A stretch of DNA of 64,000 bases from Acidovorax radicis N35 (lineage in GTDB: Bacteria > Pseudomonadota > Gammaproteobacteria > Burkholderiales > Burkholderiaceae_C): NCBI RefSeq assembly GCF_000204195.1, contig NZ_AFBG01000018.1, positions 620,001-684,000 of the forward strand, written 5' to 3'. Each line of letters starts with the position of its first letter. Position 1 is the first letter of the stretch. Made by a program: the position numbers and the translations under genes. Under the pieces are notes generated by a model. The model did not search any database and was not told where the DNA came from. It saw only the letters and a program-made list of their open reading frames with translations. This document shows, one piece after another, positions 1-64,000 of the stretch.

Positions 1-1
1 C

Positions 2-1987
2 TTCCCCGGCAGCTACGGCGACGTGGGCGAGTACGAGCGCCTCACCGGCACCATCAGTGGCGAGGTCGACCCCAAGGACCCCAAGAACGCCACCATCCAG
101 GACCTGGCGCTCGCGCCCACCAACGCCAACGGCATGGTCGAGTACCAGGCCGACTTCGTCATGCTCAAGCCCAAGAACATGGCCAAGGCCAGCGGTGTCT
201 TGCGCTACGACGCACCCAACCGCGGCAACATCCTCACGATGCTGAACCCCACGGCCACGCCCAGCGACGCGGTGTACCTCGAGCGCGGCTACGTGATGCT
301 GTACTCCGCCTGGCAGGGCGACGTGCCCAAGACCACCCCGGCGCGCCTCACGGTGACGGTGCCCGTGGCGAAGAACAAGGACGGCAGCAGCATCACCGGC
401 CCCTACCGTGCCGAGCTGGTGCCCACCGTGGCTAGCCCGTCCATGACGCTGCCCGGCGGCGTGTTCAATGGCTCCATGATTCCGTACGAGCCCGCCAGCC
501 TGGACAACACCCAGCCCGGCTACTCGCTCACCCGCCGCGCCAACGAGACGGATGCACGCGTGCCCGTGCCCGCAGCCGACTGGAAGTTCGCCACCTGTGA
601 CGCGGGCGCCAATGCCTTCCCCGGCACCGCCAGCCCCACCAGCGTGTGCCTCAAAGGCGGGTTCGACCCGGCCTACCTGTACGAGCTGGTCTACGTCGCC
701 AAGGACCCCAAGGTCATGGGCGTGGGCCTGGCCGCGCTGCGCGACACGGTGAGCTTCTTTCGCAGCAAGTCGGCCGACTCGTCGGGCACGCCCAACCCGC
801 TGGCGGGCCGCATCCAGTACACGCTGGGGCAGGGCACCTCGCAGTCGGGCAACGCGATGAAGACGTTCTTGCACCTGGGCTTCAACCAGGCGCTCGACGG
901 TGGCAAGGTCTTCGACGGCATCTTCGCCCACGTGGCCGCGCGCCAGACCCACATCAACACCCGCTTTGCCGTGCCCGGCGGCGGCGGGGGCCTGCGCACC
1001 GACCACACGGCCTTCGGCCAGACGGCGCCGCGCGGGCTGGACAAGGACTACAACGACGACATCAGCGGCCGCCAGGGCGGGGTGATGAAGCGCTGCGCCG
1101 CCACCAGCACCTGCCCCAAGTTCTTTTTGGGCCTGTCGGGCACCGAGTTCTGGCAGCTGCAGGGCTCGCCCGTGCTGACCGATGCCCGCGGCACCAAGGA
1201 CCTGACCCAGCCCGACAACGCGCGCATTTACTACTACGCCAGCACCCAGCACGGCGGGGCAGGGGGCACGGCCAGCATCGCGTATGCGCCTACGCGCGCC
1301 ACCTACCCTACGGGCACGGTGGTGCAGTTCAACGACACCTTCCGCGCGCTGTTCCTGAACCTGGAAGACTGGGTGGCGCGCGGCACGCTGCCGCCCGCCA
1401 GCCAGGTGCCGCGCATCGACAACGGCACGCTGGTGCGGCCCGAGGCGCTGGCGTTCCCGGCCATGAAGGGGCTGACCTGGTCCGTGGGCGGCGTGCAGAC
1501 GGCCATCCCTGAGTTCAGCTACCGGGGCCTGTACAACAACTTCCCGCTGTTCGACTTCGGGCCACAGTACATCCCGCAGGACGAATCGGGCATCGCCACC
1601 ATCCTGCCCCCGCGCAACCTGGGCCGTGACTACGCGATCATGGTGCCGCAGGTCGATGCGTCCACCGGCCTCACCCGCGCCGGCATCCGCAGCGTGGAGG
1701 CGCGTGCGCCGCTGGGCACCAGCATCGAGTTCAACTACGTGGCCACGCCCGGCATCACCGATCTGGCCAACCTCACCGGCAGCTTCATCCCCTTCCACAA
1801 GACGCGCGCCGCGCGGCTGGCGGCGGGCGATGCGCGGCCGTCGCTGGAAGAGCTGTACGGCACGCAAGACGGCTACGTGACAGCCGTGACCGAAGCGGCC
1901 AACACGCTGGTGGCGCAGCGCCTGCTGCTGCAGCGTGACGCGGACCTGCAGATTGCGCGGGCCAAGGCGGCTGCGGTGTTGCCGTGA
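2..1987 (+). CDS. Alpha/beta hydrolase-domain protein, 5' end outside window
   Basis: The frame is open from the first bases of the window, so the true start and probably some tens of residues lie upstream; 661 residues are visible. The opening segment (GEYERLTGT, then DPKDPKNATIQDL and ANGMVEYQADF) matches my memory of a family of large secreted or periplasmic proteins annotated as 'alpha/beta hydrolase domain-containing' (Abhydrolase_10 type). A nucleophile-elbow-like GTSQSG is encoded at 833-850, consistent with a serine hydrolase. Substrate is unknown. No gene is visible directly downstream on the same strand; a repeat-rich gap follows and then a convergent LysR gene. The hydrolase family is moderately sure, the reaction is not known. 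Confidence 0.75.
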   Translation, partial: FPGSYGDVGEYERLTGTISGEVDPKDPKNATIQDLALAPTNANGMVEYQADFVMLKPKNMAKASGVLRYDAPNRGNILTMLNPTATPSDAVYLERGYVMLYSAWQGDVPKTTPARLTVTVPVAKNKDGSSITGPYRAELVPTVASPSMTLPGGVFNGSMIPYEPASLDNTQPGYSLTRRANETDARVPVPAADWKFATCDAGANAFPGTASPTSVCLKGGFDPAYLYELVYVAKDPKVMGVGLAALRDTVSFFRSKSADSSGTPNPLAGRIQYTLGQGTSQSGNAMKTFLHLGFNQALDGGKVFDGIFAHVAARQTHINTRFAVPGGGGGLRTDHTAFGQTAPRGLDKDYNDDISGRQGGVMKRCAATSTCPKFFLGLSGTEFWQLQGSPVLTDARGTKDLTQPDNARIYYYASTQHGGAGGTASIAYAPTRATYPTGTVVQFNDTFRALFLNLEDWVARGTLPPASQVPRIDNGTLVRPEALAFPAMKGLTWSVGGVQTAIPEFSYRGLYNNFPLFDFGPQYIPQDESGIATILPPRNLGRDYAIMVPQVDASTGLTRAGIRSVEARAPLGTSIEFNYVATPGITDLANLTGSFIPFHKTRAARLAAGDARPSLEELYGTQDGYVTAVTEAANTLVAQRLLLQRDADLQIARAKAAAVLP

Positions 1988-2062
1988 GGTGATGGGGTAT
2001 GTGGGGTGGGGCTGTGGTTCTGGTGCCGTTGTGCCTCTTGGCGGCGGCCCCCTCTCCCCAAA

Positions 2063-2087
2063 CCCCTCTCCCGCAAGGGGCGAGGGG
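2063..2087. repeat. GC-rich hairpin in intergenic repeat
   Basis: Arms CCCCTC (2063-2068) and GAGGGG (2082-2087) enclose a GCAA-centred loop region. There is no T-run, so it is not a convincing terminator. The surrounding CCCCTCTCC motifs look like a dispersed intergenic repeat. Confidence 0.5.
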
Positions 2088-2130
2088 CCAGAACACCGCC
2101 GAGCGTTCGAGCGCCCCTCAAAATCAAGCA

Positions 2131-2184
2131 AAAACAGCCACCAGCGCTTGATCCGTAAGCGCCACCAGCTATTAAAAAAGTAGC
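2131..2184 (+). repeat. Dispersed repeat A, copy 1
   Basis: It carries the family pattern: an inverted AGCGCTT / AAGCGC pair followed by AGCTATTAAAAAAGTAG. It lies between the hydrolase gene and the convergent LysR gene. Related copies occur at ten other places in this window. Confidence 0.8.
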
Positions 2185-2218
2185 ACTCACCCTGGCCACT
2201 ACGCCAACTAACGCACCA

Positions 2219-3112
2219 CTACCATGGCGCCCCTGCAAACCGCAGCACCAAAAAATCCAGCAGCGCTCGCACCGCCGGCGACAGGTGCCTGCGCGAGGTG
2301 TACAGCGCGTGGATGGTCATCACCGGCAGGCTCCACGCGGGCAGCACGGCCTGCAGTTCGCCGCTGTGCAGATAGGGGTTGACCAGGTAGGTGGGCTGCA
2401 GTGCGATGCCGCCGCCCGCCAAGGCGGCGCGCATCAGCGTGGTGGCCTCGTTGGCGCTGAAGGGGCTGGTCACGCCCACGCGGGCGACCTCGTCGCCGCG
2501 GGTGAGCTGCCACACGCTTTTGCCAAAGTTGGCGTAGCTCAAACAACGGTGGCGGGTCAGGTCGGCGGGCTCCTGGGGCGTGCCGTGTGCCGCCAGGTAG
2601 GCGGGCGATGCCACCAGCGCCGAATCGCAGCGCGCCAGCGGCCGGCCAATGAGCAGCGGGTCGGGCTCGGCACTGATGCGGATCGCCAGGTCGATGCGGC
2701 GCTCCACCAGGTTCAGCGAGCCCTCGCTCGCGTCCAGGTCGATCTTGAGCTGCGGGTGTTGCGCCAAGAAGTCAGCAATCGCCGCGCCCATCTGCGCATA
2801 CGCAAACGACACGCTGCAGGTGATGCGCAGTTGCCCGCGCAGCTCGCCTTCAGTGGTGGTGGCGGTTTCTTCTTCCAGGTCCTGGGTCAGCGCCAGCATC
2901 TGCTGGCAGCGGCGCAGCGCCAGTTCACCGGCATCGGTCAGCGTCACGCTGCGGGTGGTGCGCTGCAGCAGCCGCGCCTGCAGCCACTGCTCCATCTCGC
3001 CCACATAGCGCGTGACCATGGCGCGCGACATCTCCAGCCGGTCTGCCGTGGCGCTGAAGCTGCCGCTGGTGGCCACTTCCACAAACACCCGCATGGCGGT
3101 CAGACGGTCCAT
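2219..3112 (-). CDS. LysR-family transcriptional regulator
   Basis: A 297-residue protein with the standard LysR layout: N-terminal winged helix-turn-helix (MDRLTAMRVFVEVATSGSFS, then AADRLEMSRAMVTRYV at about 20-40) and a C-terminal periplasmic-binding-like effector domain (RGQLRITCSVSFA near residue 90 onward). Length is typical. It is transcribed away from the metallo-beta-lactamase-fold gene at 3230, with 117 bases between the starts, which is the usual arrangement for a LysR protein controlling its neighbour. Two direct repeats in that gap are candidate binding sites. Effector unknown. Confidence 0.9.
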   Translation of the reverse strand: MDRLTAMRVFVEVATSGSFSATADRLEMSRAMVTRYVGEMEQWLQARLLQRTTRSVTLTDAGELALRRCQQMLALTQDLEEETATTTEGELRGQLRITCSVSFAYAQMGAAIADFLAQHPQLKIDLDASEGSLNLVERRIDLAIRISAEPDPLLIGRPLARCDSALVASPAYLAAHGTPQEPADLTRHRCLSYANFGKSVWQLTRGDEVARVGVTSPFSANEATTLMRAALAGGGIALQPTYLVNPYLHSGELQAVLPAWSLPVMTIHALYTSRRHLSPAVRALLDFLVLRFAGAPW

Positions 3113-3121
3113 ATTTGCTCT

Positions 3122-3175
3122 ATTGGTGCAACAAATATGCGCATTTTATGGGGTTTATTGGATCGATTGGTGCAA
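3122..3175. promoter_or_regulatory. Direct-repeat candidate operator between LysR and MBL-fold gene
   Basis: ATTGGTGCAA occurs at 3122-3131 and again at 3166-3175, 44 bases apart (about four helical turns), both followed by AT-rich DNA. The position in the divergent promoter gap suggests binding sites for the adjacent LysR protein. That function is inference. Confidence 0.45.
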
Positions 3176-3229
3176 ATAAACTTCATTCCGTCATTAACGC
3201 AAACCCCTTCAAACCCTGGAGAAACCGCC

Positions 3230-4093
3230 ATGTTCCGCACCACCCTCATCGCCGCCACCCTGTCCCTTGCCTTTGCTGGCGCCCACGCCGCCCAGCCCCT
3301 GCAGATCAAGGTTTACAACGCCGACGGCAACAGCTTCAACGTCAACTCCACGCTGGTGTACGGCGAGAAGGAGGCCATGGTCATCGACGCCGGCTTCACC
3401 CGTGCCGACGCACTGCGCATTGCCGCCAACGTGTTCGACAGCGGCAAGGAGCTCAAGACCATCTACGTGAGCCAGGCCGACCCCGACTATTACTTCGGCG
3501 TGGAAACGCTCAAGGAATTTTTCCCCAAGGCTGAGGTGGTAACCACCCCCGCCGTGCTGGAGAAGATCAACGCCAAGCTCGCCGGCAAGCTCGCCTTCTG
3601 GGGCCCCAAGATGGGTGCCAATGCACCGCGCACGCCTGTGCTGCCCAAGGCCATCAGCGGCAACACCCTCACGGTGGACGGCCAGACGGTCGAGATCCGT
3701 GGCACCACCGGCCTGCTGGCGCACCGCCCTTATGCGTGGATTCCTTCGGTGAAGGCCGTGGTGGGCAATATCGGCGTGTTCGGCAACCTGCATGTGTGGA
3801 CGGCCGACACCCAGACCGTGGCTGAGCGCAGCGCCTGGATCGCCCAGCTTGACGAAATGGCTGCCCTGCAGCCCACCGTGGTGGTGCCCGGCCACATGCT
3901 GCCCGGCACCACGCTGGACGTGACAGCGGTGACCTACACCAAGGGCTACCTGCAAGCGTTTGAGAAGAATGCCGCCGCCACCAAGACGGGCGCCGAACTC
4001 ATCGACGCGATGAAGAAGGCCTACCCTGCAGCGCCCATGGGCCTGTCGCTGGACATCGGCGCCAAGGTGAACAAGGGCGAGATGAAGTGGTAA
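3230..4093 (+). CDS. Secreted MBL-fold protein with altered metal motif
   Basis: A 287-residue protein with a cleavable-looking signal peptide (about 20 residues, ending AGAHA). The body resembles metallo-beta-lactamase-fold hydrolases: LVYGEKEAMVIDAGF near 45-55 and VVPGHMLPGTT late in the protein. The position where the family has HxHxDH reads SQADPDYYFG (81-90), so the three histidines are replaced by Q, D and Y, and the later GD metal ligand reads GN. It may be non-metal, use an altered site, or be catalytically dead. The ATG at 3230 follows CTGGAGAA and is preferred over a longer upstream open frame that is antisense to LysR. It heads a run of four co-directional genes reaching 5508. Confidence 0.8.
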   Translation: MFRTTLIAATLSLAFAGAHAAQPLQIKVYNADGNSFNVNSTLVYGEKEAMVIDAGFTRADALRIAANVFDSGKELKTIYVSQADPDYYFGVETLKEFFPKAEVVTTPAVLEKINAKLAGKLAFWGPKMGANAPRTPVLPKAISGNTLTVDGQTVEIRGTTGLLAHRPYAWIPSVKAVVGNIGVFGNLHVWTADTQTVAERSAWIAQLDEMAALQPTVVVPGHMLPGTTLDVTAVTYTKGYLQAFEKNAAATKTGAELIDAMKKAYPAAPMGLSLDIGAKVNKGEMKW

Positions 4094-4129
4094 GCCCGTA
4101 GTCAACAGCAACCCTCACTGGAGTCAAGA

Positions 4130-4570
4130 ATGAAACCGTTCAAAGTGTTCCTCGTCGCTGCATCGCTGGCCGCAGTTTTCTCTGCCAATGCGTTTGCCCA
4201 GACCAACAAGGAAATCGTCGTGGCCGGCATGAAGGGCCTGTTCATCACGCGCGATGCTTCGGTCATCGACAAATACTGGTCCCCCAACTACATCCAGCAC
4301 AACCCTGCGGTGCCAAACGGGTCCGAGGTTCTGAAGGGGTGGGTCGGCAGCCTGCCGCCCGACTTCAAGTACGAGCCCGGCATGGTGGTGGCCGAAGGTG
4401 ACTTCGTCATGATGCACGGCCGCTACGCGGGCATGGGCCCCAAGGTCATGATTGGCGTCGATATCTTCCGCCTGGCCAACGGGAAAATTGTGGAGCACTG
4501 GGACGTCTTGCAAGAAGAAACGGTCAAGACGGTCAGTGGCAACCCCATGTTCACCAACCCCCAAAAGTGA
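4130..4570 (+). CDS. Secreted SnoaL/NTF2-like protein
   Basis: A 146-residue protein with a signal peptide (MKPFKVFLVAASLAAVFSANAFA, cleaved near 23) followed by an NTF2-like/SnoaL-type domain. The pattern YIQHNPAVPNG then MIGVDIFRLANGKIVEHWDV is typical of ester-cyclase-like members. These small cone-shaped domains bind hydrophobic ligands or act as isomerases or cyclases; no specific activity can be assigned. It lies 36 bases after the MBL-fold gene and overlaps the next gene by four bases (GTGA), so it is part of the same operon, probably controlled by the upstream LysR protein. Confidence 0.8.
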   Translation: MKPFKVFLVAASLAAVFSANAFAQTNKEIVVAGMKGLFITRDASVIDKYWSPNYIQHNPAVPNGSEVLKGWVGSLPPDFKYEPGMVVAEGDFVMMHGRYAGMGPKVMIGVDIFRLANGKIVEHWDVLQEETVKTVSGNPMFTNPQK

Positions 4571-4854
4571 TCGGACACCAGATCGTGCCAACCCACCCCC
4601 TTCAACCCGTCCTGGACCACCTGCACGCCGGGCGCTGGAACGCGGCGCACGATCTGGTGCAACACGACGGCTCCATGCTCGCCGCCTGGCTCCACGGCAT
4701 CCTGCACCTGCAAGAGGGTGATCTGGAAGATGCCGAGAACTGGTACGACCGTGCAGGCCGCCACTTCCGCAGCCGGGGCACCCTCGCCGAAGAGCTGGCG
4801 CTTTTCGAGGCCGCGCTGGCTTCATCCTCACCCCCTGACGTTGAAAGACCCTGA
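4567..4854 (+). CDS. Small TPR-like hypothetical protein
   Basis: A 95-residue protein with no family I can name. It starts with GTG overlapping the stop of the previous gene. The segment LHAGRWNAAHDLVQ, then LHGILHLQEGDLEDAENWYDRAGRHF, has the alternating helix pattern and size residues of tetratricopeptide-like repeats, so a protein-protein contact role is possible. It ends four bases before the DsbA-like gene. The translational coupling supports it being real. Confidence 0.65.
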   Translation: MIGHQIVPTHPLQPVLDHLHAGRWNAAHDLVQHDGSMLAAWLHGILHLQEGDLEDAENWYDRAGRHFRSRGTLAEELALFEAALASSSPPDVERP

Positions 4855-4857
4855 TCC

Positions 4858-5508
4858 ATGCCCTCCATGCCCACCACGGTGACCTATCTGTTCGACCCCT
4901 TGTGCGGTTGGTGCTACGCCGCCGCGCCGGCGCTGCAATACCTGCAAGGCGTGGATGGCGTGCACGTCTCGCTGGCGCCCACGGGGCTGTTTGCGGGCGC
5001 CGGGGCGCGGCCCATGGATGCGCAGTTCGCTGCGTACGCCTGGTCCAATGACCAGCGCATCCAGCAGCTCACAGGCCAGCCCTTCACGCAGGCCTACCGC
5101 GACCAAATTCTGGGTGCTGCGTCCGGCCGCTTTGATTCAGGCCCTGCCACCCTCGCGCTGACCGCCGTGGCGCAGACTGCGCCTGAAAGTGAACTGGAAG
5201 CCTTGCACGCATTGCAGCACGCACGTTATGTGGAAGGCCGCGACACGGCAGAACCCGAGGTGCTGGCGGACCTGTTGCGGGCTTTGGGCCTGGCGGATGC
5301 CGCAGCGTTGACGCACGCAGCCACTGCCGCGCTGCACAACCTGGTGGCCGAACGCATCGCCAGCGCCCAAGCAACGCTGCGCGCCGTGGGCGCCCGGGGC
5401 GTGCCGCAATTGGTGGTGGCGGGGCCGGGCGGTGCGCTGCGGTTGATCGGGGGCGATGCGCTGCTGGGGCCGCGCGAAAAGCTGCTGGAGCACATCCTGG
5501 CGGCCTGA
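4858..5508 (+). CDS. DsbA-family thioredoxin-fold protein
   Basis: A 216-residue protein starting TVTYLFDPLCGWCYAAAPAL. The CGWC motif at residues 16-19 sits at the head of the first helix as in DsbA/FrnE-type disulfide oxidoreductases. A cis-proline-like segment (ARGVPQLVV) occurs near 180. No signal peptide is visible, so it is probably cytoplasmic, like the FrnE and 2-hydroxychromene-2-carboxylate isomerase-related branch. It is the last gene of the 3230-5508 run. Substrate is unknown. Confidence 0.85.
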   Translation: MPSMPTTVTYLFDPLCGWCYAAAPALQYLQGVDGVHVSLAPTGLFAGAGARPMDAQFAAYAWSNDQRIQQLTGQPFTQAYRDQILGAASGRFDSGPATLALTAVAQTAPESELEALHALQHARYVEGRDTAEPEVLADLLRALGLADAAALTHAATAALHNLVAERIASAQATLRAVGARGVPQLVVAGPGGALRLIGGDALLGPREKLLEHILAA

Positions 5509-5533
5509 CGCCGTGGATGACCGGCGGCGGCGC

Positions 5534-6424
5534 TCAGGCCTTGGGTAGCAGTTCGCCCCGCCGCCCTAGTGTCCGCACCACCTGTTCGTACATCGCATCC
5601 ACAGCCGGTGAGCGCAGCGACACCTTGCTGCGCAGCACTGCCACATTCATCGAAGCCAGCGGCGGAAGGTCAAACTCCGCGGGCAGGTTCTGCAAGATTT
5701 GCAGATGGGCTGGCGCGCTGCACCGCGTGAGCACCGCCACCGCCAAACCGCTCTCCACCGCAGCCAGCTGGCCCGCCAGGCTGGAGCTGTGGTACACGAT
5801 GCGGTAGGCTCGGCGCCGCGTGTCCAGTGCCGCCAGGGTGGCCTGTCGGGCCATGCTGGCCGATTCGTACACCGCAATCGGCAGCGGGTCACGCCGCCAC
5901 GCTTCAAACTGCGCAGCCCCCACCCACACCAGCGGCTCTTCAAACAAAAAATGCCCCCGCTGCGGCTTGTCGCGCGAGACGAGGGCCAGGTCCAGCTCGC
6001 CGCGCACCACGCGTGGGATGAGCGAGGTCGATTGCTCGCAGGTCAACTCAATCTCCACGCCCTGGTACCGGTGCGAAAAGCTGCGCAGCACCGGTGTGAG
6101 GTAGGTCGATGCGTAGTCGTCCGGCACCCCCAGCCGCACCCGGCCCGCCAGCTGCGGGCCGAACAGCGCCGCGTGCGCCTCGGCCTGCAGATCGAGCACG
6201 CGGCGCGCGTACGACAGCAGCTCGGCCCCGGCGGGTGTCACCTCCAGATGGCGCGGCCCGCGCAGCAGCACTGGGCGGCCTAGTGCGGCCTCCAGCTTCT
6301 TGATCTGCATGCTGACCGCCGACTGCGAACGGTGCACCAGCGGCGCCGCGCGCGAGAGCGAGCCCGCGTCCACCACGGCCACAAAGGCGCGCAGCCAGTC
6401 AATCTGGAAATCGGGGTAGTTCAT
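5534..6424 (-). CDS. LysR-family transcriptional regulator
   Basis: A 296-residue protein from the ATG at 6424 (MNYPDFQIDWLRAFVAVV); an earlier in-frame start would add 34 residues that do not look like LysR and would invade the promoter. The helix-turn-helix is SLSRAAPLVHRSQSAVSMQI (about 22-42). The effector domain starts near 90 (GRVRLGVPDDYASTYL). It diverges from the EamA transporter at 6545 and probably regulates it. Codon use is like the neighbours. Confidence 0.9.
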   Translation of the reverse strand: MNYPDFQIDWLRAFVAVVDAGSLSRAAPLVHRSQSAVSMQIKKLEAALGRPVLLRGPRHLEVTPAGAELLSYARRVLDLQAEAHAALFGPQLAGRVRLGVPDDYASTYLTPVLRSFSHRYQGVEIELTCEQSTSLIPRVVRGELDLALVSRDKPQRGHFLFEEPLVWVGAAQFEAWRRDPLPIAVYESASMARQATLAALDTRRRAYRIVYHSSSLAGQLAAVESGLAVAVLTRCSAPAHLQILQNLPAEFDLPPLASMNVAVLRSKVSLRSPAVDAMYEQVVRTLGRRGELLPKA

Positions 6425-6544
6425 CGCGTCAGCTCTCTGGTTTTGTGTTGGCAAAACCTGTCGGGATAAAAATTCGTTTATCGAATGGTATCTGTTCGAA
6501 CTATGCGCTTTACACCAGTGTGCCAATCTTCGAGCATCGACGGC

Positions 6545-7513
6545 ATGAACCAGAAAGCCAGTGCCGCCACGCCCTCATCTCTTGCCGCGCCTATCCCCTC
6601 CACAGTGCCCGCCAGTACCCGCGAGCGGGACGGCCAGTGGTTGCTCATCGCCGGCGGCGTGCTGCTGGGCACCATCGGTGTTTTTGTGGAAGAGGCGGGC
6701 CAGCATCCGCTGGTCACCGTGTGGTTCCGCTGCGCATTCGGTGCGCTGGCGCTGCTGGCCTGGTGCCTAGCCACGGGCCGGGGGCGTCAATTGCTCTTGA
6801 ACGGGCGAGCGCGCTGGGTGGCCTGCGCCACGGGCGTGCTCATGGTGATGAACTGGGCGCTGTTCTTTGCAGCCATCCCGCGCACATCCATCGCCGTGGC
6901 CACGGTGATCTTCCACATCCAGCCCATCTGGGTCATCGTGTTCGGCGCGCTCTTCCTGCGCGAGGCCGTCTCGCCCACGCAGTGGCTGGCCACCCTGGCC
7001 GCGCTGGGCGGGCTGGTGCTAACCACAGGGCTGCTGGACGGCTCCGCAGCCGCCGCAGCGGCCAGCAGCAGCGGCGGTTACATGGCCGGCGTGCTGATGT
7101 GCCTGGGCGGCTCGCTCTGCTATGCGGGTGTCACGCTGCTCGCCAACACGCAGAAAACCATCAGCCCCTTTGCGATGGCGTTTTGGCAGTGCCTGGTGGG
7201 CGCGGTGGCGCTGGTGTGGGCCCCCTTCGCGCTAGGCTGGCCGCAGCAGGGCGCCGCGTGGGCCTGGCTGCTGGGGCTGGGCGTGGTGCACACGGGGCTG
7301 GCTTACGTGGTGCTGTTTGCCGGCATGGCGCGCCTGGGGCTGGGGCGCATTGCGGTGCTGCAGTTTGTGTACCCGCTCACGGCGGTGCTGGTCGATTGGT
7401 GCGTGTATGGGCGCACGCTGAGCGCCGTGCAACTGGGCGGCGTGGCACTGATGGCCGCAGCGCTGTGGACCCTCCGGCGGCCGGGCGTGGTGCCGCTGGC
7501 CCGGTCTGGCTGA
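6545..7513 (+). CDS. DMT-superfamily EamA transporter
   Basis: About 322 residues from ATG 6545; an ATG at 6485 would add 20 residues and cannot be excluded. It has about ten hydrophobic helices in two halves, the EamA pattern: GVLLGTIGVFVEEAGQHP opens the first half, and the second ends with VYPLTAVLVDW and a LGGVALMAAALWTL helix. Members export or import small metabolites such as amino acids or nucleosides. The divergent LysR gene suggests substrate-induced expression. Substrate unknown. Confidence 0.88.
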   Translation: MNQKASAATPSSLAAPIPSTVPASTRERDGQWLLIAGGVLLGTIGVFVEEAGQHPLVTVWFRCAFGALALLAWCLATGRGRQLLLNGRARWVACATGVLMVMNWALFFAAIPRTSIAVATVIFHIQPIWVIVFGALFLREAVSPTQWLATLAALGGLVLTTGLLDGSAAAAAASSSGGYMAGVLMCLGGSLCYAGVTLLANTQKTISPFAMAFWQCLVGAVALVWAPFALGWPQQGAAWAWLLGLGVVHTGLAYVVLFAGMARLGLGRIAVLQFVYPLTAVLVDWCVYGRTLSAVQLGGVALMAAALWTLRRPGVVPLARSG

Positions 7514-7533
7514 TGTCTTGCGCGGGCTGCAGC

Positions 7534-7977
7534 TCAGCCTTTTGCTTCGTCCGTCTTGCGCATGTCGGCGTGGCGATGGATCAGCTTCCACTCGCCCCCT
7601 TCAAGGCGGAAGACCTCTGTCGTGCGCAACTGCATCGGCACGCGCTCTTCCTGGCCCTCCGTCCGCACGTCGGCGTGCTGCACCCCGGTCCAGAACGCCA
7701 GGGTGCCGCTGCTGGCGCTTTGCATGACTTCGAACTGCCCCGTGCTTCCCTTGCGAAAGCGCAGTGCGCCCTGGTGCTGGGCAGCAGACACCTCGCCGGC
7801 GCTTTGCACGGTGGTGCCATTGGGCGGGAAGAACGTGGCGGGGTCGTGCTGCGTGGCGATGCCGTCGAGCGGCTCGGGGTTGCCATTGATGTAGTCGTTG
7901 GAGATCCGTTCGCGCGTGCGCAGGAACTCTCGAAACGAGACGGTAGGCCGATCGGGGAAGTCATTGCGTGCATTCAT
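7534..7977 (-). CDS. SnoaL/DUF4440-like NTF2-fold protein
   Basis: A 147-residue cytoplasmic protein without signal peptide. The C-terminal half (LAFWTGVQHADV, TTEVFRLEGGEWKLIHRHADM) matches the DUF4440/ketosteroid-isomerase-like pattern, where the last strand pairs carry W and HRH. The role is unknown. It is convergent with the EamA transporter (20 bases apart) and preceded by a 451-base gap that carries repeat DNA. Confidence 0.78.
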   Translation of the reverse strand: MNARNDFPDRPTVSFREFLRTRERISNDYINGNPEPLDGIATQHDPATFFPPNGTTVQSAGEVSAAQHQGALRFRKGSTGQFEVMQSASSGTLAFWTGVQHADVRTEGQEERVPMQLRTTEVFRLEGGEWKLIHRHADMRKTDEAKG

Positions 7978-8146
7978 AGGTGGTGCTCCTTATGGCAGCC
8001 CCGGCGCCGGAACAGCGTTGAGCGTGGTCCCGGTGGGTGCGTACCCTGGCTTACGCCAGCCTAGTGCGCGTGCCACCGCGGGATGTAGGAGGTGCGGCTT
8101 GCGTGGCGTCGGAAGGGGGCGGCGTTCTGCCGCGCAGCCTAGGGGT

Positions 8147-8204
8147 GGCCTGCATAACCCTCGCGAGGCCGCGCTGTCACAGACCGCAGGGAGTTATGCA
8201 GGCC
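8147..8204. repeat. Inverted repeat GGCCTGCATAAC
   Basis: Arms at 8147-8158 and 8193-8204 are perfect inverted copies of 12 bases separated by 34 bases. It directly abuts the larger palindromic element at 8209-8377. Together they fill much of the 7978-8428 gap, in which I see no gene. Confidence 0.7.
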
Positions 8205-8208
8205 ATCG

Positions 8209-8377
8209 CTAGGGACCCTCTGCATGAATCATCGCGCCGTGTGCATCTGCGGTCTCGGGCGGTCTGCGGCGTTGCAAATACTCGCAATAGCTACGGCTAT
8301 TGCTGCGTTTTGCGCCTTGCAGCCCCTCCCGATCCACAGCGCCCACTTGCCGCTCGATTCGTGCAGAGGATCCCTAG
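8209..8377. mobile_element. MITE-like palindromic element, about 169 bp
   Basis: Ends are 22-base inverted repeats (8209-8230 and 8356-8377) with two mismatches. The centre holds a perfect palindrome, GCAATAGC at 8284-8291 and GCTATTGC at 8296-8303, and the flanks of that palindrome are themselves imperfectly inverted. No open frame of interest lies inside. The structure is that of a small non-autonomous element or a large dispersed hairpin repeat. Mobility is inference; no target duplication was established. Confidence 0.55.
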
Positions 8378-8428
8378 GGCTGGGTGGTTGACGTCGGGTC
8401 AGCACCGTCGCCCACCGTGGCCCCTCTG

Positions 8429-8977
8429 CTACGGCACAAACACCACCGACCGCTCGGCGCACTCCGCCTCCCCGGGCGGCTTCCACAGGTCGCTGGCCAG
8501 CTCAAAGATAAGCGGAGGCACCACCATCGAGAACGTCTCTCCCTGCTCGGCATTGCGCCGCAACACGCGCTCGCGGCGCACCTCGCGCGGTGCGTCGAGC
8601 ACGTACACCACCATGGCGTCGGCCCACGGCCCCATGCGCGCATAGAAGGCGTCGCGCTGGTGCTGCTGGATCAGGCCCACCTCCAGCACCACATCGCCGC
8701 CGGCGGCCAGCACGGCTTCGGCGGTTTTCCAGATCTGCTCCAGGCAGCGCAGGGTGCGGGGGATGTACCAGGCCATCACGTCCCCGGTATCGGGCCGGTC
8801 GGGCGAAAACAGCGTGGCCATCCAGTCGTCCAGATTGAGCGCCACGGCGCGGTGCTGCTGCACCAGTTGGCGAACCAAGGTGGACTTGCCTGCGCCCACC
8901 GGGCCGATGACCAGGTGAATGCGGGGGGAGGTGCCGGCCATGGTGGAAGGGGCGGCGTGTGTCGAAGCGGTGTGCAT
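8429..8977 (-). CDS. P-loop ATPase/kinase-like protein
   Basis: A 182-residue protein with Walker A GPVGAGKST at residues 25-33 and a following LNLDDWMATLFSP segment, typical of small AAA/zeta-toxin-like or polynucleotide-kinase-like phosphotransferases that modify a small molecule or nucleic acid. A late RREVRRERV-like arginine-rich helix could form the lid. The ATG at 8977 follows TGGAGCC and is preferred over a longer frame that would run through a terminator-like hairpin. No antitoxin is visible beside it. Substrate unknown. Confidence 0.75.
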   Translation of the reverse strand: MHTASTHAAPSTMAGTSPRIHLVIGPVGAGKSTLVRQLVQQHRAVALNLDDWMATLFSPDRPDTGDVMAWYIPRTLRCLEQIWKTAEAVLAAGGDVVLEVGLIQQHQRDAFYARMGPWADAMVVYVLDAPREVRRERVLRRNAEQGETFSMVVPPLIFELASDLWKPPGEAECAERSVVFVP

Positions 8978-9002
8978 GAAAAAAGGCTCCAGAAATGCAA
9001 AA

Positions 9003-9028
9003 AGCCCTCTCTGCAAGCAGGGAGAGCT
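9003..9028 (-). terminator. Terminator-like hairpin
   Basis: Read on the minus strand, AGCTCTCCCTG pairs with CAGAGAGGGCT around a CTTG loop and is followed by a short T-run. It lies just before the ribosome binding site of the ATPase gene at 8977, so it could be a second terminator for the upstream hydrolase or an attenuator. Confidence 0.5.
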
Positions 9029-9044
9029 TTCCATAGGGCGGACG

Positions 9045-9076
9045 AAAAAAAGCCCTCAACGGTGGTGGAGGGCTTT
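9045..9076 (-). terminator. Rho-independent terminator after hydrolase gene
   Basis: On the minus strand, AAAGCCCTC and GAGGGCTTT flank a loop, then a run of T. It lies about 110 bases past the stop of the hydrolase at 9186. Confidence 0.8.
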
Positions 9077-9185
9077 GCGGTTCGCTCCAACCCCAAAGGT
9101 CAGATGCGAGGTTGGCAGTGTAGGTGGCCGGCGCTGGCTGCGTCAACCCACGGGCCACGTGGGGACGACGAATTCCAGCCTGCCC

Positions 9186-10172
9186 TCAGGGTGCTCTGGC
9201 TGCCACGATGTGCCGCTGAAAGAACGCCAGCACCTGGGCATTGAAAGTCTGGTGAAAAGCCACCCGGTCAAACCCCGCTGCATCGCGGCAGATTGCTGGC
9301 ATCGCTTCCACCAGTGCTGGCGGGCAGGGCGCCAGAAAGGCGAAGTGCCCCGCGTTGGCTGCCACGTGCCAGTCCGGCGCGCTGGGCAGGCCCTGGCGCA
9401 CCGTCTCCACACTCTGGGGCGTCACGCCATCGCCACCCAACGCCGAGGCCCACAGCTGGACCGGGATGCCGACCTGCCCCAGCCCCTTGGCATCAAACAC
9501 GCTCAAGGGGTCGACGATGACGGCCGCCCGAATGCGTGCGTCCCGCGCGGGCGGGGCGGGCAGTTCTTTGCGACGGATCTCGCCGCACAGGGGCCGCGAC
9601 GACTCGGGCGGGCACAGGTCCTGCCGCAACGTCCAGTCCGGCACGGCACCGATGGTGACAAGGCCCGTGTAGCCGCCGCGCGAAAAGCCGAACAGGCCGA
9701 CCTTGCTGGCGTCCAGCTGGGCATGGCGGTGCCACGCGCCCAGCATGTAGTCCGTCAGCCGCTTCATGTCCACGGGCCGCGTGGCAAAGGCCGACAGGTG
9801 GCCCTGGCGGCTCAGGTCCTGAAAGTTGTCGCCCGGGTGGCTGATGGCGGCCACCACATAGCCCGCATCGGCCAGCGTGGCCGCCGTGTCGTGGTGCCCC
9901 AGGGCCGAGCCGCCCGTGCCGTGCGACATGACGATCAATGGCAGGCCTTGGCCGGTGAGGGGGCAGTCCCGCGTGCCTTGCAGCACCAGGGGCGCCAGCT
10001 CGATGCGGCCCGGCGGCGCGCTGCAGGGCGACCATACGGCGCCGCGCAGCGCGGGCCCGTCCTTGTCTGCAGGCACCTCGATAAAGGCAAAGCCCGCAGC
10101 GTGGGCCAGGGTGGTGGCGCAGCAGAGCGCTGCGGGCAAAAGGGAACGAAAGAGCCAGCGAAAACGGGTCAT
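9186..10172 (-). CDS. Secreted alpha/beta hydrolase (dienelactone/PAF-AH-like)
   Basis: A 328-residue protein with a signal peptide (cleaved after THLAHA-like TTLAHAAG near 26). The fold markers are LIVMSHGTGGSALGHH (oxyanion region, 79-94), the nucleophile elbow GFSRGG with Ser164, VIVDPL near 215 and ANAGHFAFL late for the catalytic histidine. This matches predicted lipoprotein/platelet-activating-factor acetylhydrolase-like or dienelactone hydrolase-like secreted enzymes. It overlaps the upstream AraC gene by four bases (ATGA), so the regulator and enzyme are co-transcribed. Natural substrate not known. Confidence 0.85.
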   Translation of the reverse strand: MTRFRWLFRSLLPAALCCATTLAHAAGFAFIEVPADKDGPALRGAVWSPCSAPPGRIELAPLVLQGTRDCPLTGQGLPLIVMSHGTGGSALGHHDTAATLADAGYVVAAISHPGDNFQDLSRQGHLSAFATRPVDMKRLTDYMLGAWHRHAQLDASKVGLFGFSRGGYTGLVTIGAVPDWTLRQDLCPPESSRPLCGEIRRKELPAPPARDARIRAAVIVDPLSVFDAKGLGQVGIPVQLWASALGGDGVTPQSVETVRQGLPSAPDWHVAANAGHFAFLAPCPPALVEAMPAICRDAAGFDRVAFHQTFNAQVLAFFQRHIVAARAP

Positions 10173-11032
10173 AGGGATGGGGTGGGGCGGATGGGAATCA
10201 GCAGATCGGTGCGCAGGTCCGCCTGCGCGGCGTTGCGGGGGGAGTTGAGGTAGTGCTCCAGCGTGGGGCGGTCGTCCGGCTCATAGCCGCTGGCCGGGAG
10301 CCAGCGTGTGTGGATGGCCGCCAGTGCCGCATTGATGCGCGTGTACGGGCCGGTGAGCGTGTGGCGCGCATACAGGCCTGCCGGGATGTCCAGTAGTTCC
10401 AGCCCGCCATCTGCCGCCGGGATCGGTTCTGGCAGCACCACCGCCGCGTAGTAGCGAAAACCGCCGCCCGTGTCCTGCGGGTCTCCGCACGATGCGCCCA
10501 GCCGGTGGGTTGCACGCTGGCCGCACTGCAGGTACAGCCGCCGCTGCGTGTGGGGGATGGTGGATGGTGGCCCCTGGTGGCGCAGCGCATGCAGGCGCTG
10601 TGCTGGGCGCTCGACGATCTGCACGGCCAGCGTGTGCTCAGTCCTTCCATCCGCGTGTCCGGCGCCTGGATCGAGGATGAGGCGGTGCATGTCCCGCTGG
10701 AACGCCCGTGGCGATTGCCCGGTGAACTGGCTGAATGCGCGGGTGAAGGCCTGCGGGCTGTCGTAGCCCACCTCCAGCGCCACCTGGGTGATGCTCTGCC
10801 CGCCTTGCTCCAGCAGCCGCGTGGCCAGGGCCAGCCGCACGCGGCGCACCGTGGCGGCCACGGTTTCGCCCGCAATGCTGCTGTAGACACGGTGGAAGTG
10901 GAAAGGGGAAAAGTGGGCAATGGCGGCCAGATCCTCCAGCCGATGCGCTGCCAGCGGGTGCGCCACGATGTGGGCGATCACGCGGGCCACGCGTTCGCGG
11001 TAGTGCTGATCGGCGCTCTGGTCCAGGCTCAT
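10169..11032 (-). CDS. AraC-family regulator with GyrI-like effector domain
   Basis: A 287-residue protein. The DNA-binding pair of helix-turn-helix motifs is at the N-terminus (LEDLAAIAHFSPFHFHRVYS at about 32-50 and ITQVALEVGYDSPQAFTRAF near 80-100). This is the opposite of classical AraC and typical of Rob/SoxS-like proteins fused to a GyrI-like (SRPBCC-shaped) C-terminal domain, here starting near 125. Such domains bind hydrophobic small molecules. It is translationally coupled to the hydrolase gene downstream and may control its own operon. Confidence 0.88.
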   Translation of the reverse strand: MSLDQSADQHYRERVARVIAHIVAHPLAAHRLEDLAAIAHFSPFHFHRVYSSIAGETVAATVRRVRLALATRLLEQGGQSITQVALEVGYDSPQAFTRAFSQFTGQSPRAFQRDMHRLILDPGAGHADGRTEHTLAVQIVERPAQRLHALRHQGPPSTIPHTQRRLYLQCGQRATHRLGASCGDPQDTGGGFRYYAAVVLPEPIPAADGGLELLDIPAGLYARHTLTGPYTRINAALAAIHTRWLPASGYEPDDRPTLEHYLNSPRNAAQADLRTDLLIPIRPTPSL

Positions 11033-11108
11033 GGCCGCAGAGTGTGCCGCAGCTTGCGCGCCGGTACTTAGCCGATCTTGCTACTTTGTGGCCTGGTGCC
11101 GCAGCTAG

Positions 11109-12065
11109 TCACTGCCCAAACACCATCGCCTGGTGCGCCCCCACGCCCGCCAGCACGCCTTCGGCCGACGCCAGCGTGGCGTTGTGCCGCATCAGCGTGG
11201 CATCGCCCGCCGCGTACACACCCGGCACCGTGGTCATCTTGTTGGCATCGGTGCGGATGCACGGGCCCATGGGGCCCTCGTCCAGCGCACAGCCCAGTTG
11301 TTCTGCCAGCGGGCTGGCGGGGCTTGTGGTGGCGGCCACGTACAAAGCGTCAATCGGCACCAGGCGGCCATCGGCGCCGCCATTGGCCACCAGGCGCACA
11401 CCGCTCAACGCCCGATCAGGCCCTTCCAGCCCAGCAATGCGCGCAGGCTCCACCGCAATGCCCAGCGCCAGCAGCCGCGTGCGCTCGCTGTCCTCCAGCG
11501 TGGTTTCACCATTCAGGAAAAGGGTGGTCGGGCCCCAGTCGGCAATCAGCTGCGCGTGCATGCCGGACTGCGGCGAGTGGTACAGCACGCCCAGCCGCTG
11601 GCCCGCAAACTCATAGCCGTGGCAATACGGGCAGTGCAGCACGCTAGCGCCCCAGCGCTCGCGCAGGCCTGCAATGTCGGGCAGACCATCCTTCACGCCA
11701 AAGGCCAGCACCAGCTTGCGGGTGGTCAATGGGGTCAGTGCACCGGCGCCATCGTCCAGCACCACGTCAAAACCAGACGCTGTTGATGCACCAGCGTCTG
11801 GCTTTGACGTGGCCGACACCACCGTGCCCTGGCGCAGCGTGACCGTGGGGTAGGCCAGCAGCTTGCGGCGCGCCTGCTCGATCATCGCCAGCGGCGGCTC
11901 GCCGTCTTGCCCAAAGAAGCCGTGCGACGCGGCGGCAAACCGGTTGCGCGGCTTGCCTGCGTCCACCACACACACGCGCCGCCGCGCCCGCGCCAGTTGC
12001 ATCGCGGCCGACAGGCCCGCAAAGCTGCCGCCAATCACGATGGCGTCGTGGTCATAAGTGTTCAT
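11109..12065 (-). CDS. NAD(P)/FAD-dependent oxidoreductase, thioredoxin-reductase-like
   Basis: A 318-residue protein from ATG 12065; an upstream in-frame extension overlaps Rrf2 and is rejected. It has an N-terminal FAD-binding Rossmann motif (VIGGSFAGLSAAM, 10-22), a redox CPYC at 145-148 in HCPYCHGYEF, and the late PGVYAAGDA motif that contacts FAD. This is the two-domain thioredoxin-reductase-like fold. It is probably a disulfide or quinone reductase, or a thioredoxin-reductase paralogue. It starts inside the end of the Rrf2 gene, so the two are co-transcribed and the regulator probably controls it. Confidence 0.88.
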   Translation of the reverse strand: MNTYDHDAIVIGGSFAGLSAAMQLARARRRVCVVDAGKPRNRFAAASHGFFGQDGEPPLAMIEQARRKLLAYPTVTLRQGTVVSATSKPDAGASTASGFDVVLDDGAGALTPLTTRKLVLAFGVKDGLPDIAGLRERWGASVLHCPYCHGYEFAGQRLGVLYHSPQSGMHAQLIADWGPTTLFLNGETTLEDSERTRLLALGIAVEPARIAGLEGPDRALSGVRLVANGGADGRLVPIDALYVAATTSPASPLAEQLGCALDEGPMGPCIRTDANKMTTVPGVYAAGDATLMRHNATLASAEGVLAGVGAHQAMVFGQ

Positions 12066-12516
12066 GTGAAAAGTCCTTGTGCGCGTGGCCCCTGGCCACC
12101 ATGCGTTCATGAAACTGGGCAGACAACTGCGCCAGCGTGACCTCGCCCAGCCGCGTGAGCAGCACCTGCTCCGCCGCTTCAAAGGCATCTGAAAGGGCGG
12201 CGTTCACCGCTTGCTCAACCGCGCAGCCAGGGCTCTCCACCCTGTTGCCCACCGCCAGCAACGTGGGCGCGCCCAGCGCTTCATGGATGTCGCGCAGCGT
12301 GATGTCCGCCAGCGGGCACGACAGCACCCACCCCCCGCCGTGCCCCTTGGCCGATGAGACAAAACCCGCATACCGCAGCCCCGCCATCAGGCGGCGGACC
12401 ACGACAGGGTTGGTCTGCATGGCCTGCGCCAGCGATTCAGACGTGGCGGGGCCATCCATCTCTGCCATGTGCAGCAGCGCGTGGAGGACGTTGGAAAGGC
12501 GGCTATCTCGTTTCAT
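12052..12516 (-). CDS. Rrf2-family transcriptional regulator
   Basis: A 154-residue protein from ATG 12516 (MKRDSRLSNVLHALLHMAEM). The winged-helix segment includes TSESLAQAMQTNPVVVRRLMAGLRYAGFV and the wing SAKGHGGGWVLS. Only one cysteine (in ESPGCAVEQ) is present in the usual cluster region, so it is not the three-cysteine iron-sulfur IscR/NsrR type; a YwnA-like thiol or metabolite sensor is more likely. It overlaps the flavoprotein gene by 14 bases. The promoter gap upstream holds repeat A copy 2. Confidence 0.88.
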   Translation of the reverse strand: MKRDSRLSNVLHALLHMAEMDGPATSESLAQAMQTNPVVVRRLMAGLRYAGFVSSAKGHGGGWVLSCPLADITLRDIHEALGAPTLLAVGNRVESPGCAVEQAVNAALSDAFEAAEQVLLTRLGEVTLAQLSAQFHERMVARGHAHKDFSHEHL

Positions 12517-12580
12517 GCAACATTCAAAGTTGCGTGATGTTAGCATGTGACCAGAAGCAGCGCTGGTGGACTCACGGATA

Positions 12581-12637
12581 ACTACTGAATTGATAGCTGC
12601 TAGCGCTTGTTGAATAAGCGCTAGAGGCCGATTTGAA
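12581..12637 (-). repeat. Dispersed repeat A, copy 2
   Basis: Inverted orientation: ATAGCTGCTAGCGCTTG, then AAGCGCTAGAGGC. It lies in the gap between Rrf2 and the methyltransferase remnant. Confidence 0.85.
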
Positions 12638-12670
12638 TTAATTTTTGGCCCATCTCGCCCACCCCCACCC

Positions 12671-12695
12671 GTTCGGGTTGAGCCTGTCGAAACCC
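12671..12695. repeat. Dispersed repeat D, single arm
   Basis: A GTTCGGGTTGAGCCTGTCGA-type sequence, the same unit that forms a full hairpin at 13547-13606. Confidence 0.7.
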
Positions 12696-13250
12696 TCCGC
12701 TGACCTGGCAACCCCATCGGACAGCCCCACCGCAAAACGCCGTACCCATCCCACGCCACACCACCCCATGACCCATCCCCCCACTTCCCCCTTCACCGAC
12801 CCCGCCGCCGTCGCCCGCTACGCCGAAGGCCCCCGACGCAACGTGCCCGGCTACGACAGCCTGCTGCCCATGGTCCGCATCCTGCTGGCCGAGCGCGTGC
12901 CCCCCGACGGCCGCGTGCTGGTGGTGGGCGCGGGCGGCGGGCTGGAGCTGGAAGACATGGCGCGGGCGCACCCCGGCTGGCGGTTCGACGGCGTGGACCC
13001 GAGTCAGCCCATGCTGGACTTGGCCGCGCAGCGGCTGCAGAGCGCGGGCGTGTCAGGCGACCGCGTGGCGCTGCACCGCGGCTATGTGCAGAGCGCACCG
13101 GCCGGGCCGTTCGATGGCGCGACGTGCCTGCTGACCTTTCACTTTGTGCCGCGCGAGGAGCGTGCGGCCATGGTGGCCGAGATCCGGCGGCGGCTGAAGC
13201 CTGGGGCGCCGTTCGTCGCGGTGCATCTGAGCGTGGCCGATGGTGATGCT

Positions 13251-13290
<40 letters not shown>

Positions 13291-13546
13291 GGGCAGGCGG
13301 GGCAGGGGAGCGCGACCTGTGGCTGGCGCTATGCGGCATTTCAGGTGGCGTCTGGCATGGCGCCTGAGATGGCAGACCGGGGGCGGGCCAAGGTGGCTGC
13401 GGAGCTGGCGGTGCTGACGCCGCAGCAGGACGAGGCGATCCTGCGCGAGGCCGGGTTCGGCGATGTGCGGATGTTTTACATGGGGTTTGCGTTCAGGGGT
13501 TGGGTGGCAACGGCTTCCCATCAAGGCGGCGCCCAATGGCTCGAAC

Positions 13547-13606
13547 CCGTTCGCGCTGAGCTTGTCGAAGCGCCGCGCAAGGCTTCGACAGGCTCAGCCC
13601 GAACGG
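13547..13606. repeat. Dispersed hairpin repeat D
   Basis: Arms of 25 bases at 13547-13571 and 13582-13606 (unit GCTTCGACAGGCTCAGCCC and its inverse) form a long stem. It overlaps the end of the broken methyltransferase. Confidence 0.85.
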
Positions 13607-13778
13607 TTGTTTCAATCCAGTGATGCCGATGCGAACAGTGATCGGTAGTCAGTGATCGCTGGAAGCGGGCAGTGCTTGGAACGCATAGGCACCGCGCCTG
13701 GCTGATCTCCAAGTCGGCTTGCTGCAGTACCGGGCCAGCAGCCCCCGTACCAGCCAGCCGGTGTCGCACAAAAGCCCC

Positions 13779-14711
13779 TCAACGCACAGGCGCCAACGCC
13801 CACCGGTCCTTCGACGCCTTCACCAGAAAATCAATCACCGCCTTCACCCTGGCCGCATTGCGTCGGCCCGGTGACGACACCGCGTACAGCGTGTGCACCG
13901 TGCCGGACGCAAAAGGCGCAAGCACCTCCACCAACCGGCCTTGCGCCGCATCGGCCGCCGCGAGCGGGCTGGACAACATGCCGATCCCCGCGCCGCTCAC
14001 CAGTGCGTGGTGCACCAAGGCCGAACTGCTGGCGGCCAGGCGCGAGCGCACGGTCACCTCCAGCGGCTTGCCTTGTGCGTTGCGAAACGCCCAGGTCATC
14101 GCCGGCCCCTGCGCGGTGTGCGTGACGGTGTGGTGCTGCTGCAGATCGCTGGGGTCGGCGGGCGTGCCGTGCAGGCGCAAATACTCCGGGGCCGCGTACA
14201 GGCGCCGCTCAAACCGGCCCAGCTCGCGTGCTACCACCAGGTCGCTGTGGCCCACGGTGGTGCGCAGCGCCACGTCGATGCCTTCGGTCACCAAGTCGGC
14301 CACGCGGTCGTCGGCCAGCAGTTCCACCCGCAGCGCGGGGTAGCGCGCCTGCAGGTCTGCCAGATGGGGCAACACCAGCGCTTCGCAGATTTCCTGGCTG
14401 GAGGCCAGGCGCAAGGTGCCCGCCACGCGGCTGCGCTGGTCCGACAGCGATGCAGAGATGTCCTCCAGCTGCGCCAGCAAGGCACGCGCTTCCTGCGCCA
14501 GCTCTGCGCCCTCGGGCGTGGCCGACAGGCCATGCGTGGACCGGCGCAGCAGGCGCACGCCGTACCCAGCCTCCAGCCGGTCCACACCGCGCGCGACGAC
14601 CGACACCGCCACATCCATTTCGCGCGCCGCTGCAGAAAACGAGCGCAGGTCGAGCGAACGCACCAGCCACCGCAGGTCGGCTGGATCGGGGAGGAAGAAA
14701 GCGTTTTTCAT
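13779..14711 (-). CDS. LysR-family transcriptional regulator
   Basis: A 310-residue protein from ATG 14711 (MKNAFFLPDPADLRWLVRSL). The helix-turn-helix is SFSAAAREMDVAVSVVARGVDRLE (about 24-47). The effector domain begins with GTLRLASSQEICEALVLP near 100. It belongs to the CrgA-like branch that lacks strong ligand hints. It diverges from the tautomerase gene at 14829 with 117 bases between starts and probably controls the tautomerase and cupin genes. Confidence 0.9.
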   Translation of the reverse strand: MKNAFFLPDPADLRWLVRSLDLRSFSAAAREMDVAVSVVARGVDRLEAGYGVRLLRRSTHGLSATPEGAELAQEARALLAQLEDISASLSDQRSRVAGTLRLASSQEICEALVLPHLADLQARYPALRVELLADDRVADLVTEGIDVALRTTVGHSDLVVARELGRFERRLYAAPEYLRLHGTPADPSDLQQHHTVTHTAQGPAMTWAFRNAQGKPLEVTVRSRLAASSSALVHHALVSGAGIGMLSSPLAAADAAQGRLVEVLAPFASGTVHTLYAVSSPGRRNAARVKAVIDFLVKASKDRWALAPVR

Positions 14712-14828
14712 CGAGCGCGCCTTTGCGTGCGGAGCAAAAGCCATTATCGCCACGGGCGGTTTCCGTGGCGCGGCGCAATTTCTACAGTGAAGGCTCGTTC
14801 AACCCCATGCATTCAACAGGAGCCCTTC

Positions 14829-15227
14829 ATGCCCATCCTCAACGTCAAAGTGTCCGCCCAACGCACGCCCGAACTGTCTGCCCGCATTGCAGAAACCCTG
14901 CTGGACCTGACCACCCGCGTGCTCGGCAAGCGGCGCGACCTCACCGCCGTGGTCATCACCTTTGTCGACCCGGCCGACTGGTACATCGCCGGCCGGTCGT
15001 TGGCCGATCTGAAACAGTCGAGCTTCTACTTCGACGTCAAGGTGGTGGACGAGACCAACACCAAGGCCGAGAAGGCGCGCTACATCGCCGAGGCGTTTGA
15101 AGCCTTCGAGGGCCTGCTGGGCACCTTGCACCCCGAGAGCTACGTCTACGTGCAGGACGTTCGCGCCGCCGCGTACGGCTTTGGCGGCCGCACGCAGGAG
15201 TACCGCCACCAGCATCCCGAGCAATAA
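14829..15227 (+). CDS. 4-oxalocrotonate tautomerase-family protein
   Basis: A 132-residue protein whose mature form would start with the catalytic Pro (MPILNVKVSA). It is about twice the 62-residue 4-OT monomer but has one visible beta-alpha-beta unit with a long extension, as in 4-OT/MIF-like proteins of around 130 residues. TLHPESYVYVQDV carries the second conserved strand. ATG 14829 follows CAGGAGCCC. It is probably a tautomerase or isomerase acting on a 2-oxo acid; the substrate is not predictable. It is co-directional with the cupin gene 46 bases later. Confidence 0.82.
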   Translation: MPILNVKVSAQRTPELSARIAETLLDLTTRVLGKRRDLTAVVITFVDPADWYIAGRSLADLKQSSFYFDVKVVDETNTKAEKARYIAEAFEAFEGLLGTLHPESYVYVQDVRAAAYGFGGRTQEYRHQHPEQ

Positions 15228-15272
15228 GCAAGCAATCAAGCAATCCACCAATAACTACCCAGGAGCACCGAC

Positions 15273-15746
15273 ATGACGATGACGACAACGAACAACCACC
15301 TTGCCTGTGTGATCGTGGCCCGGGCGCTGGAGCGCGCGGGCCTGGCGGACTGGATTCCTGAAGGCGAAGGCAAGTGGTCCCTGCCCATTCAGTTCTTGCC
15401 CGACGATGCCGGGTGGGTCGAGCTAATGCGCCTGTCGCCCGGCACGCGGCTGGGCCTGCACCGGCACACGGGCGAAGTGCACGCCCTGACGCTGGCGGGC
15501 GAGCGCCGCCTGAACGATGGCCGCGTGGTGCGGCCGGGCGACTACATCCACGAGCCCGCTGGCAATGTGGACTGGTGGGAGGCGACAGGCACCGAAGAGC
15601 TGCTGGTGCATGTGGTGGTCAAGGGCAGCGTGGAATACCTGGGGCCGCACCACACGGTGTTGCAGCGGATTACCACGGCTGATCGGCGGGCGGACTATCA
15701 CCGTTGGTGCGAAGCGGTGGGCGTGGTGCCGCGTGATCTGCGCTAG
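15273..15746 (+). CDS. Cupin-domain protein (ChrR/dioxygenase-like)
   Basis: A 157-residue single-domain cupin. Motif 1 is LGLHRHTGEVHALTLAGE (about 60-78), giving the two His, the Glu and a further His for metal; PGDYIHEPAG follows. The layout resembles 2,4'-dihydroxyacetophenone dioxygenase-like cupins and ChrR-type anti-sigma cupins. It lies directly downstream of the tautomerase and is probably a partner in the same catabolic step. Function not certain. Confidence 0.8.
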   Translation: MTMTTTNNHLACVIVARALERAGLADWIPEGEGKWSLPIQFLPDDAGWVELMRLSPGTRLGLHRHTGEVHALTLAGERRLNDGRVVRPGDYIHEPAGNVDWWEATGTEELLVHVVVKGSVEYLGPHHTVLQRITTADRRADYHRWCEAVGVVPRDLR

Positions 15747-15810
15747 GGACCTGGCTGGGCGGGGCACGCAAGGCAGCGCAAGCAAGCACATGTTCCGCAG
15801 AAATGTGATT

Positions 15811-15863
15811 AAAAACAGGCTCTAGCGCTTGTTGGTAAAGCGCTTGCAGCTATAAAAATAAGA
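15811..15863 (+). repeat. Dispersed repeat A, copy 3
   Basis: It contains CTCTAGCGCTTG, then AAAGCGCTTGCAGCTATAAAAATAAG, between the cupin gene and the methyltransferase remnant. Confidence 0.82.
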
Positions 15864-15886
15864 GCATACCCCTCACGCCCCACCAC

Positions 15887-16212
15887 CGCGTGCTGGCGGC
15901 GGGCTGGAGCTGGGAGCCATGGCGCGGGTGCACCCCGGCTGCAGTTCGATGGCGTGGACCCTAGCCAGCCGATGCTGGGTTTTGCGGCACAGCTGCAGGC
16001 GCTGGCGGCCAAGGCGGTGTAGGGGAGCCCGATCTGTGGCTGTCGCGCTATGCAGCGTTTCTGGTGGTATCCAGCGTGCGACCACGGCGTGGGACAAGAT
16101 GGCAGCGGAGCTGGCTGTGCTGACGCCGGGGGAGGATGAGGCGATTCTTCGCGAGGCTGGGTTCAGCGATGTGCGGATGTTTGTATGAGTTTCGCGTTTA
16201 GCGGGTGGGTAG
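15887..16212 (+). pseudogene. Remnant of a second methyltransferase copy
   Basis: The DNA is clearly homologous to the gene at 12768-13623. It has the GGGCTGGAGCTGG segment of motif I, the GCGTGGACC...CAGCC stretch, then a large internal deletion, then GATCTGTGGCTGTCGCGC, and finally the GAGGCGATTCT...AGCGATGTGCGGATG end. Several frame breaks make it non-coding. It retains the two bases that the 12768 copy has lost. It abuts the AT-rich SLATT/RT module. Confidence 0.8.
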
Positions 16213-16232
16213 CTTTGGGACATAAAACTAAT

Positions 16233-16400
16233 GGAAAAATGTGGTTTTTCCACCAAAACGACGGGAATGCCGGTGAAAGCTGTGGATTGGAAGGTGTAAC
16301 ACGATTGCATCCTCAGTAACATGTTCACCGGAGGGGCGGGTTCAGGCTGCGAAAGCGGCGATTCTGATAATTAACGGTTTTCCGTTGGGACTTTGGTCCC
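16233..16400 (+). other. Three short stem-loops before the SLATT/RT module
   Basis: Three hairpins lie ahead of the SLATT start at 16455. GTGG/CCAC around TTTTT is at 16241-16253, with an overlapping alternative GGAAAAA/TTTTTCC. AACGG/CCGTT around TTTT is at 16373-16386. GGGAC/GTCCC around TTTG is at 16387-16400, immediately adjacent to the second. They could be part of a leader or a non-coding RNA used by the reverse transcriptase. There is no further support for an RNA gene. Confidence 0.35.
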
Positions 16401-16454
16401 TGGTCCTGCGAAGGGCGATTTACTTACTTCCAACTCTCGCCTCTCCACCTAATT

Positions 16455-17006
16455 ATGCAAAATTTTGATGACGTATGGTTTACCTTTAAGGCTCGCGTTG
16501 CTGCAGAGTTGCGACTGAAAAATAATGATGTTCATTCGCAAATATTGCTGGTTTGGTACGCGTTGGTTTCCTCTGCGGCGAGTATTGTTGCAGTGAGATA
16601 TGAGAAATTCGCTGGTCCTGATACAGATATCTACACGGCAATATTGTCCGTTGCCCTTCTTGTAATTTCAATGCTGGTCGCGAATAGAGATTATCGAGGC
16701 AGAGCGCTGCAGTTAAGGGCTAATCATATTGCTTTGAAAAAATTGCATGATGACTTGAAGTCTGGGCTAGTCAGTGTTGCTGATAAGCCAGCAATGTATT
16801 CGAAACTCCTTGCTGAGTGTGAAAATCATTCGTCTTATGATGATCGGTATTTTCGTGTTTTAAATAGAGCGGGGCTGACAACAAGAATTCCGACTCGGTC
16901 GGATTACTTTTTTATGTTGTCTGTTTGTTCTTTTAGAGTTGTATTTTTGCTTGTTCTTTACATTCTGCCATTTACTGCGTTCTATATTCAAAGTGTCAAA
17001 AATTAA
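16455..17006 (+). CDS. SLATT-like membrane protein, putative effector
   Basis: A 183-residue protein in strikingly AT-rich DNA. Hydrophobic segments are at about 29-48 (ILLVWYALVSSAASIVAV), 58-77 (IYTAILSVALLVISMLVA) and 151-179. Between them lies a charged helical stretch with ENHSSYDDRYF (122-133), resembling the SLATT family signature in which ENH...D follows a two-helix membrane unit. SLATT proteins are predicted pore-forming effectors of conflict systems, and one SLATT family is, to my recollection, linked to reverse transcriptases. The stop overlaps the RT start, so the two are co-translated. The family call is by eye; the neighbour strengthens it. Confidence 0.72.
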   Translation: MQNFDDVWFTFKARVAAELRLKNNDVHSQILLVWYALVSSAASIVAVRYEKFAGPDTDIYTAILSVALLVISMLVANRDYRGRALQLRANHIALKKLHDDLKSGLVSVADKPAMYSKLLAECENHSSYDDRYFRVLNRAGLTTRIPTRSDYFFMLSVCSFRVVFLLVLYILPFTAFYIQSVKN

Positions 17007-18357
17007 TGCGGCGAAAAAATTTAGAGAATTCTTCTCTGAATCGGAAGTTAAGCGTGTCTTTGATGCCAAAATTCTTGGGTCGCGGACCATGGGTTTGGAT
17101 AGGGTGGACTCAAATAATTTCGAGTCGAAGTTGGCCGCAGAAGTAGAGCTGGTGTCTAGGAAAGTGCTTCTGGGTAAATATACTTTTACCAAGTATAAAG
17201 AAAAATTGATTTCAAAAGGATTTGGAAAAAATCCCCGCCAATTGTCAATTCCGACCATTCGAGATAGGCTGACGCTCAAGATAATATGTGATTACTTGTT
17301 CTGCATATTTCCTGAGGCTAAGCCGGTTCTGCCGCAGGAGAGCGTGTTGAAAATTCGAGATGCGGTTGATTCTGGGGCTTATAAATATTTCATCAAAATA
17401 GATTTGCAGGATTTTTACCCTTCTATTGATCACGCTCTTCTTTACTCTAAGTTATACAAGAGGGCGAGGCTAGAGGAGTTTAAAAAATTGATCAGTTCCG
17501 CAGTGGAAAATCCGACGGTTGCGGAAAGTAGTGTGCATAAATTCGTCCCATCGAAGAAAGGCATCGCTCAAGGTCTTTCAATTTCGAATGTGCTGGCTGA
17601 GATATTTATGCTGGATGTTGGGCGAAAAATATCTGAAAAATACCCCGTCTTCTTCAGATTTGTAGATGATATAGTTGTCTTGACTAATGATGATCCGGTT
17701 GATGCATGTCAGCAGATATGCAAAATATTAACTTCGGAAAAGCTGAAGCCCCATCCTCTAGATGCACCCGGCTCAAAGACTCAAACAGGTATGGTCGCTG
17801 ATGGGATTGAATTTTTAGGCTATTCGATCAAGCCGGAGAAAATTTCTGTCAAGAAAAGTGGGTTGGTTAATTTTGAATCTGCATTGGTTGGGGTTTTTGC
17901 CGACTACAAGCATCGTCTCAGAAGGGCTAAAACCAATGTAGAGAAGGACGCGGTTTTGGCACGATTTAGGTGGGGTCTCAATTTAAAAATAACAGGTTGT
18001 ATATATAAAAATCAAAGATTTGGTTGGGTTTTTTATTATTCTCAAATCAATGATTTAGGCGTTTTGCGCCGCATTGATCACACTGTATCTCATTTGTGTA
18101 AGCGATTCGGTATTGTTAGTCCGCCGAATCCCAAGCGTGCTCTTAAAGCATTTTATGAGTCCAAGAGAGTCGATAAAAATAGTCACTGGTACATACCAAA
18201 CTATGATGATATGCCGATTCCTAAAGTCAGAGTTTTTTTAAATGAGGTGGGAGTGGATTTGGCGGGCCTCAATGATGTGGATGTGGCGTTGGTTTTTCAT
18301 AAGCTAGTCCGGCGTGCTACGCGAAGCCTCGAAAAGGATATCGCGAGCGTTTCTTAA
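16993..18357 (+). CDS. Reverse transcriptase of the defence-associated (UG/Abi-like) type
   Basis: The protein has 454 residues if GTG 16993, overlapping the SLATT gene by 14 bases, is used; a TTG at 16939 would give a longer overlap. RT landmarks: IPTIRDRL (86-93), motif A FIKIDLQDFYPSI with Asp137, motif B KKGIAQGLSISNVL (188-201), motif C FVDD at 223-226 (in place of the common YxDD), and a later IEFLGYSI. The roughly 170-residue C-terminal part is unassigned. I see no maturase X domain, HNH endonuclease, protease or integrase, so it is not an obvious group II intron or retroelement. Base composition and codons (AAA, TTT, ATA) differ sharply from the neighbours, indicating transfer. Confidence 0.88.
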   Translation: MSKINAAKKFREFFSESEVKRVFDAKILGSRTMGLDRVDSNNFESKLAAEVELVSRKVLLGKYTFTKYKEKLISKGFGKNPRQLSIPTIRDRLTLKIICDYLFCIFPEAKPVLPQESVLKIRDAVDSGAYKYFIKIDLQDFYPSIDHALLYSKLYKRARLEEFKKLISSAVENPTVAESSVHKFVPSKKGIAQGLSISNVLAEIFMLDVGRKISEKYPVFFRFVDDIVVLTNDDPVDACQQICKILTSEKLKPHPLDAPGSKTQTGMVADGIEFLGYSIKPEKISVKKSGLVNFESALVGVFADYKHRLRRAKTNVEKDAVLARFRWGLNLKITGCIYKNQRFGWVFYYSQINDLGVLRRIDHTVSHLCKRFGIVSPPNPKRALKAFYESKRVDKNSHWYIPNYDDMPIPKVRVFLNEVGVDLAGLNDVDVALVFHKLVRRATRSLEKDIASVS

Positions 18358-18574
18358 CTTGCTTGCCAGATCGTGCAAATGTTTCTGAGCACGTGTTATT
18401 GAACGTCGTTGCCATATATCAAAAACGTGTTCCAACATAATTCATCACGGGAGATTGCTTTGGTCTGAATTGGGTCAAAGTTCAGTCTTGCCCGGCCAAA
18501 GTAGACCGCATAGCATCCCTGTCAAGCGCCCACCCCCATGAGGTGCTGCACAAGAACATGACAGGAGACAAGCC

Positions 18575-19822
18575 TTGCCATCCACCCGCTGGAGTCACTG
18601 CGGCGCCGAAGACCTGGACGTCTTGCAGACCATCTTCTGGTCCGCCGGCGCGTCGCGCAATGCGCTCGCGCAGCGCTTGGCCTATTCCAAGAGCAAGGCC
18701 AACGCCATGGTCGCGGCGCTGCTGGACGAGGGCCTGCTCGACGAAGTGGGCCTGCAGGAATCCTCAGGCGGTCGGCGGGCCGAAACCCTGCGTTTGAGCG
18801 AAACCCTGGGCGTGGTCATTGGCGCCGACCTGGGCGCGACCAGCATGCAGGTGGCCATCATGCGGCCCGACATGACGGTGCTGGCGCGTCACCGCGAGCC
18901 CATCGATGTGCGCCAGGGGCCGGGCGTGATCCTGGCGCGGCTGCGCGGGTTGATGCGGGAGCTGATGGCGCGCTGCGGGCTGGCGGCGTCGCAGGTCATT
19001 GCCATCGGCATGGGCCTGCCGGGGCCGGTGGATTTTGAAAGCGGCCAGCTCGTCAATCCGCCGCTGATGCCCGACTGGGACGGCTTTTCGATCCGCGACT
19101 ACCTGCGCGAGGCGTTTGCCGCGCCGGTGTTTGTGGACAACGACGTGAACCTGATGGCGCTGGGCGAGCTGTGGCGGCTGCAGCGCAATCTGCCCAACTT
19201 CCTCGTGATCAAGGTCGGCACGGGCATTGGCTGCGGCATCGTGTGCCACGGGCAGGTGTACCGGGGCGCCAATGGCTCGGCCGGCGACGTGGGCCACATC
19301 TGCGTGGACCAAAGCGGGCCGCGCTGCCACTGCGGCAACCAGGGCTGTGTGGAGGCCATGGCCGCCGCGCCCGCCATGGCGCGCATGGCGATGGAGGCCG
19401 TGGAGCGCGGCGAGAGCGCGATGCTGGCCGAGCGCCTGTTGGCCACCGGCACGCTGACCACCGAGGACGTGGCCCAGGCCAGCCGTGCGGGCGATGTGGC
19501 GGCCAACGCGATCATCCAGCGCGCGGGCAGCCTGGTGGGGCAGATGCTGGCGTCCATCGTGAATTTCTTCAACCCGTCGCATGTATTCATTGCGGGGCGG
19601 GTGACGGACATGGGGCCGCTGTTCCTCGCGTCGGTGCGGCAGAGCGTGTACCACCGGTCGCTGGCGCTGTCCACGCGGCACCTAGAGATCCAATACGCGC
19701 CGCTGGCCGACGATGCGGGCGTGGTGGGCGCGGGCGTGCTGGCCATGCAGGAAAGTTTGGCGCGGTCTTCTTCACGGCCGACCGCAGCGGTTGGCGTTGC
19801 AACGGCAGGAGCGATGCGATGA
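18575..19822 (+). CDS. ROK-family transcriptional regulator
   Basis: A 415-residue NagC/XylR-type protein: N-terminal winged helix (SRNALAQRLAYSKSKANAMVAALLDEGLL, about 27-55), then the ROK ATPase-like fold with VIGADLGATSMQVA (about 86-99) and the zinc motif CHCGNQGCVE. The TTG at 18575 is preceded by ACAGGAGACA and is taken as the start. It overlaps the ABC ATPase gene by four bases (ATGA). It probably represses this operon and is released by the imported sugar or its phosphate. Confidence 0.9.
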   Translation: MPSTRWSHCGAEDLDVLQTIFWSAGASRNALAQRLAYSKSKANAMVAALLDEGLLDEVGLQESSGGRRAETLRLSETLGVVIGADLGATSMQVAIMRPDMTVLARHREPIDVRQGPGVILARLRGLMRELMARCGLAASQVIAIGMGLPGPVDFESGQLVNPPLMPDWDGFSIRDYLREAFAAPVFVDNDVNLMALGELWRLQRNLPNFLVIKVGTGIGCGIVCHGQVYRGANGSAGDVGHICVDQSGPRCHCGNQGCVEAMAAAPAMARMAMEAVERGESAMLAERLLATGTLTTEDVAQASRAGDVAANAIIQRAGSLVGQMLASIVNFFNPSHVFIAGRVTDMGPLFLASVRQSVYHRSLALSTRHLEIQYAPLADDAGVVGAGVLAMQESLARSSSRPTAAVGVATAGAMR

Positions 19823-21396
19823 GTGTGGCCGTCGAGTTCCGCAATGTGACCAAGGAGTTTGGCCCGGTGCGCGTGCTGCACGGCGTGGGCTTTGCACTGC
19901 AGCCGGGCCGGGTGTACGGCCTGCTGGGCGAGAACGGCGCGGGCAAGTCCACGTTGATGAAGATTTTGGCCGGGTACGAGAGCCCCACCACCGGCGAGGT
20001 GGTGGTGGACGGCGCAGTGCGCGCCCCGGGCGGCGGATCGCGCGCGGCCGAGGCGCAGGGCATTGTGCTGATCCACCAAGAGTTCAACCTGGCGGACGAC
20101 CTGACGATTGCGCAGAACATCTTCCTGGGCCATGAGATCAAGAAGGGCTTCTTTCTGCCGCCGGGCCGCCCCAAGGCAGAAAGCGGCCCCCTCGGGGGGC
20201 AGGGAGCGACACGCAGTGCGCGACCGTGGGGGTCATGGTTTCTGGACGACAAGGCGATGCGCGAGAAGACGCGCGAGGCGCTTGCCAAAGTGGGCTTGCC
20301 GCTGGACCCGGACACGCGGGTGCGCAAGCTCATCGTGGCCGAAAAGCAGCTGGTGGAGATTGCCCGCGCGCTGGCCCGCAATGCGCGCCTGCTCATCATG
20401 GACGAGCCCACCGCCACGCTGACCCCCGGAGAGACGGAGCGCCTGTTTGCGCTGATGGCCGGGCTGAAGGCTGCGGGCGTGACCATCATCTACATATCGC
20501 ACAAGCTCGATGAAGTGGAGCGCACCACCGACGAGGTGGTGGTGATGCGCGACGGCTTGCTGGTGGCGCGCGAGCCCACGGCCAGCGTCACCCGGCGGCA
20601 GATGGCCAACCTGATGGTGGGCCGCGAGCTGGCGGATTTGTTCCCGCCCAAGCTGCCCGCGCCTGCGGGTGGAGAGCCCGCCATTAAGGTGCGTGGCCTC
20701 TCGGTGCCGGGCTGGGCCGAGGACGTGAGTTTTGAAGTGCGGCGCGGCGAGATTCTGGGCTTTGCCGGGCTGGTGGGCGCTGGCCGCACCGAGCTGTTTG
20801 AAGGCCTGCTGGGCCTGCGCCCGCGCTCGGCCGGCACGGTGGAACTGGCGGGCAAGCCGGTGAATTTGAAAAGCCCGCGCGATGCGGCGCGCCATGGCCT
20901 GACGTACCTGAGCGAAGACCGGAAAGGCAAGGGCCTGCACGTGCACTTTGCCCTGCGGCCCAACCTGACGCTGATGGCGCTGGAGCGCTATGCCAAGCCC
21001 TGGCTCGACCCGGCGGCCGAGCAGACCGCGCTGCGCGCTGCGGTGCAGGAGTTCGGCATCCGCACGGGGTCGCTGGACGTGCGCGCGTCGTCACTATCCG
21101 GCGGCAACCAGCAAAAGCTGGCGCTGGCCAAGGTGCTGCACCCCGGCCCCAGCGTGGTGGTGCTGGACGAGCCCACGCGCGGCGTGGACGTGGGCGCCAA
21201 GCGCGAGATTTATCACCTGGTGCAGCGCCTGGCAGAGCAGGGGCTGGCGGTGGTGGTGATTTCTTCCGAACTGATGGAGCTGATCGGCCTGTGCCACCGC
21301 GTGGCGGTGATGCGCGCCGGGCGGCTGCAGACCACGCTCCAAGAACCTAATTTGACCGAAGAGGAGTTGATCGCTCATGCCACAGGTACCCGCTGA
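19819..21396 (+). CDS. Sugar ABC transporter, tandem ATP-binding protein
   Basis: A 525-residue protein with two nucleotide-binding halves as in RbsA/XylG/MglA. The first has Walker [10 protein letters not shown] (37-45) and Walker [12 protein letters not shown]. The second has the degenerate P-loop [24 protein letters not shown] and [16 protein letters not shown]. Residues about 111-140 ([15 protein letters not shown]...) are an in-frame insertion made of repeat B DNA, between the first-half Q-loop region and the helical domain. Neighbours are a permease and a binding protein. It works at the inner membrane to drive import of a pentose-like sugar or polyol. Confidence 0.92.
20151..20238 (+). 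repeat. Dispersed repeat B inside ABC ATPase gene
   Basis: Core CCCCTCGGGGGGCAG, then ACGCAGTGCG and GTGGGGGTCAT. The same core occurs within the acyltransferase gene at 27325-27392. It is read in frame without stops here. Confidence 0.78.
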
Positions 21397-22393
21397 AAAC
21401 GCAACCACCGCAGCGGGCCGCCACGGCGGCGCCACGGCCTGGTGGGGCAAGCTGCACGGGCTGGGCCCGGTCATCGGGCTGGTGCTGCTGTGCATTGCAG
21501 GCACGCTGCTCAACAGCAACTTCGCCACTTACGACAACGTGATGAACGTGCTCACGCGCACGGCCTTCATCGGCATCATCGCGGTGGGCATGTGCTTTGT
21601 GATCATCTCGGGCGGCATCGACCTGTCGGTGGGGTCGATGGCGGCGCTGATTGCAGGCTCGGTCATCTTGTTCATGAACGCGATGGCCCCCGTGCTGGGC
21701 TCGCCCATGGCGGCCGTGGTGGTGGGCATGCTGCTGGCGGTGGTGCTGGGCGCGGTGTTCGGGCTGGTGCACGGCCTTCTCATCACCAAGGGGCGCATCG
21801 AGCCCTTCATCGTGACGCTGGGCACGCTCGGCATCTTCCGTGCGTACCTCACGTATTTCTCAAACGGCGGGGCCATCACGCTGGAGAACGATCTGTCGGA
21901 CATCTACAGCCCGGTGTACTACGCCAACCTGCTGGGTGTGCCCATCCCCGTGTGGATCTTCTTGCTGGTGGCTGTCATCGGCGGCGTGATCCTGAACCGC
22001 ACGGCCTATGGCCGCTATGTGCAGGCCATCGGCTCCAACGAGCAGGTGGCGCAGTACGCCGCGGTGGACGTGCACAAGATCAAGATCCTCACGTACATGC
22101 TGCTCGGGGTGTGCGTGGGCATTGCCACGCTGCTGTACGTGCCGCGCCTGGGCTCTGCATCGCCCACCACGGGGCTGCTGTGGGAGCTGGAGGCGATCGC
22201 TGCGGTGATCGTGGGCGGCACGGTGTTGAAGGGCGGGGCGGGCAGCATCACCGGCACGGTGGTGGGCGCGATCCTGCTGTCGGTCATCAGCAATATCTTG
22301 AACCTGACCAGCATCATCAGCGTGTACCTGAATGCGGCGGTGCAGGGGTTCGTGATCATTGCGGTGGCGTTCATGCAGCGCGGCAAACGGTGA
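21377..22393 (+). CDS. Sugar ABC transporter permease
   Basis: A 338-residue integral membrane protein of the RbsC/XylH type with about eight to ten hydrophobic segments. The cytoplasmic and pore signature is [20 protein letters not shown] near 75-93. Late in the protein [24 protein letters not shown] is the usual family motif. It overlaps the ATPase gene by 20 bases, so translation is coupled. It forms the membrane channel with the 19819 ATPase and the 22610 binding protein. Confidence 0.93.
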
Positions 22394-22609
22394 CGGAGTG
22401 GCCGGAACAACTCTCCTGGCGTTGTTGCTGCCCGCGCTTGTATTTCGTCGTGCTCATCGCACTGCCTGCGACACAGCGCCTAGCCAGGACCGCTTCGCTG
22501 AGTTTTCCAGCCACTCTTGACGTGAATTTATTTTTCGAGGTGTTCCCCAGTCGGCCAGGCTTTCATGGCCATTTTTCAGCAAAGCAACAGCAACAGGAGA
22601 CAACGCATC

Positions 22610-23593
22610 ATGAATAGCAAGACATCTACTTTCACCCGCCGCCTGGCCCTCTCGGCCGTGGGCGCCGCAGCAGCGCTGGCGCTGGCCGGCCCCGCCGTGG
22701 CGCAAGCCAACAAGACAGTGGTGGGCGTGGCCATTCCGTCGGCCACGCACGGCTTCACGGGCGGCATCGTGTACTGGGCCAACCAGGCCAAGAAGGACCT
22801 GGAGAAGGCCCACCCCGGCCTGCAGGTCATCGTGAAGACGGCAGGCGGCGCGCCCGAGCAGGCCAACCAGCTGCAGGACTTGGTCACGGTGAACAAGATC
22901 AACGCATTGGTCATCTTCCCGTTCGAATCGGCGGCGCTGACCAAGCCCGTGGCCCAGGTCAAGGCCAAGGGTGTGTACGTGACGGTGGTGGACCGCGGCC
23001 TGACCGACACCAGCGCGCAGGACGCGTATGTGGCCGGTGACAACACGGCGTTTGGCAAGATTCCGGCCGAGTACATCGCCAAGGCGCTGAACGGCAAGGG
23101 CAACGTGGTGGCCATGCGCGGCATTGCGACCACGCTGGACAACGAGCGCATGGACGCGTTCAACGCGGTGCTGAAGAACCACCCCGACATCAAGCTGTTG
23201 GACGCCAAGTACGCCAACTGGAACCGCGACGACGCCTTCAAGGTGATGCAGGACTACCTGACGCGCTTCCCGCAGATCGACGCGGTGTGGGCGGCCGACG
23301 ACGACATGGCCGTGGGCGTGCTCAAGGCCATCGAGCAGGCCAAGCGCAAGGACATCAAGTTGGTGTTCGGCGGCGCGGGTGCCAAGGGCATGATCAAGAC
23401 GCTGGCCGACGGCAGCAACCCGCTGATCCAGGCCAACGTGTCGTATAGCCCCAAGTTCATTTACGACTCGATCAAGCTCACGGCCGAGGCGCGCATCAAG
23501 GGCGAGAAGCTGCCTGCGACGACGATCATCCCGTCGGTGCTGATCACGAAGGAAAACGCCAAGAGCTTCTACTTCCCAGACTCGCCATTCTGA
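22610..23593 (+). CDS. Periplasmic sugar-binding protein
   Basis: A 327-residue protein from ATG 22610 after CAGGAGACAA. The signal peptide contains [24 protein letters not shown], cleaved near 32. The mature part has the type I periplasmic-binding fold ([28 protein letters not shown], then [12 protein letters not shown]), like ribose- and xylose-binding proteins. It is separated from the permease by 216 bases with no gene visible. It captures the substrate for the transporter. The exact sugar cannot be read from sequence. Confidence 0.92.
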
Positions 23594-23598
23594 TGGTG

Positions 23599-23662
23599 TT
23601 TTTGAGTCAAATAGGCCTCTAGCGCTTATCCATAAAGCGCAAGCAGCTATTGAAAATATAGC
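23599..23662 (+). repeat. Dispersed repeat A, copy 4
   Basis: It contains GGCCTCTAGCGCTTATCC, AAAGCGCAAGCAGCTATTG and AAAATATAGC, between the binding protein and the isomerase gene. Confidence 0.88.
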
Positions 23663-23708
23663 TGCTTGTCGCTTCGCACCTGCAACCCCACGCCCCTTGG
23701 GAGCCGCC

Positions 23709-24719
23709 ATGCCAAGACCCGTCACCCTTTTCACCGGCCAGTGGGCCGACCTGCCGTTGGCAGAACTCGCGCCGCTGGCACGCAGCATGGGCTACGACGG
23801 CCTGGAGTTGGCCTGCTGGGGCGACCATTTCAACGTGCAGGAGGCGCTGTCGTCGCCCCAGTACGTCAAAGACAAACACGCACTGCTGGCCCAGCACGGC
23901 CTGCAGTGTTTTGCCATCGGCAACCACCTGGTGGGCCAGGCGGTGTGTGACCTGATCGACGAGCGCCACCATGCCATCCTGCTGCCCCACGTGTGGGGCA
24001 ACGGCGAGCCCGAGGGCGTGCGCCAGCGGGCTGCCGCCGAGCTGGCTGACACCGCGCGCGCGGCTGCGGCGTTCGGCGTGAAGACGGTCACTGGCTTCAC
24101 GGGCTCGTCGGTGTGGCATTCGATCTACGCGTTTCCGCCCACTACGCAGGCGTATTGGGACAAGGGGTTCGTGGACTTCGCAGACCGCTTCGGCCCCATC
24201 CTCGATGTGTTCGAGGAGCACGACATCAACTTCGCGCTAGAGGTGCACCCCACCGAGATCGCGTTCGACATCGCCTCGGCCGAGCGTGCGGTTGCAGCCG
24301 TCAACCAGCACCGGCGCTTCGGCTTCAACTACGACCCGAGCCACCTGGCCTACCAGGGCGTGGACTACGTGAAGTTCATCCGCCGGTTTGCCGACCGCAT
24401 CTACAACGCGCACATGAAGGACGTGTGGTGGGGCAAGGGCGACGGCACGGTGGGCACCTTCGGCGGGCACACCAGCTTTGGCGATGCGCGGCGCAACTGG
24501 GACTTTCGCAGCGTGGGGCGCGGGATGATCGATTTCGAATCCATCATCGTCGCGCTCAACGACATCGGCTACCAGGGCCCCCTCTCGGTGGAGTGGGAGG
24601 ACAGCCGCATGGACCGCGTGCACGGCGCCACCGAGAGCGCGGCGTTCTGCAAGCGGCTCGACTTCAAGCCCGCTGCCGGCGCGTTCGACGCCGTATTTGC
24701 ACGCGACAAGCAGGCCTAG
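23709..24719 (+). CDS. Sugar phosphate isomerase/epimerase, TIM barrel
   Basis: A 336-residue protein from ATG 23709 (GGGAGCC upstream). The AP-endonuclease-2/xylose-isomerase-like barrel is recognised from [14 protein letters not shown] (about 30-43), [30 protein letters not shown] and [14 protein letters not shown], which place the metal-binding Glu, Asp and His residues at strand ends. It is probably an isomerase or epimerase for the imported sugar or its oxidised form. It is paired with the Gfo/Idh/MocA dehydrogenase, the common combination in inositol- and rare-sugar-degrading operons. Confidence 0.88.
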
Positions 24720-24775
24720 CCGCGCTCCGTCCATAAACCGATAACAACAACACACAGCGAGCAAAGGCGTTTCGT

Positions 24776-25960
24776 ATGTCCAGTGAAAGAAAGCTCCGCT
24801 ACGCCATGGTCGGGGGCGGTCACGGCGCCTTCATCGGCGCGGTGCACCGCAAGGCCATGGCGCTCGACGGCCAGTTTGAACTGGTGGCTGGCGCGCTGTC
24901 ATCCTCGCCCGAGCGGGCCCGCGCGTCCGGCGCCGAGCTGGGCCTGGCGGACGACCGCAACCACGGCAGCTGGCAGGACCTGCTGGCCGACGAGCTGCGC
25001 CGCAGCCCCGATGAGCGCATCGACCTGGTGAGCATCGTCACCCCCAACCATGTGCACCACCCGGTGGCCCTGGCCTTTGTGCAGGCGGGCTTTCATGTGG
25101 TGTGCGACAAGCCGCTGGTGCACACCAGCGCGCAGGCCGATGAGCTGGTGGCGGCGGTGAAGAAGGCCGGCACCGTGTTCGGCGTGACCTACAACTACAC
25201 CGGCTACCCCATGGTGCGCGAGGCCCGCCACCTGGTGCACAGCGGTGCCCTGGGCACGCTGCGCAAGGTCACCGTGGAATACAACCAGGGCTGGCTGGCC
25301 ACGGCGGTGGAGCAGGGCGGCAGCAACAAGCAGGCCGACTGGCGGCTGGACCCGGCCCGCAGCGGCGCGGTGGGCACCATGGGCGACATCGGATCGCACG
25401 CCGAGAACCTGGCCGCCACCGTCACCGGCCAGCGGCCCGAGGCGCTGTGCGCCGACCTCACCACCTTCGGCGCAGGCCGCCAGCTGGACGACGATGCGCA
25501 ACTGCTGCTGCGCTATGCGGGCGGCGCACGCGGCGTGATCGTTGCGTCGCAGGTGGCGGCGGGGCTGGAGAACGATGTGCGGCTGCAGGTGTCCGGCACG
25601 CTGGGCACGCTGGTGTGGCGCCAGGAAGACCCCAACCACCTGGTGCATTCGCCGGTGGACGGGCCGCGCCGCATCCTCACGCGCGGCTCGCCGTGGCTCA
25701 GCGAATCGGCGCTGCGCGCGGGGCGCATTCCGGCGGGGCATCCGGAGGCTTTCATCGAAGCGTTTGCCAACGTCTACCTGGGCGTGGCGGCGGACATCCG
25801 CGCCCGGGCAGCAGGCAGAACAGCGAGCGCGCTGGAGGCCGACTACCCGCGCGTGGAAGATGGGGCCGAGGGCGTGCGCTTCATCGAAAAGGTGGTGGAG
25901 TCTGCAGGCAGCGAGCGCAAGTGGACCGCATTGGCAAACGGCGCCGGCCCGAAAATTTGA
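24776..25960 (+). CDS. Gfo/Idh/MocA-family dehydrogenase
   Basis: A 394-residue NAD(P)-dependent oxidoreductase: N-terminal Rossmann segment [19 protein letters not shown] (about 9-27), the conserved CDKPLVHT containing the family Lys-Pro (about 120), then the C-terminal alpha/beta domain with DIGSHAENL, whose His is in the catalytic position. It probably oxidises a sugar or polyol hydroxyl. It is the last gene of the uptake operon and starts 56 bases after the isomerase gene. Confidence 0.9.
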
Positions 25961-26013
25961 ATGAAATCAGCCTTTAGCGCTTAGCTAGGAAGCGCTAGAC
26001 GCTATCTATTTGT
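25961..26013 (+). repeat. Dispersed repeat A, copy 5
   Basis: It contains CCTTTAGCGCTTAG, AAGCGCTAGACGCTATC, directly after the dehydrogenase stop; a divergent copy. Confidence 0.75.
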
Positions 26014-26043
26014 GAGCGTTTTCAGGCCCTGAGCGCACGCTAG

Positions 26044-26394
26044 TTAGTTGCCTGCTAGCTGAAACCGCTGGTCAAAGTTCATCTTGCCCAGCACACGCAG
26101 TGCTGCCGTGCGGGTGGCGTTGTCGACCTTGCTGATGTCCAGGCTGTAGCGCTTGGCGGTGGACACCACATCCACGCTTTTGGGGCCCCACTGCACGGCC
26201 ACCAGCAGGGCGGGGCGCTGGCCCGCTTCGGCGCCCACCGACACACCACGCTGCTCGGGCCGCAGCATGAACTCCAGCCGGGGGGTGCGCACCAGTGTGA
26301 GGCGGTGGGCTCCTTGCGGGCCGAGCGCGAACGAGACGACCCAGTCGTCTTCGTCTTCCACCGTCAGAAACGGGACATGCTGGGGAGCGGCCAT
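26044..26394 (-). CDS. Hypothetical protein, 116 residues
   Basis: No family recognised. It is mostly beta-rich with charged start (FLTVEDEDDWVVSFALGPQG) and a C-terminal YSLDISKVDNATRTAALRVLGKM segment. There is no signal peptide or membrane helix. It is convergent with the dehydrogenase gene. The 269-base gap upstream (to 26664) shows no other gene. Coding bias in this frame is plausible for GC-rich DNA, so I consider it real but cannot give a function. Confidence 0.6.
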   Translation of the reverse strand: MAAPQHVPFLTVEDEDDWVVSFALGPQGAHRLTLVRTPRLEFMLRPEQRGVSVGAEAGQRPALLVAVQWGPKSVDVVSTAKRYSLDISKVDNATRTAALRVLGKMNFDQRFQLAGN

Positions 26395-26663
26395 GAATAA
26401 GGGGCTTTGGGGTTACGGGCGGGCGGATGGGCCGCCGTGGTGCACAACCCGTGGTGCGGGCGGCCGCCAGTATGCCGTTGCAAAAGCTGTGCCGAGGTCG
26501 GGAGAACCCGAGGTTGGGCACATCCAACGCGGCATTGGTGTTGTCAGCTTGGTGCAAGCTGGCGTGGGCCCAAGCTGGCGATGGGCCACACGGGCGACGA
26601 AATGTGCCCCGATGCTGGCCGCCCAAAGATGCTCCGGCGGCCATGGAGCGGCTTTGCGCCGGC

Positions 26664-27917
26664 TCAGCCTGTCTTGAACGGGCTGCGTTCTTGCAGTTCG
26701 CTCAGGTAGTGCCCCACCCCCTCGCTTTCGCGCGCCAGAAACCGCTCCACCGCCTCGGCAAAGGCCGGGTGCGCCAGCCAGTGTGCGCTGGTGGCCTGCA
26801 CGGGCAGCAGGGCGCGGGCCATCTTGTGTTCGCCCTGGGCGCCGCCTTCAAAGCGCTGCACGCCATGGTCGATGCACCACTGCAGGGGCTGGTAGTAGCA
26901 GGCCTCAAAGTGCAGGCAGTCCACGCGCTCCAGCGCACCCCAATACCGGCCGTAGGCTACCAATCTTTGGTCTTTTTGGCTGCTAGCGCTTGATGGTAAA
27001 GCGCTGATAGCTATCAAACTACTAGCAATCGGCAGGCCATCGCGCTCGGCCACAAACAGCAGCCAGGCCTCGGGCATGTGCGCCGCCATGCGGGCAAAGA
27101 AGTCCCGCGTGAGGTAGGGCGGGTTGCCATGTTCGAGGTAGGTGCGTTCGTAGCAGCGGTAGAAAAAATCCCAGTCGGCCGCGCTGATGTCCGCGCCGCG
27201 TGACCAGCGGAAGGTGACTCCGGCCTCCGCCACGCGGCGGCGCTCCTGGCGGATCTTCTTGCGCTTGTCCTGGGCGAGGCTGGCGAGGAAGTGGTCGAAG
27301 TCTGTGAACGGTTGATTCCCGCCATCGACGGGCGGGGACCCCTCGGGGGGCAGCGAACCACGCGCAGCGGGGAGCGTGGGGGCCACATTCTTCCAGTGGA
27401 ACTGCACGGTGTGCCGCAGCATCAGGTCTTGCTGCGCACTGGTCAGCACATCGTCGTCGCTGGCAAACAGGATGTGCACGGACGACACGTTTTCGTCCTC
27501 GCACCACTGGCACACCGCCTGCACCAGCAGCGCGCGCGCGGCATCGTCGCGGGCCATCAGACGGGTGCCCGGCACGGGGGTGAAAGGCACGGCGATCACG
27601 GCCTTGGGGTAGTAGGGCACGCCGTGCTGCTCGTAGGCGCTGGCCCAGGCCCAGTCGAAGACGTATTCGCCGTAGGAATGGTTCTTGAGGTACAGCGGGC
27701 AGGCGGCAATCAAGGTGTTGCTGTCCCACAGGGTCAGGAAGCGCGCCGCCCAGCCCGTGCGCGGGGTGGCACTGCCGCTTGTCTCCAGGGCGGCCAGGTA
27801 CTCGTGGCGCATGAAGGGCGTGGGGTGGCTTTGCCGGGCCAGCAGGGTGTTCCAGGCCGCAGCATCCACCTCCAGCACAGAGGCAAGTACGCGGGCGATA
27901 ATGGCAGATTCAGCCAT
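26664..27917 (-). CDS. FemAB/GNAT-like N-acyltransferase (COG3146 type)
   Basis: A 417-residue protein from ATG 27917 (MAESAIIARV); an in-frame codon 24 bases upstream is an alternative. The sequence PTPFMRHEYLAALETSGSA, then KRKKIRQERRRVAEAGV and ERTYLEHGNPPYLT, FEGGAQGEHKMARALLP, is characteristic of this predicted N-acyltransferase family with tandem GNAT folds. Two segments look foreign to the fold: about 174-198, from repeat B, and about 298-318 (SLIAISALPSSASSQK), from repeat A. Both keep the frame. Substrate unknown. It is divergent from nadE. Confidence 0.82.
   Translation of the reverse strand: MAESAIIARVLASVLEVDAAAWNTLLARQSHPTPFMRHEYLAALETSGSATPRTGWAARFLTLWDSNTLIAACPLYLKNHSYGEYVFDWAWASAYEQHGVPYYPKAVIAVPFTPVPGTRLMARDDAARALLVQAVCQWCEDENVSSVHILFASDDDVLTSAQQDLMLRHTVQFHWKNVAPTLPAARGSLPPEGSPPVDGGNQPFTDFDHFLASLAQDKRKKIRQERRRVAEAGVTFRWSRGADISAADWDFFYRCYERTYLEHGNPPYLTRDFFARMAAHMPEAWLLFVAERDGLPIASSLIAISALPSSASSQKDQRLVAYGRYWGALERVDCLHFEACYYQPLQWCIDHGVQRFEGGAQGEHKMARALLPVQATSAHWLAHPAFAEAVERFLARESEGVGHYLSELQERSPFKTG
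26965..27024 (+). repeat. Dispersed repeat A, copy 6, inside acyltransferase CDS
   Basis: GGCTGCTAGCGCTTGATGG, then AAAGCGCTGATAGCTATC, within the minus-strand acyltransferase gene and read in frame on that strand. Confidence 0.85.
27325..27392 (+). repeat. Dispersed repeat B inside acyltransferase CDS
   Basis: It shares CCCCTCGGGGGGCAG and the GTGGGGGCCA end with the repeat in the ABC ATPase gene at 20151-20238. On the coding minus strand it gives PAARGSLPPEGSPP. Confidence 0.78.
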
Positions 27918-27997
27918 GCACACCCCGGTTTTGCTTTGCAAGCTGCGGGCCCGTGTGGGCAGTATTCAACCTGGCCGCAGGGGCCGATTCCAGTTCC

Positions 27998-30050
<2,053 letters not shown>

Positions 30051-30184
30051 GGTGGCAACCCCCTGAGTCGCTTCGCGCCTTCCCCCTTCTCTCGAATGGC
30101 TGCGCCATTCGGGAAGGGGGACACCGCCAGCGCGGCGGGGCGGCCCTTGCGCGGCGGTCGCTGGCTTGGGTCGCGCCAGTTTTA
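30051..30184. repeat. Dispersed repeat C with CCCTTCTC hairpin
   Basis: This GC-rich intergenic repeat holds CGAATGGCTGCGCCATTCG (a perfect short palindrome flanked by CCCCCTTCTCT/GGAAGGGGG) and ends GCGGTCGCTGGCTTGG...GCGCCAGTTTT. A related end occurs at 62995-63037. It may act as a transcript end for glnB and, from the other side, the LOG gene. Confidence 0.7.
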
Positions 30185-30191
30185 ACCGCAG

Positions 30192-30785
30192 TCAGATCAC
30201 CGAGCGCAGCGGGACAGGGGCTTGGTTGGGGCCGGCGTCTTGCACCAGCGTGCGCAGCAGGGCCTCGGCATCGTTGGAGGCGTGCAGCAGGCCCATTTGC
30301 CATTCGCCCATGAAGCCGCTGGCCACGCTGGTCTGCAAAAAGCCCAGCAGGCCGTCGTAGTAGCCCGCCACATTGAGCAGGCCCAGGGGCTTGTCGTGGT
30401 AGCCCAGCTGGCGCCAGGTCCACACTTCAAACAGTTCCTCAAAGGTGCCGATGCCGCCGGGCAGGGCTAAAAAGGCGTCGCTGCGTTCGGCCATCATGGC
30501 CTTGCGTTCGTGCATGGTCTGCACGATGTGCAGCTCGTCGCATTGGCGGTTGGCCAGTTCCTTGTCAACCAGGGCCTGGGGAATCACGCCCACCACACGC
30601 CCTCCGCCCAAGCGCGTGGCCTCGGCCACCGTACCCATCAAGCCGCTGCGGCCACCGCCGTACACCAGCTGCCCGCCGTGCTGGCCAATCCACCGGCCCA
30701 CGGCCTTGGCCGCGTCGGCAAAGGCTGGGTTCTCCCCGGGGCGCGAACCGCAGTACACACAAACGGAAAAAGCAGGTTCAGCCAT
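30192..30785 (-). CDS. LOG-family (TIGR00730) phosphoribohydrolase-like protein
   Basis: A 197-residue Rossmann-like protein from ATG 30785. The motif LPGGIGTFEELFEVWTW (PGGxGTxxE) is the hallmark of LOG/cytokinin riboside 5'-monophosphate phosphoribohydrolases; VYGGGRSGLMG is the N-terminal nucleotide-binding loop. Bacterial members hydrolyse nucleoside monophosphates to base and ribose-5-phosphate. It overlaps the dgkA end by eight bases, so the two are co-transcribed, although their functions are not obviously linked. Confidence 0.92.
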   Translation of the reverse strand: MAEPAFSVCVYCGSRPGENPAFADAAKAVGRWIGQHGGQLVYGGGRSGLMGTVAEATRLGGGRVVGVIPQALVDKELANRQCDELHIVQTMHERKAMMAERSDAFLALPGGIGTFEELFEVWTWRQLGYHDKPLGLLNVAGYYDGLLGFLQTSVASGFMGEWQMGLLHASNDAEALLRTLVQDAGPNQAPVPLRSVI

Positions 30786-31188
30786 GAAAAATCCTCTGAA
30801 AAACAGCTGCGCCCCAGATGCCCATGCACAGTAGCAGGGCCAGCAGCACAGCGGCGCTGCCCATGTCCTTGGCGCGTTTTGAAAGGTCGTGCCATTCGGG
30901 GCCAATGCGGTCGATGGCGGTTTCGATGCCGGTGTTGAGCAGCTCCACGATCATCACGATCACCACAGAGCCTGCCAGTAGGGCCGTTTCTACCCAGTTT
31001 TTCCCCAGCCACAGCGACACGGGCAGCAGCACCATGGCGGCAACAGCTTCCTGGCGGAATGCCTTTTCGTTCCACCCCGCGCGCAGTCCTTCAAGGGAGT
31101 AGCCCGCCGCGTGCCAGATGCGGTTCAAGCCCGTGCGGGTCTTTTGAGGGTTGGCAGGTGCGATGGACTCAGGTGGGGGCAGGGGCAT
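30778..31188 (-). CDS. dgkA: Diacylglycerol kinase
   Basis: A 136-residue inner-membrane enzyme (an alternative start 24 bases upstream gives 144) with three hydrophobic helices after a short N-terminal extension. The signature VELLNTGIETAIDRIG carries the catalytic Glu and Asn. It phosphorylates diacylglycerol released when membrane-derived oligosaccharides or other headgroups are made, returning it to phosphatidic acid. It overlaps the LOG gene downstream and is 55 bases after the RDD protein stop. Confidence 0.92.
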   Translation of the reverse strand: MPLPPPESIAPANPQKTRTGLNRIWHAAGYSLEGLRAGWNEKAFRQEAVAAMVLLPVSLWLGKNWVETALLAGSVVIVMIVELLNTGIETAIDRIGPEWHDLSKRAKDMGSAAVLLALLLCMGIWGAAVFQRIFHG

Positions 31189-31243
31189 GAAGGTATTGTC
31201 TCGCAGCCGCATGACAGCGGGCGCAGCCGCCCGCCCTGGAGCG

Positions 31244-31792
31244 CTACTTTTTCGGAAGCTCGAAATGCACGAGGCGGGTGCCTGCCATCGCGTCGTGCCA
31301 GAACTGCCGCTGTGGATGAAAGCGGCTCAGGATGGCCCAGATGGCCACCCAGCCGAACAGCAGCACCAGCACTTCAATGGCCGAGACACCCGACAGATAG
31401 GCTGCCAGGGGCGGCAGGAACCACACCCAGCTCAGCAGATAGCGCAACAGTGCACGCGCCTGGGTAATGGGTTGCCCGGCGGCATCCACGACACGGATGA
31501 GCCAGGTCTTCTGGGCCAGGGTCTGGCCTTTGGCCCAGAACCAGGTGAAGTAGATGCCAAACACCACGAACAGAAACGCCTGCAGGGCATGCCGGTTGTC
31601 CAGGGCATGGCGGGTCTGGCTGAGGGTGCCGAACAGATAACCGGCAATGAATACCACCCCGAACATCAGCATGCCTTCATACAGCCAGCAGGCCATGCGG
31701 CGCCACAAATTGGGCGTGTGGCCGACGGCAACTGCAGAAAGGGTTGCCGAGGGGGTTGCCTGTGGTGCAGGTGCGGGAGGGGTGGCGGTCAT
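31244..31792 (-). CDS. RDD-family membrane protein
   Basis: A 182-residue protein with an Ala/Pro-rich cytoplasmic N-terminus and hydrophobic segments near 40-57, 68-86 and 122-160. RDD features include LWRRMACWLYEGML, GQTLAQKTWLIRVVDAAG and the arginine-rich cytoplasmic loop. Function is unknown; some members affect Na+/H+ exchange. It is the last gene of the ECF sigma operon, 44 bases after the DUF3106 gene. Confidence 0.88.
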   Translation of the reverse strand: MTATPPAPAPQATPSATLSAVAVGHTPNLWRRMACWLYEGMLMFGVVFIAGYLFGTLSQTRHALDNRHALQAFLFVVFGIYFTWFWAKGQTLAQKTWLIRVVDAAGQPITQARALLRYLLSWVWFLPPLAAYLSGVSAIEVLVLLFGWVAIWAILSRFHPQRQFWHDAMAGTRLVHFELPKK

Positions 31793-31836
31793 TCCAGGGA
31801 GCGAAAACGAGGCGGAGGGTGCCGGTCAGCGGCGGG

Positions 31837-32721
31837 TTATTGGGGGTACAGGCCGGAATTGTCGGGGGTGACCGTGGGGGCAGCGGGGGTTGTTTCTGCG
31901 GAGCCAGCGCCCAGAGGCGGCAATGCCGCTGGCACCGCCACTGGCACCGAAACGGGTGCCGTCTCGACCACCGTAGGCGCAGGGTTTTGCGCGGATGCGC
32001 CCGTCGCCGGGGGCGCTGCGGGGGTGACTGGCGCCGCCACCCGGGGTGCACTGTGGTCGAGCGGCGGGATCTTCGGTGCGTTCGGGCGGCTGGGGTTGGC
32101 CTGTGTGGCCGCTGGAACCTGGGCCAGCTTCTTGGGCGACACGGGCTGCAGTGCCGTGGCGGCACCCTTGGGCTTGGGGGCCGCACGTGCTGCCAATGCA
32201 CGTTTTTCTTCGTCGGACAGTGCCTGGTAGGCCTCCCACTGGGCGCGTTTGTCGTCACGTGCGAGCCGGTTGGTCACGGCGTAGTTCAGCCGGGCCTGGT
32301 TGCGCTGCTGCGCGCTCAAACTGGCCCAGTCCGTCATGCGGTCATGGAACTTGGCCTGCTCCTCCTCGGGAAGCAGCGAAAAATTGGCTGCCAGCGCCAG
32401 CCAGCGGCGCTTTTGCGCCTCGCTGATGAGGGCCCAGCGCTCCGCCAGTGGGTATAACGCCATTTTTTGGGGCGTGCTCAGGGTTTCCCAGCCCGGGCCG
32501 GTCTCAACCTGGGGCACCGCCGTGGTGCCCTGCCGGGAGGGTGTGCGGGCATTGTTGGGGCTTGCCACCGCCGCTTCTGCACCCGCCGACAGCAAAGTAC
32601 CCGGTGCCATGCGCATCTGCACCAGCACCTGGCCACCCACTGCGGCGAGCACGCCCAAGAGCGCCAAAGCCAGCACGAAGGCTGGCAGGGCGGGGGAAGC
32701 GTCTGGAGAACTTGGGTGCAT
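31837..32721 (-). CDS. DUF3106-domain protein
   Basis: A 294-residue protein with one N-terminal membrane helix (FVLALALLGVLAAVGGQVLV, about 15-34). The DUF3106 core follows at about 75-165 (GWETLSTPQKMALYPLAERWALI ...LLPEEEQAKFHDRMTDWASLS), a run of helices with repeated W and L. A long Pro/Ala-rich low-complexity tail goes to the end. It is probably anchored in the inner membrane with the core in the periplasm. It is encoded just after a DUF3619 protein and an ECF sigma factor, so it is likely a member of that stress-response unit. Function unknown. Confidence 0.85.
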   Translation of the reverse strand: MHPSSPDASPALPAFVLALALLGVLAAVGGQVLVQMRMAPGTLLSAGAEAAVASPNNARTPSRQGTTAVPQVETGPGWETLSTPQKMALYPLAERWALISEAQKRRWLALAANFSLLPEEEQAKFHDRMTDWASLSAQQRNQARLNYAVTNRLARDDKRAQWEAYQALSDEEKRALAARAAPKPKGAATALQPVSPKKLAQVPAATQANPSRPNAPKIPPLDHSAPRVAAPVTPAAPPATGASAQNPAPTVVETAPVSVPVAVPAALPPLGAGSAETTPAAPTVTPDNSGLYPQ

Positions 32722-32744
32722 GCAGTACGTTGTCGGGGGCGGGC

Positions 32745-33197
32745 TCAGTTCGACGGTGCAGAGGTTTTGAGGAATTGTACGAAGCCGGGGTCTGCGTAGG
32801 CTGCGGGCGGCAGATCATCGGTCAACAGGGCGGCATCCACTTCGGCCACATCGTTGACGCTGTTTTCATCCTGGGCAATGTTGATCACCACCAGCCCCAC
32901 CACCAGCGCCATCAGCGGAACGGCTGAGACCAGCGCATTCCACCAGCTGCCACCTTCGTTGCCACCACGGCCCAGCGTCGCACTGCCACCCGCATGCACC
33001 ACCACGGGTGCAGCCAGGCGCACCGGAACGATGTCTTTTTTGCGCTTGGCCAGTGCCTGCATGCGCGAGGCGCGCAGCCGTTCGGAAATGTCGTAAGGCA
33101 ATTCGTCGGCACCGCCCGACAACCGCGCCGCGACGCGCAGCGCAAAGCGCTCTGCCGCAGCTTCTGCCTGTGTCGATGGGGTTTGTACAGTGTTCAT
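32745..33197 (-). CDS. DUF3619 protein, possible anti-sigma partner
   Basis: A 150-residue protein with a cytoplasmic N-terminal helical part (AAERFALRVAARLSGGADELPYDISERLRASR) and one membrane helix (ALVSAVPLMALVVGLVVINIAQ, about 89-110), then a short periplasmic tail. Position directly after the ECF sigma gene with a four-base ATGA overlap, plus the soluble-helix/one-membrane-helix layout, are those of an anti-sigma factor. That role is inference; the family is uncharacterised as far as I know. Confidence 0.85.
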   Translation of the reverse strand: MNTVQTPSTQAEAAAERFALRVAARLSGGADELPYDISERLRASRMQALAKRKKDIVPVRLAAPVVVHAGGSATLGRGGNEGGSWWNALVSAVPLMALVVGLVVINIAQDENSVNDVAEVDAALLTDDLPPAAYADPGFVQFLKTSAPSN

Positions 33198-33763
33198 GGC
33201 TCGATTCCTTTGGCCTTCAGTGCCTTGCTGAGGGTTTGTATGGCACGAAAACAGTGCGTTTTGACGCTGCCCTCGGAGCAGCCCATGGCGGCCGCCGTTT
33301 CTGCAACATCCATTTCTTCCCAGTAACGCATGAGGAACGCTTCCCGTTGACGTGGAGGCAGTTCGGCGATTTCGGCTTCGATGCCGTGAAAGATCTGCGC
33401 CCGGCGGGTCAGATCCTCGGCGCTTTCCGCCCGTTCCCCATCGTCCGGTCCTGAATACGCTTCCAGCAGATCAAAATCCATGCCATCTTCGCCAGGGCCC
33501 TCGAAGTCGCTCATGCTCGAAAACAGTGCATTGCGGGTTTTCTGGCGGCGAAACCAGTCGAGCGTGCAGTTGGAAAGAATCCGCTGGTAAAGCATCGGCA
33601 ACTCTGCTGCCGGCTTGTCTCCGTAGTGCTCCGCCAGCTTGAGCATGCTGTCCTGCACGATGTCGAGCGCCGCTTCCTCATTGCGAACGTGGTAGACCGA
33701 GCGCTTGAATGCGCGCTTTTCTACACTTTTGAGGAAATCGGAGAGTTCTCGTTCGGTTGCCAA
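33194..33763 (-). CDS. ECF-type RNA polymerase sigma factor
   Basis: A 189-residue sigma-70 family protein with region 2 at about 10-80 (RNEEAALDIVQDSMLKLAEHY, RILSNCTLDWFRRQK) and region 4 at about 130-180 (LPPRQREAFLMRYWEEMDVAETAAAMGCSEGSVKTHCFRAI). The acidic linker between them is unusually long (about 90-125). It heads an operon of sigma, DUF3619, DUF3106 and RDD genes, a conserved group in this bacterial family. It probably autoregulates; no binding site was identified. Confidence 0.92.
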   Translation of the reverse strand: MATERELSDFLKSVEKRAFKRSVYHVRNEEAALDIVQDSMLKLAEHYGDKPAAELPMLYQRILSNCTLDWFRRQKTRNALFSSMSDFEGPGEDGMDFDLLEAYSGPDDGERAESAEDLTRRAQIFHGIEAEIAELPPRQREAFLMRYWEEMDVAETAAAMGCSEGSVKTHCFRAIQTLSKALKAKGIEP

Positions 33764-34058
33764 GAGGGGTCAGCCCGGGAGGGGATCGTTGCGGGTGTAG
33801 CCGCAAAAAATGTGGCTATCCGGTACGTGAAGCCTTTGATTATCGCATCCGCGGGGGTTTTTTTAGACGGTCGGCGGTTTTACATGTGTTGCAGTGCGAT
33901 AATCGCCCCTGCAATTCAAAAGGCAAACGGGTCACGGTCCGGCGCGGCAATCATCCCGCCCATGTCCTTGGCCTCAAGTTCCAAGCTGGCTTCACAAGAG
34001 CGCGTGCAAGGAGCACCCAAGGTTTTTCGTCAGAGAAATTCACAAAGGTTGATCGATC
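33764..34058. other. Gap between sigma gene and ilvB, nothing firmly recognised
   Basis: This 295-base divergent gap must contain the promoters of the sigma operon and ilvB. It holds a T-run near 33858-33864 and GATAAT at 33898-33903. I could not find a leader peptide with an attenuator or a riboswitch structure. The ilvB ribosome binding site is the AAAGG shortly before 34059. Confidence 0.4.
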
Positions 34059-35852
34059 ATGGAAATCTCCAAGGCTGAACTCAGTTCGGCGGCCGCTGCT
34101 TCGCAGGGCAACACTCCCTCCGCTTCCGGCTCGCAGGACCTCATGGGTTCTGAGATCCTCATCAAGTCGCTTCAGGCTGAGAACGTCCAGTACATCTGGG
34201 GCTACCCCGGTGGTGCGGTTCTCTACATTTACGACGCGCTCTACAAGCAAGACACCATCCAGCACGTGCTGGTGCGCCACGAGCAGGCTGCGGTGCACGC
34301 TGCCGACGGCTATGCCCGAGCCACGGGCGAAGTCGGTGTGGCGCTCGTCACCTCGGGCCCTGGCCTGACCAATGCGGTCACGGGTATTGCCACGGCATAC
34401 ATGGACAGCATTCCGATGGTGATCATTTCCGGCCAGGTGCCCACGCCCGCCATCGGGCTGGATGCCTTCCAGGAATGCGACACGGTTGGTATCACTCGCC
34501 CCATCGTCAAGCACAATTTCCTCGTCAAGGATCCCAAGGATCTGGCCATGACGATGAAGAAGGCCTTCCACATTGCACGCACCGGCCGCCCTGGCCCTGT
34601 GGTGGTGGATGTGCCCAAGGACGTTTCCTTCAAGAAGGTGCCGTACAGCGGCTATCCACAAAGTGTGGAAATGCGCTCGTACAACCCGGTGCGCAAGGGC
34701 CATGGTGGCCAGATCCGCAAGGCGCTGCAACTGCTGCTGGCCGCCAAGCGTCCCTATATCTATACCGGCGGCGGCGTGCTGCTGGGCAATGCCACCAACG
34801 AGCTGCGCACGTTGGTCGACATGCTCGGCTACCCCGTCACCAACACGCTGATGGGCCTGGGGGCTTACCCAGCCTCGGACCGCAAGTTCCTGGGCATGCT
34901 GGGCATGCATGGCACCATCGAGGCCAACAACGCCATGCAGAACTGCGACGTGCTGCTGGCCGTGGGTGCACGCTTTGACGACCGCGTGATCGGCAACCCC
35001 AAGCACTTCGCCCAGAACGACCGCAAGATCATCCATGTGGACATCGACCCGTCGAGCATTTCCAAGCGCGTGAAGGTCGACATCCCGATCGTCGGCGACG
35101 TGAAGGATGTGCTCACCGAGCTGATCTCCATGATCCGCGAGAGCAGCACCCGCCCCGACGCCGGCGCGCTGGCTGCCTGGTGGGACACCATCGAAGGCTG
35201 GCGCAAGCGCGACTGCCTGAAGTACAGCATGGGCAGTCCCGACGTCATCAAGCCACAGTATGTGGTCGAGACGCTGTGGAACATGACCAAGGACGTCGAC
35301 ACCTACATCACGTCCGACGTGGGCCAGCACCAGATGTGGGCCGCGCAGTACTACCGCTTTGATGAACCCCGCCGCTGGATCAATTCCGGTGGCCTGGGCA
35401 CCATGGGCGTGGGCATTCCCTACGCCATGGGCATCAAGCTGGCCAAGCCGGATTCTGAGGTGTTCTGCATCACGGGCGAAGGCTCGGTGCAGATGAACAT
35501 CCAGGAGCTGTCCACCTGCCTGCAGTACAACACGCCGATCAAGATCTGCTCGTTGAACAACCGCTACCTGGGCATGGTGCGCCAGTGGCAGGAGATCGAG
35601 TACTCCGGCCGCTACAGCCACAGCTACATGGACGCGCTGCCCAACTTCGTGAAGCTGGCCGAGGCCTACGGCCATGTGGGCATGCTGATCGAGCACCCCA
35701 AGGATGTGGAGCCCGCGCTGCGCGAAGCGCGCAAACTCAAGGACCGCACGGTGTTCATGGACTTCCGCACCGACCCCACCGAGAACGTGTTCCCGATGGT
35801 CCAGGCGGGCAAAGGCATCACCGAAATGTTGCTGGGGTCGGAAGACCTTTGA
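34059..35852 (+). CDS. ilvB: Acetolactate synthase large subunit
   Basis: A 597-residue ThDP enzyme. It joins two pyruvates, or pyruvate and 2-oxobutyrate, the first step of valine/leucine/isoleucine synthesis. ThDP-activating Glu75 lies in VRHEQAAVH; the ThDP/Mg2+ motif is ITGEGSVQMNIQELS ... SLNN near 465-510; the FAD-binding middle domain includes GARFDDRVIGN. The first 29 residues are a Ser/Ala-rich extension. The regulatory subunit ilvH follows after repeat A. Confidence 0.97.
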   Translation: MEISKAELSSAAAASQGNTPSASGSQDLMGSEILIKSLQAENVQYIWGYPGGAVLYIYDALYKQDTIQHVLVRHEQAAVHAADGYARATGEVGVALVTSGPGLTNAVTGIATAYMDSIPMVIISGQVPTPAIGLDAFQECDTVGITRPIVKHNFLVKDPKDLAMTMKKAFHIARTGRPGPVVVDVPKDVSFKKVPYSGYPQSVEMRSYNPVRKGHGGQIRKALQLLLAAKRPYIYTGGGVLLGNATNELRTLVDMLGYPVTNTLMGLGAYPASDRKFLGMLGMHGTIEANNAMQNCDVLLAVGARFDDRVIGNPKHFAQNDRKIIHVDIDPSSISKRVKVDIPIVGDVKDVLTELISMIRESSTRPDAGALAAWWDTIEGWRKRDCLKYSMGSPDVIKPQYVVETLWNMTKDVDTYITSDVGQHQMWAAQYYRFDEPRRWINSGGLGTMGVGIPYAMGIKLAKPDSEVFCITGEGSVQMNIQELSTCLQYNTPIKICSLNNRYLGMVRQWQEIEYSGRYSHSYMDALPNFVKLAEAYGHVGMLIEHPKDVEPALREARKLKDRTVFMDFRTDPTENVFPMVQAGKGITEMLLGSEDL

Positions 35853-35915
35853 GCAAGATAGGCCTCCAGCGCTTGTTCATCAAGCGCCAATAGCTATCAA
35901 ATAGATAGCAACTAC
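35852..35915 (+). repeat. Dispersed repeat A, copy 8
   Basis: GGCCTCCAGCGCTTGTTCAT, CAAGCGCCAATAGCTATC, then ATAGATAGCAACTAC, between ilvB and ilvH within the operon. Confidence 0.88.
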
Positions 35916-35997
35916 TTTTTTTGACGAATCTATTGCCTGCCAAGCCCGTGTATTACCGTGCACGGGGGAGGGCAGCGAAAAGAGGAATCTCTTCATC

Positions 35998-36489
35998 ATG
36001 AAACACATCATTGCCGTTCTGCTGGAAAACGAACCCGGTGCGCTGTCACGCGTTGTTGGCCTGTTTTCTGCCCGTGGCTACAACATCGAATCGCTCACCG
36101 TGGCGCCCACCGAGGATCCATCGCTCTCGCGCATGACGATCCAGACCACGGGCTCCGACGACGTGATCGAGCAGATCACCAAGCACCTGAACCGCCTCAT
36201 CGAGGTCGTGAAGGTGGTGGACCTCACCGAAGGTGCCTACACCGAGCGCGAGCTCATGATGGTGAAGGTGCGTGCGGTGGGCAAGGAGCGCGAGGAGATG
36301 AAGCGCATGGCCGACATCTTCCGTGGCCGCATCATCGACGTGACCGAGAAGAGCTACACCATCGAGCTCACCGGCGACCAGTCGAAGAACGACGCTTTCC
36401 TGCAGGCCATTGACCGCACGGCCATTCTCGAGACCGTCCGCACTGGTGCCAGTGGCATCGGCCGCGGCGAGCGCATTCTGCGCGTGTGA
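35998..36489 (+). CDS. ilvH: Acetolactate synthase small regulatory subunit
   Basis: A 163-residue protein: N-terminal ACT domain (MKHIIAVLLENEPGALSRVVGLFSARGYNIESLTV), in which valine binds to inhibit the enzyme, and a C-terminal ALS_ss domain (RTAILETVRTGASGIGRGERIL). It activates and regulates the IlvB catalytic subunit. It lies 145 bases after ilvB and 161 bases before ilvC. Confidence 0.96.
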   Translation: MKHIIAVLLENEPGALSRVVGLFSARGYNIESLTVAPTEDPSLSRMTIQTTGSDDVIEQITKHLNRLIEVVKVVDLTEGAYTERELMMVKVRAVGKEREEMKRMADIFRGRIIDVTEKSYTIELTGDQSKNDAFLQAIDRTAILETVRTGASGIGRGERILRV

Positions 36490-36512
36490 CGGATTGGCCT
36501 TCGACCGGCTAG

Positions 36513-37667
<1,155 letters not shown>

Positions 37668-37687
37668 TGTTTCATTCCTGAAGCGTC

Positions 37688-37712
37688 AAAAGGCCACTTC
37701 GGTGGCCTTTTT
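37688..37712 (+). terminator. Rho-independent terminator after ilvC
   Basis: AAAGGCCAC TTCG GTGGCC followed by a T-run: a six-base GC stem with a stable tetraloop. Confidence 0.93.
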
Positions 37713-37801
37713 CATTGGCGGTGGGCCCTGTGGGCAGGCGCTACACTGCGGCCTTCGCCTTTTGCACGCACGGCGACCTGCCTGTCCTGCGGGAAATTGC
37801 T

Positions 37802-37859
37802 GAATACTATAAATTTAATAGCTGCTTGCGCAATATCGGCAAGCGCTGGAGGTCTTTTG
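37802..37859 (-). repeat. Dispersed repeat A, copy 9, supplies pssA ribosome binding site
   Basis: Inverted orientation: AATAGCTGCTTGCGC, then AAGCGCTGGAGGTC TTTT, with the pssA ATG at 37860 directly following. The GGAGGT of the repeat edge is the Shine-Dalgarno sequence. Confidence 0.82.
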
Positions 37860-38693
37860 ATGCATGACGGCAATGAGTCCACCGACAACCCTGGTGTGAT
37901 GGTGCGCAAAAGGCGCAAGGGCATCTACATCCTGCCCAACCTGTTCACGCTGGCGGCCTTGTTTGGGGGGTTCTACTCCATCGTGATGGCCATGAATGGT
38001 CGTTTTGACATGGCGGCCGTGGGCGTCTTCTGTGCCATGGTGCTCGACAGCCTCGATGGCCGTGTGGCGCGCATGACCAACACACAGAGTGCGTTTGGTG
38101 AGCAGATGGATTCGCTCTCCGACATGGTGTCTTTTGGGGCAGCTCCCGCGCTCATTGCTTACGAATGGGCGCTTCAGGGACTGGGTCGCTGGGGCTGGAT
38201 TGCCGCTTTTGTGTACTGTGCCTGTGCGGCCCTGCGTTTGGCGCGCTTCAATGTGAATACCGGCGTCGTGGACAAGCGCTACTTCCAGGGCTTGCCGTCC
38301 CCCGCCGCCGCTGCCCTGGTGGCCGGTTTCATCTGGTTGATGACCGAACTGGGTGTGCATCCGGGCGAAGACCTCTGGCTGTCCTGGAACCAGATCACCT
38401 GGACCATGTTTGCCTTCACGCTGTATGCAGGCCTGACCATGGTCACTAATGTGCCGTTCTACAGCTTCAAGGACATCCAGATGAAAAAAAGCGTGCCCTT
38501 TGCGGCGATCGTGCTGATCGCGCTGGGTATCGCCATCATCAACATCCACCCCCCCATTGTGTTGTTTGGCGTGTTTGTGTTCTATGGCATCAGTGGCTAT
38601 GGCGTGTACGCCTGGCGCAAAGCCAAAGGACAGCACAGCAGTGTGATCAGCACATCGACTGATGAGCCCGACGAGCGCGGGCTCCACAAGTGA
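37860..38693 (+). CDS. pssA: CDP-diacylglycerol-serine O-phosphatidyltransferase
   Basis: A 277-residue inner-membrane enzyme making phosphatidylserine from CDP-diacylglycerol and serine. The CDP-alcohol phosphotransferase motif DGRVARMTNTQSAFGEQMDSLSD fits DGxxAR(x8)Gx3Dx3D. About six to eight hydrophobic helices follow. ATG 37860 lies seven bases after the GGAGGT of repeat A; a longer frame starting in the repeat is rejected. It sits between ilvC and leuA, a neighbourhood often seen in betaproteobacteria. Confidence 0.93.
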   Translation: MHDGNESTDNPGVMVRKRRKGIYILPNLFTLAALFGGFYSIVMAMNGRFDMAAVGVFCAMVLDSLDGRVARMTNTQSAFGEQMDSLSDMVSFGAAPALIAYEWALQGLGRWGWIAAFVYCACAALRLARFNVNTGVVDKRYFQGLPSPAAAALVAGFIWLMTELGVHPGEDLWLSWNQITWTMFAFTLYAGLTMVTNVPFYSFKDIQMKKSVPFAAIVLIALGIAIINIHPPIVLFGVFVFYGISGYGVYAWRKAKGQHSSVISTSTDEPDERGLHK

Positions 38694-38731
38694 CTGCGGC
38701 AGCATTGGCGACATGTGCTACATTGCATTCC

Positions 38732-38785
38732 ATGAACACGTTTGCGCTGGCCCTACTGCTACCTCCCCACGGGCGGAGACAGTAG
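38732..38785 (+). CDS. Candidate leucine leader peptide before leuA
   Basis: A short frame of 17 codons: MNTFALALLLPPHGRRQ. Four of residues 6-10 are leucine, encoded CTG, CTA, CTG, CTA; two CTA codons in so short a peptide are striking in this GC-rich DNA, where CTA is rare. A terminator hairpin follows at 38808-38844 and leuA starts 61 bases later. This is the layout of ribosome-mediated attenuation. No strong Shine-Dalgarno is visible before the ATG. Too short for routine gene finding. Confidence 0.65.
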   Translation: MNTFALALLLPPHGRRQ

Positions 38786-38807
38786 GCGCACGCGCACACT
38801 TTTCCAC

Positions 38808-38844
38808 AAAGGCCCGTATGCACCCGCAACGGGCCTTTTGTTTT
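38808..38844 (+). promoter_or_regulatory. Transcription attenuator upstream of leuA
   Basis: AAAGGCCCGT (38808-38817) pairs with ACGGGCC (38829-38835) and is followed by TTTTGTTTT. It has the form of an intrinsic terminator but lies only 61 bases before the leuA ATG, leaving little room for a separate promoter. It may alternatively just terminate pssA. Confidence 0.7.
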
Positions 38845-38905
38845 GGGCGCCGATTTTTAGCGTTGCGGACCGACCCCGCCACCCACCAGTACCAGGAGAA
38901 ACCAC

Positions 38906-40444
38906 ATGGCTGACAAACTGATTATTTTCGACACCACCTTGCGCGACGGAGAGCAGTCCCCAGGCGCCTCAATGACCAAGGACGAAAAGCTCCGTATTGC
39001 CCGCCAACTGGAGCGCCTGAAGGTGGACGTGATCGAAGCCGGGTTTGCGGCCAGCTCCAACGGAGATTTCGAGGCGGTGCAGGCGATTGCAAACGCGATC
39101 CGGGAGTCGACGATCTGCTCGCTGTCCCGTGCGAATGACCGTGATATTTCGCGTGCAGCCGAGGCCCTCAAAGGGGCGGCCAGTGCCCGTATCCATACTT
39201 TCATTGCCACGTCTGCGCTGCACATGGAGAAGAAGCTGCGCATGACACCCGACCAGGTGCTTGAACAGGCCAAACAATCGGTCCGTTTTGCGCGCAATCT
39301 GGTGGGTGACATCGAATTCAGCCCCGAGGATGGCTACCGCAGCGACCCGGACTTCCTGTGCCGCGTGCTCGAAGCGGTGATTGCCGAAGGCGCCACCACC
39401 ATCAACGTGCCCGACACCGTGGGCTATGCGATTCCCGAGCTGTACGGCAACTTTATCAAGACACTGCGCGAGCGGATCCCCAACAGCGACAAGGCGATCT
39501 GGTCGGTGCACTGCCACAACGACCTTGGGATGGCAGTGGCCAACTCGCTGGCCGGCGTGAAGATTGGCGGCGCCCGCCAAGTGGAATGCACCATCAACGG
39601 CCTGGGCGAGCGTGCCGGAAATTGTTCGCTCGAAGAAGTTGTCATGGCCATCAAGACGCGCCGCGACTACTTCAATCTTGACCTCAACATCGACGCCAAG
39701 CACATCGTCGCCGCCAGCCGCATGGTCAGCCAGACCACTGGCTTCGTGGTGCAGCCCAACAAGGCCGTGGTGGGCGCCAACGCCTTCGCGCACGCCAGCG
39801 GCATTCACCAGGATGGCGTGCTCAAGGCGCGTGACACCTACGAGATCATGCGCGCCGAAGACGTGGGTTGGTCGGCCAACAAGATCGTGCTGGGCAAGCT
39901 CAGTGGCCGCAACGCCTTCAAGCAGCGTTTGCAAGAACTGGGGGTGAGCCTGGACAGTGAAACCGAAGTCAACACCGCTTTCACCCGCTTCAAGGAATTG
40001 GCTGACCGCAAGAGTGAGATCTTCGATGAGGATATCTTGGCCTTGGTCAGCGACGAGAGCGTGACTGCCGAGAAGGAGCAATACGGCTTTGTTTCCCTGT
40101 TCCAGCAGAGCGAAACGGGTGAACACCCCCGCGCCCGCATTGTCTTCACCGTGGACGGCCAGGAAGTGCGCGGCGAATCCGAGGGCAATGGCCCTGTGGA
40201 CGCTTCGCTCAAGGCGATCGAATCGCACGTCAAGAGCGGTGCGGAAATGGTGCTGTACTCGGTGAATGCCATCAGTGGCTCGACCGAAAGCCAGGGCGAA
40301 GTGACCGTGCGCCTGCAGAACAGCGGTCGCGTGGTCAATGGTGTGGGTGCAGATCCCGATATCGTTGTTGCCTCGGCCAAGGCTTACCTGAGCGCGCTGA
40401 ACAAGTTACAAAGTAAAGCTGACCGGGTGGCTGCACAGGGTTGA
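38906..40444 (+). CDS. leuA: 2-isopropylmalate synthase
   Basis: A 512-residue enzyme condensing acetyl-CoA and 2-oxoisovalerate, the first committed step to leucine. The DRE-TIM catalytic barrel begins [18 protein letters not shown] (about 6-23); the metal ligands are in [13 protein letters not shown]. The C-terminal leucine-sensing domain starts near 390 ([17 protein letters not shown]). ATG 38906 follows CAGGAGAAAC. It is probably under leucine attenuation by the upstream leader. A terminator follows. Confidence 0.97.
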
Positions 40445-40479
40445 ATGATCAATTTATAATTTCATTCACTTTCTTGGAA

Positions 40480-40515
40480 AGTCGTGCAAGGTATTGATCT
40501 TGCGCGACTTTTTTT
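40480..40515 (+). terminator. Rho-independent terminator after leuA
   Basis: AGTCGTGCAAG pairs with CTTGCGCGACT around a GTATTGAT loop; a run of seven T follows. Confidence 0.93.
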
Positions 40516-40560
40516 GATTCTGTACACTGCTCAACACTTATTACCGTTTGGAGCACTTTG

Positions 40561-41661
40561 ATGCACCATCGCCACCGCGCCGCAGTGAATCGTTTTCTTC
40601 AACTTTTGGGCTTTGTCGTCGTCAGCACGGCGCTGGTAGCGCCGGTTGCCCACGCAGTGGATCGGTCCAAAGCGCCGATCAAAAAGCAGCAAGCCAGCAC
40701 GGCCAACGCCAAGCGTGTCGCGCCAGCCCGCAAGGTCGCTGCCAACACCCGGACGGTTCGCATCACGGCCAAGACTGCCAAGGTCCCGACCCGGGTGGCT
40801 TTTGTGCCCGCCAAGCAGTCTTTCGGGCAAATAGCGGGATTGCACGAAGTGAGCGATCCACTGGATCTCAAGTCCAGTGTTGCACTTGTCATCGACCAGG
40901 ACACGCACGAGGTCCTGCTCAGCAAGAACGATCAGGCGGTGCTTCCCATTGCATCCCTGACCAAGCTCATGACGGGCGTGATCATCTCGCAAGCCAAGTT
41001 GCCGATGGATGAACCGATCACGATCACCCAGGACGATGTGGATACCGAAAAAGGCAGCCGCTCGCGACTGATGGTGGGTTCCACGCTGACCCGGGGCGAG
41101 ATGCTCCACCTTGCGCTCATGTCCAGTGAAAACCGTGCAGCCCATGCGCTGGGTCGCACATACCCTGGCGGGCTCGAAGCTTTTGTGGTGCAGATGAATG
41201 CAAAGGCCCGCCTGCTGGGCATGACTGATACCCGCTATGTGGAGCCCACGGGCCTTTCCAGCCGCAATCAGTCCAGCGCCCGCGACCTGGCCACCCTGGT
41301 GAATGTGGCGCATGGCGATCCCTTGCTGCGTGAACTGTCGACCTCTCCTGGGTACGAGGTGGCGGTGGGTCCAAGGACGCTCCAGTACAACAATACCAAT
41401 GGGCTGGTAAAAAATCCCACCTGGGACATTGGCCTGCAGAAGACTGGCTACATTTCCGAGGCAGGGCGTTGCCTGGTGATGCAGACCCAGATTGCCGGGC
41501 GCAAGCTCATCATGGTGTTTCTGGATTCCGCTGGCAAATTCAGTCGTCTGGGGGATGCCGAGCGTGTGCGCCATTGGGTGGAGTCGATGCCAGCGCTGGC
41601 AGTACCGCTGCAAGCTCGGGCCGTTGCCAATGGTGCGCAGCCGTCCACTTTCGCACGCTAG
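40561..41661 (+). CDS. pbpG: D-alanyl-D-alanine endopeptidase/carboxypeptidase (PBP7-like)
   Basis: A 366-residue periplasmic peptidase of the S11 family acting on peptidoglycan cross-links. A signal-anchor helix (FLQLLGFVVVSTALVAPVAHA) precedes a basic, Lys/Arg/Ala-rich linker to about residue 80. Catalytic motifs are all present: SLTK (Ser132-Lys135), SEN (Ser189-Asn191) and KTG (294-296). ATG 40561 lies five bases after TTTGGAGCAC. It stands alone between two terminators. Confidence 0.92.
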   Translation: MHHRHRAAVNRFLQLLGFVVVSTALVAPVAHAVDRSKAPIKKQQASTANAKRVAPARKVAANTRTVRITAKTAKVPTRVAFVPAKQSFGQIAGLHEVSDPLDLKSSVALVIDQDTHEVLLSKNDQAVLPIASLTKLMTGVIISQAKLPMDEPITITQDDVDTEKGSRSRLMVGSTLTRGEMLHLALMSSENRAAHALGRTYPGGLEAFVVQMNAKARLLGMTDTRYVEPTGLSSRNQSSARDLATLVNVAHGDPLLRELSTSPGYEVAVGPRTLQYNNTNGLVKNPTWDIGLQKTGYISEAGRCLVMQTQIAGRKLIMVFLDSAGKFSRLGDAERVRHWVESMPALAVPLQARAVANGAQPSTFAR

Positions 41662-41720
41662 CGCTGGCACTGGTGGCCGCAGGGCCGCCAAGAGTCAGGG
41701 GTCTCTGAGGGTTGATCGCT

Positions 41721-41756
41721 AGGCCGACCAGGCGTTGCTGCCTGTGTCGGCCTTTT
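41721..41756 (+). terminator. Rho-independent terminator after pbpG
   Basis: AGGCCGAC and GTCGGCC form the outer stem and CAGGC/GCCTG the inner stem; TTTT follows. Confidence 0.85.
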
Positions 41757-41800
41757 CGTGCGAAGTAGCGCCCGCTGCCACTGCAGTGCGCACGGGGTTC

Positions 41801-42628
41801 TCAGCGGAGATTGGTGCGCAAGCTGGCATCACCAGCTGCTGATGCTTCCACGTTCGGTGTGTGGCCCAGAGCGAAGGAAATCTCGTTGGCGGTGGCTTGG
41901 AGTTTCGGAAGCCATCCTTCATCCAGGCGGTCCGCCGGCGCCGATATGGACAGGCCCGCCACCAGCTTGCCTTGGTCGTCGTAGACGCCCGCTGCCATGC
42001 AGCGCACGCCCAATTCCAGTTCCTCGTTGTCGCGGGCGATGCCGTACTGGCGCGCTTTGGCGAGTTCCCGCTCCAGAACGGGCAACTGGGTAATGCTGTT
42101 GCGGGTGTGTCCTGCAAGCCCCGTGCGGGTAGCGTAGGCCCGCACGCGCTGGGGGTCGTCCAGGGCCAGGAAGAGTTTGCCGGTGGAGGTAAGGTGCAAA
42201 GGGGCGCGACCACCAATGGCGCGGACCACCTGCATGCCGGAGCGCTCACTGTAGGCCCGCTCCACATACACAATTTCATCGCCCTGGCGCATGCTCAGAT
42301 TGACGGGTTGCTGGATGAGCTTGTGCAGATTGCGCATCGGGGTCAGCGCCGCATCACGAACGCTCAGGCGCGCTTTGACGAGGTTGCCGAGCTCCAGCAG
42401 GCGCATGCCCAGTCGGTAGCTGCCGGACTCCGGTCGATCCACGAAGCGGCCGATCGTGAGGTCGTTCAGGATACGGTGCGTTGTGGAAGGGTGCAGCCCC
42501 GTTTTTTCGCTGATTTCCTTGAGAGAGATTGCTTCTTCGCGTGATGCCAGAACATCGATCAGCGTAAACATGCGTTCAAGCACCTGAACGCTGGGTTTGA
42601 CGGGGATGCTGGGATCGTTTTTTTTCAT
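41801..42628 (-). CDS. IclR-family transcriptional regulator
   Basis: A 275-residue regulator: winged helix at about 13-75 (SVQVLERMFTLIDVLASREEAISLKEISEKTGLHPSTTHRIL) and an IclR effector domain (LGMRLLELGNLV, then ISAPADRLDEGWLPKLQ). No target is evident: the flanking genes are a peptidase gene and the bpt-aat pair, on which it has no obvious bearing. The length is typical. Confidence 0.93.
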   Translation of the reverse strand: MKKNDPSIPVKPSVQVLERMFTLIDVLASREEAISLKEISEKTGLHPSTTHRILNDLTIGRFVDRPESGSYRLGMRLLELGNLVKARLSVRDAALTPMRNLHKLIQQPVNLSMRQGDEIVYVERAYSERSGMQVVRAIGGRAPLHLTSTGKLFLALDDPQRVRAYATRTGLAGHTRNSITQLPVLERELAKARQYGIARDNEELELGVRCMAAGVYDDQGKLVAGLSISAPADRLDEGWLPKLQATANEISFALGHTPNVEASAAGDASLRTNLR

Positions 42629-42684
42629 GGGCGGCGATGCAGTGACGGCCGCAGCATTTTATCTTGTGAAATGCAACCCTGCAT

Positions 42685-43443
42685 TCATGCGCTCTGATTC
42701 ACGCCCAAGCTGGCGCGATGCCATTGGCCATCGGTCCGGATCTCGTGGGGGTGAAAGCGTGCCTTGTAGTTCATCTTGGGACTGGCCTCGATCCAGTAGC
42801 CCAGGTAAACGTGGGGAAGGCCCAGGGAGCGTGCCTGCGCAAGCTGCCACATCACGTTGTAGGTGCCATAGCTGCAGTGCGGCTCGGGTTCGTAGAAGGT
42901 GTAGACCGCTGAAAGCCCGTCGTCGAGCACATCCAGGATGGAGACCATCTTGAGTGCACCGGGTTCGCCTGCTGCATCGGTTTCGCGGAATTCAACAAGG
43001 CGCGAATTCACCCTGCTTTGCAGCAAAAACTGCGTGTACTGGTCGATGCTGTCATGGTCCATGCCGCCGCCCGAATGGCGACCGTTCTGGTAGCGCAAGT
43101 ACAGCTGATAGTGCTCGGGGACGAAACACAGGCGCAATACCCTCGCTTGCAGGTTGCTGTGACGCACTGTGGCGCGCCGCTGGCTGCGATCTGGCTGAAA
43201 TTCGTTCACCAGCACACGCAAGGGGGTGCAAGCCTGGCAACCATCGCAATAAGGGCGGTAAGTGAACATGCCACTGCGGCGGAATCCCTTGGCCACGAGG
43301 TCGGAATACACATCGCTCTGAATGAGGTGGCTGGGCGTGGCTACCTGCGACCGTGCCTGCTTGTCCGGCAGATAACTGCAGGGGTAGGGGGCTGTCGCGT
43401 AGAACTGCAGGGTCTGCAGTGGGAGGTCGTTGAGTTGCGTCAT
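42685..43443 (-). CDS. bpt: Aspartate/glutamate leucyltransferase
   Basis: A 252-residue arginyltransferase-fold enzyme. It transfers Leu from Leu-tRNA to N-terminal Asp or Glu, marking proteins for ClpS-ClpAP. The N-terminal cysteine region ([30 protein letters not shown]) and the GNAT-like C-terminus ([19 protein letters not shown]) are diagnostic. It overlaps aat by four bases, so both N-degron transferases are made together. Confidence 0.94.
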
Positions 43444-44195
43444 GCCATGGGCACTGTGGAGGGCAGCAGCTCGTTCCAGTATACGGGGTCAAACAACCAT
43501 GAGAGCGCCGGGCGATTTTGGGCGTTCTGGATATGGGCAAGGAACTGGGCTCGGGAGATCTCGTGGGCTCCTAGTGAGGCCAGATGCCGGGTGTTCTGCT
43601 GGCAATCAATCATTGCCACGCCCTGATGGCTACACAGGCTCACCAGGGCAGCAAGCGCGATCTTCGATGCGTCGGTAGCGTGGGCAAACATCGATTCACC
43701 GAACACCGCCTGCCCGAGGGCAACACAATACAGGCCACCGACCAGTTGTCCATCAACCCAGGTTTCGACGCTATGGGCATGGCCTGCTGCATGGAGGCGG
43801 TTGTAAGCCTCAACCATCTCGGGCACGATCCAGGTGCCTGCCTGGCCATCCCGCTCTTTGGCGGCGCAGGCCTTGATGACATCCCGGAAGTTGTGGTCCA
43901 CGCGGATTTCGCAGGATGTATTGGTTCTGAATGCCTGCAGGGTTTTGCGCAGAGACCGATGCAACCTGAAGTTCGCGACGTGCAAGACCATGCGCGGATC
44001 GGGTGCCCACCAGAGGATGGGCTGCCCTGGGCCATACCAGGGGAAGGTGCCTTGAGCGTAGGCCGCTTTGAGGTGTGCAGCATCCAGTGCGCCACCCGCG
44101 GCCAAGAGTCCGGGGGCGGGGTCGGTGGGCCCCCACGCATCCGCAGGAGGGGGTAGCGGGTCTTCGGGCTCCAGCCAAGGCAGTTGCGGGGGCAT
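43440..44195 (-). CDS. aat: Leucyl/phenylalanyl-tRNA-protein transferase
   Basis: A 251-residue enzyme from ATG 44195 ([17 protein letters not shown]). It adds Leu or Phe to N-terminal Arg/Lys of proteins to create an N-degron. [21 protein letters not shown] and [23 protein letters not shown] are family signatures. The start is set by the first ATG after a TTG alternative. It is translated just before bpt, with an ATGA overlap. Confidence 0.95.
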
Positions 44196-44265
44196 GGGGT
44201 GGCAATACAAAGAGACTTATTGTCAGGCAGGCTGAGGGTGGGTTGGCGTGTTCAATGGTGGAAAT

Positions 44266-44303
44266 AAAAAACCCACCATGCGTGAACATGGTGGGTTTTT
44301 TTT
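44266..44303. terminator. Bidirectional terminator between aat and tRNA-Asn
   Basis: ACCCACCATG and CATGGTGGGT form a ten-base stem with A-run before and T-run after, so it can work in both directions. On the minus strand it ends the tRNA transcript. Confidence 0.9.
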
Positions 44304-44306
44304 GGC

Positions 44307-44382
44307 TGGCTCCTCGACCTGGGCTCGAACCAGGGACCTACGGATTAACAGTCCGGCGCTCTACCGACTGAGCTATCGAGGA
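44307..44382 (-). tRNA. tRNA-Asn (GTT)
   Basis: A 76-base gene including encoded CCA. The acceptor stem TCCTCGA/TCGAGGA closes, the anticodon loop CTGTTAA gives anticodon GTT, and the T arm GGTTCGAGCC is standard. It is the downstream member of a tandem pair. Confidence 0.97.
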
Positions 44383-44434
44383 ATGATCGGTATGTAAAAG
44401 GCCCCGCGTACACATGCAGGGCCTGCAAAATTCT

Positions 44435-44510
44435 TGGCTCCTCGACCTGGGCTCGAACCAGGGACCTACGGATTAACAGTCCGGCGCTCTACCGACTGAG
44501 CTATCGAGGA
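44435..44510 (-). tRNA. tRNA-Asn (GTT), second copy
   Basis: Identical in sequence over the tRNA to the copy at 44307-44382, including the encoded CCA. The two are separated by 52 bases and presumably co-transcribed on the minus strand. Confidence 0.97.
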
Positions 44511-44657
44511 ACAAGACTTAGATTATATACATAAAAATGGGGCCTCTAAAGATTCTGCAGCTTCTTCGAGCATGCAATTGCGGTGATACGGAGGGGTGAT
44601 GAAGGAGCGATGTAGGAATCACCCCATGCGCCGCCAGCACTCGCTGAGTGGGGCTCT

Positions 44658-45077
44658 TCAGGGCTCCGGCCGGCGCCACAGCCAGGCCGCCACGCAGACC
44701 ATGCAGGTGATCGCAATACCTGCCACCCAGGGGCGGGAGCCCGTGGCGAACAGCACGATGCCGCTGAGTGCCATGAGCAGCGTGGCGCTCCACTTGGCCC
44801 GCCGACTGACCTTGCCGCCCTGGGCCCAGTTGCGCAGCAGGGGGCCGAACAAGCGGTGGTTCCACAGCCAGCGATAGAGCCGTGGCGAGCTGCGTGCAGC
44901 GGCCCATGCTGCCATCAAGATGAACACCGTGGTCGGCAGCCCGGGAACGATCACACCAATGATGCCCATGACCAGGCACAGCACGGCAAACGCGAGCAGC
45001 AGCCAGCGCACGGGCCAGGGCAGGGTGCGCAGTTGCGGTGTGGTGTCCTCGGGGGACTCGGATGGGGGCTGGGACAT
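44658..45077 (-). CDS. YbaN-family (DUF454) inner-membrane protein
   Basis: A 139-residue protein from ATG 45077. After a hydrophilic start it has hydrophobic segments at [36 protein letters not shown] and near the C-terminus ([18 protein letters not shown]). [31 protein letters not shown] is the DUF454 signature. Function unknown. It is divergent from def. Confidence 0.9.
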
Positions 45078-45183
45078 GCCCTGTATTGTGAATGCGCTGG
45101 TCGCTCCACGACGGGCGCGCACACGCTATGCTGCCGCAGCTGCGCGTGTGCCGCTTCCTCCCCTTGAACTGAATGCACCTTCG

Positions 45184-45723
45184 ATGACCATCCATACCAT
45201 CCTGAAGATGGGCGATCCGCGCCTGCTGCGCATTGCCCAGCCCGTCACTGAGTTCGATACCGATGCGCTCCACCTTCTGGTGCGCGACATGTTCGACACC
45301 ATGCAGTCTGTCAATGGTGCGGGGCTTGCCGCACCGCAGATCGGCGTGAATCTGCAGCTCGTGATTTTTGGCTCTGGCGAGCGCAATCCGCGCTACCCGG
45401 ACCGGCCGGTGGTCCCTCGTACAGTCTTGCTCAACCCGGTCATCATGCCGCTTGGTGATGAGGAGGATGAGGATTGGGAAGGTTGCCTGTCCGTCCCAGG
45501 TTTGCGTGGCAAGGTGCCTCGGTGGTCGCGCATTCGCTATACCGGGTTTGATCCGTATGGAGACCCGATCGACCGCACGGTGGAGGGCTTTCATGCCCGG
45601 GTGGTGCAGCACGAGTGCGACCACCTCATTGGCAAGCTCTACCCCATGCGGGTGCGCGACTTCACGCAGTTCGGCTTTACCGAAGTGCTGTTCCCGGACA
45701 TCAGCGCCACCGAAGACGACTGA
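45184..45723 (+). CDS. def: Peptide deformylase
   Basis: A 179-residue Fe2+-dependent enzyme removing the formyl group from new proteins. All three motifs are present: [10 protein letters not shown] (45-54), EGCLSVP (99-105) and HECDH (143-147). ATG 45184 follows a short spacer after a divergent promoter. It is not next to fmt here. Several def paralogues are common in this group, so this need not be the main one. Confidence 0.95.
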
Positions 45724-45733
45724 TCAATCTCCA

Positions 45734-46171
45734 TCACCTGTGCACCAGCACCGGGATCTTGCTGTGGGTCAGGACTTTCAGCGTCTCGCTGCCCAGCAGG
45801 AGGCCCTGAAGCCCCCGGCGGCCATGCGATGCCATCAGGATCAGGTCACACCCCTGGGCGTGTGCGGCGTCAATGATGGCTTCGTACGGGTGGTCGCTGA
45901 TGCTGGTCACGGTGTCGCAGGGCACGCCGTACTGTGCCGCTGTCTCCCGGATGTAATCCAGCACCACTTCGGCGCGGGCGCGGGCCTGGTCCTCCTGGCT
46001 TTTGCGCGTGTGTTCCAGCATCTCTGCGTGGTAGGCCAGCGAATGGAACTCGGGCAACGCGTAGAAACCGGTGACTTTCGCATGGGCCTCGCGGGCAAAA
46101 CGCATGCCACGCAGGATGGCTGCTTCCGACAAGGCTGTGCCGTCGGAGGGCATCAGGATGTGCTTGTACAT
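45734..46171 (-). CDS. Universal stress protein (UspA family)
   Basis: A 145-residue single-domain protein from ATG 46171 (MYKHILMPSDGTALSEAA). The ATP-binding type motif GRRGLQGLLLGSETLKVLTHS is near the C-terminus. It is convergent with def. It is probably induced by starvation or other stress and may bind ATP. A 29-residue upstream extension is rejected. Confidence 0.92.
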   Translation of the reverse strand: MYKHILMPSDGTALSEAAILRGMRFAREAHAKVTGFYALPEFHSLAYHAEMLEHTRKSQEDQARARAEVVLDYIRETAAQYGVPCDTVTSISDHPYEAIIDAAHAQGCDLILMASHGRRGLQGLLLGSETLKVLTHSKIPVLVHR

Positions 46172-46360
46172 GCTGGCTCCTTGGGGCTGCGCAGGCAGCC
46201 TCGAAGGGCGCTGGGTGCCCACCTGGGCTGCGGTGGCGCAACGCGGCAGGGCGGACACTGTGGGCGCCTTGGATGCGCCACATTCACGGTTCTCTTATAG
46301 GCCGATGACACGCGCAAAGCAAGCGCATACCCGAGCTCGCGGTGGCGCGGAAATATGGCT

Positions 46361-46418
46361 GTAGGTGCCTCTACCGCTTATTCATCATCGATTTTTTGCT
46401 ATTTAAAATATAGCAATA
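46361..46418 (+). repeat. Dispersed repeat A, copy 10 (degenerate)
   Basis: GTGCCTCTACCGCTTATTC followed by an altered half and TTTAAAATATAGCAAT, between the stress protein and glnD genes. The stem has lost its pairing. Confidence 0.6.
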
Positions 46419-46476
46419 TTGCGCACAAGTGCATCGCGGGTGTGCAGGCCAGCCGCCGGACTGATGTCCGCGCCGG

Positions 46477-49086
46477 TCAGTCGGACAACTCGCGCAGGAG
46501 CTCGGTTTCGATCTGGATCTGGCGGGCGTTGTTCTGCAGCTCGGGGCCCTGGATCAGGAACGTGTCTTCCACCCGCTCCCCCAGGGTACTGACCTTGGCC
46601 AGCTGCACGCTCAGGTGGTGCTGCGCCAGGATGCGGGCCACCAGGTAGAGCAAGCCCGCCCGGTCGCTGGCCGAGATGGCCAGCAGCCAGCGCTGCGCTT
46701 TCTCGTCGGGGCGCAGCGTGACGCGGGGTGCCACCGGAAAACTCTTGACCCGCCGCGAGACCCGCTTGCGTGCGGGTTCTGGCAACGGACCACCGGCCTC
46801 GATCACACGGACCAGATCGCTTTCGACCATGTGCGTCAGCTCCCGGTAGTGCCCGGGCTGGGAGGACGCCACCACCTGGAAAGTGTCGAGCGCGTAGCCG
46901 TTGTTCGCGGTGTGCACGCGCGCGTCCAGGATGGAGAAGCCCGCACGGTCGAAATAGCCGCAGATGCGTGCGAACAGGTCGGCCTGGTCGGCCGCATACA
47001 CCATGACCTGCAAGCCGTCGCCCGCGAGCGACTGGCGCGCACGCACCACAGGTTTTGTCGTGCCGACATGGCGCGAAAGGTGGCGCGTGTGCCAGGCGAT
47101 GTCGGCCGCTTCATGGCGCATGAAGTAGCTCACATCCAGCGTGGCCCACAGCGCCTTGTGCGCCTCGAAGGGCAGGGCGCTCAGGGCCAGCAGCACCAGC
47201 GCCTCGCGCTTGCGCGCCTCGATCTCGGCGGCAGCGTCGGGCGCGCGGCCGCCCAGGGTGCGTAAGGTGGCACGGTACAGGTCTTCGAGCAGCTTGCCCT
47301 TCCAGGCGTTCCAGACCTTGGGGCTGGTGCCGCGGATGTCGGCCACCGTGAGCAGGTACAACGCGGTGAGGTAACGCTCGTTGCCCACGCGCTGTGCAAA
47401 GGCGGCAATCACATCGGGGTCGCTCAGGTCTTCCTTCTGGGCGATGCGGCTCATCGAGAGGTGTTCGCTGACCAGGAACTCAATGAGCTTGGCGTCCTCG
47501 CGGTCCACGCCGTGCTGGCGGCAGAAGTGCCGCACCTCCACGGCGCCGATCTGCGAGTGGTCGCCTCCACGGCCTTTGCCGATGTCATGAAAGAGTGCGG
47601 CGATGTACAGAATCCACGGCTTGTCCCACCCGGCGGCCAGCTGTGAGCAGAAGGGGTATTCGTGCGCATGCTCGGCCATGAAGAACCGCCGCACGTTGCG
47701 CAGCACCATCAGGATGTGCTGGTCCACCGTGTAGACGTGGAACAGGTCGTGCTGCATCTGCCCCACGATGCCGCGAAACGCCCACAGGTAGCGCCCCAGC
47801 ACCGAGGTCTGGTTCATCAACCGCATGGCATGCGTGATGCCCGACGGTTGCTGGAGGATGCGCATGAAGGCCGCACGGTTGGCCGGGTCGCGGCGAAAGG
47901 CCCCGTCCATCACGCCACGCGCGTTGTACAGCGCGCGCAGGGTGCGGGCCGACAGGTCCTTGAGGCCCACCGTGGTCTGGTAGAGCAAAAAGGTTTCGAG
48001 GATGGCGTGTGGGTCACGCGTGTAGAGGTCGTCGCTGGCCACCTCGATGAGCCCGGCCTTTTCGAAAAACCGCTCGTTGATGGGGCGTGGCTCGTGCGTG
48101 GAGGGGTTCAGCCGCTCCTCGATGTTGAGCAACAGGATCTGGCTGAGCTGCGACACGGCCTTGGCCGCCCAGTAGTAGCGCCGCATCAGGCTCTCGCTCG
48201 CCCGCATGGGCAGGCGTGATCCGTCGGGCGCCTGCGAGCGGTAGCCGAACGACTCGGCCACGGCGGTCTGCAGGTCGAACACCAGACGATCCTCGTGCCG
48301 CCCAGCGGCTGCATGCAGGCGCGCGCGGATGAGGCACAGCACCGCCTCGTTGCGTTCGATCTGGCGCACTTCGAAGGCCGTGGCCATGCCGCTGGCGGCC
48401 AGTTCCTTCCAGTTGCGGCCCAGGCCCGCAGCCTGGGACACCCACAGGATCATCTGCAGGTCGCGCAGCCCGCCGGGCGACTCCTTGCAGTTGGGCTCCA
48501 GCGAGTAGGGTGTGTTCTCGTACTTGTTGTGGCGCTGGCGCATCTCCAGCGTCTTGGCCACCAGGAAGGCCTGCGGGTCCATCTGCGCGCGGTACTGCCG
48601 CTGGAACTCCTCGAACAACGCTGCATTGCCGCACACCAGGCGCGATTCGAGCAAGGAGGTCTGCACGGTGACATCGCCTGCACTTTCGGCCAGGCATTCG
48701 GCCACCGTGCGCACGCTGGAGCCAATCTCCAGCCCCGCATCCCAGCAACTGCCGATGAAGCCTTCGAGCTGGGTGCGCAGGGCGCTGCCCGCGTCGGGCG
48801 CTGCACCGTCGGGCATCAGCAGCAGCACATCGACATCCGAATAGGGAAAGAGCTGGTCGCGCCCGAACCCCCCCACCGCCACCAGCGCCATGTCGGCTGG
48901 CAGCTCGGCGCGCTGCCACAGGGTTTGCAGCAGGTGGCCGGCCAGTGTGGAGAGCTTGCGCAGCAATACACGGATGCCGCGCGTGGAGGCTCCCGTGGCC
49001 TTCATGGCAGCCAGCAGGGCGGCTTTGTCGTTGCGGTAGGCGTCCCGCAGGGCATGCACTTCAGGCAGGGCATGGATTTTGGTCAT
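46477..49086 (-). CDS. glnD: [Protein-PII] uridylyltransferase/uridylyl-removing enzyme
   Basis: An 869-residue sensor from ATG 49086 that uridylylates PII (GlnB at 29712) when glutamine is low and deuridylylates it when high. It has an N-terminal nucleotidyltransferase with GGFGRDQLFPYSDVDVLLL (about 70-88), an HD hydrolase domain with LFHDIGKGRGGDHS near 500, and two C-terminal ACT domains (starting near 690 and 795) that sense glutamine. Its length is typical. The ACT-rich end is complete. Confidence 0.96.
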   Translation of the reverse strand: MTKIHALPEVHALRDAYRNDKAALLAAMKATGASTRGIRVLLRKLSTLAGHLLQTLWQRAELPADMALVAVGGFGRDQLFPYSDVDVLLLMPDGAAPDAGSALRTQLEGFIGSCWDAGLEIGSSVRTVAECLAESAGDVTVQTSLLESRLVCGNAALFEEFQRQYRAQMDPQAFLVAKTLEMRQRHNKYENTPYSLEPNCKESPGGLRDLQMILWVSQAAGLGRNWKELAASGMATAFEVRQIERNEAVLCLIRARLHAAAGRHEDRLVFDLQTAVAESFGYRSQAPDGSRLPMRASESLMRRYYWAAKAVSQLSQILLLNIEERLNPSTHEPRPINERFFEKAGLIEVASDDLYTRDPHAILETFLLYQTTVGLKDLSARTLRALYNARGVMDGAFRRDPANRAAFMRILQQPSGITHAMRLMNQTSVLGRYLWAFRGIVGQMQHDLFHVYTVDQHILMVLRNVRRFFMAEHAHEYPFCSQLAAGWDKPWILYIAALFHDIGKGRGGDHSQIGAVEVRHFCRQHGVDREDAKLIEFLVSEHLSMSRIAQKEDLSDPDVIAAFAQRVGNERYLTALYLLTVADIRGTSPKVWNAWKGKLLEDLYRATLRTLGGRAPDAAAEIEARKREALVLLALSALPFEAHKALWATLDVSYFMRHEAADIAWHTRHLSRHVGTTKPVVRARQSLAGDGLQVMVYAADQADLFARICGYFDRAGFSILDARVHTANNGYALDTFQVVASSQPGHYRELTHMVESDLVRVIEAGGPLPEPARKRVSRRVKSFPVAPRVTLRPDEKAQRWLLAISASDRAGLLYLVARILAQHHLSVQLAKVSTLGERVEDTFLIQGPELQNNARQIQIETELLRELSD

Positions 49087-49177
49087 GGTCGTTGAGGGTC
49101 GCGCTGAAAAAGGGCCATGCAAAAAACCATGCAAGAGTTGTACGCGCCGGCTGGCGATGGGCCATCCGGCGCGCGGG

Positions 49178-49993
49178 TCAGGTCTTGGTCGCGGTCACAA
49201 ACGCCGGCAGCGGGGGGGAGCCTGCCGACAGCGTCATCACTTCATAGCCCGTCTCGGTGACCAGCACCGTGTGCTCCCACTGGGCCGACAGGCTGTGGTC
49301 CTTGGTCACGATGGTCCAGCCATCGTTGCTGAATTCCTTGACCTCGCGGCGGCCGGCGTTGATCATGGGCTCAATGGTGAAGACCATGCCGGGCACCAGC
49401 TCTTCGAGTGTGCCGGGGCGGCCGTAGTGCAGCACCTGGGGTTCTTCGTGGAATTTCTTGCCAATGCCGTGGCCGCAGAACTCGCGCACGATGGAAAAGC
49501 CCTGCCCTTCGGAAAACTTCTGGATCGCGTGGCCGATGTCGCCCAGGTGGGCACCTGGCTTGACCTGCACGATGCCATGCCACATGGCATCGAACGTGAT
49601 GGCCGACAGCCGCTTGGCGGCGATCGAGCATTCGCCAATCAGGTACATGCGGCTGTTGTCGCCATACCAGCCGTCCTTGGTGATGACCGTCACATCCACG
49701 TTGACGATGTCGCCCTTCTTGAGCGGCTTGTCGTTGGGGATGCCGTGGCACACCACATGGTTGACCGAGGTGCACAGCGAGGCCGGATAGGGCGGATAAC
49801 CCGGCGGTTGGTAGCCCACGGTGGCCGAGATGGTTCCCTGCTGGGCCATGCATTCGGCGCCCAAGCGGTCGATTTCCTTGGTGGTGATACCGGGCTTGAT
49901 GTGGGGGGCGATGTAGTCCAGCACTTCGGAGGCCAGGCGGCACGCAATGCGCATGCCGGCGATGTCCTCTGCGCTTTTGATGGTGATGCTCAT
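49178..49993 (-). CDS. map: Methionine aminopeptidase, type I
   Basis: A 271-residue dinuclear-metal enzyme that removes the initiator methionine. The metal and substrate motifs are NDKPLKKGDIVNVDVTVI (first Asp), DGWYGDNSR, GHGIGKKFHEEPQVLHYG and MVFTIEPMIN. ATG 49993 (MSITIKSAEDIAGMRIAC) is preferred over a longer frame overlapping the purL promoter. It is divergent from purL. The pair map and def in one window covers both N-terminal processing steps. Confidence 0.96.
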   Translation of the reverse strand: MSITIKSAEDIAGMRIACRLASEVLDYIAPHIKPGITTKEIDRLGAECMAQQGTISATVGYQPPGYPPYPASLCTSVNHVVCHGIPNDKPLKKGDIVNVDVTVITKDGWYGDNSRMYLIGECSIAAKRLSAITFDAMWHGIVQVKPGAHLGDIGHAIQKFSEGQGFSIVREFCGHGIGKKFHEEPQVLHYGRPGTLEELVPGMVFTIEPMINAGRREVKEFSNDGWTIVTKDHSLSAQWEHTVLVTETGYEVMTLSAGSPPLPAFVTATKT

Positions 49994-50129
49994 GCCTTGA
50001 TTATCCCATTGGCCCCCGCGCCGTGCAGGCGGCACGGCCTGGGCCGGTAAAATGGCGGGCTCCGGTCCTGGCTGCAAGCTGCTGGGCCGGGTCTCTGTCT
50101 ACCCCTCACACCCCCAACAGGCCGCTACC

Positions 50130-53100
50130 GTGACCTTGCACATGACCACGCTGGCGGGCGGCAACGCCCTCAGCACCTTCCGCGCCCAGCAACTTCAACC
50201 TGCCCTGGAGGCGATTCACCCCAAGATCAGTGGCATTGCGGCACGTTTTGTGCACTTGGTGGTGACCGACGCAGCCCCCACGGCGGCGGAACAAGAACGC
50301 CTGGCCGCGCTGCTGACCTATGGCGACTCGTACGCAGGCCCCGAGGACGGCGCCGTCCTCATCGTCACGCCCCGCCTGGGCACGCTGTCGCCCTGGGCCT
50401 CCAAGGCCACCGACATTGCGCGCAACTGTGGCATCGCCATCCGCCGCGTGGAGCGCATCACTGAATACCGCGTCAGCCTCAAATCGGGCCTGCTGGGCAA
50501 GACGCCCGAGCTGACCGCCGAGCAACTGGGCCAGGTCGCCGCCTTGCTGCACGACCGCATGACCGAATCGGTGGTGGCTGACCGCAGCGCTGCTGCCGCC
50601 CTGTTCACCGAACTGCAGCCCGCGCCCATGGAGCATGTGGACGTGCTGGCCGGTGGCCGCGCTGCCCTGGAGGCCGCCAACACCCGCTTTGGCCTGGCCT
50701 TGGCCGATGACGAAATCGACTACCTCGTGACCGCTTTCACGGGCCTCAAGCGCAACCCCACCGATGTGGAACTGATGATGTTCGCGCAGGCCAACAGCGA
50801 ACACTGCCGCCACAAAATCTTCAACGCCGAGTTCACCATCGACGGCGTGGCGCAGGACAAGAGCCTGTTCGGCATGATCCGCAACACCCACCAGCTGGCG
50901 CCCCAGCACACGGTGATCGCGTATTCGGACAACGCCTCGGTCATGGAGGGGCATCAGGTCGAGCGATTTGTGGCAAAAATGGCATCTAGCGCTTATCCAT
51001 CAAGCGCCAATAGCTATCAAAAAAGTAGCGTCACCCAGCATGTGCTGATGAAGGTGGAAACGCACAACCACCCCACGGCCATCTCGCCCTTCCCGGGTGC
51101 GTCCACCGGTGCAGGCGGCGAGATCCGCGACGAAGGCGCCACCGGCCGGGGCTCCAAGCCCAAGGCGGGCCTCACGGGCTTTACGGTGTCCAAGCTCTGG
51201 GGTAGCACGGTCGGCAAGCCCGAGCACATCGCCAGCCCGCTGCAGATCATGGTCGAGGGTCCCTTGGGCGGCGCGGCGTTCAACAACGAATTTGGCCGCC
51301 CCAACCTGAATGGCTACTTCCGCGAATACGAGCAGGAAGTCGCTGGTGTGCAGCGCGGCTACCACAAGCCCATCATGATCGCGGGCGGCGTGGGCGTGAT
51401 CGATGCCGAGCTGACGAAGAAGATCGAATTTCCTGCGGGCTCGTTGCTGATCCAGTTGGGCGGCCCGGGCATGCGCATCGGCATGGGCGGCAGCGCCGCC
51501 AGTTCCATGGCCACGGGTACCAACGCGGCCGAGCTGGACTTTGACTCGGTGCAGCGTGGCAACCCCGAGATCGAGCGCCGTGCGCAAGAGGTCATCAACC
51601 ATTGCTGGGCGCAGGGTACCGACAACCCCATCCTGGCCATCCACGACGTGGGCGCGGGCGGCCTCTCGAACGCCTTCCCAGAGCTGACCAACGATGCAGG
51701 CCGTGGCGCACGCTTCGATCTGCGTGCCGTGCAGCTCGAAGAATCGGGCATGGCGCCCAAGGAAATCTGGAGCAACGAGTCGCAAGAGCGTTACGTGCTG
51801 GCCATCGCGCCCGAGTCGTTGCCCCTGTTCCAGGCCTTCTGCGAGCGCGAACGCTGCCCGTTTGCCGTGATCGGCACGGCCACGGAAGAGCGCCAGCTGG
51901 TGCTGCACGACCCGGCCGCGACGGCCGACGACCAGAAGCTGCCCGTGGACATGCCGATGAACGTGCTGCTGGGCAAGCCGCCCAAGATGCACCGCGACGT
52001 GAAGACCGTGGTGCGCGAATTCGCACCGATGGACCTGACCGGCGTGCCGCTGCAAAAGGCCGTGATCGACGTGCTGGCCCACCCCACGGTGGCGTCCAAG
52101 CGCTTTCTCATCACCATTGGCGACCGCACGGTGGGCGGCCTGAGCCACCGCGACCAGATGGTGGGCCCCTGGCAAGTGCCCGTGGCCGATTGCGCCGTGA
52201 CTTTGGCCGATTACAAAGGCTTTGCCGGTGAGGCGATGAGCATGGGCGAGCGCACCCCGCTGGCCGCCATCAACGCCCCCGCCTCGGGCCGCATGGCCGT
52301 GGCCGAGGCGCTGACCAACTTGTTGGCCGCCCCGATTGAACTGCCCCGCGTGAAGCTCAGCGCCAACTGGATGGCCGCCTGTGGCGAGCCCGGCGAAGAC
52401 GCCGCGCTGTACGAAACCGTGAAGGCCGTGGGCATGGAGCTGTGCCCGGCCCTTGGCATCAGCATCCCCGTGGGCAAGGACAGCCTGTCCATGCGCACGC
52501 AGTGGAACGAAGGTTCGGACAAGAAAAAGGTCACATCACCCGTCAGCCTGATCGTGAGCGCGTTTGCCTCGCTGTCCGACGTGCGTGGCACGCTCACCCC
52601 CCAGCTCAATGCCACCGAGGCAGACACCACGCTGGTGTTGATCGACCTGGGCAAGGGCCAGAACCGCATGGGTGGCAGCATCCTGGGCCAGACGCTGGAG
52701 CAAAGCGGCGACGTGGTGCCCGATGTGGACGACCCGAAAGATCTGGTCAATCTCGTCAACGCCGTGAACGCGCTGCGCGCCAAGGGCCAGATCCTGGCTT
52801 ACCACGACCGCAGCGATGGCGGCCTGTTGGCTGCAGCGGCAGAAATGGCGTTTGCAGGCCACGTGGGCGTGGCGCTCAACGTGGACATGCTGGTGACCGA
52901 GGGCGACGGCATCAGCGACAGCCGCATGGAAACCGGCGACGCCAAGAACTGGGCGCAGCAGGTCAGCGCGCGCCGTGAAGAACTGACGCTCAAGGCACTG
53001 TTCAACGAAGAGCTGGGCGTGGTGCTGCAGGTGCGTACGGCCGAGCGCAACGATGTGATGCAGACTCTGCGCGAGCACGGCCTGTCCAAGTTCAGCCACT

Positions 53101-54137
53101 TTGTGGGCAAGACGCGCCCTGCGTCGTCCGAGATCGATGCTGGCAAGGGCGAGCTGCAGGTCTGGCGCGATGCCAAGTCCGTGTTCAGCGCCCCGTTGGC
53201 CGATCTGCACCAGGTGTGGGATGCGGTGAGCTGGAAGATCTGCCGGCAGCGCGACAACCCCGCCAATGCCGATGCCGAGCACGCCGCAGCGGGCGAGCCC
53301 ACCGACCCCGGCCTGCATGTGCACCTCACGTTCGACGCCACCGACAACGTGGCAGCGCCGTACTTGAATCTGTCCCGTCCCAAGGTTGCCATCCTGCGCG
53401 AGCAGGGCGTGAACTCGCACATTGAGATGGCCTACACGTTCACGGAAGCAGGCTTTGAGGCCTACGACGTGCACATGACCGACCTGCAGACTGGCCGCGT
53501 GAAGCTTGAAGACTTCAAGGGCGTGGTCGCCTGTGGTGGCTTCAGCTATGGCGACACGCTGGGTGCGGGCATTGGCTGGGCGCGTTCCATCACCTTCAAC
53601 CCGGTGCTGGCCGCTCAGTTCCAGGGCTTCTTCGGCCGTTCCGACACCTTCGGCCTGGGCGTGTGCAACGGCTGCCAGATGTTTGCCGAGCTGGCTGACA
53701 TCATCCCCGGCGCGCAAGACTGGCCACGTTTCACCACCAACCAGAGCGAGCGCTTTGAGGCCCGCCTGTCGCTGGTGGAAGTGCTCGAATCACCCAGCCT
53801 GTTCCTGCAAGGCATGGCCGGCAGCCGCCTGCCGATTGCCGTGGCGCACGGCGAGGGGTATGCCAACTTCAAGTACCGGGGCAATGCCGATAAGGCGATT
53901 GCCGCCATGCGCTATGTGGACAACCACGGCCGCGCCACCGAGCAGTACCCGTTCAACCCCAACGGCAGCACGGGTGGCCTCACGGCCGTGACCACGGCCG
54001 ACGGCCGCTTTACCGCCATGATGCCGCACCCCGAGCGCGTTTTCCGCAATGTGCAGATGAGCTGGACCAGCGAAGACGCATCGCAATACAGCGCCTGGAT
54101 GCGCATCTGGCGCAATGCGCGCAAGTGGGTGGGGTGA
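50130..54137 (+). CDS. purL: Phosphoribosylformylglycinamidine synthase
   Basis: A 1335-residue single-chain (large type) purine synthesis enzyme. Start is GTG 50130 (encoding [11 protein letters not shown]), with ATG 50142 possible. After the N-terminal PurS-like part come the two AIRS-like synthetase halves ([33 protein letters not shown]-like [19 protein letters not shown]) and the C-terminal class I glutamine amidotransferase ([22 protein letters not shown]). Residues about 282-300 ([15 protein letters not shown]) are encoded by an inserted repeat A. Its convergent neighbour is the salicylate operon. Confidence 0.97.
50975..51028 (+). repeat. Dispersed repeat A, copy 11, inside purL
   Basis: It contains TCTAGCGCTTATCCATCAAG, CGCCAATAGCTATC and AAAAAAGTAG, read in frame just before the conserved VETHNHPTA block. 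Confidence 0.93.
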
Positions 54138-54202
54138 TGTGGCCTGAGGCACCCTGCGGCGCAGGTTGCCCACTGCCAGCCTACCTGCGATGAATGCTTC
54201 TT

Positions 54203-54532
54203 TCAGGTGGATGAAATGCCCACCTGAAGGAACACACGGCCCCCATCAATGCGCACAGGGTAGCACGTCAGCGGGGCCGTGACCGGAGCACAGGTGGGCT
54301 GGCCATCGCGGACATCAAACTTCCCCTGGTGCAGGGGGCACTCGATTTCATGGCCGTCCAGAAAGCCATCGCAAAGACGCGCATGCCCGTGCGTGCAGAT
54401 GTTGTCGGTCGCAAAAACACTTCCGGCAACCTTGTACAGGGCAATGCTGCGCTCACCCACCTGCAATCCGATGACATCGTCTTCGGGTACTTCGGCCTCG
54501 CTGGCGGCGTCAATCCAGGATGATTCGTTCAT
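54203..54532 (-). CDS. nagAb: Rieske ferredoxin of salicylate 5-hydroxylase
   Basis: A 109-residue Rieske [2Fe-2S] protein. Ligands are Cys46-His48 (ICTHGH) and Cys65-His68 (CPLHQGKF). It passes electrons from the NagAa-type reductase to the NagGH oxygenase. The last gene of the nag operon, it starts 6 bases before the end of the small subunit gene. The hairpin TTTCAGGTGG/CCACCTGAAGG at its end has no T-run on this strand. Confidence 0.87.
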   Translation of the reverse strand: MNESSWIDAASEAEVPEDDVIGLQVGERSIALYKVAGSVFATDNICTHGHARLCDGFLDGHEIECPLHQGKFDVRDGQPTCAPVTAPLTCYPVRIDGGRVFLQVGISST

Positions 54533-54538
54533 GGCGGT

Positions 54539-55027
54539 TCAGATGGGATAGATGATGGAGTTCGGGATCATTTCGCTGTCGTACACGCAAATGCGCGTTG
54601 CAAACTTGAGCCCTGCAGGGGTGCGTTCGATCACGTCGAGATACCGCCCCACGTTGAACACTGTCGATTCGCGCGAGAGCTTGGTGCGAAACACTGCGTA
54701 GTTCGCCTCTGCCTCGAAGCGGTTTTCACTGGCTACGAGGACCACAGGCGCGCCCACCACATGGCGTTGGTAGTAGGGGTCATGGAACAGGGTTTCCCGG
54801 ATGCCGTACACACGGTCCTTGAGCATCCCCTTGCTTTCAAACAGGAGCGTTGCCAATGGAAATCCGCGCTCGTGGTTCTCGCGGGGCACCAGCTTGTAGA
54901 TGCAGTCGTCCGTGAAAAACTCGGGCCACAAATCCCAGTCGCCAGAGTCCACAGCCAGTGCGTACTCTGCATACAGGCGCGATATGGCCAGGTAGTCATC
55001 AAAGTGAATGTGGGGGGCGGCGCTCAT
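54539..55027 (-). CDS. nagH: Salicylate 5-hydroxylase small oxygenase subunit
   Basis: A 162-residue protein with the NTF2-like fold of ring-hydroxylating dioxygenase beta subunits (YLAISRLYAEYALAVDSGDWDLWPEFFTDDCIYKLVPRENHERG). It has a structural role in the oxygenase hexamer. It follows the large subunit gene with a three-base gap. Confidence 0.88.
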   Translation of the reverse strand: MSAAPHIHFDDYLAISRLYAEYALAVDSGDWDLWPEFFTDDCIYKLVPRENHERGFPLATLLFESKGMLKDRVYGIRETLFHDPYYQRHVVGAPVVLVASENRFEAEANYAVFRTKLSRESTVFNVGRYLDVIERTPAGLKFATRICVYDSEMIPNSIIYPI

Positions 55028-55029
55028 GG

Positions 55030-56289
55030 TCAGGCCTCCATCACTTCACGCCAGTACGCATACATTCCGCGAATCAGCGTTTCGGTCACCATGTGGTCGG
55101 TGTTTTCCACGGTCTTTCCCCCCAACTCCGCCAAGGTGCGGTGGTACGGCTTGCTTTCAAAGCCTTGCTGGGAAAATTCGATCACTTCCCCGTCGTCTGC
55201 GGAGACGAACCCGGCAGGGCCGAACAAGTTGGCCTGTCGCAGACGGCGCTGCGTCATCTCGTCGGTGTCATCCTCAAAGCCGAAGTGCGTCCACACAAAG
55301 TCGAAGGCGCCGTGGCCATCCGGCTGGATGTGCCGGGTGGAGACGCTGTTGACCTGCTGCTGAAGGATGACGCTGGGAAACACCGTCATCATGACGGCGG
55401 TGGGGCCACCCCACCAGGGCTCTGGCACGATGTCGAGAAACCGGGGATCGTGCAGCTGCATGCTTTCCTTGAAGCTGGACACCTGAGTGACCTGGTCGGC
55501 TTTTCCGGCCTGCCCCCGCGTCGAGATCATGGCGGCATGCCGATGGCGCGCATCCATCTTCAGCTCACTTTTGTTGTCCGCCCGCCAGAGGCCAAAGGTC
55601 ACAAACCAGGTGTGCAGCAAACCAGGGTGGTAGGGGTCCTTGATGTTCTCCTGCATGAGCTTCCAGTTGCCTGGAATGCGCTGGCGGTTGTAGCCGAGAA
55701 TTTTCAATTGCCGGCCGTTGAAGAGCCGGTCGAAGTACGAGAGGATCTCCGGCCCCAGGAAGTCTTCGAGCGACTCGATGTTGTGGTCGAAGCTGGCAAA
55801 CACGACGCCACCACGGGTTGCCACTTTCAGCTTGTTCAGGCCGTGGTCCGCTGTCTGGAAATCAGCGGGCATGCCGCCGTTGACCTTTCCATCCTGCTTG
55901 ACACCACGGCGAAACGGGACCCCCTGAAGATCCCCTTGCAGGGTATAGCTCCACTGGTGGTACGGGCACACAAAATCTTTCTTGTTGCCATGGCGCTCGC
56001 GGCAAAACTGCATTCCGCGATGGGCGCATACGTTCTCGACGACGTGGATGCCATCCGCGTCGCGCACCATGAGGACCGAACGTTCACCCACCACCGTGCG
56101 CTTGAAGTCACCAACCTTCGGAACCTCGGCTTCCAAACCGACGTAGTTCCAATGCCGCTGGTAGAAAAAGCGTTCAAGCTCCTTCTTGTGCAGGTCGTCG
56201 TCGGTGTAGGCCATGAAGGGAATTCGGCTGCTTCCCTCGGTTTCCCATCGCATCTGGGCGGGGAAGACTTCATTTTCCGGTGTGCTCAT
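55030..56289 (-). CDS. nagG: Salicylate 5-hydroxylase large oxygenase subunit
   Basis: A 419-residue Rieske non-haem iron oxygenase subunit. The [2Fe-2S] site is Cys88-His90 (VCAHRG) and Cys108-His111 (CPYHQW). The mononuclear iron facial triad is in ENIKDPYHPGLLHTWF. With the small subunit, ferredoxin and reductase it hydroxylates salicylate to gentisate. The assignment to salicylate rests on overall resemblance to NagG and on gentisate genes in the same operon; another 2-hydroxybenzoate is possible. Confidence 0.88.
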   Translation of the reverse strand: MSTPENEVFPAQMRWETEGSSRIPFMAYTDDDLHKKELERFFYQRHWNYVGLEAEVPKVGDFKRTVVGERSVLMVRDADGIHVVENVCAHRGMQFCRERHGNKKDFVCPYHQWSYTLQGDLQGVPFRRGVKQDGKVNGGMPADFQTADHGLNKLKVATRGGVVFASFDHNIESLEDFLGPEILSYFDRLFNGRQLKILGYNRQRIPGNWKLMQENIKDPYHPGLLHTWFVTFGLWRADNKSELKMDARHRHAAMISTRGQAGKADQVTQVSSFKESMQLHDPRFLDIVPEPWWGGPTAVMMTVFPSVILQQQVNSVSTRHIQPDGHGAFDFVWTHFGFEDDTDEMTQRRLRQANLFGPAGFVSADDGEVIEFSQQGFESKPYHRTLAELGGKTVENTDHMVTETLIRGMYAYWREVMEA

Positions 56290-56313
56290 CGCTATCTCCT
56301 TCGCTGCTTTTTC

Positions 56314-57009
56314 TCAGGCTTCGACAGTGACGGTGATGGCCGACAGGCCATCGATTTCGCCATGCATCACGTCTCCCCGCACCACGGCGTTCACGCCCTC
56401 GGGAGTGCCCGTCATGATCAAGTCCCCGGGCTCCAGGGCTTCGTACTGGGACAGATAGGCGATGCACTCCTCGACAGACCAGATCAAGAGACCGACATCC
56501 GAGGACTGCCGTACCGCACCATTGACGCTGACGCGGATGGCACCGTGAGGGACCTGTCCGTGGGATGTGGCTGGAGTGATAGCGCCGATCGGTGCAGACT
56601 GGGAAAACGACTTGCCAAACTCCCATGGACGCCCTTTGTCACGGGCTTCCAGTTGGAGGTCGCGGCGCGTCATGTCCAGACCCACGGCGTACCCAAAGAC
56701 GTGTTCGTATGCCCGGTCTTGTGCAATGTCACGCCCGCCCTTGCCGATCGCCACGACGAGTTCAATCTCATGGTGAAAGTTAGTCGTCTTGGGTGGATAG
56801 GGGATGGTTGCAGGCATCGAGGCATCGACCGCGGCATTGGCAGGCTTCATGAAGAAGAACGGGGGGTCGCGGTCAGGGTCCTTGCCCATCTCACGGGCAT
56901 GCGCTGCGTAGTTGCGGCCCACGCAGAAAATCCGGTGGACCGGAAATCGCTCAGGCTGCCCTTGAATGGACAACGAAGGAACAGCGGCGGGAGCTATGGC
57001 GAAGGACAT
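56314..57009 (-). CDS. nagK: Fumarylpyruvate hydrolase (FAH family)
   Basis: A 231-residue fumarylacetoacetate-hydrolase-family protein with the metal/active-site elements FCVGRNYAAHAREMG, FHHEIELVVAIG, and GDLIMTGTPEGVNAVVRGD. It would split fumarylpyruvate into fumarate and pyruvate. It sits between the gentisate dioxygenase and the oxygenase large subunit genes, with short gaps on both sides. No maleylpyruvate isomerase gene accompanies it. Confidence 0.88.
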   Translation of the reverse strand: MSFAIAPAAVPSLSIQGQPERFPVHRIFCVGRNYAAHAREMGKDPDRDPPFFFMKPANAAVDASMPATIPYPPKTTNFHHEIELVVAIGKGGRDIAQDRAYEHVFGYAVGLDMTRRDLQLEARDKGRPWEFGKSFSQSAPIGAITPATSHGQVPHGAIRVSVNGAVRQSSDVGLLIWSVEECIAYLSQYEALEPGDLIMTGTPEGVNAVVRGDVMHGEIDGLSAITVTVEA

Positions 57010-57049
57010 GGGGTGAGTCTTTCAAGGCAAAGTGGGAAATGGCAGGACT

Positions 57050-58099
57050 TCAGGATCGCTGCTCGCGCCACAGGCCAAGTGCCTGTTGCACGGGACGGTC
57101 GGAGTAGCTGAACAGCACCGCCTCAGTGAGTGCGCGGAACTGCTGGGAGTGCCACGAGGGGACCACCAGCACGTCGTTTTCCTCCAGACGAAAGGTCTGT
57201 CCCTCGATGTGGGCTTCTGCCGAACCGGAGAGGCAGACGTACACCGTTCCATCCGTGCAGCGATACGGCTGGGTCTCGAAGCCTGCGGGAATCAGCTGTG
57301 CGAACGCGGCCATCGTTGGCATGGGCGAACGTCCTGTAGCCGGGTTCACGTAGCGCTGCTTGTGGCCGAAATGAGGGTCTGGACGGCCAGCCTTCAGGGC
57401 ATGCAGCGTGGACAGGGTGCGCTCCCAGGGGTACACAAAGACCTTGGTCGGGTCGGATGGTTGCTGCTGGAAGTCCACCGGGAGCATGTTGGAGCCATAC
57501 CGGGCCAATGCGTCCCCCTCCGGCCGGGTGACCGCTTGGTACTCGCTATCGCTTTTCTCTGCAAAACCTGCGTCCAGAAATCGGACGATCGGGATATCCA
57601 GCCCGTCAAGCCACACCACGGGTTCGTTGCCCGGATTGCCGTGGTCATGCCATGTCCAGGCAGGCGTGATGATGAAGTCACCGCGCCTCATGGTTGTGCG
57701 CTCTCCATCCACAGCGGTGTAGGCGCCAGCACCGTCCAGCACCAGGCGCAGGGCGGACTGGGTGTGGCGATGGGCCGGTGCAACCTCGCCAGGCAGGATG
57801 AGTTGAAGACCTGCATACAGTGCCTGCGTGATGCTGGACTGGCCTCGCAATGCGGGGTTCTCCAGAATCAGCACGCGGCGTTCCGCCTCTGCTGCGCTGA
57901 TCAACGAACCAGCCTCCAGCACCTTGGCGCGGACCTGGGCATAGGACCAGGCGTGCGCCACCGCAGGAGATCGGGGCTGTTGCGGCACCAGTGCTCCCAG
58001 CACTTCCCACAAAGGGGTCATGCTTTCTTCGGCGATGCGGTCGTAATAGCTTTTGCGCTGCTGGCTTGTTGCAACATCGGCAGACAGGGTGGTGTTCAT
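57050..58099 (-). CDS. nagI: Gentisate 1,2-dioxygenase
   Basis: A 349-residue bicupin Fe2+ ring-cleavage dioxygenase converting gentisate to maleylpyruvate. The metal-binding first cupin has His110/His112 in VAPAHRHTQSALRLVL and His151 in WTWHDHGN. The second cupin is degenerate at the usual histidines (ALFRALTEAVLFSYSD-like end region). It starts at ATG 58099 after GGAGCAAC. It is the second gene of the operon, just after the reductase gene. Confidence 0.91.
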   Translation of the reverse strand: MNTTLSADVATSQQRKSYYDRIAEESMTPLWEVLGALVPQQPRSPAVAHAWSYAQVRAKVLEAGSLISAAEAERRVLILENPALRGQSSITQALYAGLQLILPGEVAPAHRHTQSALRLVLDGAGAYTAVDGERTTMRRGDFIITPAWTWHDHGNPGNEPVVWLDGLDIPIVRFLDAGFAEKSDSEYQAVTRPEGDALARYGSNMLPVDFQQQPSDPTKVFVYPWERTLSTLHALKAGRPDPHFGHKQRYVNPATGRSPMPTMAAFAQLIPAGFETQPYRCTDGTVYVCLSGSAEAHIEGQTFRLEENDVLVVPSWHSQQFRALTEAVLFSYSDRPVQQALGLWREQRS

Positions 58100-58133
58100 G
58101 GGTTGCTCCTGAAATCAGTGCGAGGAACCTGGT

Positions 58134-59117
58134 TTACGTGCCGCTGGCATAGAAAGCATCCGCGTAGACCTGTCCGGGCAAAACACCCATTTGCCGCACC
58201 AGCAGGGACGTGGCTTCGACCATGGGCGGTGCGCCGCAGAGATACGCGCGAAAGCCCGCCAGGCTGGGCCAGTCCTTGGCGATGGCGTCGGTCACCAAGC
58301 CTGTGCGGCAACCCTGTGCCTGGCCAGACGCGACCACAATCTGCACCTTGAGATTCGGGTGCTGACGTTGCAGCGCTTCCAGCCATTCACGGCCATAGAT
58401 GTCGCGCTCAGATCGGACCCCGAAGTACAGATGGATGGGATTGCCCATGCCTGCGGCAACGGCACCGCGAACAACGGACAGGATCGGTGCCAGCCCCGTG
58501 CCGCCCGCTACACACAACATCGGCCCGGTGTGTTTGCGCCGAAGGTACGCAGAGCCCAGTGGGCCGCTCACTCGAACCGAGTCCCCCACGCGAAGTTCGT
58601 TCGCGACATAGGCGGTGACACGGCCTTGCGGAATCAGCCTCAGATGGAACTCCAGCGTTTCGTCGCTGGTCGTGCCGGCCATGGAATAGGGTCGCGCGTG
58701 GGTCGGTGTGAATTGCAATTGCGCATACTGGCCCGGCGAAAAATCCAAGGCCTTCGCTGGCTTGAGAATCAGTCGCTTGATGTCATGGGTGGTGTCTTCA
58801 ATGGCCACAACGGTGGCCTTGATGATCCGCGCCGCATGCACGACCACTTCATCAGGCTCGGCAATCTCCACGGTGCAGGCCTCCGTCAAGAAGGTCTGGC
58901 ACGCCAGGACGTACGAATCTTGCGCGGCCAGAGGTTGCTGCACCTCGCGCTCCGACTCCAGCACGTTCCCCGTGACGATCTTGCAACGGCAAGTTCCGCA
59001 CCTTCCCGCCATGCAGCTGTACGAAACCGGCACGTCGTTTTCGCGCAAGGCGTCCAGCAGATTGGCGCCGGCTGCGACATTGAAAGTGCGCTCTAGTGGG
59101 CGTACGTGGATTTCCAT
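58134..59117 (-). CDS. nagAa: Ferredoxin-NAD(P)H reductase of salicylate 5-hydroxylase
   Basis: A 327-residue protein from ATG 59117 ([14 protein letters not shown]). N-terminal plant-type [2Fe-2S] ligands are Cys35, Cys40, Cys43 ([11 protein letters not shown]) and Cys73 (VLACQT). FAD-binding RPYSMAGTT and NAD-binding [15 protein letters not shown] follow. It feeds electrons from NAD(P)H to the Rieske ferredoxin. It is the first gene of the operon, divergent from the LysR regulator. Confidence 0.9.
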
Positions 59118-59232
59118 CGTGCGTTGTCTCTGATGTTTTTTTCGGCATCGTTTCCTGTAGCAGGAATCGCAGGGGCCGATGATCAGACTCGCGAGAAAAT
59201 CAGTCAACGCGATGGTGTGAATGTTTAATATC

Positions 59233-59244
59233 ATTGAAATCAAT
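59233..59244. promoter_or_regulatory. Palindrome ATTGA-AA-TCAAT, LysR box candidate
   Basis: A perfect 12-base palindrome in an AT-rich stretch upstream of the regulator start at 59261 and 116 bases from the reductase start. The wider arms AATAT/ATATT extend it. The T-N11-A form fits LysR-type sites. Function is inference. Confidence 0.5.
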
Positions 59245-59260
59245 ATTCAAGGAGGCCCCG

Positions 59261-60181
59261 ATGGAGCTCAAAGACATTGACCTGAATCTGTTGGTGGTCT
59301 TCAACCAGCTCCTCACCGAACGCAAGGTCTCCAAGGTGGCGGAGAACCTGGGTCTTGGGCAGCCAGCCGTGAGCAATGCCCTTTCGCGGCTGCGCAAGCT
59401 GTTTGACGACGAGCTGTTCACCCGCACCGCGAGCGGGATGCAGCCCACCCCGTTTGCGGACCAGCTGGCGGAATCGGTGGGGTATGCACTTGGCATGATT
59501 CACGGGGCTGTGAACGCCAGAAATTCATTTGATCCAGGCACCAGCAAACGCAGTTTCACTGTGGGGATGACGGATATCGGGGAGATCTACTTTCTGCCGC
59601 AACTGATGCAGCGAATTCAGGAGGTCGCGCCGTTCGTAGCCATCAGCACCGTGCGCAATGCCGCCACCAACCTGAAGGACGCCATGGAGGCCGGCCATGT
59701 GGATCTGGCGATGGGCCTGCTGCCGCAGTTGAAGGCGGGGTTTTTTCAACGCCGGCTTTTCGAGCAGAACTACGTCTGCATGTTTCGCAAAGGCCACCGG
59801 CTGGATCAGAAAAAAATCCGGTTGCAGGACTTCTTCAGCGCGGACCATGTGGCCATCGTGTCTGCGGGCACCGGCCATGGGCAGGTGGACGAGATACTGG
59901 ACAACCATGCACCCCAGAGGCAGGTGAAACTCAAAGTACCCCACTTTGTCGCAGTGGGGCATATCTTGCAGTCCACCGATCTCATCGCCACCGTACCGGA
60001 AAGGCTGGCCGAGCGCATGGCGGGACCTTTCCAGCTCCAGTACCTTCCTCACCCGGTCAAGCTGCCAAAAATAGCCATCAACATGTTCTGGCACGGGAAA
60101 TTTCACAAGGACCCTGCGAACCAATGGCTGCGCGCGCTGGTCTTTGATCTCCACGCGGATGCTTCGAGCCTCAGGGCGTAG
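59261..60181 (+). CDS. nagR: LysR-family regulator, NahR/NagR-like
   Basis: A 306-residue protein beginning MELKDIDLNLLVVFNQLLTERKVSKVAENLGLGQPAVSNALSRLRK, the NahR/NodD-like helix-turn-helix type that responds to salicylate. The effector domain includes FTVGMTDIGEIYFLPQLMQRI. ATG 59261 follows GGAGG. It is divergent from the salicylate operon and probably activates it with salicylate as inducer. The symbol is by analogy and not proven. Confidence 0.85.
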   Translation: MELKDIDLNLLVVFNQLLTERKVSKVAENLGLGQPAVSNALSRLRKLFDDELFTRTASGMQPTPFADQLAESVGYALGMIHGAVNARNSFDPGTSKRSFTVGMTDIGEIYFLPQLMQRIQEVAPFVAISTVRNAATNLKDAMEAGHVDLAMGLLPQLKAGFFQRRLFEQNYVCMFRKGHRLDQKKIRLQDFFSADHVAIVSAGTGHGQVDEILDNHAPQRQVKLKVPHFVAVGHILQSTDLIATVPERLAERMAGPFQLQYLPHPVKLPKIAINMFWHGKFHKDPANQWLRALVFDLHADASSLRA

Positions 60182-60264
60182 ATGCCGCCGTGGGGCAGCG
60201 GTGCCCTGCAAGAAAATACCGCTTGAATCTTGATGGCGGGAGCTCTTCCCTGTGTCTCCATCGC

Positions 60265-60951
60265 TCAGGCCAGCACGGGTCTTTCGTACACCAGCAGACG
60301 CCCCTTGTAGGCCGGAACGCTGCCGAGCGCAGGGTGATCCAGGCGCTCTTCCACCACCTCAAAACGGTGCGCCGCCATCTGCTTGTGAAAGGTGGAGCGG
60401 TTGCCCCGGTTCGGGTCCACGATCCAGATCTGTGCGCCTTGGCTGGCGTGGCGGTCCAGAAAACTGGCCAGCGAGGCGCGGGCGTCGCGTTCATACAGCA
60501 CATCGCTGCCCATGATGAGGTCGAACTCGCCGTGCACGGCACCGGCAGGTGCCGAGGTGTCTGCCCCCCAGTGGCCGGTGCGGTACTTGAGGGGCGGCAG
60601 ACTGTTGAGTCGGGTGTTTTCCTGCAGGAACTGCTGCGCCAACGGATGGCAGTCGCTGGCAGTGACATTGATGCCGCGCCGGTGGCACACCAGACTGGCC
60701 AGGCCCAGTCCACAGCCGATCTCCAGTACACGCTCGCCAGTCTGCAAAGGGCGGCTGGCCATGCGTTGCGCCAACTGCGCGCCTGAAGGCCAGAGCAGGC
60801 CGAACAGGGGCCATGCGGCGGACGAAATGCCAAGGGCCTCGGCGGTGCCCAGCGGGTCGGAGAACTGTTGCTTGTCGAGCAGTGATCGAATGATCAGGTC
60901 GGCGGCGCCGACGATGGAGATGTCTTCTTGCTTGGTGAGATAGCCGGGCAT
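60265..60951 (-). CDS. Class I SAM-dependent methyltransferase (Methyltransf_16-like)
   Basis: A 228-residue protein from ATG 60951 (MPGYLTKQEDISIVGAADLI). SAM motif I is VLEIGCGLGLASLVCHRRG (about 77-95), then DCHPLAQQFLQEN and FDLIMGSDVLYERDA, typical of nicotinamide N-methyltransferase-like/lysine methyltransferase-like proteins. The protein or small-molecule target is unknown. A longer N-terminal frame is rejected. Confidence 0.85.
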   Translation of the reverse strand: MPGYLTKQEDISIVGAADLIIRSLLDKQQFSDPLGTAEALGISSAAWPLFGLLWPSGAQLAQRMASRPLQTGERVLEIGCGLGLASLVCHRRGINVTASDCHPLAQQFLQENTRLNSLPPLKYRTGHWGADTSAPAGAVHGEFDLIMGSDVLYERDARASLASFLDRHASQGAQIWIVDPNRGNRSTFHKQMAAHRFEVVEERLDHPALGSVPAYKGRLLVYERPVLA

Positions 60952-61223
60952 GGCTCGGGCGTGAAGCCCGGATATGAGCACGTGCTCGAGGACCCCAGAG
61001 GTGGTGGGTGAGGGCGCGAGTATGCGCTTCTCGCTTGGAAGGGCCGTGCAGGCTGTCGTTGGCAAAGGAAAACGGCGGCCCGCCGGGGGGTGAATACGGA
61101 GGAATGGCCGCCCACGCCGAGGGGACTTTGGTGGGTGATGCAGCAGCCTTGCGCGTTGCTATAGTGCAGCGCACACAGGCGGCATGCCCGCCGCTTTTCA
61201 CAGACCCATTTCAAGGACTCCCC

Positions 61224-62210
61224 ATGGCCGCTGGCAGCCTGCTTGCCCTGTTGGACGATATCGCCACCATCCTCGACGATGTGGCCCTCATGACCAAGGT
61301 GGCGGCCAAGAAGAGTGCCGCCATGGCCGATGACGTATCGGTCATGACCAAGGTCGCAGCCCAGAAGACAGCGGGTGTGCTGGGGGACGACCTGGCGCTC
61401 AATGCCCAGCAAGTCACCGGTGTGCGCGCTGAGCGCGAAATACCCGTGGTGTGGGCCGTGGCCAAAGGGTCGTTCATCAACAAGGTCATCCTCGTGCCGA
61501 CGGCGCTGCTGATCAGTGCCTTTGCGCCTTGGGCCGTGACGCCCTTGTTGATGGTGGGCGGCGCCTTCTTGTGTTTTGAGGGTTTCGAAAAGGTGGCGCA
61601 CAAATTGCTGCATGCGCAGCATGAGGATGACGCCGAGCACGAAAGCCACGCCAAGGCCAATGCCAACCCGGCGGTGGATCTGGTGGCCTTCGAGAAAGAC
61701 AAGATCAAGGGCGCTGTACGCACCGACTTCATCCTGTCGGCGGAAATCATCGCAATCACCCTCGGCACCGTGGCAGCGGCACCTTTCACGCAACAAGTGG
61801 CCGTGCTGTCGGGCATTGCGGTGATCATGACCATTGGTGTGTATGGTCTGGTGGCGGGCATCGTCAAGCTTGATGACCTGGGCCTGTGGCTGAATGGCAA
61901 GGCCAGCAGCGCGGCCCGGGCCGTGGGTTCGGGCATCCTGCGCGCTGCGCCCTGGCTCATGAAGGGCCTGTCCATCGCGGGCACGGCGGCGATGTTCCTG
62001 GTGGGTGGTGGCATCCTGGTGCACGGGGTTCCGATGCTGCACCACGCGGTGGACGCCTCCGGTGCGGTGGCCGCGCAATGGCCCGTGGGCGGGCTGTGGG
62101 CGGTGCTGGTGCCCAATTTGCTCAACGCCGTGGTGGGGATTGTTGCCGGTGGGCTGGTGCTGGTCGGCGTGAAGCTGGTGCAGCGCCTGCGCGGCAAGTC
62201 CACTGTGTGA
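61224..62210 (+). CDS. DUF808 (YedI-like) inner-membrane protein
   Basis: A 328-residue protein with a cytoplasmic N-terminus in which [42 protein letters not shown] repeats a helix-and-turn unit, followed by about six to seven membrane segments ([65 protein letters not shown]). This matches YedI. Function is unknown. It has its own start 62 bases after the end of a small gap. Confidence 0.88.
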
Positions 62211-62340
62211 GAGTGGGTATGTCTTGATGTAGGTCTAAGGGTTAGTACGGAGGTCTTGAGATAGGGCAAGGCCGGTGGGTGGGTGCAGCGGTTCAATAGA
62301 TGCACGGGGGTCGTCCCCGTCCAACCGATGCGAAATCACC

Positions 62341-62931
62341 ATGAAAAAAAACCTGCTGGCTGTCGCCGTTCTTTGTGCCCTGTCTTCTGGCGCCGCCTTG
62401 GCGCAACAGGCTGAAGGCCCCTGGATGGTCCGTGCACGCGTGGTGCACCTGGACAGCGCCAACAAGGACAGCACGCCCCTGGGCCTGTCGATCAACGACA
62501 AGACGATTCCCGAAGTGGACGTCACCTACTTCTTCAACAAGAACGTTGCGGCCGAGCTGATCCTGACCGTTCCCCAAAAGCACACACTCAGCGCTGGCGG
62601 CGCTGCCATCGGCACGCTCAAGCACCTGCCACCCACGCTGTTGGTGCAGTACCACTTTGATGCCGCTGGCTTCAAGCCCTATGTGGGCGCAGGCCTGAAC
62701 TACACGCGGTTTTCCAGTGTGAACCTGCCCGCAGGCGTGGACATTGACCGCAACAGCTTCGGCCCCGCGCTGCAAGTGGGTGTGGACATCCCCCTTGCCA
62801 AGAATCTGTACCTCAACTTCGATGTGAAGAAGGTTTTCATCAAGACCGACGTGAGCGCCGGCGGTGTCAAGCTGGGCACCTTCAAGGTGGACCCCGTTCT
62901 GGTGGGGGTGGGTCTGGGCTGGCGGTTTTGA
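62341..62931 (+). CDS. OmpW-family outer-membrane protein
   Basis: A 196-residue beta-barrel precursor with a signal peptide (MKKNLLAVAVLCALSSGAALAQQ, cleaved near 21). The mature protein begins GPWMVRARVVHL and ends VLVGVGLGWRF, the OmpW layout of eight strands with C-terminal Phe. YHFDAAGFKPYVGAGLNYTRF is a family motif. It may pass small hydrophobic molecules. It is not obviously tied to the catabolic genes. Confidence 0.9.
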   Translation: MKKNLLAVAVLCALSSGAALAQQAEGPWMVRARVVHLDSANKDSTPLGLSINDKTIPEVDVTYFFNKNVAAELILTVPQKHTLSAGGAAIGTLKHLPPTLLVQYHFDAAGFKPYVGAGLNYTRFSSVNLPAGVDIDRNSFGPALQVGVDIPLAKNLYLNFDVKKVFIKTDVSAGGVKLGTFKVDPVLVGVGLGWRF

Positions 62932-62935
62932 TTAC

Positions 62936-63040
62936 CCCTCTGAGCTGTCTTTGGCCCCTCAGCCCCTGAAGGGGCGTCGCCGGTGGCCCGGCGAAGTCGG
63001 TTGCGCGGTGGCGCTGGCTGGGGTTGCGCCAGTTTCATAG
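62936..63040. repeat. Dispersed repeat C, second copy
   Basis: GC-rich intergenic repeat between ompW-like and LysE genes, with CCCCTGAAGGGG hairpin and the end GCGCTGGCTGGGG...GCGCCAGTTT shared with 30051-30184. Confidence 0.65.
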
Positions 63041-63069
63041 TGCTGCGATGGCAAGACGTCGTGGGCTGA

Positions 63070-63702
63070 CTACGTCCGCTTGTAAATGGCCAGTGAGCCC
63101 GCCAAGGCCAGCAGTGCGCCGCCGCAGCAGCGGTCCAGCCACAGCACCGCGCGACGGCGCAGCAGCTTGACGGCGCGCGCGCCGATCAGCGCGTAGGCCA
63201 GCATCACGGCAAAGTCGAGGCTGGCGAAAACGGCTGCAATGGCGGCGTACTGCGGCCATTGCGGTGCACCGGAGTCGATGAATTGCGGCAGCAGTGCCGA
63301 ACAGAAAAGATAGCCCTTGGGGTTGGTGACCGCCACCAGGAACGAACGCGCGAAGATGCTGCGCGGCGTGGCCAATGGGCCGGAGGCTGCTCCGCCCGCG
63401 GCCGCAATGTCCAGCCCGCCTTGCGAGCGCAGCAGTCGCAATCCCAGCCAGGCTAGGTAGGCCGCGCCCAGCCACTTCACCACCGAAAACCAGAACTCGG
63501 ACGCTGCCAGCAGCGCCCCCAGGCCCAGCGCCACTGCACCGACCAGCACAAGGTCCGACGCCACGGCGCCCAGCATGCCCGGCAGCGAGCGGCGCATGCC
63601 GTAGCGCGAACCATTGGCCAGCGCCAGCAGCACCGTGGGCCCCGGCGTGGCGATAGCCACCAGGGCCACCAGCGCGAAGACAAGCAGTGTGGCGATGGTC
63701 AT
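63070..63702 (-). CDS. LysE-family amino-acid exporter
   Basis: A 210-residue protein from ATG 63702 (MTIATLLVFALVALVAIATPGPTVLLALANGSRYG) with about five to six membrane helices. The PGPT motif and GYLFCSALLPQFID segment are LysE/RhtB signatures. It overlaps the DUF1272 gene by four bases. Substrate, such as homoserine, threonine or lysine, is unknown. Confidence 0.92.
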   Translation of the reverse strand: MTIATLLVFALVALVAIATPGPTVLLALANGSRYGMRRSLPGMLGAVASDLVLVGAVALGLGALLAASEFWFSVVKWLGAAYLAWLGLRLLRSQGGLDIAAAGGAASGPLATPRSIFARSFLVAVTNPKGYLFCSALLPQFIDSGAPQWPQYAAIAAVFASLDFAVMLAYALIGARAVKLLRRRAVLWLDRCCGGALLALAGSLAIYKRT

Positions 63703-63947
63703 GCCAGCATCCCACAGCCCTGGGGCTTGAGCACGCGTTCGGTGGAGGCCGGGTACTGGGACAGCTTGGAGGCTGGCCTGCGGGGGCGCTGCACCAGGTC
63801 GCCTCCGCAGTTGGGGCAAACGTGGCCCAGCCGCTTGCCGGTGCAGTCACTGCAAAAGGTGCATTCGAAGGTGCAGATGCGTGCGTCGGTGGAGTTGGGC
63901 GGCAGGTCCTTGTTGCAGCATTCGCAGTTGGGTCGCATCTGGAGCAT
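63699..63947 (-). CDS. DUF1272 cysteine-rich protein
   Basis: An 82-residue protein with eight cysteines in the first half (CECCNKDLP, ICTFECTFCSDCTG, HVCPNCGGDLV) arranged like zinc-binding pairs. This matches DUF1272. AAAGGAC precedes ATG 63947. It is translationally coupled to the LysE exporter gene, a frequent pairing. Function unknown; probably a small zinc-binding regulator or carrier. Confidence 0.92.
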   Translation of the reverse strand: MLQMRPNCECCNKDLPPNSTDARICTFECTFCSDCTGKRLGHVCPNCGGDLVQRPRRPASKLSQYPASTERVLKPQGCGMLA

Positions 63948-64000
63948 GGGGTGTCCTTTGGGAGAGAAGTGGGGGCCGGTTGCGGCAAGCGTATGGCAGG

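Follow-up and report, generated by a model that had tools for sequence, protein, structure and literature searches.

DNA uptake sequences (DUS and USS, in Neisseriaceae and Pasteurellaceae) are far denser in their genomes than one per 8 kb. PMC2397512 describes DUS as strictly conserved, located at permissive positions and arranged as inverted repeats that serve as terminators, and in PMC4212676 uptake sequences are given as short, 9–11 bp; the latter paper reports that the symbiont Verminephrobacter eiseniae can be transformed, with sequence specificity suspected by the authors. This species belongs to the Comamonadaceae according to PMC3110155, where the beta-proteobacterial repeat element BRE is described as 75–91 bp long with 69% GC in Bordetella, present in at most 29 copies and partly tandem.

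The element described here, found in the 64,000-nt stretch of Acidovorax radicis N35 DNA that was analysed (the window), is like DUS/USS a motif over-represented throughout the genome and conserved in its core, which is lineage-specific, often an inverted repeat and held vertically at permissive positions of core genes, but unlike these it is a composite of ~68 nt with about one copy per 8 kb, is found in phage contigs too and has a receptor and an uptake role that are putative. As with the Rickettsia palindromic elements (RPE), metabolic genes contain a palindromic repeat that is read through in frame; unlike RPE, which are insertions of ~150 bp according to PMC10969869, the element brings little length gain, is under DNA-level constraint and has sites common to several genera. 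With the REP/BIME/REPIN sequences and their RAYT it shares the hundreds of copies, the location near gene 3' ends, the palindromic form and the vertical inheritance, and it differs from them in layout, in being inside gene calls in 19 of 108 copies, and in that the presence of RAYT, with its subfamilies pooled, does not track the switches between genomes with and without the element. BRE is likewise a Comamonadaceae repeat with some copies in coding sequences, but identity with it was rejected, as BRE is low-copy and GC-rich by the description available (PMC3110155) and the element has hundreds of copies and, in purL, a GC content of 44%.

The purL gene (50052–54137, + strand) encodes an intact phosphoribosylformylglycinamidine synthase of 1361 aa, which has solved relatives such as 1t3t and reaches 2041 bits against NCBIfam NF003672 (cut-off 783). 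The element is read in frame at 50966–51031 (+), corresponding to residues ~305–326, and was scored with a weight matrix and a covariance model that were both built without the purL copy. The matrix score is 78.5, compared to 14.9 for the best reversed-DNA score, and the covariance model gives 67 bits (E 2.4e-15). The left A/T tract, AAAA in this copy, is located at 50976–50979 (+), the inverted repeat AGCGCTT-N7-AAGCGC with its variable 7-nt spacer at 50988–51007 (+), and the AGCTATCAAAAAAGTAGC module (GCTAT, A/T tract, TAGC), translated SYQKSS, at 51012–51029 (+). An earlier note had taken about 18 PurL residues, encoded at 50975–51028, as a literal translation of a repeat placed directly ahead of the segment VETHNHPTA, with no stop in the frame and the remainder of the enzyme intact. 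This description is borne out, and the interval falls within the matrix span; 22 of 89 copies outside genes are stop-free in the same frame. The site is also a variable loop of PurL, and the surface position proposed for it is plausible; AlphaFold2 on a 463-residue PurL fragment gave a mean pLDDT of 36.5, which is too poor to place the loop.

The information of the element spans ~68 nt in the weight matrix of 108 copies, in the order A/T tract, GGCC, AGCGCTT-N7-AAGCGC, GCTAT, A/T tract and TAGC, and the left A/T tract is AAAA, AAAT or TTTT in 89 of the 108. The core pattern AGCGCTTN7AAGCGCN4AGCTAT is near-palindromic, so some places match on both strands; with up to three mismatches it gave 14 matches at 9 distinct places in the window (0.01 in shuffles), and with up to two mismatches 260 + 269 matches in the whole genome of 5.53 Mb, some copies being counted twice, with 0 in the control. 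The matrix without the purL copy, run over 864 kb of this contig, finds the 108 copies at a threshold of 18, which was exceeded in the reversed sequence 0 times in the last matrix round and once in the first.

Dispersed copies in the window have cores without mismatches at 2143–2172 (+), 12593–12622 (-), 15824–15853 (+) and 23621–23650 (+), and a weaker one with one mismatch is located at 25976–26005 (+). The copy at 26985–27014 (+) lies antisense, and in frame, in a FemAB-like/GNAT gene (26664–27941, -), and is found at the same place in the close relative G001 and not in G117, a genome of another genus. A divergent copy at 28735–28776 (+; score 56.1), in frame in the NAD synthetase gene (27953–29656, +), is at the same place in both of these genomes, as is the copy at 35868–35897 (+) between gene 34059–35852 and ilvH, immediately before the leader RNA of ilvH (RF02993, 35923–35990). 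The copy at 37818–37847 (-), with 2 mismatches and a matrix score of 53.4, is located at the start of a called gene (37797–38693, +); the calls come from a simple in-house caller (700 genes, 86.7% coding) and some starts may be too early. The element matches none of the Rfam families at gathering score, the hits in the window being limited to the ilvH leader and two tRNAs, and searches of an open-access literature collection found no description of it. The two tRNA genes are identical and in tandem (44307–44383 and 44435–44511), and the window also contains another inverted repeat pair, with TTCGACAGGCTCA, at 12666–12700 and 13575–13609 (86% complementary).

In the 864 kb, 19 of the 108 copies lie within gene calls by more than 60 nt, using five frames and both strands, and the element is thus read in frame by unrelated host genes. 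Copies overlapping genes are in the same orientation as the gene in 12 cases and in the opposite in 13. Of 83 copies clear of gene calls, 31 are between convergent and 9 between divergent genes, where the baseline of 387 gaps above 60 nt has 80 and 90 respectively, and the gene ends adjacent to copies are 105 3' ends versus 60 starts, compared to 377 versus 397 for all gaps above 60 nt. On this part of the contig (C13, 1–864000) 73 copies are on the + strand and 35 on the - strand (p 0.0003), with the genes balanced (348 of 700 on +); replication polarity was considered for this bias and rejected, as genome G022 shows 24 + and 22 - copies between 1.0 and 2.15 Mb. The pairs of the inner stem are mostly invariant, with 0–4 two-sided changes per pair against 2–31 broken cells of 108. 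The presence of both orientations in genes, and of A or T tracts alike, fits recognition of duplex DNA better than of RNA.

The purL site was then compared over the family, which we take to be the Comamonadaceae from named neighbours. PurL loci were scored from 90 genomes, 30 of them retrieved first and 60 picked from the same list; they are 45 of the 46 with at least three dispersed copies (carriers; G136 left out), all 12 with one or two copies, and 33 of the 102 with none, picked mostly among the closest PurLs; copy numbers per genome are from strict filters and high values mean at least 31. The site is occupied, with a score above 0, in 45/45, 4/12 and 0/33 genomes respectively, the cut at 0 being chosen after the scores were seen, with the lowest carrier at 2.4 (G086) and the highest zero-copy genome at -13.8 (G062). 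With the covariance model at E ≤ 1 the site is recovered from 38 of the 45 carriers and from none of the 33 zero-copy genomes. On a PurL tree, built from this single gene with the loop excluded, carriers and non-carriers are interleaved, and by parsimony the dispersed state changes 22 times and the purL state 24 times, with four congeners assumed to be carriers and six outgroups to be non-carriers, without copy counts of their own; 200 shuffles of the dispersed state required 34.6 changes on average and at least 26. In all seven discordant cherries both the dispersed and the purL state switch.

Within the genus, 20 of the 22 PurL sequences besides that of the window have the same loop length, and five of these 20 genomes, scored with the matrix, gave 52–81. 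The two others are G005 (L053), without the loop, and G002 (L054), with a partial loop, and their genomes contain 6 and 11 loose pattern matches (controls 1 and 1), compared to 760 in A. radicis N35. The expectation that the segment should be absent or variable in relatives did therefore not hold, and a recent or strain-variable insertion is rejected, as the site is common to genus and family. In other genera the element DNA, not just the peptide, recurs at the same place of PurL, and the opposite outcome, the same residues in relatives without likeness of the DNA to the repeat, was not what was found, since carriers keep the DNA likeness paired with dispersed copies. Genome G111, with a single dispersed match, has a similar peptide (SYQKAS) but GC-rich codons. 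Trace remnants occur in G062 and G175, which have 0 copies and still read TATCAAAAA, and G147 and G148, with one match each, retain the right-hand module.

Among PurL records of named genomes 71 of 80 loci could be parsed and 11 score above 0, namely Acidovorax temperans, six Polaromonas and four MAG records of other names; A. temperans is also the nearest named record, with 95% over a 193-aa fragment. Records of Paracidovorax oryzae, Hydrogenophaga, Limnohabitans, Caenimonas, Pseudacidovorax, Rubrivivax and Leptothrix do not score above 0. A search of 200 genomes of the order, 6 of which were judged to be in the family from the sorted list, gave one weak match each in 2 of the remaining 194 with the strict filters. 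The element is characteristic of part of the Comamonadaceae.

Extra copies around the main purL site are seen in other genera, ~0.5 kb before it in L160 (2659–2728) and L086 (1159–1228), and ~2.4 kb after it in L154 (986–1055), L139 (998–1067), L152 (932–1001), L145 (5507–5576), L162 (5573–5642) and L312 (5025–5094), the latter group by distance near the linker to the PurL glutaminase domain. In genome G006 (L057) a different, GC-rich stretch of ~105 nt, presumably a dispersed repeat, is read in frame in another PurL loop at residues ~618–629; this is a true length gain, read in G006 only, and the congener G012 shows the same gap in matches.

The element corresponds to 22 codons, but its presence changes the length of the host proteins very little. 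The spacer between fixed motifs has in PurL a median of 31 residues in the 45 carriers versus 27 in the 33 zero-copy genomes, in TilS 23 (18 carriers) versus 22 (4 zero-copy), and in AceE 36 (18 carriers) versus 31 (7 zero-copy; 3 unparsed), giving median gains of just 4, 1 and 5 residues. Carrier lengths are uniform, in 38 of 45 for purL and 18 of 18 for tilS, where the length says little because all 18 parsed carriers have 23 residues including two without the element. A net insertion of full length relative to element-free orthologues is not seen in any of the three genes. The element thus overlies a variable loop of PurL and is not an addition to it. The proposal of the earlier note that a mobile or amplifying repeat had been inserted and had added ~18 residues is not supported, as the gain is ~4 residues, not 18–22, and genomes of many genera have the element at this very site.

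The same pattern is found in tilS and aceE. A tilS copy at the same codon position is present in 16 of 18 carriers, 0 of 2 genomes with one or two copies and 0 of 4 zero-copy genomes, with 6 of 30 loci unparsed, among them the carrier G117, which is without a tilS copy by site mapping. For aceE, where the copy is antisense, the corresponding numbers at the same codon position are 19 of 20, 1 of 2 and 0 of 7, with 1 of 30 loci unparsed. Carriers without a scoring local copy are G042, G171 and G117 in tilS and G064 in aceE. All 20 parsed carriers have Cys before the Tyr of AceE, matching what GGCTGCTAT demands, and the zero-copy genomes have Ala or Gly there in 5 of 7 and Cys in 2 of 7, in which RGCY is likewise present. 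As aceE and tilS likewise show an overlay on loop residues of their own, purL is not special.

The purL copies obey preferences at the level of DNA rather than of codons. The loop Tyr is encoded by TAT in 40 of 45 carriers (26% elsewhere in the same genes) and in 9 of 32 zero-copy genomes (29%), the loop Gln by CAA in 29 of 30 carriers (26% background) and 5 of 8 zero-copy genomes, and the loop Glu by GAA in 12 of 12 (38% background) and 2 of 4. Genomes were grouped by copy number, independently of purL, and the counts are of related sequences and not of independent events; the zero-copy values for CAA and GAA indicate that part of the bias can be shared ancestry.

The sites are inherited as such. 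On 400 kb of G001, copies were found at the orthologous place for 26 of the 33 intergenic sites that could be mapped and for 10 of the 11 genic ones, the 26 intergenic copies all having the same orientation and the single genic failure being a 28% paralogue. In G117 (240 kb) 6 of 7 intergenic and 2 of 4 genic sites have orthologous copies, and in the zero-copy genome G170 (160 kb) there are none at 5 mapped sites, one of which is the 28% paralogue. Presence is thus mostly constant between close relatives, though 7 of 33 intergenic sites differ in G001, indicating that turnover exists. The identity of the 26 intergenic G001 pairs is 0.90 in the core, 0.62 in the spacers and 0.62–0.63 in the flanks, whereas non-orthologous pairs in this comparison have 0.81 in the core and 0.33 in the spacers; six intergenic G117 pairs have 0.77, 0.48 and 0.37–0.38, against 0.72 and 0.33 for core and spacers of non-orthologous pairs, and ten genic G001 pairs have a core identity of 0.87, against 0.83, all core figures being inflated since the compared copies had been found by score. 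Likeness of the spacers is confined to orthologues, from which inheritance of each site follows, and gene conversion among copies is not supported, as orthologous spacers are alike (0.62) and non-orthologous ones are not (0.33).

The sites descend from common ancestors, retain their core and are lost together, and the explanation that we favour, with a probability of about 0.6, is that the purL segment is an ancient, vertically inherited recognition site in double-stranded DNA, under a genome-wide constraint and lost with it. A putative trans-acting host protein would recognise the sites as DNA, and might be a chromosome-organising factor, or the receptor or drive system of something of the DNA-uptake-sequence kind. 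Recognition would preserve the core letters even in essential genes, wherever the protein loop tolerates them, and loss of the putative recogniser would lead to decay of all copies including the coding ones, so that the loop peptide would be a by-product of the DNA site and not a selected feature of the protein. ComEC was found in 156 of 160 genomes, in carriers and non-carriers alike, with the carrier G077 among the four without, and its near ubiquity makes it uninformative on uptake. The RAYT-type transposase domain PF01797 is present in 41 of 46 carriers versus 70 of 114 others, a single divergent copy being the usual case (Fisher p 0.0005, uncorrected for kinship), with the carriers G057, G164, G123, G171 and G185 outside the 111 genomes that match at E ≤ 1e-5, and both members match in all seven discordant cherries. 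RAYT, with its subfamilies pooled, was thus set aside as the factor, since not every carrier needs it and its presence does not follow the sister switches, despite the enrichment among carriers.

Copies are found also outside the chromosomes of the family. Sixty stretches of IMG/VR phage contigs (L381–L440) contain the exact core, with 0 for the reversed pattern, and the 18 of these that were taken for rescoring with the model all match; ten proteins from four phage loci were noted, some matching endolysin, anti-repressor, replication protein or HNH endonuclease. The E. coli plasmid NZ_KJ541071.1 (L441) has copies at 2982–3051 and 4178–4247 (53.5 and 35.6 bits) in DUF1010 ORFs, which may be spurious, and these copies flank blaOXA-2, which stands in an array followed by qacEdelta1 and sul1; this suggests that the source of the blaOXA-2 array cassette carried the element.

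The phage and integron copies indicate that copies travel, and mobility is made unlikely only as the explanation of purL. There, the element would be an old mobile palindrome, comparable to a MITE or a Rickettsia palindromic element, that entered the gene in frame in a common ancestor, was later trimmed and now survives as relics, which we regard as improbable. It would account for the hundreds of dispersed copies, for those inside gene calls (19 of 108, in five frames) and for those in phages and an integron array, and in-frame palindromes are known from Rickettsia (PMC10969869), but the median net gain in three genes is 1–5 residues, the gap at the seven intergenic sites missing from G001 is shorter in one, by 43 nt, and longer in the others (unaligned lengths), and relics would not vanish together from purL and the genome in many lineages unless maintained. 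Somewhat less improbable, though still on the unlikely side, is a drive similar to DNA uptake, where the element would be a long uptake or self-recognition sequence of naturally transformable Comamonadaceae, spread and kept by biased uptake and recombination; given the specificity suspected in V. eiseniae and the behaviour of DUS, this is a live special case of the recognition-site explanation. A core that stays conserved at permissive places within core genes, the inverted-repeat layout, the excess of copies near gene 3' ends (105 versus 60 starts) and the parallel losses would be expected from it, sequence specificity is suspected for the transformable V. eiseniae (PMC4212676), and DUS are likewise strictly conserved, at permissive positions and as inverted repeats (PMC2397512). 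Such a system would however have to work with ~68 nt once per 8 kb instead of short signals of 9–11 bp, phage contigs bear the element while PMC2397512 states that DUS are absent from recently acquired genes, and the receptor is a putative one.

A REPIN/RAYT population, maintained through a domesticated Y1 transposase, would also be palindromic, mostly intergenic, vertical and present in hundreds of copies, and REPINs persist in a similar way (PMC8049555), but the enrichment of PF01797 (41/46 against 70/114) leaves five carriers without a match at E ≤ 1e-5, where subfamilies are pooled and weak members may be missed, and as the domain is in both members of the seven discordant cherries its presence does not track the switches; we consider this very unlikely. 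There is hardly any reason to believe that the repeat family began as a coding piece of purL and then spread, for although element-free PurL often has the residues found at both ends of the element (RF, Y.K), an equivalent overlay is seen in aceE and tilS on residues of their own. An ordinary conserved protein loop with a chance likeness to the repeat would agree with a peptide common to several genera, but is practically refuted by the score of 78.5, where reversed DNA reaches 14.9 at most, by the codon bias and by the co-loss.

With the recognition site as the preferred reading of the purL segment, the wider picture, held here with some reserve and at slightly below even odds, is that chromosomes in part of the Comamonadaceae are marked by hundreds of long composite DNA sites, also in essential genes, whose protein loops would have to follow the DNA, and that these sites would be kept or lost with a putative recogniser, and that this marking would be a self-recognition, uptake or chromosome-organising system. 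The natural switches between sister species mean that the putative recogniser should be findable by comparison of sister genomes or by pull-down. What looks like the insertion of a repeat into a gene can turn out to be a conserved DNA site that overlies a loop, and the element may be a fingerprint for DNA of such origin in phages and integron arrays. In PurL, TilS and pyruvate dehydrogenase E1, repeatedly across genera, a constraint at the level of DNA overrides the choice of codons and probably that of residues.
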